Shown: positions 1 to 33,347 of the stretch, piece after piece
Layout: each line of letters opens with the position of its first letter
Numbering within the stretch: position 1 is the first letter of the stretch
Virus record (IMG/VR): IMGVR_UViG_3300021437_000009
Span: 1 to 33,347 of that record
Reading direction: 5' to 3' (one strand)
Length of the DNA stretch: 33,347 nt
Source of the DNA: a virus
Made by a program: the position numbers and the translations under genes
The notes under the pieces: generated by a model
Databases searched by the model: none
Told to the model about the DNA's origin: nothing
The model's input: the letters and a program-made list of their open reading frames with translations, nothing else

Positions 1-29
1 TGAAGTGTACTTATCTAGTAACGGATCTG
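1..29. repeat. Terminal direct repeat, left copy (circular closure)
   Basis: These 29 bases are identical to 33319-33347. The reading frame that enters the right end of the window continues in frame through this copy to a stop at 128-130, so the repeat is best read as the overlap of a circular assembly. It could also be part of a longer physical end repeat, but a 29-bp length is more typical of an assembler word overlap. A circular map fits circularly permuted (headful) ends or cohesive ends; the sequence alone cannot separate these. Confidence 0.9.
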
Positions 30-130
30 TTACAACTACAGTGCCTAGCGATAACTATCACGTTGTCTTAGGTAAAATTTTAACTAACAATAGTATTGCT
101 GTGGCCATAGAGCCTAGCATTAAACTTTAG
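1..130 (+). CDS. Virion decoration/fibre-like protein, C-terminal part (continues from 33023)
   Basis: This is the 3' part of the gene that starts at 33023. Joining the two ends across the 29-bp overlap gives one 141-residue frame ending TAG at 128-130. The C-terminal part is rich in Ser, Thr, Val and Asn with the alternating pattern of beta strands (for example EVYLSSNGSV and KILTNNSIAVAIEP). The next gene begins 8 bases downstream and has the same style of domain, so the two look like tandem, related surface proteins of the head or neck. The call as a decoration or fibre protein rests on position after the capsid gene and on composition, not on a recognised catalytic motif. Confidence 0.6.
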   Translation, partial: EVYLSSNGSVTTTVPSDNYHVVLGKILTNNSIAVAIEPSIKL

Positions 131-138
131 GAGTATGT

Positions 139-648
139 ATGGCTCAAAAACCAATTCAGTTAATTAATGGAGTTCTTACTCAAGTAGAAGCTACAGTAGT
201 ATCTACCGGATCTGGAGATGCTGGAGAAGTAGTGGCACTTGATAGCAATGGTAAGATTGATCTCAGTGTCCTTCCTACCGGAGTGGGGCCAGACCTTAAA
301 GTGCTTCTTGCTTCTGAGAATATCGGAGCAGGTAAGTATGTTAATATCTGGAATGATACAGGAGTAGCTAAGGCTAGACTTGCTGATAACTCTAACGGAA
401 GACAAGCTCACGGCTTCCTAAAGGATGCTGTATTATCAGGAGCTAACGCGACTGTGTACTTCGAGGGGGAGAACGCCGCACTATCTGGCTTAACTCCTGG
501 TGCAAGATATTACTTGGGTACTGCTGGTGGAGCTACTGCTACTGCTCCTACATTCGCAGGTGGCGCATCAATATCTCAATATGTTGGTATTGCTATCAGC
601 ACTACTGGTATTAATACAGATATCGAAGATGTAGTGGTATTAGCTTAA
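139..648 (+). CDS. Virion decoration/fibre-like beta protein
   Basis: A 169-residue protein starting at ATG 139 behind a TAGGAG ribosome site. The N-terminus (KPIQLINGVLTQVEA) has the short 'KPl-L-nGkl-Q' pattern also seen at the start of the next gene, which looks like a shared attachment peptide. Residues 50-169 are a low-cysteine, Gly/Ala/Thr-rich beta domain with the segments NIGAGKYVNIW, AHGFLKDAVLSGA and LSGLTPGARYYLGTAGG, a pattern I know from phage head-decoration and fibre proteins. The stop overlaps the next start as TAATG. It most likely sits on the outside of the capsid or neck; its exact place in the virion cannot be decided from sequence. Confidence 0.6.
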   Translation: MAQKPIQLINGVLTQVEATVVSTGSGDAGEVVALDSNGKIDLSVLPTGVGPDLKVLLASENIGAGKYVNIWNDTGVAKARLADNSNGRQAHGFLKDAVLSGANATVYFEGENAALSGLTPGARYYLGTAGGATATAPTFAGGASISQYVGIAISTTGINTDIEDVVVLA

Positions 649-905
649 TGTTACACAAGCCATTAGTTCTTAATAATGGCAAGATCAGTCAGCTACCCGC
701 TGGTGACTCTATCAGCAGCGGCGTAGCTACTATTAATGAATATACGACAGATCCTTCATCTCCCAGCGCAGGTGATACTTGGGTATTAAAGACAGGTGCA
801 GGATCTCCTATTGGTTTACTACTAGCACTTACTAATAATAATATTAGTTACTCGTTGAGTTTTAAAACTGTTTCAGGTGCTATAGTAAGAACTACTTTAA
901 AGTGA
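648..905 (+). CDS. Small virion protein with fibre-type N-terminal anchor
   Basis: An 85-residue protein whose ATG overlaps the previous stop (TAATG), so translation is probably coupled. The first 22 residues (KPLVLNNGKISQLPAGDSI) match a common N-terminal peptide of phage fibre and appendage proteins. The rest contains a 'TTDPSSPSAGDTWVL' segment, typical of short beta modules in tail and head fibres, then a polar C-terminus. No enzyme motif is visible. Its small size and its place between two larger structural genes suggest an accessory appendage or adaptor. Confidence 0.55.
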   Translation: MLHKPLVLNNGKISQLPAGDSISSGVATINEYTTDPSSPSAGDTWVLKTGAGSPIGLLLALTNNNISYSLSFKTVSGAIVRTTLK

Positions 906-915
906 GAGGTGATGT

Positions 916-2490
916 ATGGATAACATTAACGTAACACCAGGAGCAGGAGCTACAATAGCTGCTGATGATATTAGCGGTGCGCTTCACCAGAGGGTTAAAA
1001 TCGTTACCGGATCTGATGGGATATCTACAGGTGATGTCTCTACATCTAATCCGCTTCCTTCTACTCTCACAGCAGCAGAGCAAGCTATTCTATCGTCAAT
1101 TGCATCTAACACTGCATCAGCAATTACAGACTATACAGCTACAGGAACTATCACTGCTCTTAACGGTACAGTTCAAGTTGGTGCGCAGGGAGCTTATACC
1201 ACTGCTATTACTGTCTCAGGTACTTGGGTAGGCACATTGGTTTTTGAATCTCAAAATCCAGGTGGTACTTGGGTAGCTGTACCTGCTTATCAGGTAACTA
1301 GCACGCTACCTTATCAGGCTACTTTTAATACTACGTCTAATGGTACATTCCTTATCACTGGCGGTGGTTATCTTAACACTAGAGTTAAAGCCACTGCATA
1401 TACATCTGGTACTGTGCAGATAGACTTAGATGCATCTCTAGCGCAGCAGACGGTCTTCTCTGCTCAGCTTGGCTTATGGTATACCAGACTACAAGACTCA
1501 TCTGGTAACGGATTAGCAGGTCTACTATATACAGGATCTAAGAACGCATTAACTGTAGCGCAGTCAGCAACTGACTTCATTGCTGCTAGTAATAACTCAT
1601 CTACTACTCAGTTAGCTGCTGGAGCTACCTTCACAGGTACGGTAGAGAACGCTTTTAACCAACAAAATTACTCTATTTTGCTAGTGTCAGATCAACCAAT
1701 GACTCTCAATATCTTCCAATATATTGATGCTGCTGGAGCTAAGTTAGCGCAGCAGTCTACCTTCACGGTTGCTGCCAATACTCCATTCGCTAGATCCGGT
1801 GTTATCAATGGTAACTTTATTAAAGTTTCAGTGCAAAACACTGGAGCAAGCACTACAACTACATTCCAGTTAGATACAGCATACGGTACTATCGCTCCAG
1901 CTACAGTTCTTAATAATGGTCCAGTAGCTATTAACGAGATCAATGGTATAGCTACAAGCTACTCGCTCGGCTTGCCAGTTAACGTGCTAGAGACACCTAA
2001 GGCTACTTACTCTGCTACAGCATTAGGTACTGGAGCTGGTTTAGTCCCTGCAAACAATGCTACAGATATTGTGTATATTGCAGGATCTTCCACTAAGACT
2101 ATTAAGGTACAAAGGATTATTCTAACTGCAACACAAACTACAGCAGCAGTTCGTGACGTACTTTTAATTAAGCGATCTACTGCTAATACAGGTACGTCTA
2201 CAGCATTAACTAAAGTACCTAACGACTCAACAAGTGCAGCAGCTACGGCTTCCATAGTATCCTATACCGCTAACCCTACAGTGGGTGCAGCAGTTGGTAC
2301 GGTATATGCCGAGAAAGTAAACATTAGCACTACGGCTCTCGGCGGTGGAAAATTAGATGTGAACTTTACTGATATTCTAGGTCAGCCAGTAGTTTTAAGA
2401 GGCACGGCAGAGGGATTAGCGGTTAACCTAAACGGTGTAACATCGGCTGGTGCAGCTATCTTCTGCACAGTATTCTGGACAGAGGAGTAA
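916..2490 (+). CDS. Large virion structural protein (appendage/fibre-like)
   Basis: A 524-residue protein starting at ATG 916 after a GAGAGGTG ribosome site; an ATG in another frame at 912 is not used. The N-terminus (DNINVTPGAGATIAADDI, then QRVKIVTGSDG and DVSTSNPLP) is a signature I recognise from structural proteins of many tailed phages. The middle (residues about 70-170) has a beta-sandwich pattern with TWVGTLVFESQNPGGTW. The C-terminal 170 residues are a second beta region, again poor in Cys and rich in Thr, Ala and Gly. It lies between small decoration genes and the neck genes. A head or neck appendage is most likely; a baseplate or receptor role is possible. Confidence 0.6.
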   Translation: MDNINVTPGAGATIAADDISGALHQRVKIVTGSDGISTGDVSTSNPLPSTLTAAEQAILSSIASNTASAITDYTATGTITALNGTVQVGAQGAYTTAITVSGTWVGTLVFESQNPGGTWVAVPAYQVTSTLPYQATFNTTSNGTFLITGGGYLNTRVKATAYTSGTVQIDLDASLAQQTVFSAQLGLWYTRLQDSSGNGLAGLLYTGSKNALTVAQSATDFIAASNNSSTTQLAAGATFTGTVENAFNQQNYSILLVSDQPMTLNIFQYIDAAGAKLAQQSTFTVAANTPFARSGVINGNFIKVSVQNTGASTTTTFQLDTAYGTIAPATVLNNGPVAINEINGIATSYSLGLPVNVLETPKATYSATALGTGAGLVPANNATDIVYIAGSSTKTIKVQRIILTATQTTAAVRDVLLIKRSTANTGTSTALTKVPNDSTSAAATASIVSYTANPTVGAAVGTVYAEKVNISTTALGGGKLDVNFTDILGQPVVLRGTAEGLAVNLNGVTSAGAAIFCTVFWTEE

Positions 2491-2491
2491 T

Positions 2492-2893
2492 ATGCAAAAC
2501 TCTAATTTTAATCCTATCAGTGTTAATGATTTTGATAAGAACAAGGTATCTTCTGCTAATAAGGGTGTTGAGACTGTGGCCACTGCTGGTGCTTCCACTA
2601 ACTTAGATCTGACTCTAACAGATGATGTGCTTCTAACAGGTCTACAGGTTATAGCTCAAGGATCAGTATTTGGTGATAACGTAGATCTACAGGTATTAAT
2701 GGGTAGCACTGTGGTAGCTCAGTTTGGCACTTCTATCTACTTACCTTCAGACGAAGATATAAAACTAAACGAAGAGGCTAAGTATCCTGCCAAGATCCCA
2801 GCAGGTCTAACTCTAAGACTTATCTATAACTCTATCGGTATGACTAATGTGCCTGTAGCAGTTAACTACAGACTACATAAGGTGCTAGTGTGA
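2492..2893 (+). CDS. Structural protein of unknown fold, downstream of appendage gene
   Basis: A 133-residue protein. I chose ATG 2492 because AGAGGAG lies 6-10 bases before it; a longer frame from 2450 would run into the previous gene and has no better ribosome site. The sequence is beta-rich (NLDLTLTDDVLLTGLQV, DNVDLQVLMGSTVV, AGLTLRLIYNSIG) and ends with a short basic tail. Its C-terminus is reminiscent of the small beta-sandwich partners of appendage proteins. It overlaps the next start by four bases. No enzymatic motif is seen. I do not recognise a named family. Confidence 0.5.
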   Translation: MQNSNFNPISVNDFDKNKVSSANKGVETVATAGASTNLDLTLTDDVLLTGLQVIAQGSVFGDNVDLQVLMGSTVVAQFGTSIYLPSDEDIKLNEEAKYPAKIPAGLTLRLIYNSIGMTNVPVAVNYRLHKVLV

Positions 2894-3498
2894 TAGAACT
2901 ACTCGCCAAGATCATTGGTAAGATTAGATGGCCTTGGCTCTATAGAGCCTTTACTGGTAGACAGTATGGGTTAATGATTGAAGATCACGACAAGATCAAG
3001 CAAGTACTTAAGCGTGGTGATATAGTTCTAACATGGAGATCATCTCATCTATCTAGCTACTTCATCGCAGCAGGGCACTACTTGCTAACTGGTAGATTTA
3101 CTAAGTGGTCTCATGTTTTAATCACAGTATCAGACTCAGATGATGACTTCGTAGAGGCTATAGGTATCGGAGTTGTAGACTCTAAGTTCTCTAAGATATT
3201 TGACTGTGAAGCATGCGCTATTCTTAGGCCAAAGATGCCAGACGGCATAGACTGGACCTTAGTAATAGGAGAGGCGCTTAACGATATTGGCCATAAGTAC
3301 GACTATAGATTTAATCTCAAAGATGCTTCTGAGTTTAGCTGTGTAGAGCTTGTACTTGACGCTCTAAAGAGAATACCAGACTATGAGTCTAGGCTACATG
3401 GCTTACTAGCTATGATTAAGAACGAAGGACAGTTAACGCCACCTATGTACTATGAGTGCGGATCGTTCGATGTAGTCTTAGAGATTAGGAGAGACTAA
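2890..3498 (+). CDS. YiiX/NlpC-P60-like permuted papain-fold cysteine hydrolase
   Basis: A 202-residue protein starting at GTG 2890 (GTGTGA overlap with the previous stop). The order of motifs fits the circularly permuted papain-like group: a GDIVLTWR strand at 43-50, the SHVLI segment with candidate catalytic His at 75, an acidic VEAI at 88-91, and EFSCVELVLDAL with candidate catalytic Cys at 151. Family members hydrolyse amide or ester bonds in peptidoglycan or lipids. No signal peptide is visible. Its place between virion structural genes and the head-tail adaptor suggests a particle-borne wall-active enzyme used at entry, though a role in assembly is possible. The catalytic assignment is by eye. 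Confidence 0.65.
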   Translation: MIELLAKIIGKIRWPWLYRAFTGRQYGLMIEDHDKIKQVLKRGDIVLTWRSSHLSSYFIAAGHYLLTGRFTKWSHVLITVSDSDDDFVEAIGIGVVDSKFSKIFDCEACAILRPKMPDGIDWTLVIGEALNDIGHKYDYRFNLKDASEFSCVELVLDALKRIPDYESRLHGLLAMIKNEGQLTPPMYYECGSFDVVLEIRRD

Positions 3499-4196
3499 TG
3501 ATATTCGTTAACATGGATCTAGACTCTAAGTATCAGACTAATGAGAAGGTGAGACTAGACTTCTCTAAAACTCTAGTCACTGTAGACAACGATCCCATTA
3601 CATTAGTAGAAGTGCAGCCTGATGGTGGCGACTGGATTGCCATAGCTAATCCAGCTAAGCAGTCTGGATGGGTATTAGACTGGCAATACACTATTGCACA
3701 GAGCGTAGATATTAACATTAAGTTCAATGGTGTACAGGTTACTCCATCTAAGACTATCGAGATCGTTACACCTGAGACTGATATGCTCTACTCTACTGAT
3801 GCCGACCTATTCGCATTAGAGCCTGATATAACTAAGTGGCTACCTACTGGTCGTTCAACGTGGAGTTATGTGCATCGTAAAGCTCAAGATAAGATCATAT
3901 TCGAGCTTAATAAGTCTCGCATCTATAACATGGATGGAACGCCATTACTTAAGTCTCAGATCTTAGACAAGGATGAGGTTAAAGAATGGAGCGTCTACTT
4001 AGTTCTATCGTTAATCTTTAAGGGCATCTCTAACCAGGTTGATGATGTATTTGAAGCTAAGGCTAAGTACTACGAGTCTAAGGCTAAGGAAGCTAAGGAG
4101 TACTGCTTTAACGTGCTTCGTGTAGATGCTAATAAGGATGCTGTTACAGATGTTAACGAAGTGTACAGCTTCAGATCTTCGGTGATGGTGAGATGA
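3498..4196 (+). CDS. Head-tail connector adaptor with N-terminal beta domain
   Basis: A 232-residue protein whose ATG overlaps the upstream stop (TAATG). Residues about 1-95 are a beta domain with an Ig-like look (KVRLDFSKTLVTVDNDPITL). Residues 95-232 are mostly helical, with DADLFALEPDITKWLP, YVHRKAQDKIIFEL and a long Lys/Ala/Glu helix near EAKAKYYESKAKEAKEY. That helical part resembles the adaptor proteins that sit below the portal in siphophages (SPP1 gp15/HK97 gp6 type). The next gene, overlapping by four bases, looks like a tail terminator, which supports a neck role. The extra N-terminal domain is unusual for these short adaptors. Confidence 0.6.
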   Translation: MIFVNMDLDSKYQTNEKVRLDFSKTLVTVDNDPITLVEVQPDGGDWIAIANPAKQSGWVLDWQYTIAQSVDINIKFNGVQVTPSKTIEIVTPETDMLYSTDADLFALEPDITKWLPTGRSTWSYVHRKAQDKIIFELNKSRIYNMDGTPLLKSQILDKDEVKEWSVYLVLSLIFKGISNQVDDVFEAKAKYYESKAKEAKEYCFNVLRVDANKDAVTDVNEVYSFRSSVMVR

Positions 4197-4618
4197 GCCT
4201 AACTGCACTTATCCCTTACTTCGAGTCTAGATGTGATGCCGCAGGACTTACCAAGTTTAACGATGCCTTCGGTACAGAGATCCCATCGACTATCTTAGAT
4301 AACAGCTACCATATTAGGCTTGGAGATGTGACCACTCGTGAGCCACTTAATCAGCACGTTATAGTTATGTCTTCACCTATTACTATCTTGATATGGCTTA
4401 AGGGTTATCGAGATACTGCATCTGCTCGTGATGGAGCTATAGCGCTATCTCGAGACTTGATTAAGGACTGCTTACTAGCTGTAAATCGCTTTAGTGTTGA
4501 TATTAAAAATATAGAGTTTAATAATATGATAGTTGAGCCACTAGGTGCTGATAACGATAACATCGTACAGGTATCTCTAGGCTTTAACTGTGTAACCGTT
4601 TTAGGTATTGATTTATAA
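4193..4618 (+). CDS. Tail terminator/tail completion protein
   Basis: A 141-residue protein starting at an ATGA overlap with the adaptor gene. The N-terminal helix (LTALIPYFESRCDAAGL), a central beta segment (HVIVMSSPITILIWLKGYRD) and a C-terminal strand pattern (IVQVSLGFNCVTVLGI) fit the gpU/HK97 gp10-like tail terminators, which cap the tube at the portal end and join it to the head. Position directly before the tail tube gene is the usual one. Length is normal for the family. Confidence 0.6.
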   Translation: MSLTALIPYFESRCDAAGLTKFNDAFGTEIPSTILDNSYHIRLGDVTTREPLNQHVIVMSSPITILIWLKGYRDTASARDGAIALSRDLIKDCLLAVNRFSVDIKNIEFNNMIVEPLGADNDNIVQVSLGFNCVTVLGIDL

Positions 4619-4629
4619 AAGGAGGCCGT

Positions 4630-5550
4630 ATGGCTATTGAAAACATTAAGATCCGTCCGATGTACGTCTACTTGGGAGAGAACACTTACCAAGTTCAAAA
4701 AATTAGCTGTAAGGCTGATGTTGCTGGCTCACTAGGTGGTAAGTACTTCCTATTCCATGATGCAGCAGGAGCTAAGCACTTTTGCTGGTTCAATACTGGT
4801 GCATCCGTCAATCCAGCTCCTGCAGGAGGATGGACCGCACACGAGATTACAATTGCATCTAATGACAGTGCTACTACTGTAGCTGCTGCTCTAGCTGCTA
4901 TCTTGACTGCTGTGTCTGGCTTCGATGCTGTAGCAAGTGGTGCACAGGTTACTTTAACTCACACAGCTTATGGATACGCACAACCTGCTCGTGATCCTAA
5001 CTCTGCTGCTAAGACTGGTTTTGACTTCGTAGTATCTACTTTAGGCGCTGTAGAAGTTAACGCTGGATGTATTAAAGGTGACATCGAGATGAGTGGCTTT
5101 AAGCCACAGGTCCAGGAAGTTACTTGCCATGCTACAGGCACTACTCCTAAGGCTGAGCTTATCACTGGTTATGCTTCTCCTGAATTGACTATGACATTCC
5201 AAGAGACTGACAAGGACTCAATGAAGCGTGCCTTTGCTATGGCAGGGCAGTACTCATTCACTCCCGTAGGTGCTGATGGTGAGGAGTCTATTGGTTACGG
5301 ACTTAATAACCTTGGTGAGCAAGTAGCTACATCATACGTTAAGCTAGTGCCAGTTAACCCAGATCTATCTACTGCATCTGAGACTTGGCACGTCTGGAAG
5401 GCTAAGGCAGATCTCGATAAGTTCTCATTCTCTGGTGAGAAGATCGCAGAATTCCCTATCACCTTTAAGCTATACCCAGACGAGACTAAGGCCATCAATG
5501 GTCTAGGTCAGTTCTTCATGATCGGCAACAAGCCTACGACATTAGTCTAG
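4630..5550 (+). CDS. Major tail tube protein with inserted beta domain
   Basis: A 306-residue protein behind one of the strongest ribosome sites in the window (AAAAGGAGG, ATG 4630), fitting a highly made protein. Residues 1-28 and about 145-306 form the tube-protein core (IKGDIEMSGFKP, ELTMTFQETDKDSM, FPITFKLYPDETKA). Residues about 33-130 look like an insertion: YFLFHDAAGAKHFCWFNT, then a helix rich in Ala and VTLTHTAYGYA. This module recurs in other phage tail proteins and probably projects from the tube. The gene is followed by a hairpin and then the frameshifted chaperone pair and tape measure, the classic siphophage order. Confidence 0.8.
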   Translation: MAIENIKIRPMYVYLGENTYQVQKISCKADVAGSLGGKYFLFHDAAGAKHFCWFNTGASVNPAPAGGWTAHEITIASNDSATTVAAALAAILTAVSGFDAVASGAQVTLTHTAYGYAQPARDPNSAAKTGFDFVVSTLGAVEVNAGCIKGDIEMSGFKPQVQEVTCHATGTTPKAELITGYASPELTMTFQETDKDSMKRAFAMAGQYSFTPVGADGEESIGYGLNNLGEQVATSYVKLVPVNPDLSTASETWHVWKAKADLDKFSFSGEKIAEFPITFKLYPDETKAINGLGQFFMIGNKPTTLV

Positions 5551-5557
5551 TCTTGAC

Positions 5558-5590
5558 AGTGCCATCTAGTACGTTAGGCTAGGTGGCACT
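5558..5590 (+). terminator. Stem-loop after the tail tube gene
   Basis: Arms AGTGCCATCTAG (5558-5569) and CTAGGTGGCACT (5579-5590) can pair over 12 positions with one G-U pair and a 9-base loop. There is no U-run after it, so a strong intrinsic terminator is unlikely. It may act as an attenuator or as an mRNA 3'-end stabiliser that lets the tube protein be made in excess over the chaperones and tape measure. Confidence 0.6.
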
Positions 5591-5605
5591 TAACAGGAGT
5601 AGAAC

Positions 5606-5857
5606 ATGGCTATACAGTTATCCTCTAAAAAAGGTATCGAGTTCGATATTGATGGTACTCTCTTTACACTTCGTAAGGCTGGATTGCTAGAGATTGATGA
5701 GATCCTTAAATCTACTAAGTCAGATGAAGGTGATACAGTCGTGAAGCTAATAGACTGGTTTAAGTCTTTAGGTATGCCAGAGGCTATCGCCAAGGAGCTT
5801 ACTCAGGAGCAGTTTGAAGAGATCCTGTCTTACCTTAATGGTCAAAAAAAAAGCTAA
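5606..5857 (+). CDS. Tail assembly chaperone (G-type, short product)
   Basis: An 83-residue protein starting at ATG 5606 after ACAGGAG. It begins with a beta hairpin (KGIEFDIDGTLFTLRKAG) and continues as helices (LEIDEILKS, TQEQFEEILSYLNG). Position between tube and tape measure, size and the slippery run at its end identify it as the G-type chaperone that coats the tape measure during tail assembly. The zero frame ends with Gln-Lys-Lys-Ser and TAA at 5855-5857, two codons past the A-run. Confidence 0.85.
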   Translation: MAIQLSSKKGIEFDIDGTLFTLRKAGLLEIDEILKSTKSDEGDTVVKLIDWFKSLGMPEAIAKELTQEQFEEILSYLNGQKKS

Positions 5858-6147
5858 GTAAAGAAGGATATCGTAACGCCAAGCTATGCTACTTCTATGG
5901 ATGGACTCACGAAGATCTAGAGAAGCTAGACGCTGATGTAGCAAGCGAGTACTGGGAGGCTATCACTATGATAGAGGCTCAGCAGATGCTCATGGATATT
6001 ACAGTGGCAGCTACTCCTCACATCAAGGATAAGGATCGTAGAGAATTAGATAGAGACTTGCGTCGCAAGGCTTACCCTAGTATCTTTGAAGAGAAGCGGC
6101 ATATCACGGTAGATATGCTTAAGGCACAAGGAGCGTCTCTTGGCTGA
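5606..6147 (+). CDS. Tail assembly chaperone GT, made by -1 frameshift at 5845-5851
   Basis: A -1 shift on A AAA AAA (5845-5851) fuses the 83-residue G product to a second frame that is open from 5851 to a TGA at 6145-6147, giving about 180 residues. The T part reads KLSKEGYRNAKLCYFYGW, then helices (DVASEYWEAITMIEA, RRELDRDLRRKAYPSIFEE). That frame has no plausible start of its own near the junction, so frameshifting is the natural way to express it. The arrangement matches lambda G/GT. The T part is thought to recruit tube subunits to the tape measure. The last codons overlap the TTG start of the tape measure at 6140. Confidence 0.85.
5845..5851 (+). other. -1 ribosomal frameshift slippery heptamer
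   Basis: The bases 5844-5852 are nine A residues. In the zero frame they read CAA AAA AAA AGC TAA, so A AAA AAA at 5845-5851 fits the X XXY YYZ rule. After a -1 slip the next codon is AAG at 5851. A stop two codons later in the zero frame would favour detection of shifted products. I did not find a clear downstream stimulatory stem-loop by eye. Confidence 0.85.
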
Positions 6148-8101
6148 TAGTAACTTAATCATCGGTACATCATTAGATGGCAAGAGTGTTGATCAGACCT
6201 TTAGTCAGATAGAGAAGCGTGGCCAAGAGGCGGGTAAGTCTATTGGCGAGAGTATCAGCAGTGGTATCTCTAGCGGTGGTGGTGCTGGTGGTGGTGGATC
6301 AGGCTTCGGTGGTATCCTTAAATCATTCGATGTTAAAGGTATTCTTGGTGGTCTTGGTATTGTTATCGGAGGGCTTGAGGCGGCTAAGTTTGCTGCTGAG
6401 AACTTCTTTAACGTACTTGAAGGAGAGCGCCTACAGAAAATAGATAGACAGTTTCAGACTCTATCTAAAAATGCTGGCATTGTAGGATCTAACTTACAAC
6501 AAGGCTTAGTCGAAGCAAGTGCAGGACTGATAGATGATACAGATCTACTAAGTCTAGCCAATGAAGCTATGGTAGAACTTGGACATAGCGCCGCTAAGCT
6601 ACCACAGATCTTAGAGCTATCTCGTAAGGCAGCTAATCTATATGGTAGGAATACTCTTGATGTATTTAAGAACGTAGAAGATGCCATTGATACTGGTAAT
6701 GTTAAGAGATTAAGAGGCATCGGTATCGTTATAGATACTAACAAGGTGCTTGATGACTACGCTCGTAAGTTAGGAAAGAGTGTTGGTACTTTAACAGAAA
6801 CAGAGCTGCAGACTGCTAGACTTAACGCTATCACAGAAGTTATGTCTAAGAAGTTTCAGAATGTATCTGCTGATGCTGGTGGCTTTACTGAGTCACTAGC
6901 TAGAGTTAAAGCTACTCTTAATAACGTATTTGATGAAGCTAACAAGCAATCGGCAAGTGGCACTCTTGGTAAGATATTTAAGCAAGCTGCTGATGATAGT
7001 AATACATTCTTACAACGTGCCTTAGATGAGCCTGTTATTAAATTAAAGTTAGCTATTAATGATCTAGCAGAAGCACAGGCTAAGCTTAAAGAAGCACAAG
7101 ATAACGAAGGTATATTTTCTGGTCCAGAGATCAATCTTAGAACTAAAGAAGTTGATGATCTTAAGCTTAAAATCGAAGACCTTAAAAGAGTAGTCGGTGG
7201 CATTGGCTTAAACAGAGAGATCGTACAGCAACCGGAAGTATTAAAGCCTTCGCTAACTGAGGCTCAGCTTCAGTTCTTAAGACAACAAGAGCAGAAGCGA
7301 AACCAGATCAGCGCTGATGCTGCTCTAACTGCTGCACAGATTGAGTATGATCGTAACAATACTAGAGAGAGTCTACAGGCTTTAACCGATGCTAAGGTTA
7401 TTAAAGCCACTCAAGACTTTAACGCTTCTGTAGCTGCTATACGAGAGCAGAATAGAGCTAATGGTATTACTAACCAGGCTGAGATTAATAAGTCTATCGA
7501 AGCAGAAACGGTTAAACACTTATCTAATTTAGAGAAGATACAAGCAGAGTCTCAGCAGAAGCAGCTAGATCAATCTAAAAAGTTTCAGCAGTCATATAGT
7601 AATGCTGTAGTGTCTGGAATATCTACTACATTCCAAGCTTTAGGAGCTACGTTAGTTAATGGTCAGACAGCATGGAAGGACTGGGCCAGTGGAATATTAG
7701 GTATTCTAGGAGACTGGGCTATTGAAGTAGGTACTTTAGTGCTTGCTAACGGATTAGCATTAGAGGCTCTTAAGAATTCACTCCTTAGTCTTCAAGGTGG
7801 TCCAGCTATCGCAGCAGGTCTAGCATTGATATCTCTAGGTGGAGCGCTTAAGGCACTTGGTAAGTCTAAGGGTAGTGGTGCTGCTGCATCTACTGCCACA
7901 GGTGGTGGTGTTGCTGCTACTGGTGGTGGAGCTACAGAGGCTACTATCTCGGTTAAGGATATTCAGAAGAACGCTCAAGCTCCTGGTATTAACATAACTG
8001 TACAAGGTAACGTGATGGATAACAGGCAGACTGGTCTATACATAGCTGATGTGATCCGTGAGACTACCCTATCATCAGGCGTTAAGTTCGCTACTACATG
8101 A
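6140..8101 (+). CDS. Tape measure protein
   Basis: A 653-residue protein beginning at TTG 6140, behind AAGGAG at about 6127-6132 and overlapping the GT stop. It has a Gly-rich stretch (residues about 40-60), a hydrophobic segment near ILGGLGIVIGGLEAAKF, long helical regions in the middle (for example LAEAQAKLKEAQDNE and LTEAQLQFLRQQEQKRNQ), a hydrophobic region at about 510-580 (ILGILGDWAIEVGTLVLANG, AIAAGLALISLGGALKAL) and a Gly/Ala-rich tail. The tape measure sets tail length and may act in DNA entry. At the usual ratio of about 0.15 nm per residue the tail would be near 100 nm, which is an estimate. Confidence 0.85.
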   Translation: MADSNLIIGTSLDGKSVDQTFSQIEKRGQEAGKSIGESISSGISSGGGAGGGGSGFGGILKSFDVKGILGGLGIVIGGLEAAKFAAENFFNVLEGERLQKIDRQFQTLSKNAGIVGSNLQQGLVEASAGLIDDTDLLSLANEAMVELGHSAAKLPQILELSRKAANLYGRNTLDVFKNVEDAIDTGNVKRLRGIGIVIDTNKVLDDYARKLGKSVGTLTETELQTARLNAITEVMSKKFQNVSADAGGFTESLARVKATLNNVFDEANKQSASGTLGKIFKQAADDSNTFLQRALDEPVIKLKLAINDLAEAQAKLKEAQDNEGIFSGPEINLRTKEVDDLKLKIEDLKRVVGGIGLNREIVQQPEVLKPSLTEAQLQFLRQQEQKRNQISADAALTAAQIEYDRNNTRESLQALTDAKVIKATQDFNASVAAIREQNRANGITNQAEINKSIEAETVKHLSNLEKIQAESQQKQLDQSKKFQQSYSNAVVSGISTTFQALGATLVNGQTAWKDWASGILGILGDWAIEVGTLVLANGLALEALKNSLLSLQGGPAIAAGLALISLGGALKALGKSKGSGAAASTATGGGVAATGGGATEATISVKDIQKNAQAPGINITVQGNVMDNRQTGLYIADVIRETTLSSGVKFATT

Positions 8102-8109
8102 GGTAACTA

Positions 8110-8886
8110 ATGGCTCTTAAAACACGATCAGTATTCTACTACGGCCACACGATAACGCTTACTAATAAGTATCTAGATATTAACGAAGGCACAGGGGTTA
8201 TATCGGTAGAGATCCCAGAAGGCTCCTACACTCCTACCAAATTCTGTAGCGTGGTATCTACTGCGGTTAATGCAGTGGCTACTAACACATGGTCATTCAC
8301 CTTTAATCGAACTAATAGAACTATAACTATAACTGTTAACGTAGCTAGCAGCATCCTTGGATCTACTGGACCGAATGTGGCTAACTCTGTGATGAACTTA
8401 CTAGGGCTTGGCCTTAACGACTACGGTCCCTTTAACTCGCTAACCAGTGGACCTAGTGGGTACGAATACTCTCCACAGTTCTTACTACAGTCGTACCTAC
8501 CAAGTAGCCACACTAAGAAGCTTGTCTCTAGTGTTGTCACTAAGTCAGCTAGTGGTAAGTCTGTTACTGTGCAGAGCTTCGGCGAGCAGAGAATGGTTAA
8601 GTTTAATATCACTTATATTACTAACATCGTACAGCCTATTGGTAGTGTTATCGCATCAAGCCCAAGCGGTGTAGAGGATGCTGTAGCCTTCTTAGAATAT
8701 GCGACAAGTAAGTCCCCTATCGAAGCTATGTATGATGGTGGTGATAGGTTGACGTTTGAGAGTATCATGCTTGAGACTACTCAGGCTGATAGCTCAGGGG
8801 TGGGCTTTGAGATGATAGAGCTTTACGATAGGGGACTCCCCTACTACTATGAGACAGGACTATTAGTCTGGGTAGTAGTTGATTAA
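8110..8886 (+). CDS. Distal tail / minor tail protein
   Basis: A 258-residue protein starting at ATG 8110 after a GAGG ribosome site. It is beta-rich (TITLTNKYLDI, WSFTFNRTNRTITITV, MVKFNITYITNIV) and ends in an aromatic segment (LPYYYETGLLVWVVVD). It directly follows the tape measure, the place where Dit-like or minor tail proteins normally lie. I do not see enough to say Dit rather than a phage-specific minor tail protein. Residues 51-57 share an exact 20-bp stretch with the tail fibre gene (8260-8279 and 11376-11395). Confidence 0.55.
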   Translation: MALKTRSVFYYGHTITLTNKYLDINEGTGVISVEIPEGSYTPTKFCSVVSTAVNAVATNTWSFTFNRTNRTITITVNVASSILGSTGPNVANSVMNLLGLGLNDYGPFNSLTSGPSGYEYSPQFLLQSYLPSSHTKKLVSSVVTKSASGKSVTVQSFGEQRMVKFNITYITNIVQPIGSVIASSPSGVEDAVAFLEYATSKSPIEAMYDGGDRLTFESIMLETTQADSSGVGFEMIELYDRGLPYYYETGLLVWVVVD

Positions 8887-8909
8887 GAAACTAGACTTTA
8901 GGAGTAACA

Positions 8910-11702
8910 ATGGCATCAGGCGTATTAGATGGACAGTTAGCTAATCAAGAGACCTTTAACGCTGCTTTCTTAGCTCGTAATGGAGACTCTGATACTATTG
9001 GTAGAGTAGATCTACTAAGCGATCAGGTTAGCTCTGGTGGCCATGTACACGATATTCAACGTAACATTAACTCTATATGCTCAGCGTTAGGTATCTCTAC
9101 AGATCAAGCCTATGCGCTTCTAATCACCTGGGCTAATAGCTATGTTGGATCTACATCATCAAGTGCTAAGGATAAGATCGAAGCATTAGTTAATAAGTTC
9201 TTAGCTACTGGTGGCCATGCTCACACAGGAGTTAATGGAGATGCTGATAAGGTTGACTTCTCTAACTTGCTTGGAGTAAATCAGTTTAAAGCAGCTTGGC
9301 AGATGGTGAGTGTTGCTGGTGTCGTGGGGACTTCTAAAGATGTCTCACTATCCTTCACAGGTAAACTAAGTGGGGGAGCATCTGCCCAGGCTGGTGTTAT
9401 CACTACTACTGCTCTTAACAACACTCCACTCTACGACTCTACAACTAATACTTATATCGAAGATGCTCAGGGACAGAGAGTCTATGGTAGACTCACATAC
9501 TCTACTGGTGTGTGGACATTAAGCTTCTATACTAACGAAGCTGGTACTGAGACTGCTTACTCCTTCGGATCATCTACTAATATTAACGTGTTCTATCGTG
9601 AAGTATTCCACTTAGCTAACATACCTACTATCGAGTCTAGTCCTGCTGATTTTGGTACACTTGATATTACTGCTGATGTGGTAGACGCTACTGCATTGGT
9701 TAGAGGTGTAGTTAATACTCTCGCTCAGACCTTCGCAGGATTAAAGACCTTTAATGGTGGTATCGCTACAGATACGGTAGCAGAGAAGACTGTTAACGCT
9801 GGTGTTACTGTAGATGGAGTGCTTCTTAAGGATGGACTCACAGATGGTAGAGATGTGTCAGTAGATGGCACTACTCTAGATAACCATGTGGCTAACACTT
9901 CTAACCCTCACGCTACTACTTACACACAAGTAGGTGCAGATGCTGCTGGTAGTGCTGCTGCTGCTCAAGCTTATGCTATCCAGAGAGCTAACCACACAGG
10001 CACTCAACTAGCTTCTACTATTAGTGACTTCGCTTCTACTGTATTAGCTACTGTATTAACAGGTCTAAGCCTAGCTACTAATGCTGCTATCACAGCAAGC
10101 GATACAGTACTAGGCGCACTAGGTAAGTTACAGAAGCAGATCACGGATCACTTAGCAGATACGTCTAATCCTCATGCTACTACTAAGACACAGGTAGGAT
10201 TAAGTAATGTAGACAACACATCGGATGCTTCTAAGAATGTTCTATCTGCCACTAAGCTTACTACGGCTAGAACTATTAACGGCATTAGTTTCGATGGTAC
10301 TGCTAATATCACTGTAGCAGATGCTACTAAAGAGCCTACAATTACCTCTGGCACTACTTCGCAGTATTGGCGTGGTGATAAGACTTTCCAGACTCTTGAT
10401 AACTCAGCAGTAGGGTTAAGTAACGTAACTAACGATGCTCAGCTTAAGCGATCAGCTAACGACTTCTCTAGCTTCACACAGAAGACTACTCCTGTGGGTG
10501 CTGATATTGTACTTATAGAAGACAGCGCAGCTAGTGGTGTTAAGAAGTACTCTACTATCACAGCGCTTGTAACTGCTGGTGGTGGAGGTGGTGGCAGCAC
10601 TTCTCCTGGTGGATCTACTACTCAGGTACAATTTAACGATGGTGGTGTGTTCGGTGGCGATACTGGACTAATATATGACAAAACAAATAAAAGACTAGGA
10701 GTAGGTGGAGCTACAGGATCTTACACTGTACAAGCTCAAGGAGCTACTGCTGCTGCTAACCTTCAGTCTAATACTAATGGTAATGCTTCTCAGGTTTGGC
10801 TTAGTAGTAAGAGCCCTGCTGGCACTGCTAGATCGTTAGTGCTTCAGCACGTTCCTGCTAACACTTTAGGTGATAGCTATTTTAACATCTCTGGTAATAG
10901 TAATGTTGCCTACTATGATAACGGTAATTTCATCATTAACGGAGTTACTAGAAGAGCTAATACTAACGTATTAGAGATTAACTGTAACAATGCCAATGAT
11001 GCTATGGCCATCTTCCAAGGTGGAGCAGGAGAAGGTGCAGAGTTCATATTTCAATCTTCAGAAGGAAGTGTATCTTCTCCCACTGCTACTGCTGCTAACA
11101 AGATCCTGGGTGATTTTAGATTTAATGGCTATGGAGCTTCGTCTTATGTATCAGGGGCATTAATAAGAGCGCAGCAGACAGCAGCTATAACTGGAGGTAA
11201 TGCTCCTACTAAGATGTTATTTTACCAGACTAACGATGCTGGATCATTTAACAATACCTTTGAGATGAACCGTAACGGCGTGCTTTTTGGATATAACTCT
11301 CATAACCCTACTGGAGCTACTGGGTTTGGATCTGCTGCACCTGCGTTCTACTCTGGTACTTACACTCCTACCTTTACTGCGGTTAATGCAGTGGCAGCTA
11401 ACACTGTATATGCAATGCAATACTCAAGAGTAGGTAATACCGTTACTGTATCTGGTAAGGTTGATGTTACTCCTACAGGCGCTGCAACGGTATCTTTTAA
11501 CATAACAGTGCCAGTAGCTGCTGTTAACTTTACATCTAATATACAAGCCGCAGGAGCAGGTACATTCGAGAATGGAGTTAATGCTTACATTGTCGTTAGA
11601 ATGACCTGTGATGTGGGTACTTCAGCGATGCGAGTTGCCTTCGTAGCTCCAAGTGCTACGGCAGGATCTATATTCTTAACCTTTACTTATCAGGTGATCT
11701 AA
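8910..11702 (+). CDS. Tail fibre protein
   Basis: A 930-residue protein, ATG 8910 after TTTAGGAG. It shows fibre hallmarks in order: a conserved N-terminal head (about 1-230), a repeat-like shaft with SNPHATTYTQVG (about 330) and SNPHATTKTQVGLSNVDNTSD (about 416), a YWRGDKTFQTLDNSAVGLSNV segment, a Gly-rich hinge (about 555) followed by the common TQVQFNDGGVFGGDTGL motif, a beta-rich body, and a C-terminal domain of about 115 residues (YTPTFTAVNAVAANTVY onward) that may bind the receptor. The gene after it looks like a fibre accessory protein. It is the main candidate for host range in this phage. Confidence 0.85.
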   Translation: MASGVLDGQLANQETFNAAFLARNGDSDTIGRVDLLSDQVSSGGHVHDIQRNINSICSALGISTDQAYALLITWANSYVGSTSSSAKDKIEALVNKFLATGGHAHTGVNGDADKVDFSNLLGVNQFKAAWQMVSVAGVVGTSKDVSLSFTGKLSGGASAQAGVITTTALNNTPLYDSTTNTYIEDAQGQRVYGRLTYSTGVWTLSFYTNEAGTETAYSFGSSTNINVFYREVFHLANIPTIESSPADFGTLDITADVVDATALVRGVVNTLAQTFAGLKTFNGGIATDTVAEKTVNAGVTVDGVLLKDGLTDGRDVSVDGTTLDNHVANTSNPHATTYTQVGADAAGSAAAAQAYAIQRANHTGTQLASTISDFASTVLATVLTGLSLATNAAITASDTVLGALGKLQKQITDHLADTSNPHATTKTQVGLSNVDNTSDASKNVLSATKLTTARTINGISFDGTANITVADATKEPTITSGTTSQYWRGDKTFQTLDNSAVGLSNVTNDAQLKRSANDFSSFTQKTTPVGADIVLIEDSAASGVKKYSTITALVTAGGGGGGSTSPGGSTTQVQFNDGGVFGGDTGLIYDKTNKRLGVGGATGSYTVQAQGATAAANLQSNTNGNASQVWLSSKSPAGTARSLVLQHVPANTLGDSYFNISGNSNVAYYDNGNFIINGVTRRANTNVLEINCNNANDAMAIFQGGAGEGAEFIFQSSEGSVSSPTATAANKILGDFRFNGYGASSYVSGALIRAQQTAAITGGNAPTKMLFYQTNDAGSFNNTFEMNRNGVLFGYNSHNPTGATGFGSAAPAFYSGTYTPTFTAVNAVAANTVYAMQYSRVGNTVTVSGKVDVTPTGAATVSFNITVPVAAVNFTSNIQAAGAGTFENGVNAYIVVRMTCDVGTSAMRVAFVAPSATAGSIFLTFTYQVI

Positions 11703-11703
11703 T

Positions 11704-12168
11704 ATGATTTATTGCAAAAAGATAGACGGTGTCTTTTATTGTAGAGAAGAACAGGTAGAAGGCTATAAGCCTGTTAATGTTGTCGGAGATATAACATACC
11801 AAGCTCTAGTAGATACAGGATCAGAGTGGGTACACGATGAGGCACTGCTTGCACAACATCAAGCAGAGCAAGCTAAGCAGGTTGCAGTACAGTCTAGGCT
11901 CTCTGCTCAAGACTTCGGCGCTACATTCCTAGCTCAAGTTATCGAACTTAATAAGGCCAAGTACATCGCAGGAGTATTCACCGCTCAGACTTTAGACCAG
12001 ATGGATGAAGACGCTGTACTTCAGAAACTAGAGCGATCTGCATGGCGTGGCAACATCCCTACTCTTAAGGCGCTGATCCTTGCCAATGCGAGTCACCTTT
12101 TGACATGGTACACCGAAGCAGAGCAGACTGAGATGGTAAGCCAGATTAACGCTTACTTAGGAGCTTAG
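11704..12168 (+). CDS. Putative tail fibre assembly/accessory protein
   Basis: A 154-residue protein starting at ATG 11704, two bases after the fibre stop. The N-terminus (YCKKIDGVFYCREE) is followed by a polar helix rich in Gln and Ala (about 45-65), then helical segments ending in a QINAYLG terminus. Proteins of this length directly downstream of a fibre often act as fibre chaperones, and the general pattern fits; I see no decisive motif. Some such proteins stay in the particle as part of the fibre tip. Confidence 0.45.
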   Translation: MIYCKKIDGVFYCREEQVEGYKPVNVVGDITYQALVDTGSEWVHDEALLAQHQAEQAKQVAVQSRLSAQDFGATFLAQVIELNKAKYIAGVFTAQTLDQMDEDAVLQKLERSAWRGNIPTLKALILANASHLLTWYTEAEQTEMVSQINAYLGA

Positions 12169-12169
12169 G

Positions 12170-12493
12170 ATGAGTACTTATCTAAAGGTTAGCTTAATCA
12201 ATTTTGATACTGCTGTTAGCGCTTCTGGGTCGCTTGGTTTTATTGGTACATCATTTACATATACTGTGCCAGCTAATCATTACTTCCAAGGGCAGATATA
12301 TTACTACGCAGGTGCAGGTACTACCACTGTAACTATCGGTGGCGCAGACTTCATCCCAGCCACACCAGGAGCTACAGAGAGAATCTATACAGGTATCGTT
12401 ATCGGTCCTGGTGACTCTATTGTATTCACTAACTCTAACAGTGGTGGATACCATATCTCTGGTACACTCTTTTCTAACGCTTCAGTAGGTTAA
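12170..12493 (+). CDS. Small beta-sandwich protein, likely fibre-tip or virion accessory
   Basis: A 107-residue protein, ATG 12170 directly after the previous stop. It is almost all beta pattern with aromatic and Gly-rich turns (FIGTSFTYTVPANHYFQGQIYYY, GTTTVTIGG, SIVFTNSNSGGYHISGTLF). There is no signal peptide or membrane helix. Such short sandwich proteins next to fibres are often trimer-tip or carbohydrate-binding modules; this is inference from composition and place. Confidence 0.45.
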   Translation: MSTYLKVSLINFDTAVSASGSLGFIGTSFTYTVPANHYFQGQIYYYAGAGTTTVTIGGADFIPATPGATERIYTGIVIGPGDSIVFTNSNSGGYHISGTLFSNASVG

Positions 12494-12494
12494 T

Positions 12495-12725
12495 ATGTCT
12501 AAGCTAATCACCTCAGAGACAGGCATAACTCTAACAATGGTAGGAGTTATCATAGGTGCGGTGGCTTGGCTTAGTGACGTTAACCATACAGCTACAGCTT
12601 CGGCTAAGCAGCTAGAGCGAGTAGAGGTTAGACAAGATAGTGTTGACGCTAACATCATGCAGATTATGCTAGATATTAAAGAGATTAAGACCATTCTTAA
12701 ATCTAACAACAGGGAGACCGAATGA
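12495..12725 (+). CDS. Small membrane protein with coiled coil (holin or inner-spanin candidate)
   Basis: A 76-residue protein starting at ATG 12495. Residues about 10-28 form one membrane helix (ITLTMVGVIIGAVAWL). Residues 35-72 are a charged helix with heptad-like spacing (AKQLERVEVRQDSVDANIMQ, LDIKEIKTIL). This topology fits an inner-membrane spanin subunit or a small holin. The outer-spanin-like lipoprotein lies three genes downstream, which supports a lysis role. The stop overlaps the next start as ATGA. Confidence 0.5.
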   Translation: MSKLITSETGITLTMVGVIIGAVAWLSDVNHTATASAKQLERVEVRQDSVDANIMQIMLDIKEIKTILKSNNRETE

Positions 12726-12907
12726 ACGAAGAGATTAAAACACTATTGAGCTTTATTACTGTAGACGAAAAAGGCTTAGTTAAGCACGTTGTTAAAGAAG
12801 TGCTTATTAAGTTCTTACACGATAAAGCTGTAGCTACTGCTACTCCTGTGGACGATATGCTAGTAGAGAAGCTAGAAAAGATGGTTGATGAATACTTGGC
12901 TAAGTAA
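12722..12907 (+). CDS. Small helical protein of unknown function in lysis region
   Basis: A 61-residue protein starting in an ATGA overlap with the membrane protein gene. It is predicted helical and charged (TVDEKGLVKHVVKEVLIKFL, VDDMLVEKLEKMVDEYLAK) with no membrane segment. It sits between two candidate lysis genes. I do not recognise a family; a regulator of holin action or a small structural partner are both possible. Confidence 0.4.
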   Translation: MNEEIKTLLSFITVDEKGLVKHVVKEVLIKFLHDKAVATATPVDDMLVEKLEKMVDEYLAK

Positions 12908-13166
12908 TTTAGGCAAGACTATCGCTACTCAAGTAGCTGCTAAGTGCCTGGGCATACAAGCCTGGGCGCTTAAGTTATTAATGGATGCTCTATTCAAGTA
13001 TCTAGTTAAGCCAGTAGTAGAGTCTTTAGAAGACTTCTATAGACACAAGAAGCAAGAGCAGATCGACAAAGATAACCTAACCAAGTACGAGGAGGCTAAG
13101 AAGGATGGCGTTGATAAGACTAAGCGTGATGATGCTATTACTGACCTTCTCAATGGTGGCCTGTAA
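12888..13166 (+). CDS. Amphipathic helical protein, lysis-region (holin or spanin partner candidate)
   Basis: A 92-residue protein. ATG 12888 is chosen over the TTG at 12885; it overlaps the previous gene by 20 bases. Residues about 20-47 (CLGIQAWALKLLMDALFKYL) are hydrophobic but contain Lys and Asp, so this is an amphipathic or weak membrane helix. The C-terminal half is very charged (HKKQEQIDKDNLTKYEEAKK). The next gene starts inside this one in another frame and encodes a lipoprotein, which recalls the Rz/Rz1 nested arrangement. The weak membrane segment makes an inner-spanin call uncertain. Confidence 0.4.
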   Translation: MNTWLSNLGKTIATQVAAKCLGIQAWALKLLMDALFKYLVKPVVESLEDFYRHKKQEQIDKDNLTKYEEAKKDGVDKTKRDDAITDLLNGGL

Positions 13167-13428
13167 AGTATCACCAATAGAGGCACCTAAGCCTAATCTG
13201 TATATCCCTATCATAGATCAAACTGTATGCGAAAATGGCGAGTGCCATGTAGAGTCTGCTTGTAAACTATATAAGTTAGTTAGTGGCAAGTACTCTCTAG
13301 ATAGCACACTACCACTTGAAGCGTGCCACATGGTCGTAGGTGTAACAGCTAAGGACTATCAGTCTATCGTTAACTATCAAAAAGATATGAGTGTATGGAT
13401 CGGGAGGCACTGTGGCAGTAACCCTTAG
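13105..13428 (+). CDS. Outer-membrane lipoprotein, Rz1-like spanin candidate
   Basis: A 107-residue protein starting at ATG 13105 after GAGGCTAAGAAGG, out of frame within the end of the previous gene (62-base overlap). Residues 1-20 are a lipoprotein signal peptide: a basic start, a hydrophobic core (LSVMMLLLTFS) and a lipobox M-V-A-C with Cys 20. The mature part begins Pro-rich (SPIEAPKPNLYIP), as in Rz1-type proteins, and then has five more Cys (42, 47, 53, 74, 103), which is unusual and implies disulfides in the periplasm. It would be anchored in the outer membrane inner leaflet. The odd number of mature Cys leaves one possibly free for dimerisation. Confidence 0.6.
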   Translation: MALIRLSVMMLLLTFSMVACKVSPIEAPKPNLYIPIIDQTVCENGECHVESACKLYKLVSGKYSLDSTLPLEACHMVVGVTAKDYQSIVNYQKDMSVWIGRHCGSNP

Positions 13429-16150
13429 CTTTAGAGCAGAGAGCAAAACTAAGGAGACTGCACAGAGACCACAGCTAGTCTTTAAGCTAGATAACTGGGA
13501 TACCATCATAGGCGTAGGTACTGTTAAGAAGTTCGTGCGTATTGGTGATGAAGGACTAGTTATCGGTGACGAGTGGACTATAGGTGGCTTGTCAGCGTGG
13601 GTTAATCAGCTAGATGCTATTACCTTAAGTGGATCGTCTAATACTATCACTCAGCAGATGAGCCAAGATCAGGATGGCTCAAGCTCAGTGCAATCTATGC
13701 AGCTATCGCTTAATGATATTGATGGCCTAATCACAGAGATCATCACGCCTGGTGTTATCCTAGAGGATATACTAGGTCAGAAGGGATCACTCTACTTAGG
13801 CTATCAAGATACAGCATGGCCGCAGGACTTCGTTAAGGTTATCAGTGGCGTGATAGATGAAGTGTCAGCAGGTACTACTATTGTGCTTAATATTGCACAT
13901 CCTGAGGCTAAGAAGCGTGGACAGATCTTACCTAAGATCACTACTAAGCTTGCTCAAGATCTTAAGTGGAAGTCTGGTAAGATTAACTATATCTATTTTC
14001 AGACTCGCAAGTACATCATCGGTGATGTGTATGTAGCCTTCGTAGGTGGCGCTACTGCTGGTAGCGAGACTGTTAGTGTGGCTGGTAACAATATTACTAT
14101 CCATATACAAGCAGGAGTTAGTACGCCAGATCAAGCAGCTAATGCTCTTGAGAAGTCAGCAGATGCTAGAGGCTTAGTTACCTTTAGTGTAGACAGTGCT
14201 ATTAATAATACACCTACTACTGAGGTATGCGTAGCTGTAGCGCTTACTGTTTTAAGCACAGATACTACAGTCTATCTAGAGTCTGTGGCAGGACTAGCTG
14301 TACCAGATGGTAATCTTCTAACCTATGTCCGCATTGGTGATGAGATCATCCAGTACAATGGTTACAATGAGACTCTTAATACATTAACTGGTGTTACTCG
14401 TGCAGCACTTGTCTCTATAGACGAGCGTGCCGATGGAGATGCTCATAAGTTAGGCGACACAGTAGACTCATTCTACCGTATTCAAGGAAGTCCTATTGAT
14501 ATAGCTCTTAAGGCTCTACTTGGTGGATCTTCTTACTATGGTATAGATACAGCCATTCGCTCTATAGGATATGTAGAAGGTCAGTATATCGCTAATACCA
14601 TCTACTTCGATGGTGTGAATGTAGCTGATGCTTACAGTGTTACAGTAGGATCTACTGTTAACATCTCATCAAGCGAAGTACCTGGTAATAATGGAGACCA
14701 CACGATAGCTGATATAGTTATAACTGAGTACGGCTCTTATATAGTCGTATCGTCTACACTAACAGACCAGCTATCTACAGTAGCAGTGTGTAAGTTTAAG
14801 AGCCAATACGCTAATAATAGCTATGGCCTTGGCATGACAGGCGACGAAATAGATGTGCCACGGTTTGAAGAGATTAGAGATATATACTCATCTCAACTAT
14901 TCGACTATGACTTCTACATCACAGATACCATCACGGTTAACGACTGGCTTAATACTCAAGTGCTATACCCTAGCGGTATGTTCACGCTACCAAGACTAGG
15001 TAAGATTAGCGCAGGTATCATATCACCACCATTAGGAGTGACTGAGACTCCAGTGCTAGACTCTAGCAATACATCTAACCCTGCTAATAACAGGATCGTA
15101 AGATCCATTAACAGGTACTTCTACAACAACATCGCATACTCGTTTAACGAAGATCTATTAGACAGTGGCAGGATGCTTAACGGTGATCTAATCACTAACG
15201 CTACATCTAAGACTAGAATACCATTAGGTAACAAGACTAAGGTCATTGAGGCTCGTGGTGTTAGACCTACTGCTGATAACTTACAGGTTGTAGAGCTACT
15301 AAGGCAGAAGATGCTAGACCGATATAAGTATGGCGCTGAGAGAATACAGATCAGATCATTCTATGGACCTACATTTAGTCTAGACGTAGGTGATGTAGTT
15401 CTATTCGGTGATGCGACTCTTAACTTGCCAGATACTAAGAATGGATCTCGTGAGTTTAAGCCTCGCCTGATGGAAGTGCAGTCTAAGAGCTTAAGTATCT
15501 CTGATGGTGCAGTAAGCTTAGACCTGCTTGATACTCTATACTCTAACGATGATGGCCGTTATGGTATCATCTCACCATCGAGCGTAGTTAATGATACTCT
15601 AACTAACGATAAGATCCTTATCACTAACTCCTATGGATGGGACTATCCTAAGCAGGAGAAGACTAAGTGGACTCCTTACATAGGTCAGCGAGTTATGGTG
15701 CATAACGAAGACTGGTCTATCAGTGGCGAGACTAAGCTACTAGGCTTCGACAGTGGTAACGCTAACATCATGCTGGTAGAGGCGTTAGGCTTCGTGCCAT
15801 CTAGTGGGTATATCGTAGACGTTGCTCAGTACCCAGACAGCATAGACTCTAACGATCAGTCATTACTTAAGAGCGTGTTCGTCTATACAGATCCAAGCGT
15901 GGTGGTGACAAGTGGAGTATCAAGTGTATCGTTTAATGTTAATCTTAGTGACGCTAACCTTTTTACTAGTGGCTGTACTGTCGTTATCCATCTAGAAGAC
16001 TGGTCTCAGTATTCACCAGAGGTTAAGGTATCAAGCATAGTAGGCACGTTAATTACAGTGGCTAGTGATATAGGCTTTACACCTACCTCTAGTCACATAG
16101 TAGAATTGATAGGCTTTAAAGATAACGGTTATCCGTATAGATATGTGTAG
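13412..16150 (+). CDS. Large tail/baseplate protein
   Basis: A 912-residue protein. GTG 13412 is preferred to the GTG at 13391 because GGGAGG sits 4 bases before it; it overlaps the lipoprotein gene by 17 bases. The sequence is beta-rich throughout. Residues about 290-360 hold a module with TYVRIGDEIIQYNGYNETL and a GVTRAALVS segment, repeated in style near the N-terminus (KKFVRIGDEGLVIGDEW). The C-terminal third has hub-like strands (RIQIRSFYGPTFSLDVGDVV). Length and composition fit a central tail hub or baseplate protein. Its position after the fibre and lysis genes rather than right after the tape measure is unusual. Confidence 0.55.
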   Translation: MAVTLSFRAESKTKETAQRPQLVFKLDNWDTIIGVGTVKKFVRIGDEGLVIGDEWTIGGLSAWVNQLDAITLSGSSNTITQQMSQDQDGSSSVQSMQLSLNDIDGLITEIITPGVILEDILGQKGSLYLGYQDTAWPQDFVKVISGVIDEVSAGTTIVLNIAHPEAKKRGQILPKITTKLAQDLKWKSGKINYIYFQTRKYIIGDVYVAFVGGATAGSETVSVAGNNITIHIQAGVSTPDQAANALEKSADARGLVTFSVDSAINNTPTTEVCVAVALTVLSTDTTVYLESVAGLAVPDGNLLTYVRIGDEIIQYNGYNETLNTLTGVTRAALVSIDERADGDAHKLGDTVDSFYRIQGSPIDIALKALLGGSSYYGIDTAIRSIGYVEGQYIANTIYFDGVNVADAYSVTVGSTVNISSSEVPGNNGDHTIADIVITEYGSYIVVSSTLTDQLSTVAVCKFKSQYANNSYGLGMTGDEIDVPRFEEIRDIYSSQLFDYDFYITDTITVNDWLNTQVLYPSGMFTLPRLGKISAGIISPPLGVTETPVLDSSNTSNPANNRIVRSINRYFYNNIAYSFNEDLLDSGRMLNGDLITNATSKTRIPLGNKTKVIEARGVRPTADNLQVVELLRQKMLDRYKYGAERIQIRSFYGPTFSLDVGDVVLFGDATLNLPDTKNGSREFKPRLMEVQSKSLSISDGAVSLDLLDTLYSNDDGRYGIISPSSVVNDTLTNDKILITNSYGWDYPKQEKTKWTPYIGQRVMVHNEDWSISGETKLLGFDSGNANIMLVEALGFVPSSGYIVDVAQYPDSIDSNDQSLLKSVFVYTDPSVVVTSGVSSVSFNVNLSDANLFTSGCTVVIHLEDWSQYSPEVKVSSIVGTLITVASDIGFTPTSSHIVELIGFKDNGYPYRYV

Positions 16151-16158
16151 GAGTTAAT

Positions 16159-16677
16159 ATGGCTATTGTTACACCACTTAAAAAGATGATCCAAGAGATA
16201 GAGATTAAGTACAGATCTGCCGTGAGTGAGTCTACTTGGCGTAAGATCACAGGCTCTATTAACTTCATCAACACTTACCAATACCTCACTAAGCAGTTTC
16301 CTATTAACGGAGAGTACGACTTCGCTACTGGTGACACATTCGTAGATGGTATCCAGGTGTTCGAGTTCGATGCTGAGATCATTAACGTCTGGGCTTACAA
16401 CTGTGTTAACGGTACATCTGGCACGACTCAGCTAGACCTTAAGGTTAAGCCTAAGACTGGTGGATCATTCACATCTATTCTATCGGTTAAGCCAAGCATC
16501 ACTACAGCAAGTGGTGGCTTCGTGCATTTTGGAGTAGGTGATACTAAGACAGGATGTACAGCTCCTGTGTTGAGTACAACGAATGTCAATGCAGGAGATG
16601 CTATTCGTATTGATGTGATCTCGACTATGGTCAATGCTCAAAACTGTGGACTCATCGTACATTATAGACCAAGATAG
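16159..16677 (+). CDS. Last structural gene, tail-associated beta protein
   Basis: A 172-residue protein, ATG 16159 after TAGGAG. After a helical N-terminus (PLKKMIQEIEIKYRSA) comes a beta domain (IQVFEFDAEIINVWAYNC, TQLDLKVKPKTGGSFTSIL, DAIRIDVISTM), a pattern common in phage receptor-binding or baseplate accessory proteins. It is the last rightward gene before the convergent hairpin. The role is inferred from context; no family name is claimed. Confidence 0.5.
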   Translation: MAIVTPLKKMIQEIEIKYRSAVSESTWRKITGSINFINTYQYLTKQFPINGEYDFATGDTFVDGIQVFEFDAEIINVWAYNCVNGTSGTTQLDLKVKPKTGGSFTSILSVKPSITTASGGFVHFGVGDTKTGCTAPVLSTTNVNAGDAIRIDVISTMVNAQNCGLIVHYRPR

Positions 16678-16719
16678 TATCAGCTACTCAAGTGCGGCCA
16701 TGCTCTAAGCAATCGGCCC

Positions 16720-16754
16720 TACCGAGGGAGAGTAGCCTTAATATCCCCTCGGTA
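16720..16754. terminator. Convergent hairpin between structural and leftward operons
   Basis: TACCGAGGG (16720-16728) pairs with CCCTCGGTA (16746-16754), a perfect 9-bp stem with a 17-base loop. It lies 43 bases past the last rightward stop and directly after the endolysin stop on the other strand, so it can serve both transcripts. The T-rich follow-up on the plus strand (TTTAAG) is weak, so termination may be partial. Confidence 0.65.
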
Positions 16755-16755
16755 T

Positions 16756-17316
16756 TTAAGTATTATAGAGTGCCACTTCAGCCTTACGTCTACGAGTTAA
16801 TCCTCTGAATGGCTTACCACCTGCCTTATCGTACAATAGAATTGTATCACAGATAGCCTGATGGTTATGGCTCTTAAGTGCTGAGTTAAGAGATCTACCA
16901 CTTGATATGATCGGACCTAAGCCTAGATTGTAGCCAAATGAGCAGAGCGCTGAGAACTGGTTATCTGTGAGTGTTAACCCTATCTCATGTAGATATCTAG
17001 CGATAGACTGAGCCTTGATGTCTATCTCCCATCGTAGCCATTCCATCGCTTGATCTTGTGTACACCTTGGATCTGCTAGAGATACCTTACGACCATCGGG
17101 ATAACCAATAGTGCCGAAGCCTATGGTAGGTATGCCCACTGGATCTAGGTATGGTGCTGAGTAGAAGCCCTCAAACGAGCAGACTAATAGCAGTCCTGCT
17201 TGGTTAATAAAGCGAGTGTCAGTAGGTGGATCTGTTTTGATTAAATTACTTGGTGGTACGCTTGGTACGTCTGCGCTTGGGCTTCTCTTGAATATGCTCT
17301 TTAACCACTTCCACAT
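16756..17316 (-). CDS. Endolysin, GH24 T4-type lysozyme
   Basis: A 186-residue enzyme that cleaves the glycan strand of peptidoglycan. The catalytic triad spacing is intact: Glu49 in SFEGFYSAPYLDPVG, Asp58, Thr64 in IPTIGFGT, the same E-x8-D-x5-T spacing as T4 lysozyme. NQFSALCSFGYNLG and RGLTRRRKAEVALY are the further conserved parts. The first 40 residues (KWLKSIFKRSPS, then Pro-rich) are basic and polar, not a clear signal or SAR helix, so release probably needs a holin. The start overlaps the upstream gene by 71 bases in another frame. It is encoded on the strand opposite the other candidate lysis genes, about 3.3 kb away. Confidence 0.9.
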   Translation of the reverse strand: MWKWLKSIFKRSPSADVPSVPPSNLIKTDPPTDTRFINQAGLLLVCSFEGFYSAPYLDPVGIPTIGFGTIGYPDGRKVSLADPRCTQDQAMEWLRWEIDIKAQSIARYLHEIGLTLTDNQFSALCSFGYNLGLGPIISSGRSLNSALKSHNHQAICDTILLYDKAGGKPFRGLTRRRKAEVALYNT

Positions 17317-17524
17317 TAGTCACCATCCCTTTTGGTATTGTCATTGTGCAGCTAGAGTTATTGTTACTAACGTCTATATTGACGGCAATAGTATAGTGAT
17401 CTGCTGACTCATTTATTAAGTAACCAGCCGACATGATCGGAGTAGGTGGTAGTGGGTCGCTAAGGTGAGTCCACTCGTCACGAGATACAGCATCAAGCCA
17501 TGAGATGACTACAATAGGATACAT
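17246..17524 (-). CDS. Small phage protein of unknown function (SWLDA-type)
   Basis: A 92-residue protein. I place the start at the second ATG of ATGATG (17524), five bases after GGGGAG and overlapping the phosphoesterase stop; an upstream ATG at 17542 is less likely. The sequence starts YPIVVISWLDAVSRDEW and has MSAGYLINES, TIAVNIDVSNNN and MTIPKGMV, a pattern I recall from small hypothetical proteins of many phages. The last dozen residues are very basic (KPKRRRTKRTTK), which suggests binding to nucleic acid or to an acidic partner. Function unknown. Confidence 0.6.
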   Translation of the reverse strand: MYPIVVISWLDAVSRDEWTHLSDPLPPTPIMSAGYLINESADHYTIAVNIDVSNNNSSCTMTIPKGMVTNVEVVKEHIQEKPKRRRTKRTTK

Positions 17525-18240
17525 CATAGCTCCCCAGTCCATCGGTTATTAGCGTCTAGCTTCATTCGGATAAGCATAGGATCACCATTAAGGATGATGC
17601 CTGTACCAATGACAGGAGACTTAAGGTTAAGCTTGTTGTAGTCGAAGTCTTTAGATGTGTTATCTATTAAGCATCCACACTGCATAGACCAGAAGTTACC
17701 GTTAGTAGTAGACCAGTGCTCAGTCTTAAAGCGCTCGTGGTAGTGGCCTTGTACAGCGCACATCCCCATCATTTGACCTAGCTTGGTAACGTCTGAGCTT
17801 CTACCGTGGCAGAAGTACACTTGCTTAGATCCGGTTACCTTAATCGTCAAGTCACCTACCCACTGCCAGTCTGAGCGTGGGATCTCTAGAATGTCGTTAG
17901 GTGATCTGAGCGCATTGGCTGGCAGTCCTGCTGTCTTCATCTTACGAGCTAGTAGAGAGCCATGATTAGAGTCTAGCACCTTGGCTTTAGGGAATAGCTC
18001 ATAGAGCGCTCTTATCGGACCTAGTGCCATGTCTAACTCTAGAGAAGGGTTAGGCATAGATGGGTCTTTTTCGTGGTAGCTGATAGAGTGCCAGGTTAAC
18101 TCATCGCCTAATATTACACACATTGGGCGCTTGGCCTTAGCCCAGTACTTCTTTTTAATAGCTCGAAGGAATTTAATAGCATCGGGGTGGTGGAATGGAG
18201 CGTGCAAGTCACTAACGCATATTACCAAGTCGTGCAGCAT
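17524..18240 (-). CDS. Calcineurin-like metallophosphoesterase
   Basis: A 238-residue protein; ATG 18240 follows GGAGGTGGCTTG and is preferred to the TTG just before it. Metal-binding motifs appear in family order: DLH (near residue 11-13), GDE (about 45-47), NHGS (about 92-95), CHG (about 143-145) and GHYH (about 165-168). This is the double-metal site of calcineurin-like phosphoesterases. Substrate cannot be told from sequence; phage members include protein phosphatases, nucleases and cyclic-nucleotide or RNA end phosphatases. It lies between an HNH protein and the SWLDA-type gene in the leftward unit. Confidence 0.8.
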   Translation of the reverse strand: MLHDLVICVSDLHAPFHHPDAIKFLRAIKKKYWAKAKRPMCVILGDELTWHSISYHEKDPSMPNPSLELDMALGPIRALYELFPKAKVLDSNHGSLLARKMKTAGLPANALRSPNDILEIPRSDWQWVGDLTIKVTGSKQVYFCHGRSSDVTKLGQMMGMCAVQGHYHERFKTEHWSTTNGNFWSMQCGCLIDNTSKDFDYNKLNLKSPVIGTGIILNGDPMLIRMKLDANNRWTGEL

Positions 18241-18301
18241 CAAGCCACCTCCTACAATTTAAGATCTTGTAAGATATTCAGGCTTGTAGCAAGTCTAGAC
18301 T

Positions 18302-18598
18302 TTAGTGGCGTGCTAACTTTTTACGCACGTTATCAAGATACCAGCCAAGCTCTGTCAGCGCAGCTAGTGTGTTGGGATGTCTTAGAGCGAAGGTGTATGA
18401 GCCTTGAGAGTGCCACTTGATATGGTGCTTACGGCATAAGGGTAGAAGGTTATGTGGCAGATCATCGCCACCACTTCCTTGCGTCTTAATATGTGATGGA
18501 TCACAAGGAGTATAGCCACATTCTACACACCGCATGGAGTGGTAGGTGTTAAGTAACTCACGATCAGATATTCGTTTAACTAGCTTTACGCTTGGCAC
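18302..18598 (-). CDS. HNH-type nuclease
   Basis: A 98-residue protein starting at GTG 18598, inside the end of the upstream RHH-like gene. It contains CVECGYTPC, then SHIKTQGSGGDDLPHNLLPL and CRKHHIKWH: paired Cys plus His/Asn positions of a zinc-stabilised HNH fold, in the style of NinG/recombination-type phage nucleases. It probably nicks or cuts DNA in recombination or repair. It is not beside the terminase, so a packaging HNH is less likely. An internal start would lose the first 20 or so residues without touching the motif. Confidence 0.75.
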   Translation of the reverse strand: MPSVKLVKRISDRELLNTYHSMRCVECGYTPCDPSHIKTQGSGGDDLPHNLLPLCRKHHIKWHSQGSYTFALRHPNTLAALTELGWYLDNVRKKLARH

Positions 18599-18740
18599 GC
18601 TTCACCATCTCTATGCGTACAGCTTCACGAGTTATAGCCTCTCTGAGTGCTGATCTAACTACATCGCTAATATTAATACCAAGAGCCTTAGCGTCTGCTA
18701 GGTCCTGGATGTCTATTCTAATTGGGTATGGCTTCTTCAT
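18576..18740 (-). CDS. Small ribbon-helix-helix-like DNA-binding protein
   Basis: A 54-residue protein read from ATG 18740 after AGGAGTTATAG. The order is a short strand (YPIRIDI), helix (QDLADAKALGI), turn, and helix (NISDVVRSALREAITREAV), then a basic tail (KRAKRKAS). That is the layout of Arc/MetJ/CopG proteins, which dimerise and read inverted repeats with the strand. It is the second gene of the leftward unit, about 130 bases from a perfect inverted repeat at 18869-18886, and is the obvious candidate to bind it. It overlaps the HNH start by 23 bases. Confidence 0.65.
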   Translation of the reverse strand: MKKPYPIRIDIQDLADAKALGINISDVVRSALREAITREAVRIEMVKRAKRKAS

Positions 18741-18749
18741 CTATAACTC

Positions 18750-18851
18750 CTAGCTTAGTATTAAGTACATCGGCAAAAATGTTGCAAGCGAGATTGCTAT
18801 ACCTACGATATTTAGTTTGATTAAGAATACTATGTCCTGCTTAGTCATCAT
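18750..18851 (-). CDS. 33-residue membrane peptide
   Basis: An ORF read from ATG 18851 (or the ATG at 18848) after GTGGAGG. After a short polar start (MTKQDIVFLIKL) it is one hydrophobic helix (NIVGIAISLATFLPMYLIL) ending in AGC and TAG. It is the first gene of the leftward transcript, and its stop is followed at once by the ribosome site of the RHH-like gene. A clean ribosome site and the membrane segment support it as real. Function unknown; a holin-like or membrane-signalling peptide are possible. Confidence 0.55.
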   Translation of the reverse strand: MMTKQDIVFLIKLNIVGIAISLATFLPMYLILS

Positions 18852-18868
18852 AACCTCCACTGAATAAA

Positions 18869-18886
18869 GTATAGCAAGTGCTATAC
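18869..18886. promoter_or_regulatory. Perfect inverted repeat in divergent promoter region (operator candidate)
   Basis: GTATAGCA-AG-TGCTATAC is an 8+2+8 perfect inverted repeat. On the minus strand it contains the TATACT of a possible leftward -10 box; on the plus strand it covers the -35 position of a possible rightward promoter whose -10 is TATAAT at 18896-18901. A dimeric repressor here could control both units. The nearby RHH-like gene is the best candidate regulator. Confidence 0.6.
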
Positions 18887-18895
18887 ACTATGCGC

Positions 18896-18901
18896 TATAA
18901 T
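18896..18901 (+). promoter_or_regulatory. Candidate rightward -10 box (TATAAT)
   Basis: A consensus TATAAT in the only divergent intergenic region. The matching -35 is poor and lies inside the inverted repeat, as expected for an activated or repressed promoter. The eight bases TATGCGCT at 18889-18896 just before it are the reverse complement of the AGCGCATA unit repeated at 22812-22833. Confidence 0.45.
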
Positions 18902-18972
18902 AATTACACGATACTTGTAACTCCTAGATAACTGTGGCCTATTGTAGTACCAAAATGAGACTAGTGGGGATC

Positions 18973-19248
18973 ATGTCAGGACAAGTCTACATTCGTAACT
19001 TACAGCCACACACAGTCTATTACATAGTAATGTCTACCAGAGCAGAGGCTACATACGTTAAGACCTTTGTTGTTAAGGATGGCATATTGGTGGACATCAC
19101 TCGCAGAATATCTGGTGCGCTTAACTTACATCATAGTGAGCCTAAGAATAGCGCTATAGTGCCAGCGTTCGAGCATAGCACAGCACAGTGGTTACAAGAT
19201 CAGCTTAACTTAATACTTAAATACAGACCTACAATCGTAGGGCTTTAA
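18973..19248 (+). CDS. First gene of rightward early operon, unknown function
   Basis: A protein of 91 residues from ATG 18973; GTG 18934 or ATG 18955 would give 104 or 97. No start has a strong ribosome site, so the start is uncertain. The sequence (VYIRNLQPHTVYYIVMST, TYVKTFVVKDGILVDITRRI) is beta then helical, ending with a helix (AQWLQDQLNLILKY). It has no motif I recognise. Being the first gene after the divergent promoter, it is probably an early protein. Confidence 0.55.
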   Translation: MSGQVYIRNLQPHTVYYIVMSTRAEATYVKTFVVKDGILVDITRRISGALNLHHSEPKNSAIVPAFEHSTAQWLQDQLNLILKYRPTIVGL

Positions 19249-19257
19249 TAGGAGGTA

Positions 19258-19482
19258 ATGATGAAGAAGAAACTAGCAAGCCTATGGCTTAAGCAAGGTC
19301 CTAAAGGTGACTACCTTACAGGCACACTCGCAGACGGTACACGAGTGATAGCGTTCTATCGCTCAGCAGAGAGTAAGAAAAACCCTAAGCAGCCTGACCT
19401 TGAGATCTACGAGCAGGAGCCTAAGGCGCAGAGTGCTGAGCAGGATATATTCGGTAACGATAGTACAGAAATTCCCTTCTAA
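19258..19482 (+). CDS. Small early protein with SSB-like C-terminal tip
   Basis: A 74-residue protein after a strong TAGGAGG site; ATG 19258 or the ATG at 19261. The body (LASLWLKQGPKGDYLTGTL, RVIAFYRSAESKKNPKQPDL) resembles small phage proteins found next to recombination genes. It ends with acidic residues and Ile-Pro-Phe (DIFGNDSTEIPF), like the tip of bacterial SSB that docks partner proteins. It lies just upstream of Gp157 and ERF genes, so it may bring host SSB partners to phage DNA or mimic SSB. Whether the body binds single-stranded DNA is unknown. Confidence 0.55.
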   Translation: MMKKKLASLWLKQGPKGDYLTGTLADGTRVIAFYRSAESKKNPKQPDLEIYEQEPKAQSAEQDIFGNDSTEIPF

Positions 19483-19496
19483 TAAGGAGTATTGAT

Positions 19497-19724
19497 ATGA
19501 GTAAAATTAAAGAATGGATCATAGACACTGGAGTGCCTGAGTTCATCGGAGCTAGGGCACGTATGCTACAAGCTGATGGGTATTGCATCGAGTACCTTCA
19601 CAAGATTAACGAGAACAAGATGATGAGCTTCGCATATAGATACCGTAACGAGAAGGAGGTAGGTAATGAGCAGTCTGTTAGAACTAACACAGGAAGCGCA
19701 GAGATTAACCCAGACTTTAATTGA
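19497..19724 (+). CDS. Small early protein of unknown function
   Basis: A 75-residue protein, ATG 19497 after AAGGAG. It is compact and helical-beta (KIKEWIIDTGVPEFIGARA, GYCIEYLHKINENKMMSFAY) with charged ends. The last 59 bases overlap the next gene in another frame, whose ribosome site (GGAGG) lies inside this one. No family recognised; it belongs to the early recombination operon by position. Confidence 0.5.
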   Translation: MSKIKEWIIDTGVPEFIGARARMLQADGYCIEYLHKINENKMMSFAYRYRNEKEVGNEQSVRTNTGSAEINPDFN

Positions 19725-20178
19725 AGCAGACGGAGAGCTAGACTATTCGCTTGAGTTAGCTCTCACTACTACAGCCAATGAGTTGGCACTTAAGATAGAT
19801 AAGTATTACTACTTCCTAAAGCACCTAGAGATGCAGGAGCAGTATTACAAGGATCTCGAAGACCAGGCTAAGCGTGCTAAGCAGCTTATGCAAAAAGGGC
19901 AGGAGAACCTTAAGAGTAGACTCATGGCCGCTATGGTTAACGGTAGCACCACAGAGCTAGTAGGTGAGGCTCATCGCTTTAAGCTACAGGCTTCTAAGCC
20001 AAGGCTTGTAATAGATACAGAAGCGCACTCTCTACCGGAGAAGTATCGCATCGTTGAAACTATTACTCGGGTTAATAAGGAAGCTATAAGGACCGATCTC
20101 GAAGATGGTATAGAGGTCTTAAACTGTAGACTAGAGCCAAGCGTACACGTTAGGCACTACTTAAATACGAAGGGATAG
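19666..20178 (+). CDS. Siphovirus Gp157-family protein
   Basis: A 170-residue protein, ATG 19666 after AAGGAGGTAG. A long helical N-terminal part with LALKIDKYYYFLKHLEMQEQ and QYYKDLEDQAKRAKQLMQ, then a beta part (STTELVGEAHRFKLQASKP, PEKYRIVETITRVNK) matches the Gp157 family, often found beside single-strand annealing proteins. The family's exact function is not settled. It precedes the ERF gene by three bases, so the two are likely one functional unit. Confidence 0.8.
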   Translation: MSSLLELTQEAQRLTQTLIEADGELDYSLELALTTTANELALKIDKYYYFLKHLEMQEQYYKDLEDQAKRAKQLMQKGQENLKSRLMAAMVNGSTTELVGEAHRFKLQASKPRLVIDTEAHSLPEKYRIVETITRVNKEAIRTDLEDGIEVLNCRLEPSVHVRHYLNTKG

Positions 20179-20181
20179 AAC

Positions 20182-20823
20182 ATGGTTACAAGTGAAACTA
20201 CTAAGACTATATATCAGGCGCTTATTAAGGCTAGGGCTGAGTTTAAGAGTGCGCCTAAAGACGTAAGCAACGATTACTTTAATTCGAAGTATGCCGACTA
20301 TCAGAGCGTAGTTGATAGCATTGGTGATGCGCTTATTAAGCATGGCCTCTCATTCCTACAGCCTACTGTTTACTACAACGATAAGCTTCATGTTGCTACT
20401 CGTATCATACATGAGAGCGGCGAATGGATTGAGTGCTTATATCCAGTTACGTCTATTAAGCAAGATGCCCAGGGTATCGGTAGCGCTCTCACTTATTCTC
20501 GCAGGTACTCCTTATCAACACTCATAGGCGTAGTGACTGGCACTATAGACGATGATGGAGAAGCGGCTATGGATCGAAAGGCTACGCCACCGCCACAGCA
20601 GAAGCCAGTAGTTAAACAGGCGGCTAAGGCTCCTGTTAAGAATGAGACAATGGTTACTACTGAGCAGGTTAGCAAATTACTAGAACTAGCTATGGAGCGT
20701 AATATCTTAGAGAAGGATCTCTATGCTAAGATTAACGATGCCTTTAAGGTACCTGGCCCAGCATTTTTAAAAGTCTATCAGATGGCAGATCTGGTTAAAG
20801 ATATTAAGGCTGGTGGCAAGTGA
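20182..20823 (+). CDS. erf: ERF-family single-strand annealing protein
   Basis: A 213-residue protein (ATG 20182, weak GGGAT site). The conserved core is clear: NDYFNSKYADYQSVVDSI, LSFLQPTVYYNDKLHV, the QGIGSALTYSRRYSLSTLIG signature and VTGTIDDDGE, as in P22 Erf-type recombinases. ERF proteins anneal complementary strands in phage recombination and in forming concatemers or circles. The linker (about 130-155) is Pro/Lys-rich, followed by a helical C-terminus. No partner exonuclease is adjacent; the VRR-NUC protein at 24220 may supply junction processing. Confidence 0.85.
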   Translation: MVTSETTKTIYQALIKARAEFKSAPKDVSNDYFNSKYADYQSVVDSIGDALIKHGLSFLQPTVYYNDKLHVATRIIHESGEWIECLYPVTSIKQDAQGIGSALTYSRRYSLSTLIGVVTGTIDDDGEAAMDRKATPPPQQKPVVKQAAKAPVKNETMVTTEQVSKLLELAMERNILEKDLYAKINDAFKVPGPAFLKVYQMADLVKDIKAGGK

Positions 20824-20957
20824 ACTTCAGTTATCAGATACTATGCAAGTTAGATGAGATAGCAGAGCTACTTAAGATGCTTATCCTTGAAATAAAAAAT
20901 ACACAGGAGAAGCCTAAGGTTAAGACTAAAGCTGACAAGGAGACTCAGGCCAAGTAG
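20820..20957 (+). CDS. 45-residue helical protein
   Basis: An ORF from GTG 20820 in a GTGA overlap with the ERF stop, ending TAG at 20955-20957. Sequence: a helix (ILCKLDEIAELLKMLILEI) then a Lys/Thr-rich tail (KVKTKADKETQ). The four-base overlap and lack of intergenic space favour a real, coupled gene. Function unknown; a small partner of the ERF or initiator protein is possible. Confidence 0.45.
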   Translation: MNFSYQILCKLDEIAELLKMLILEIKNTQEKPKVKTKADKETQAK

Positions 20958-20981
20958 ATAGCTTGGCCTGTGGAGGTGGAT

Positions 20982-21818
20982 ATGAAGTGGTTTAAGCATT
21001 ACTCGGATAACTATAGAGGCAGATCAGTAGCGGCGTTCTACCGTGAATTTGGCCACAACGGCATTAGCTGGTACTATTTATTAACAGAGATATGCACAGA
21101 GAAGATGGTGCTGCGCCATGGCAGTGATGACATAGCGTCGATGTGTAGCTTTAGGTTCGACAAGGCGGTGTTAGCATCAAGCATGAGGACCGTTCCATCT
21201 AAGTTAGAGAGGTGGCTAAGCTTCGGTTCAACACTTGGCTTGTGGACTTTAACTTCAGATGAGTTCGAGTTCAACATAGAATATCCTATCTTATCGGAAT
21301 TATTAAATAGAGACGAGACCAGGCAGCGTCAGAGGCGCGTCAACTCTGTGTCAAGTGCGCGGCTAGAATTAGATAAAGAATTAGATAAAGAATTAGATAA
21401 AGAAAAAGAGTTAGAACTATATAATAAACCTCCAGCACCTGTGATTAAGCCACCACGAGTGCCAGCTACCACTAAACAAGACGCAGAGCATAACAAGCTA
21501 ATTAAGACGCAGTACATTAACTCCTATCGCTTACGCTACGGAGTTGATCCAGTTACTCAAAATGCTGCCTTTAATTCTCAGGTATCTAAGCTCAGACAGA
21601 AGCTTGGAGTGCAGGAGGCTATGCAGGTGGTAGAGTTTTACCTAACGCATAACGATTCTTTTTACTTAAAAAAAACACACTCATTCGGTTTGTGCTTGAG
21701 TGATGCAGACACACTTCGTACACAGATGCTCCGTGGTCAGCAGGTAACTACGGCAGATGTTAAAGCGTTTGAAAATAAATCTAACTACGAGTCTCAGTGG
21801 GAGAGGATGGGCAAGTGA
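20982..21818 (+). CDS. Replication initiator-type protein (DUF4373-like N-terminus)
   Basis: A 278-residue protein. ATG 20982 follows GGAGGT and is preferred to GTG 20970. The N-terminus (MKWFKHYSDNYRG, GISWYYLLTEICTEKM) is the DUF4373/Lin1244-type winged-helix start found in phage replisome organisers. A low-complexity linker (LDKELDKELDKEKELE, residues about 131-146) comes from 12-bp direct repeats. The C-terminal part (YRLRYGVDPVTQ, NSQVSKLRQKLG, VVEFYLTHND) is a helical domain typical of these proteins. It would bind the origin and load the host helicase, together with the next gene. No helicase or polymerase is encoded, so the host replisome is probably used. Confidence 0.7.
   Translation: MKWFKHYSDNYRGRSVAAFYREFGHNGISWYYLLTEICTEKMVLRHGSDDIASMCSFRFDKAVLASSMRTVPSKLERWLSFGSTLGLWTLTSDEFEFNIEYPILSELLNRDETRQRQRRVNSVSSARLELDKELDKELDKEKELELYNKPPAPVIKPPRVPATTKQDAEHNKLIKTQYINSYRLRYGVDPVTQNAAFNSQVSKLRQKLGVQEAMQVVEFYLTHNDSFYLKKTHSFGLCLSDADTLRTQMLRGQQVTTADVKAFENKSNYESQWERMGK
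21366..21401 (+). repeat. Three 12-bp tandem repeats inside the initiator gene
   Basis: GAATTAGATAAA occurs three times head to tail (21366-21377, 21378-21389, 21390-21401) and is followed by AT-rich GAAAAAGAGTTAG. It encodes the Glu-Leu-Asp-Lys linker. AT-rich direct repeats within an initiator gene recall lambda O and related origins, so this is a candidate origin of replication. Confidence 0.7.
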
Positions 21819-22348
21819 CACATAAGCAATTTTGGATGGCAGTGGCGGCGTACTACAAGCAGCAGCTTAACGACATCACGATCTCGATGTACGCAGCAGA
21901 TGTATCTCACATCAGCATCGACGAATTGATGGAGCTATTTTCTTCTTATCGTAAAGATCCTAAAAACAAGTTCATGCCAATGCCTTCAGCATTTTTAGCG
22001 ATGCTAGATCCGTCACTCTCGATTGAGTCTAGCGCTGAGTTAGTGGCTGGCAGAATACACGATGCGGTGGTTAAGTTCGGGTGGCCAAGTCCAGAGAAGG
22101 CAAGAGCCTATATTGGCGATGTAGGGTGGGACATCGTGAGGCGTAGAGGTGGATGGCAAGTGGTGTGTGAGAACCTTGGATCAGAGTGGGATGTGGGGAC
22201 ATTCCACGCACAGTCTCGTAACTCTGCGAAGGCTTCGCTAGAGTCTCACTCGCTTGGCTACTACGATGAGCCGATTGACTACGAGCAGTTAACTCACGAC
22301 ACGATGGATAGACTCGGTGTTGAGATTAAGGAGATAGAACATGATTGA
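21815..22348 (+). CDS. Possible helicase loader / replication partner
   Basis: A 177-residue protein. GTG 21815 in a GTGA overlap with the initiator is preferred; GTG 21797 would add six residues. The N-terminus (HKQFWMAVAAYYKQQLND, ISIDELMELFSSYRKDP) and FMPMPSAFLAMLDPS recall the layout of lambda P and similar loaders, where a helical N-terminal domain precedes a proline-containing segment. The C-terminal part (DVGWDIVRRRGGWQVVCENL) is helical. The call rests mainly on gene order after the initiator; no ATPase motif is present, so a DnaC-type loader is unlikely. Confidence 0.45.
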   Translation: MTHKQFWMAVAAYYKQQLNDITISMYAADVSHISIDELMELFSSYRKDPKNKFMPMPSAFLAMLDPSLSIESSAELVAGRIHDAVVKFGWPSPEKARAYIGDVGWDIVRRRGGWQVVCENLGSEWDVGTFHAQSRNSAKASLESHSLGYYDEPIDYEQLTHDTMDRLGVEIKEIEHD

Positions 22349-22418
22349 TTTTACACTCGACTTAGCGATCATGGCAGGGCTTCTGTTCATCATCATGTGG
22401 ATCTTTTTGGAGGCATAA
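22341..22418 (+). CDS. 25-residue membrane peptide
   Basis: ATG 22341 overlaps the upstream stop by eight bases and follows AAGGAG. The peptide is almost all one membrane helix (TLDLAIMAGLLFIIMWIFL) ending at TAA 22416-22418. The ribosome site (GGAGG) of the next gene lies in its last codons. It may be real or only a leader for coupling; function unknown. Confidence 0.4.
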   Translation: MIDFTLDLAIMAGLLFIIMWIFLEA

Positions 22419-22419
22419 C

Positions 22420-22713
22420 GTGGATCATGCGCTTAAAGTTTTAAGAGACAGAGAGTTTGCTGAATACTTGACCGAGATCAGAGTAGCGTGGGATCAGTCT
22501 CCAGGTGATGTGTCTGAGCGTGTTGAGTGGGAGTGCAGGTACTTTTTTAACAAGGGCACCGAGCTTGGCCACGAGTATGCGGTGAAGTACAAGCTATCAC
22601 AGGTGACTTACGACCTGAGTGGGCTTAAGGTGCTGGGCTTAACGCTTGAGCAGGTAACGAAGCTTAAGGGCTTCTATGAGATGCAGTGCGGTAAGAGTGC
22701 GCATGATATTTAG
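22420..22713 (+). CDS. Small protein of unknown function
   Basis: A 97-residue protein, GTG 22420 seven bases after GGAGG. The sequence is helical (ALKVLRDREFAEYLTEIR, GTELGHEYAVKYKLSQV, LTLEQVTKLKGFYEM) with two Cys far apart. No motif recognised. It is the last gene of the replication block before a non-coding interval. Confidence 0.5.
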   Translation: MDHALKVLRDREFAEYLTEIRVAWDQSPGDVSERVEWECRYFFNKGTELGHEYAVKYKLSQVTYDLSGLKVLGLTLEQVTKLKGFYEMQCGKSAHDI

Positions 22714-22721
22714 GCTCTAAA

Positions 22722-22773
22722 ATGCCTAAGGTTTAACGATCAGGTTAACCCTATGCGAAGTACCTAAAGGCAT
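22722..22773 (+). other. Nested hairpin in non-coding interval
   Basis: ATGCCT (22722-22727) pairs with AGGCAT (22768-22773), AGG (22729-22731) with CCT (22763-22765), and TTAAC (22733-22737) with GTTAA (22744-22748). GGTTAACC at 22743-22750 is itself palindromic. This is a structured element of about 50 bases with no U-run, in a 146-base interval (22714-22859). It could be a terminator of the replication transcript, a small RNA, or part of an origin. Confidence 0.5.
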
Positions 22774-22812
22774 ATTAAATAGACGGCACTAAATTAGAAG
22801 TTAGATAAGTAA

Positions 22813-22836
22813 GCGCATAGCGCATAGCGCATAGCG
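22813..22836 (+). repeat. Tandem heptamer repeats GCGCATA x3
   Basis: GCGCATA is repeated three times head to tail (22813-22833) and followed by GCG. An A before each unit gives overlapping AGCGCATA octamers. The reverse complement of the octamer lies just before the -10 box at 18896. The repeats lie 24 bases before the start at 22860. They may be binding sites for a regulator or an initiator. Confidence 0.65.
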
Positions 22837-22859
22837 TAACAATGTGATGAGGTGGATGT

Positions 22860-23045
22860 ATGGGAGATGTAATAAAGACAGCATGGTTTCATTATATTCT
22901 TAAATCTGAGATGCCTTTATATAAGAGAATTATTTGGATGATGCTTGGTAAACGACTTGAGAATACAGCGAATGGTTATCATGTAGTCGGTTATGATTTT
23001 AAAGGCGTGACGTTAATTACAGTATGCGAGGAGGTATCTACATGA
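22860..23045 (+). CDS. Small accessory protein of unknown function
   Basis: A 61-residue protein, ATG 22860 after GAGGTGGATGT. Sequence: TAWFHYILKSEMPLYKRIIW, MMLGKRLENTANGYHVVGYD, ending CEEVST. It is basic and aromatic with a helix then a short beta pattern. Its base usage (more AAA, TTT, ATA) differs from the late genes. It overlaps the next start as ATGA. No family recognised. Confidence 0.5.
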   Translation: MGDVIKTAWFHYILKSEMPLYKRIIWMMLGKRLENTANGYHVVGYDFKGVTLITVCEEVST

Positions 23046-23359
23046 GTAGCTTCAAAACACAGCAAGAGATATACAAACACCTAGCAGATGGTGGGAAGGT
23101 TAAGCATATAGATGGTGAGATCCTTGGCTTTAAGGATGGTGTTCTATGGCAATACGATACTGCTAATATTGGTACTAGTTATAAGACTTATGCGTACGGA
23201 GAATGGCTACCATACCACGAGCCACTGAAGATAGAGTTTGAGGCTGATCTTACTTATATTCCACTTAGAGAAGGTTATTTTATTGATGTGCCTATAGTTG
23301 ATAAAAAAGGTGCATTAGGCAAACGCTTCAAGTGCGTACTAACGGAGATTGTCGAATGA
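23042..23359 (+). CDS. Small accessory protein of unknown function
   Basis: A 105-residue protein. ATG 23042 is chosen because GAGGAGGT lies before it; an ATG at 23024 in the same frame is inside the upstream gene. Sequence: QQEIYKHLADGGKVKHIDG, EILGFKDGVLWQYDT, YGEWLPYHEPLKIEFEA, which is beta-rich with an acidic bias. I recall similar short phage proteins of unknown role (with a KHIDG/WLPYHEP-like pattern). Stop overlaps the next start (ATGA). Confidence 0.55.
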   Translation: MSSFKTQQEIYKHLADGGKVKHIDGEILGFKDGVLWQYDTANIGTSYKTYAYGEWLPYHEPLKIEFEADLTYIPLREGYFIDVPIVDKKGALGKRFKCVLTEIVE

Positions 23360-23655
23360 GTGAGCAGAAGCCGAGAGAGTTTTATTTAGTTTTTGCAGGA
23401 GAATACCCTGATACGTTTTTAACCATTGGGGACGCTCAAGAATACAGAGTATCTGTTATGGCTAACTGTGGTCCACCTGCTGCTTAATTGGCTCACGTCA
23501 TCGAATATTCAGCCCTCCAAGCCGAGCAAGCCAAGTCAAAGAAGTTGCTGGATGCTTTGGAGGAACTTGCGGATAAGTACCACAATTTAGATTACGGTGA
23601 TTTTTATTTAGAGGCAGCAAGACAAGCAATCAAAGAATACAGAGGTGAACTATGA
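23356..23655 (+). pseudogene. Small phage gene interrupted by an in-frame TAA
   Basis: From ATG 23356 the frame reads 43 residues (SEQKPREFYLVFAGEY onward) to TAA at 23485-23487, then continues in the same frame for 55 more codons (LAHVIEYSALQAEQAKSKK and LDYGDFYLEAARQAIKEY) to TGA at 23653-23655. PREF- at the start and HVIEYSA- in the middle occur together in one small phage protein type I recall, so the two parts look like one gene. A single C-to-T or G-to-T change (CAA or GAA to TAA) would explain it. TTG at 23488 could start the second half. Nonsense mutation, readthrough, or an assembly error are the options. Confidence 0.6.
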
Positions 23656-23846
23656 GTGACACAATTCGTATTGGCGAAAAATCTTGCCTAAAAAAGTGCG
23701 AGGATTGCGGAAAGTTCTTTCATTATCTTGAGGGTGGTCGTTGGTGTGAGGAATGCTTTGACATTGGCTTAGCCAAAGACATGAATGAGCATTTTGATAA
23801 TTTTCTTAAGGAAGAAATGAAAGAGTTAAAAGAAGGTGATCTATGA
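23652..23846 (+). CDS. Small zinc-ribbon-like protein
   Basis: A 64-residue protein in an ATGA overlap with the previous frame. It has two CxxC pairs, CEDC and CEEC, about 17 residues apart (KKCEDCGKFFHYLEGG, RWCEECFDIG), which can hold one zinc ion. The C-terminal half is acidic and helical (FLKEEMKELKEGDL). Probably a small DNA- or protein-binding adaptor; no specific role is visible. Confidence 0.6.
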   Translation: MSDTIRIGEKSCLKKCEDCGKFFHYLEGGRWCEECFDIGLAKDMNEHFDNFLKEEMKELKEGDL

Positions 23847-24223
23847 CCCTACCAGAATCAGTTTTGAAGGTGATTGATGCACAGGCTAGAGAGTTTGCTA
23901 CTGCTCCTCTTGGTTTTAGTGGTAGAGATTCATTCGATGAAAAGGAATATTCTGATTTTAAATCCGGCGCACTCTGGGCATACGAGCAAGGCCGAAAAGA
24001 TGCTTTGGCAGAAGTGTTGCCAGAATATAAAAAGGTCGAGGCATTTATAGCAGAAGTTAGCGATAAGGTGTTAGAGGCCGATTATATTGATTTGTCTTTT
24101 TATAATTGGTTTATAGAGCGATTTAACGAGACTGAGATCAAGCATGGCAAATCTAAGGATCAGGCTGTGGCGATAGCGTTAAGCGTGGCTAAGGAAGCTA
24201 AGAAGAAGGCTAAGAAGAAGTGA
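23843..24223 (+). CDS. Basic-tailed accessory protein
   Basis: A 126-residue protein in an ATGA overlap. The N-terminal half (LKVIDAQAREFATAPLG, ALWAYEQGRKDALAEVLPEY) is helical and acidic. The end is very basic (AKEAKKKAKKK) after a GKSKDQAVAIALS segment similar to the C-termini of small phage proteins with Lys-rich tails. The join of base composition near 24120 (AT-richer before, typical after) suggests two segments of different origin. Function unknown; the tail may bind nucleic acid. Confidence 0.5.
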   Translation: MTLPESVLKVIDAQAREFATAPLGFSGRDSFDEKEYSDFKSGALWAYEQGRKDALAEVLPEYKKVEAFIAEVSDKVLEADYIDLSFYNWFIERFNETEIKHGKSKDQAVAIALSVAKEAKKKAKKK

Positions 24224-24594
24224 CTCCAGAAGGCGCAGCTAAAAAGTCAATCTGCTCATACCTAGATACTCGCCGAGACGTTAAGTTCTGGGTACAAGAG
24301 TCGCAAGGTACATACGATGCTAAGGCTGGTCGCTTCAGGCGTAAGAATAGCAGATACCAGCGAAACGGCGCATCTGATATACTCATACAGTTCACGATCC
24401 AAGAGCTACCTATCCTCGTCTGCCTAGAGGTTAAGTCTAAGGTAGGTAGACAGTCAGACTCACAGATAGAGTTTCAAGACTACATCGAACAAGGACAAGG
24501 GTTATACTATATAGTTAGGACCATTGGTGATACACAGGCAGCACTCTCGCACGCTCGTAGTACAGTGTTGACAAGGCTTAAGTTGACCACATAG
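24220..24594 (+). CDS. VRR-NUC domain nuclease
   Basis: A 124-residue protein, GTG 24220 in a GTGA overlap. It fits the VRR-NUC/PD-(D/E)xK type: an N-terminal helix with TPEGAAKKSICSYL, a YQRNGASDILIQF segment holding the active-site Asp, and LVCLEVKSKVGRQSD holding Glu and Lys (E-x-K), then a Gln-rich helix. Such stand-alone phage proteins are thought to cut branched DNA. With ERF and Gp157 it may form a recombination and resolution set. Length is normal for the family. Confidence 0.8.
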   Translation: MTPEGAAKKSICSYLDTRRDVKFWVQESQGTYDAKAGRFRRKNSRYQRNGASDILIQFTIQELPILVCLEVKSKVGRQSDSQIEFQDYIEQGQGLYYIVRTIGDTQAALSHARSTVLTRLKLTT

Positions 24595-24599
24595 GCTCG

Positions 24600-24618
24600 T
24601 AGTGTAATTATTACACTA
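24600..24618. promoter_or_regulatory. Perfect 8+3+8 inverted repeat before the ParB-like/methyltransferase genes
   Basis: TAGTGTAA-TTA-TTACACTA lies between VRR-NUC and the next gene. TTGACC at 24583-24588 with a TAATTA at 24605-24610 is a possible promoter, and the repeat covers its -10 region. It is directly followed by AAGGAGG. It may be an operator, or an RNA stem that controls access to the ribosome site. No U-run follows. Confidence 0.55.
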
Positions 24619-24630
24619 AGGAGGTATCCT

Positions 24631-25152
24631 GTGGATACTAAGTCTAACCCAGTGGGCGAGATAGAACTACATCAAGGCGAGATTAAACTCGTATCTATTA
24701 AGAAGCTCAAGGCCAGAACAGGAAACCGTAACTCCCACAACACAGAACAGATAGACCAGCTAGTTAAGGTCTACAAGGCTCAAGGCTTCCGTAACCCTAT
24801 CATAGTATCTAACCAGTCAGGAGAGATAGTGTGTGGCACAGGTAGATACCTTGCTGCTAAGAAGGTGGGGCTTAAAGAAGTACCTGTGATCTACCAGGAC
24901 TATGCATCGCCAGAACTAGAGTATGCTCATCACATTGCGGACAATTCGTTAGCGAAGTGGAGCGATCTAGATCTATCTGGTATCAATGCAGATCTAGAGT
25001 TCTTAGGACCGGAATTAAATCTGGATCTCTTGAGTATTCGTAACTTCGAGCTAGAGCCAGCAGATAAGCCTACCAAGAGTGCCGAGCGCATACCTAAGCC
25101 ATGTCCTAATTGTGGCTATGTTAAGGATGAAGCAGGAGCTGTGCATGATTAA
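24631..25152 (+). CDS. ParB-like nuclease/partner-domain protein
   Basis: A 173-residue protein, GTG 24631 after AAGGAGG. It has the ParB/sulfiredoxin-type N-terminal domain: NRNSHNTEQIDQLVKVYKAQ, the GFRNPIIVSNQSG strand, and CGTGRYLAAKKVGLKEVP, the GxGR signature loop, at about 68-85. Then comes a helical region (HHIADNSLAKWSDLDL) and a short zinc-type CPNC near the C-terminus. Phage proteins of this kind often precede DNA methyltransferases, as here (8-base overlap). It is not part of a ParAB partition system: no ParA is present. Confidence 0.8.
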   Translation: MDTKSNPVGEIELHQGEIKLVSIKKLKARTGNRNSHNTEQIDQLVKVYKAQGFRNPIIVSNQSGEIVCGTGRYLAAKKVGLKEVPVIYQDYASPELEYAHHIADNSLAKWSDLDLSGINADLEFLGPELNLDLLSIRNFELEPADKPTKSAERIPKPCPNCGYVKDEAGAVHD

Positions 25153-26413
25153 GCTAATGCTTGGAGATAACATACAGACGCTAAAAACTCTGCACGCTAA
25201 CTCAGTAGATTCAGTGGTTACCGATCCTCCTTATGGCTTATCCTTTATGGGCAAGCACTGGGATTACTCAGTGCCAAGTGTTGAGCTATGGCGTGAAGTA
25301 TTGAGAGTGCTTAAGCCAGGTGGCCACCTACTAAGTTTCGGTGGCACTAGGACTTATCACCGCATGGTGGTTAACATAGAAGACGCAGGGTTTGAGATAC
25401 GAGACCAACTACAGTGGATATACGGATCCGGCTTTCCTAAGTCGCTTAATATCAGTAAGGCGATTGATAAGGATAAGGGCGCAGAGCGTGCGGTTATTGG
25501 CTTTAATAAAAATCATCGTTCACTTAAAGAAACTAATTGCATGGTAGGTGAGCCTCATTCTGGAAATGGATCATTAACAGCACCAGCAACGGACCTTGCA
25601 AAACAATGGGATGGATGGGGTACTGCTCTCAAGCCAGCCAATGAGCCTATCGTATTAGCTCGCAAGCCTTTGATCGGTACTGTGGCTGATAACATCGAGG
25701 CGTGGGGAGTCGGTGGACTTAACATTGATGGGAGTAGGATACCAGTATCAGATGATGATCCTAATCATGCTCGCCCAAGTGTAGGATTGAATAGCGCAAA
25801 AAAACCTATTGTTACTAATTTTGGAAGTGGTGGAAGGCCAGTTGAAAACTTAAACAGCCTAGGACGATGGCCAGCTAACGTCCTATTCGATGAGGATGCG
25901 GCTGCGATGCTTGATGAGCAGAGTGGTGTATCTAAGTCTAAAAAAAATAAAGTAAGTGATAATAGAGATAATAAAAATAAATCTATGTTTATAGATGGCG
26001 TACACAACGAGAAAAACACTCATAGTGATGAGGGCGGCGCATCTCGCTTCTTCTATGTAGCTAAGGCCAGCAAGTCAGAGCGAAACGCTGGGCTTGAGGG
26101 GATGCCTGCTAAGCTGAATGATTTTCAAAGGTCATCATCAGGACTATCCACAACTACAATTGATGGTATTAGACAAAAAGGTAATTGCGGTCAGCCTAAT
26201 CAAAATCACCATCCAACAGTCAAGCCTATCAAACTAATGCAATACTTAATTAAACTCATCACACCACCACAAGGCGTAGTGCTAGATCCATTTATGGGAT
26301 CAGGCTCTACTGGTGTCGCAGCTAAGCAGCTAGGCTTTAACTTCGTAGGATGTGAGTTAAGTGAAGAGTATTACGAGATAGCTACTAAGAGAATAGAGGC
26401 AGCTAATGGCTAA
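25145..26413 (+). CDS. DNA methyltransferase, amino group type (beta class)
   Basis: A 422-residue protein. ATG 25145 follows CAGGAG; a longer frame would run far into the upstream gene. Motif IV DPPYG is at residues 27-31, a catalytic region for N4-cytosine or N6-adenine methylation, while the SAM-binding DPFMGSGSTG comes near 381-390, the beta-class order. GFEIRDQLQWIYGSGFPKS and HPTVKPIKLMQYL are other conserved blocks. The segment between (about 120-350) should hold target recognition and contains AT-rich patches unlike the rest. No restriction enzyme is seen, so it is likely an orphan enzyme protecting phage DNA or acting in regulation. Confidence 0.9.
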   Translation: MIKLMLGDNIQTLKTLHANSVDSVVTDPPYGLSFMGKHWDYSVPSVELWREVLRVLKPGGHLLSFGGTRTYHRMVVNIEDAGFEIRDQLQWIYGSGFPKSLNISKAIDKDKGAERAVIGFNKNHRSLKETNCMVGEPHSGNGSLTAPATDLAKQWDGWGTALKPANEPIVLARKPLIGTVADNIEAWGVGGLNIDGSRIPVSDDDPNHARPSVGLNSAKKPIVTNFGSGGRPVENLNSLGRWPANVLFDEDAAAMLDEQSGVSKSKKNKVSDNRDNKNKSMFIDGVHNEKNTHSDEGGASRFFYVAKASKSERNAGLEGMPAKLNDFQRSSSGLSTTTIDGIRQKGNCGQPNQNHHPTVKPIKLMQYLIKLITPPQGVVLDPFMGSGSTGVAAKQLGFNFVGCELSEEYYEIATKRIEAANG

Positions 26414-26765
26414 GCGTGGACCTAAAGGCAAGCCTATAGACGTTACTGAGTTTGAGAAGCTATGCGGTTTACAGTGTACACTTATAGAGATCGCAGGATG
26501 GTTTTCTGTGTCTGAAGATACCATAGAGTCATGGTGTAAAAAGACCTATAGCCTCAAATTCTCGGAGGTTTTTAGACTAAAAAGACAACATGGAGTTGTT
26601 AGCCTTAGAAGAAGACAGATGCAGGCAGCTCTATCTGGTAGTATTCCTATGCTGATATTTTTAGGTAAGCAGTACCTTGGCCAAGCAGATAAGGTAGAGA
26701 GTAAGGACAGCACCACAGCAGCTATCACATTAAACTATAACGACAAGGATCTTGTTAAAGGGTAG
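26406..26765 (+). CDS. Terminase small subunit
   Basis: A 119-residue protein, ATG 26406 overlapping the methyltransferase stop by eight bases. It starts KRGPKGKPIDVTEFEKL, followed by a helix-turn-helix region (IAGWFSVSEDTIESWCKKTY) and a helical part (VSLRRRQMQAALSGSIPMLIFLGKQYLG) that matches TerS oligomerisation segments. It recognises the packaging site and hands DNA to TerL three bases downstream. Length is normal for the smaller TerS group. Confidence 0.85.
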   Translation: MAKRGPKGKPIDVTEFEKLCGLQCTLIEIAGWFSVSEDTIESWCKKTYSLKFSEVFRLKRQHGVVSLRRRQMQAALSGSIPMLIFLGKQYLGQADKVESKDSTTAAITLNYNDKDLVKG

Positions 26766-26768
26766 AAC

Positions 26769-28139
26769 ATGGAAGTATCTACTCCAAGCCTAACCAACTT
26801 CGCTCCCGTTATACCGTTTCAGCGAAGGCTGATAGCAGACATTAGACTTAACTTCGACTACTCGCATGGAGTGTACGAGTGCCTACTTAGTGGGTCGATT
26901 GGAAGTAGTAAATCGACGGTAGCTGCTCACTTGGCAGTAACACATTGTCTATTTAATAGAGGCTCAAGAGTGGCTCTATGTAGACGCTCGCTACCTGATA
27001 TTAAGAGAACGATATTCCTTAAGTGCATAGAGCAGTGCCAAGACTTAACAGAGGACAAGGACTACTTCGTTAACACTACGTCTGGCACTATTAAATTTAG
27101 TAATGGATCTGAGATCATCTCCATGTCATTCGCAGACAAGCGCTACCATAAGTTTAGATCGGTAGACTTATCAGCGGCTATATTCGAGGAGCTTGTAGAG
27201 ATAAGCGGCGATGATATTCAAGCATACACTGAAACTAAGATGCGCATCGGTCGTATCCCACACGTTAAAGAAAAGTGGATCATAAGCTGTACTAATCCAG
27301 GCAGTCCATCATCACATTGGTATGAGTATTTTCTTACCAAGACATCTGCTAATATGAGGATCTACTACTCACTAACTCACGAAAACCCTTTTTTGCCACC
27401 GATATATATAGAGCAGCTTAAGCGTGAGCTTGATCCTATGATGGCCAAGAGGATGCTCGAAGGTCAGTGGTTAGATATATCTAAAGACATCATCTATCAC
27501 CAATATTCTAGGGATCGTAACTATAGAGCGCAGAAGTATAACATCGTTAAAGGTCTACCTATCATAGTGGCCTACGACTTTAACATAGGACTAGGTAAGC
27601 CGATGTCAGTAGTGCTTGGCCAGCATCATACATGGTCTGATGAGTGGCACTGGTTTGATGAGATCGTTATCCACGGATCACGCACAGAAGATACTCTAGA
27701 TGAGTTAGCTCTTAAGGGTTACCTAGACCTTGAGCATAACCCTACTATTGAGATCTATGGAGACGCCACAGGTGAAGCGAGAAGCACTAGCTCTAAGCAC
27801 TCAGACTATGACATCATCAGGAAGTTCTTAGCTAACTATCAACGTAAGGATAAGAAGGTGTTACCGTTCGCCATCAAGGTGCCAAGGTCTAACCCACCGA
27901 TAAGAGAGCGCCATAACACAGTTAATGCATATTGCCTTAACGCATTAGAGCAGGTACGCTTCTATGTGTATGAGAAGTGCGCCACACTCGATAAGGGTAT
28001 GAGGCTCACTGCTCTTAAAAAAGGTGCAAGCTACATAGAAGATGATGCTAACGAGTATCAGCACGCTACCACATCGGTAGGCTATGCAGTGGTGTACAAG
28101 GACAGGCTTAAGGGTTTAAAGCCTATTACAATATCTTAA
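26769..28139 (+). CDS. Terminase large subunit
   Basis: A 456-residue protein, ATG 26769. ATPase: Walker A SGSIGSSKST at 41-50, Walker B AAIFEE at about 137-142 with the catalytic Glu pair, coupling motif SCTNPG at about 173-178. Nuclease: the first acidic residue in AYDFN (about 268-272), the second in YGDATGEAR (about 330-338), and a third near EYQHATTSV. It drives DNA into the procapsid and cuts the concatemer. The Walker A has Ser where Gly is usual before Lys, a variant within the family. Headful or cos packaging cannot be told by eye. Confidence 0.9.
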   Translation: MEVSTPSLTNFAPVIPFQRRLIADIRLNFDYSHGVYECLLSGSIGSSKSTVAAHLAVTHCLFNRGSRVALCRRSLPDIKRTIFLKCIEQCQDLTEDKDYFVNTTSGTIKFSNGSEIISMSFADKRYHKFRSVDLSAAIFEELVEISGDDIQAYTETKMRIGRIPHVKEKWIISCTNPGSPSSHWYEYFLTKTSANMRIYYSLTHENPFLPPIYIEQLKRELDPMMAKRMLEGQWLDISKDIIYHQYSRDRNYRAQKYNIVKGLPIIVAYDFNIGLGKPMSVVLGQHHTWSDEWHWFDEIVIHGSRTEDTLDELALKGYLDLEHNPTIEIYGDATGEARSTSSKHSDYDIIRKFLANYQRKDKKVLPFAIKVPRSNPPIRERHNTVNAYCLNALEQVRFYVYEKCATLDKGMRLTALKKGASYIEDDANEYQHATTSVGYAVVYKDRLKGLKPITIS

Positions 28140-28148
28140 GGAGATGAG

Positions 28149-29612
28149 ATGGCAGTATCAGATAAGTTACAGAGTTTAAGTTATCGTAAGATGGTTATAG
28201 GCCAGATTAATGGTACTGAGAACAAGGAACGTAAGCGCATCTCTTATAAGCAGAACGAAGTATATAACGACAGGATTAGACCATACATCCTTGAGTACCT
28301 TCGCACACAGTTCAAAGAAGAGACTGTGCTACAGATGCCTATCATCGACTCGATTAACCTATCTAAGCGAATCGTTAATAAAGAAGCATCACTCTATGTG
28401 CAAGAGCCTAAGCGTGAGTTTAAAGGAGTTAACCCAGAACAGGCCACAGAGTTAGATGAGTTGTACGATAGTCTTAAGATAGATACTAAGCTACTCGTAG
28501 CTAACCAGAAGTACTGTAACCAAGGCCAAGCGTTCTTAATGGTCGTACCTACAATGAGTGGTAAGCTTACAGTACGCACACTCATGGCGCATCAGGTAGA
28601 CGTTATCCCTAACGAGTTTGATCCAGATAAAGCTGACTGCTACATCATGTCTACCTACGATAGATCACTAGACTACTATAAGTCTGATGGTCTTAACCAA
28701 GACATTGCAGATGCAGACGACTACAAGGCTCAAGAGCGCTATGTGGTGTGGACTGCTGAGCTTAACTTCATCATGGATGGTAAAGGTAATATCGTATCTG
28801 ATGTGCTACCTAATCCTATTGGTAGACTTCCATTCGTAGACATTAGCTCTCGTAAAGACTTCGAGTTCTTCGTGCGTGGTGGTGAGGCTCTAACTAACTT
28901 CACTATTCAGTACGCATCTGCACTATCTGACTTAACTCAGGTGATTAAGATGCAAGGGTGGTCTGTGGCTTACCTAAAGGCACCAGCAGAGCTTATGCCT
29001 ACAGAGATCACAGTAGGACCTAACAGAATTATTAGACTCACGATTGATCCTAATAACCCTATCGTTCCTGAGTTCGGCTTCGCATCTCCTAGTCCAGACC
29101 TAGCAGGATCTATCTCATTCATCGAGATGCTGCTTGCTAACTTCATTACCTCTAAAGGTCTAGACTCTAAGGTTATCTCATCTAAGCTACAGTCTACCAG
29201 CTACTCATCAGGCACTGAGAGACTACTCGCTATGCTTGATATGTTCGAGGCTACTAGATCTGATATGGATCTTTTTTCGTGGGTAGAAGATGAGCTATTT
29301 GAACTAATCAAGTTATGGTCTAATGCTATGGTAGGTACACCATTACAAGTGGCATCATTCGTTATCCCTAACGATGCTGAAGTAGACATCGACTATCACT
29401 GCCCTGAGATGGTGACCACTGAGCAAGAGAAGCTCACACTTATTACTACCAAGATGGATGCTGGTCTTATGTCTAGAGTTGAGGCTATCGCAGAGCTTCG
29501 TGATGTAGACGTAGAAGAAGCAGCAGCTATTGCTCAAGAGATTGATAGTGGAATGATGGCACCAATGCCACAGGGAGCTAACCTTGCCAACAACCAAGCA
29601 GAAGGTAACTGA
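28149..29612 (+). CDS. Portal protein
   Basis: A 487-residue protein, ATG 28149 after AAGGAG. Helical segments, a central core with LMAHQVDVIPNEFD and NPIGRLPFVDIS, and a C-terminal helical region with MVTTEQEKLTLITTKMDAG are typical of SPP1 gp6-like portals. It forms the dodecameric ring at one capsid vertex, the docking site for the terminase and the neck. It follows TerL directly, the standard position. The last residues are Met/Pro/Asn-rich and overlap the next gene by 29 bases. Confidence 0.85.
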   Translation: MAVSDKLQSLSYRKMVIGQINGTENKERKRISYKQNEVYNDRIRPYILEYLRTQFKEETVLQMPIIDSINLSKRIVNKEASLYVQEPKREFKGVNPEQATELDELYDSLKIDTKLLVANQKYCNQGQAFLMVVPTMSGKLTVRTLMAHQVDVIPNEFDPDKADCYIMSTYDRSLDYYKSDGLNQDIADADDYKAQERYVVWTAELNFIMDGKGNIVSDVLPNPIGRLPFVDISSRKDFEFFVRGGEALTNFTIQYASALSDLTQVIKMQGWSVAYLKAPAELMPTEITVGPNRIIRLTIDPNNPIVPEFGFASPSPDLAGSISFIEMLLANFITSKGLDSKVISSKLQSTSYSSGTERLLAMLDMFEATRSDMDLFSWVEDELFELIKLWSNAMVGTPLQVASFVIPNDAEVDIDYHCPEMVTTEQEKLTLITTKMDAGLMSRVEAIAELRDVDVEEAAAIAQEIDSGMMAPMPQGANLANNQAEGN

Positions 29613-30171
29613 AGAGGAAGTATCCTTAAGGTTTAATCTTAAGGATATGTTCGGCACTGCTGTAGCAGATGAGACTATCGTACAAGATATGGCTAACTCC
29701 ATCATCGACACGATACGCAACCGCACACTCTCAGGCTTCGGAGTATGGGAGGATGGAAGTGTTAAGCGCTTTAAGAAGTACACTAAAGAATATGCTACTA
29801 AAAAAGGTGTAGGTGTGGGTGATGTGGACTTAGAACTAACTGGCTCTATGCTTGATAGTATCGAACTACTAGATTACTCCCCTCAGACATTCTCTATTGG
29901 TATCATCGGACCAGATGCGCCAAAGGCTCATGGCCACATGACAGGACAAAATGGAGTAGGTCCACTACCTAAGAGACCATTCCTTAACGTAACAGAGCGA
30001 GATATTAAGGCAGTAGTTAAAGACTTCACACCAGACGTTAATGCTCTACAGGATAAGTCAGCTCAAGCTGCTATGAGTAGTAAGCGTGCTGATAACTTAG
30101 GCTTCACAGAGGCAGATATTATAGAAGCTATTCGATTGCTACAGTCTGGTAAAGGACCGAGGATCTTATGA
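29584..30171 (+). CDS. HK97 gp10-like / virion morphogenesis protein, first copy
   Basis: A 195-residue protein from TTG 29584, which has GGGAG six to ten bases before it; ATG 29647 is a weaker alternative. It contains DLELTGSMLDSIELLDYS, QTFSIGIIGPDAPKAHGHMT and LPKRPFLNVTERD, the pattern of minor head or neck proteins in the HK97-gp10/virion morphogenesis group. The ELTGSMLDSI and HGHMTGQNG parts have equivalents in the protein at 30364, so two related genes stand nearly side by side. Overlaps the portal gene in another frame. Confidence 0.65.
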   Translation: MPTTKQKVTEEEVSLRFNLKDMFGTAVADETIVQDMANSIIDTIRNRTLSGFGVWEDGSVKRFKKYTKEYATKKGVGVGDVDLELTGSMLDSIELLDYSPQTFSIGIIGPDAPKAHGHMTGQNGVGPLPKRPFLNVTERDIKAVVKDFTPDVNALQDKSAQAAMSSKRADNLGFTEADIIEAIRLLQSGKGPRIL

Positions 30172-30386
30172 TCTATGGTTTTGAGCCTAACGAAGAGTAT
30201 CGCTGGTATCAGAACGAAGACTCCTACGCTAGAGTTATTAAAGCAGAAGAGTCACCAGATGCTTGGTTCATCTGGGTTAGATGGTATCGACTAGACACGG
30301 ATGAGTACATTACAGATCAGAAGAACTTAGGTATCCTTAAAGCTAATCTCAAGGAGTGGGAATATGGCAAGTCTGGTCCGCATTGA
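30168..30386 (+). CDS. Small protein in the head-gene block, unknown
   Basis: A 72-residue protein, ATG 30168 in an ATGA overlap. The sequence is rich in Trp, Tyr and acidic residues (NEEYRWYQNEDSYARVI, AWFIWVRWYRLDTDEY) and the pattern is beta. Six Trp in 72 residues is unusual. It overlaps the following gene by 23 bases. No known family; a small head-completion or chaperone role fits the place. Confidence 0.5.
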   Translation: MIYGFEPNEEYRWYQNEDSYARVIKAEESPDAWFIWVRWYRLDTDEYITDQKNLGILKANLKEWEYGKSGPH

Positions 30387-30993
30387 GTTTAAGGGCTTCG
30401 ATAAGCTTAAGGTAGGAGTTAAGAACGCTCTTAATCAAGCTATCTCTAGTGTTGAGATTAAAGGAGCTATAGCAGATGAAGCTGTTAGGCAGAACGTCAA
30501 GGCATTGAGATCTGGCAAGGATATTAAAGGTGGACAGCTGCCACAGAAGCATAAGTCTTATCTTGAATGGCTTAAAATATTAGAGAAGTTTAACGAGACA
30601 TCTCCATTCTATAAGAGACTTAAGTCTAATGCCACCTTCACAGGTCAGTTATTAGACGAAGGTATTAAGTACGACTTCGGACCTTATGGATCACACGTTG
30701 TTACTATTGGCTTCTCTGATAAGAAGCATAAACCACTTAATATAGCGCACAAGAAGGCACTAACTAAAAAAGGTAACATTAATAAAAAAGCACGAGAGGC
30801 TATTAAGGCAGGTAATGCTAAGGAGTACTCTGCACAGCTTAGCAAAAAGAGAGTTACCTTCAAGCAGATTGCAGGATGGCTAGAAGACAAGGGATGGAAT
30901 TTACTTGATATGTCCCCTCGACTAGAGAAGTCTATTAACAGACTAGTAATAACTAAATTAAGAACCATGCTCAGAGACCTTCGTAGAAGATAG
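30364..30993 (+). CDS. HK97 gp10-like / virion morphogenesis protein, second copy
   Basis: A 209-residue protein, ATG 30364 after AAGGAGTGGG. It has an N-terminal helix (FKGFDKLKVGVKNALNQA), SNATFTGQLLDEGIKYDFG and GSHVVTIGFSDKKHKPLN, then a Lys/Ala-rich region and a basic C-terminus (TKLRTMLRDLRRR). The TGQLLD-to-VTIGF stretch mirrors TGSMLD-to-FSIGI in the protein at 29584, a sign of common ancestry. It lies between the portal and scaffold, an uncommon place for a tail-completion protein, so a minor head protein is more likely. Confidence 0.6.
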   Translation: MASLVRIEFKGFDKLKVGVKNALNQAISSVEIKGAIADEAVRQNVKALRSGKDIKGGQLPQKHKSYLEWLKILEKFNETSPFYKRLKSNATFTGQLLDEGIKYDFGPYGSHVVTIGFSDKKHKPLNIAHKKALTKKGNINKKAREAIKAGNAKEYSAQLSKKRVTFKQIAGWLEDKGWNLLDMSPRLEKSINRLVITKLRTMLRDLRRR

Positions 30994-31019
30994 TTGACGA
31001 GCTAATAACAAGGAGTATC

Positions 31020-31619
31020 ATGATGTCAACCGATAGCACCAGTGGTGCATCAACAGATGCCAGTGGCACTGAAGAAAATAAGCCCCTACAAGATAACTAC
31101 CCTAAGGACTTCGTAGAGAAGTTACTTAAGGAGAAGAAGAACGCTAGGTCTGCTGCTGATGAAGCCGCTAGACAAGCTGCTGAGCTTAAGGAGAAGCTGG
31201 CAGAGTATGAGACTAAGAAGCTTGAAGAACAAGGGAAGTACCAAGAGCTTTTACAAGCCGAGAGAGAGAGACTCAAGGCCAAGGATCAAGAGTACTCACT
31301 TCTAAAGACTACTATCATTCAGGATAGAGTACGAAGTGCGATAGCAGTAGAGGCAAGTAAGCTAGGTTGTGTGGATGTGGATGCACTTATTAAAGTCGGT
31401 GACTTGAGTAAGATCACACCAGATCCTAAGACGCTAGATGTAGACGGTAACGAAGTAGTTAGTTTCGTTAATGAGATGTTGGCAGGGAAGCCATATCTAT
31501 TTAAGCAAGCTGCTCCACGAGTTAACGATCTACCACCAAGCAGTCAACCTGGACAAGCTACAGACATGAGCAAGCTCAGTAGAGCAGAATTAATGGACCT
31601 GTTAGCTAAGAGTAAGTAA
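31020..31619 (+). CDS. Capsid scaffold protein (GP20-like)
   Basis: A 199-residue protein, ATG 31020 (or 31023) after AAGGAG. It has a Ser/Thr-rich start, a long coiled coil from about 30 to 105 (FVEKLLKEKKNARSAADEA, QAAELKEKLAEYETKKLEEQ), a short folded part and a Pro/Gln region before a helical end (DMSKLSRAELMDLLAKSK). This is the usual make-up of scaffold proteins that shape the procapsid and then leave. It directly precedes the capsid gene. No head protease is seen, so the scaffold is probably released intact or cut by the host. Confidence 0.8.
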   Translation: MMSTDSTSGASTDASGTEENKPLQDNYPKDFVEKLLKEKKNARSAADEAARQAAELKEKLAEYETKKLEEQGKYQELLQAERERLKAKDQEYSLLKTTIIQDRVRSAIAVEASKLGCVDVDALIKVGDLSKITPDPKTLDVDGNEVVSFVNEMLAGKPYLFKQAAPRVNDLPPSSQPGQATDMSKLSRAELMDLLAKSK

Positions 31620-31666
31620 TATTATTAACAAACTATTCTCCCATAACTAGGGAGCTAGGAGACAAA

Positions 31667-32509
31667 ATGTCAATCAATGGCAATACACAGATGTCAGCTA
31701 CTAAGATGGATGTCATCGCAGCAGTTGTTCAAAAAGAATTAAAGTTCGCAGCTAAGCTTAGCCCACTCTTCACAGACTTCTCTGCTTTTGCAGTTAAGGG
31801 AGCTAAGTCGGTATCTATCCCTAAGATGGGATCAATGACTGTAGAGAACAGAGCTTCTGGAGTAGAAGGCACTCCACAGCTTGTACTATCTAGCGTCGAT
31901 AAATTAGACCTAGACATCAGAGCTTACATCAGCTTTATCGTTGATCCACAAGATGCAGCACAGTCTGTATTGAACTGGGAGATGGTATTGGCTGAGCGTG
32001 CTGGTGCTTCTCACGGTCGTTATGTAGATACTAAGCTTGTAGAAGCATTGGCTACATACAAGGGTTATGACCTTGGCTTGCCTGCTGTTACTCGTGATGG
32101 TATCTTGGCAGCTCGTCAACAGTTGCTTAAGAACGACTTCACACAAGATGAACACGTTCTTATCATCTCTCCTGCTCAAGAGACTGAGCTTCTTAAGATT
32201 GCTGAGTTCTCTCGTGCAGACTACGTTGCAGGAAGCACTGCTACTATCTCTGGTATGATCGGCAAAGTTTACGGTACACCAGTTGTAGTATCTAACGCAT
32301 TGGCTGATGCTGAAGCATGGTATGTTGCTAAGTCTGCTCTTGGTTTTGCGTTCCAACGCTCTCCAGTAGCTGCATCTCAGCCATACAACCAAGCAGGTGT
32401 CGGTGCATCATTGTATGCTACTGAGCAATTGTTCGGTATCAAAGGCTTGCAGTTGGCTGAAAAAGGTCTATCTGCTGGTCAATCTGCTGGTATCGTATCT
32501 ATCATCTAA
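31667..32509 (+). CDS. Major capsid protein (HK97 fold)
   Basis: A 280-residue protein, ATG 31667 after a CTAGGAG site. The family pattern is clear: FAAKLSPLFTDFSAFAVKG, the SVSIPKMGSMTVENR strand of the N-arm and E-loop, a spine helix region (DPQDAAQSVLNWEMVLAERA), and VLIISPAQETELLKI, followed by KVYGTPVVVSNAL in the A domain. Short length and lack of a delta domain fit a scaffold-type head. Codon choice leans to TTG, GGT and CGT, unlike neighbours that prefer CTA and TTA, as expected for the most abundant protein. A small stem (CTCCC 31638-31642 with GGGAG 31650-31654) lies in its leader. Confidence 0.9.
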   Translation: MSINGNTQMSATKMDVIAAVVQKELKFAAKLSPLFTDFSAFAVKGAKSVSIPKMGSMTVENRASGVEGTPQLVLSSVDKLDLDIRAYISFIVDPQDAAQSVLNWEMVLAERAGASHGRYVDTKLVEALATYKGYDLGLPAVTRDGILAARQQLLKNDFTQDEHVLIISPAQETELLKIAEFSRADYVAGSTATISGMIGKVYGTPVVVSNALADAEAWYVAKSALGFAFQRSPVAASQPYNQAGVGASLYATEQLFGIKGLQLAEKGLSAGQSAGIVSII

Positions 32510-32526
32510 TCAAGCGAGGTAGTTGA

Positions 32527-32739
32527 GTGGCTGGTAACAGTAGCTCTATTAATATACCTAACTTCATCGCCGCTTTAACTCCACAAGGGTTAAGGCGGCT
32601 TATGCTTATGAACAATCTTAAGCATGGTTATTTTTTTAAGTACTACTCTATCGAGTTTATTAACGGCAAGTGGTACGCTTGGTACTATGCTGAAGCAGAC
32701 TCTAAAGATATGTCTAACATGGTTAAGGGTGGTGGCTAA
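32527..32739 (+). CDS. Small head-region protein of unknown function
   Basis: A 70-residue protein, GTG 32527 after GCGAGGT. It has a helical start (INIPNFIAALTPQGLRRLML) then an aromatic beta hairpin (GYFFKYYSIEFINGKWYAWYY). No motif recognised. Its TAATG overlap with the next gene and place after the capsid gene suggest a minor head or connector protein. Confidence 0.5.
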   Translation: MAGNSSSINIPNFIAALTPQGLRRLMLMNNLKHGYFFKYYSIEFINGKWYAWYYAEADSKDMSNMVKGGG

Positions 32740-33023
32740 TGGATATAGCTAAGACTTTAGACTTGAGACATTACGACTCTTATATAGAGTCACCTTCAAG
32801 ACCAGGCAAGACTGCTCAAGAGATCAGTGGTAGCATTAGTATAGATGCTAATCCATTCGCACCTCCTGCTAATGCAGATGCTATAACTGCTGCGTATCCA
32901 TCTAACTCTGTAGAGGTATTCTACTACAGGCAGGGTGGAGATGCTGGCACTATCTTAAAAATTGTGACTATTACCTATACTAACTCTAACAAAAAGGACT
33001 TACTTAAGGTTGAGGTGTCTTAA
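32739..33023 (+). CDS. Small head-region protein of unknown function
   Basis: A 94-residue protein starting in a TAATG overlap with the previous gene. The N-terminal part is polar (TLDLRHYDSYIESPSRPGK) and the rest is a beta pattern (NSVEVFYYRQGGDAGTILKI, VTITYTNSNKKDLLKVEV). It overlaps the decoration-type gene at 33023 by one base. No family recognised; a small virion component by position. Confidence 0.5.
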   Translation: MDIAKTLDLRHYDSYIESPSRPGKTAQEISGSISIDANPFAPPANADAITAAYPSNSVEVFYYRQGGDAGTILKIVTITYTNSNKKDLLKVEVS

Positions 33024-33347
33024 TGCATCTTAAGTTTAATCCATTCACAGGGCAGTTAGACTTAGTAGATACAGGTGGAGCAGGTGGTACTACTAATAGC
33101 ATCATCATAACTAAGACAGCAGGTGAGACCATCAGTGCGCTTAAGGCAGTATACGTTAAGCTCAGTGATGGACTAGCCTATGTGGCCAGCAGTGCAGCTA
33201 CTAATGTAGAGGCATTGGTTATAGGTATAGCTATATCATCTGGTAATGCTGGTGATTTAATAACCATAGTTACATCAGGAGAAGTAGTAGACGCTGGGTG
33301 GTCGTGGTCTAGTAACGGTGAAGTGTACTTATCTAGTAACGGATCTG
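33023..33347 (+). CDS. Virion decoration/fibre-like protein, N-terminal part (continues at 1-130)
   Basis: ATG 33023 overlaps the previous stop (TAATG) and the frame runs open to the end of the window. Through the circular join it continues to 130, giving 141 residues. The start (HLKFNPFTGQLDLVDTGG) is a short anchor type seen in phage appendage proteins, followed by a Gly/Thr turn and a beta domain (SALKAVYVKLSDGLAYVAS, EALVIGIAISSGNAGDLI, VTSGEVVDAGWSWSSNG). The AxxxVyvklsdG-to-GiAis pattern resembles the next gene (139-648), so the pair may be a duplication. Confidence 0.65.
   Translation, partial: MHLKFNPFTGQLDLVDTGGAGGTTNSIIITKTAGETISALKAVYVKLSDGLAYVASSAATNVEALVIGIAISSGNAGDLITIVTSGEVVDAGWSWSSNGEVYLSSNGS
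33319..33347. repeat. Terminal direct repeat, right copy (circular closure)
   Basis: Identical to bases 1-29; see the left copy. The true genome length if one copy is removed is 33,318 bp. An 11-base direct repeat (TCTAGTAACGG at 33308-33318 and 33333-33343) sits at the join, a spot where an assembler could lose or add a short unit; the open frame across the join argues against an error. Confidence 0.9.

Follow-up and report, generated by a model that had tools for sequence, protein, structure and literature searches.

The only divergent region of this phage genome appears to hold a control element of a familiar type, but one found at a position that in related viruses is taken by regulators of the usual lambda style. 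In the reading that we favour, to which we give about an even chance, the region serves divergent early control: a small ribbon-helix-helix (RHH) autorepressor would act on CTAT heptads in the gap and repress two operons, its own to the left and the recombination/replication operon to the right.

The window that was studied is the whole virus record IMGVR_UViG_3300021437_000009 (33,347 bases), which may represent a complete circular or circularly permuted genome because an identical 29-bp stretch is found at both of its ends (1-29 and 33319-33347). It has the gene content of a phage, including terminase, portal, scaffold, major capsid, Erf annealing, Gp157/Gam-like, ParB-like and methyltransferase genes. 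DNA searches matched no named relative of the record, nor did the 16500-20500 region match the DNA of any named phage; likewise, the portal protein had no match in named phages, and a close scan with the terminase and the major capsid gave no relative. Related phages were those gathered by a portal profile, which recovered them but nothing in bacterial genomes, and the long rightward genes of the record are common to them.

The main genes are all rightward apart from a leftward block at 16756-18851. As the original prediction held, the window has a single minus-to-plus change of gene direction, in the intergenic region 18852-18972. Leftward from it, all on the minus strand, the first gene (18750-18851, with GGAGG 2-5 nt upstream of ATGATG) encodes a peptide of 32-33 aa; its one hydrophobic stretch (mean hydropathy 2.22) makes the proposed membrane peptide plausible, but nothing links this peptide to control itself. 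The second gene (18576-18740) encodes the 54-aa RHH protein that is the proposed repressor, and its end is overlapped by an HNH endonuclease-like gene (18302-18598), followed by a metallo-phosphoesterase (17524-18243; phrog_221, E 5e-41), a 98-aa protein whose function is not assigned (17246-17542) and, as the last leftward gene, a phage lysozyme, or endolysin (16756-17316; PF00959, E 7.6e-27). On the plus strand, the first gene (18973-19248) encodes 91 aa from the ATG at 18973; its product belongs to no recognised family and gives a poor structure model (pLDDT 54), and it may be a hidden regulator. The early genes that would come under the proposed control follow at 19258-20823 (plus strand) and encode a 74-aa protein, a 75-aa protein, a Gp157/Gam-like protein and the Erf annealing protein. 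The 74-aa protein (19258-19482) ends in an SSB-like acidic tail, DSTEIPF, and a similar small protein ending in SDSDIPF is located leftward in one relative (G002). A search of the window for HTH_3-type genes gave no match, in agreement with the predicted absence of a CI/Cro-type gene.

The 54-aa protein is a member of the ribbon-helix-helix (MetJ/Arc) superfamily with a CcdA-type N-terminal domain, as judged from its sequence and a structure model, and in this respect the RHH-like fold first suggested for it is borne out. It matches the Pfam CcdA profile (PF07362) at 30.5 bits against a curated cut-off of 22.4, while the RHH_1 profile scores 15.6, below its cut-off of 20.5. In a single-sequence AlphaFold2 model (mean pLDDT 89), residues 1-10 are extended and helices are predicted at 11-20 and 24-53, and the turn G21-I22-N23 is of the GxN type described in RHH antitoxins (PMC2812701). 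The reported structural neighbours are all RHH proteins (CopG, CopA(SO), Rv0298/MazE-mt10 and MazE-mt9), at modest Z scores of 2.0-3.9, and Foldseek gives a weak match to CopG (E 5.4). The CcdA match covers profile positions 1-39 of 71, that is, the N-terminal RHH domain; the protein ends at residue 54 and leaves the C-terminal toxin-binding region (positions 40-71) unmatched, and no CcdB (PF01845) was found in the record. Because both the toxin-binding half and CcdB are missing, the protein looks like a stand-alone DNA-binding module. Close homologues were found neither in viral contigs nor in named phages, and weak plasmid matches (E 0.1-0.3) are annotated as CcdA.

Between the two gene blocks lies the proposed core operator, a perfect 8+2+8 inverted repeat at 18869-18886, GTATAGCA-AG-TGCTATAC, exactly as predicted. 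The predicted overlap with promoter elements is also seen: the repeat overlaps a leftward extended -10, (TGC)TATACT (18868-18873, minus strand), and takes up the -35 zone that belongs to a rightward TATAAT (18896-18901, plus strand). Both elements are sequence matches without a good -35, and the leftward extended -10 9-mer, TGCTATACT, is unique in the genome. By best promoter score the rightward element ranks 80th and the leftward 219th of 66,632 positions, according to a hand-written E. coli matrix that may not suit the host; a consensus promoter scan of 16500-20500 reported none in the divergent gap. The leader of the putative leftward transcript would be about 10-13 nt long, with the GGAGG inside it.

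The inverted repeat alone is weak evidence for an operator, because perfect palindromes with 8-bp arms are not enriched genome-wide (seven listings, four of them distinct, against a shuffle mean of 8.0); the chance that one falls in the 112-bp divergent gap is 2.5%. The full site, GTATAGCANNTGCTATAC, is matched once in the window, at 18869-18886, even when up to three mismatches are allowed, and a scan of viral contigs for the candidate operator returned no other carrier; no relative shares it. Three of the five exact genome copies of the half-site GTATAGCA fall within 92 bp (18795, 18869 and 18879). The third of this cluster (18795-18802, minus strand; TGCTATAC on the plus strand) lies within the membrane-peptide gene, and a further copy in the flanks of the gap has a 3.2% chance.

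A larger pattern appears when the gap is read in 7-bp steps, as three contiguous direct heptads, CTATACA-CTATGCG-CTATAAT (18881-18901, plus strand), the last of which contains the rightward -10, plus one inverted copy, CTATACT (18868-18874, minus strand), which includes the leftward -10. The inverted repeat noticed at first consists of this inverted heptad and the first direct heptad placed head-to-head, the two being separated by 6 bp rather than contiguous. A second intergenic array, (CTATGCG)3.6 at 22812-22836 on the minus strand, is a possible second site of the same regulator; an 11-mer, CTATGCGCTAT, occurs once in the divergent gap and twice in this array, for which the E. coli matrix gives no strong promoter in the forward direction. 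In statistics that are post hoc, the tests having been made once the pattern had been seen, arrays of at least three CTAT heptads at a 7-bp period are confined to these two genome places, against a shuffle mean of 0.027; among all tetramers at periods of 5-12, CTAT at 7 bp (reverse complement ATAG) is the sole non-self-complementary motif with at least three copies in two separate intergenic places; and 3.9% of shuffled gaps hold an array of this kind, whereas 0.03% (0.0003) hold one that recurs in a different intergenic region.

From the observed sequence elements, RHH family, gene order and matching position in relatives, we infer dimerisation, a binding site, two promoters, dual repression and its timing. 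The RHH protein would be made from the leftward operon and dimerise, and its dimers would bind cooperatively to the CTAT-containing 7-bp sites between the operons; since such binding would cover both -10 elements, both operons would be repressed. The leftward target would be the protein's own operon (membrane peptide, RHH, HNH, phosphoesterase and lysozyme), and the rightward target would be the recombination/replication operon. The outcome would be a delayed negative feedback, in which the early genes fire upon infection and are damped while the protein accumulates.

One may argue that the RHH protein represses the leftward operon only and that the rightward operon is constitutive or otherwise controlled. 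Small RHH antitoxin-like proteins most often serve in autoregulation; moreover, it is the leftward -10 with which the inverted repeat has the closest contact, and the leftward transcript includes the third half-site (18795). However, the direct heptads run rightward across TATAAT, which pure autoregulation would not need, and we regard this explanation as rather unlikely. It is also conceivable that the palindrome and heptads are read by a host factor or an unrecognised phage protein, while the RHH protein has its target at another place or is what remains of an antitoxin, now an orphan. No direct link joins protein and site, the 54-aa protein is CcdA-like without a CcdB, and no conservation of the protein/site pair was found; yet the RHH gene lies in the operon adjoining the site, and the window yielded no second regulator of a typical kind, which leaves this alternative unlikely.

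The second array invites a further explanation, namely that 22812-22836 is a replication or partition element that the heptads of the divergent gap resemble by chance. Replication-type genes lie close to the array, no clear promoter points forward from it, and the RHH protein of pSM19035 binds such arrays as a ParB. On the other side, a CTAT unit that recurs every 7 bp in two intergenic places and nowhere else is improbable by chance, and three 7-bp copies are short for iterons. A replication or partition role for the array, with chance resemblance in the gap, seems decidedly improbable.

Known systems offer several points of comparison. P22 Arc is an RHH protein encoded in the ant operon, and the Arc operator serves both divergent promoters. 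Arc is autogenously regulated (PMC2629481). The same anatomy is present here, with an RHH gene in one operon and an operator-like repeat between divergent putative promoters; P22 Arc is the nearest working analogue of the proposed repressor. As in P22 immI, with its Arc and Mnt, a small phage-encoded RHH repressor would sit in a regulatory region, a likeness of sequence anatomy. The differences are that the window shows no recognisable antirepressor, Mnt or sar RNA, that its protein matches CcdA and not Arc in Pfam, and that the locus adjoins an early replication operon rather than lying in a late-operon moron. The heptads have a partial parallel in the RHH protein omega of pSM19035, which uses contiguous direct or inverted 7-bp sites over promoters (PMC9499535); here three direct heptads span the putative -10, TATAAT. 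Omega sites, however, consist of WATCACW in 7-10 repeats and have an additional role in partition, whereas the gap has three direct and one inverted CTATNNN, the inverted copy is offset by 6 bp, the second array is without a clear promoter, and no ParA was recognised. RelB, an RHH antitoxin, binds cooperatively to two adjacent 12-bp half-sites of 6-bp repeats (PMC2812701) and thus resembles the pairing proposed here of an antitoxin-type RHH protein with adjacent repeated sites, but its core is [A/T]TGT[A/C]A and RelE is its co-repressor, whereas no RelE-type partner was recognised in the window. The likeness to CcdA of ccdAB lies in the N-terminal RHH domain, above the Pfam cut-off; the absence of a toxin-binding C-terminal half and of CcdB sets the window apart. 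Finally, putative divergent promoters and a palindromic candidate operator beside early replication/recombination genes recall the CI/Cro region of lambda-type phages, but here a single RHH protein takes the place of an HTH_3 regulator.

The relatives bear on this last comparison. At or near the matching position one of them (L030) has a leftward-strand RHH_1 protein beside two small hydrophobic peptides (1335-1758, RHH gene first), echoing the pairing of RHH protein and membrane peptide in the window. Two others (G005 and G008) have Cro/CI-type (HTH_3/CI-type) genes at or near this position; the regulator gene of G008 falls just under the curated cut-offs, and the gap in G008 holds a perfect palindrome. 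In G009, a distant relative whose portal is 31% identical, a CI-like and a Cro-like gene diverge (29035-29713), and G007 has no clear leftward block there. The regulator gene lies at matching distances from the ParB-like gene and the portal, namely 5.9 and 9.4 kb in the window, 5.2 and 8.2 kb in L030, and 6.1 and 9.3 kb in G005. As relatives carry either Cro/CI-type or RHH genes there, the position can be taken as a control slot of the lineage with changing content, and RHH is the minority solution at it, an exception among relatives. RHH matches are rare: of the 25 records that have the portal or the phosphoesterase gene in common with the window, many of them fragments, one gave a match. The replication gene led to 18 further records with one RHH_1 match (in G038), and that gene is not at the matching place because it lies downstream of the replication gene. 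Heptad-type (7-bp) arrays are absent from the tested divergent regions of relatives.

We tentatively consider it possible that this is a modular early control slot in which both a CI/Cro-type HTH regulator and the operator belonging to it gave way to an antitoxin-derived RHH protein, which controls at least two separate intergenic sites via CTAT arrays. If true, it would show in simple form how a DNA-binding domain of antitoxin type can serve to repress early genes of a phage, and how regulators can be exchanged at one constant position inside one lineage; the operator code would be CTAT at 7-bp steps, with two predicted sites in a 33-kb genome.

The relatives also bear on the original description of the locus as a switch and possible main control circuit. 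The latter is reasonable, given the Cro/CI-type HTH genes that relatives hold there, but "switch" is overstated. That the locus is a true lysis-lysogeny switch finds its best argument in the slot of G009, since its divergent CI/Cro-like HTH pair, together with an integrase-like match below its cut-off in the same record, suggests temperate members of the lineage. However, a tyrosine integrase (PF00589) is unmatched in the window and in 22 of 23 relatives, a single regulator was recognised, and no portal relative appeared in bacterial genomes, all of which makes a lysogeny switch very unlikely. A feedback autorepressor is more economical, because one regulator and no tyrosine integrase were found. 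Least probable of all, and hardly tenable, is that the inverted repeat works in RNA, as a hairpin or a weak leftward terminator/attenuator: a scan lists it as terminator-like and a 7-bp stem is possible, but with z -1.3 and -1.9 the fold energy does not stand out, the run of T is poor, and termination would fall just ahead of the very operon being transcribed. Fold energy and position were the grounds for rejecting a terminator.

Elsewhere in the genome, a perfect palindrome, TAGTGTAATTATTACACTA (24600-24618), lies just upstream of the ParB-like and methyltransferase genes and overlaps a promoter-like TTGACC-17-AATTAT that ranks 8th in the genome by the E. coli matrix, which may not be the host's. 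It is possibly the operator of another regulator, and it has no related site beyond chance. The ParB-like protein and the DNA methyltransferase are encoded by separate genes in the window (24631-26413) and appear fused in L030, in one 408-aa frame (6930-8156). In addition, a strong hairpin, CAGGCCAAGTAGATAGCTTGGCCTG (20946-20970; z -2.9), immediately precedes the Shine-Dalgarno sequence of the replication-type gene, which starts at 20970/20982, and an in-frame 12-bp repeat, AGAATTAGATAA, present in 3.3 copies at 21365-21404, encodes a LDKELDKELDKE stretch of the replication-type protein.
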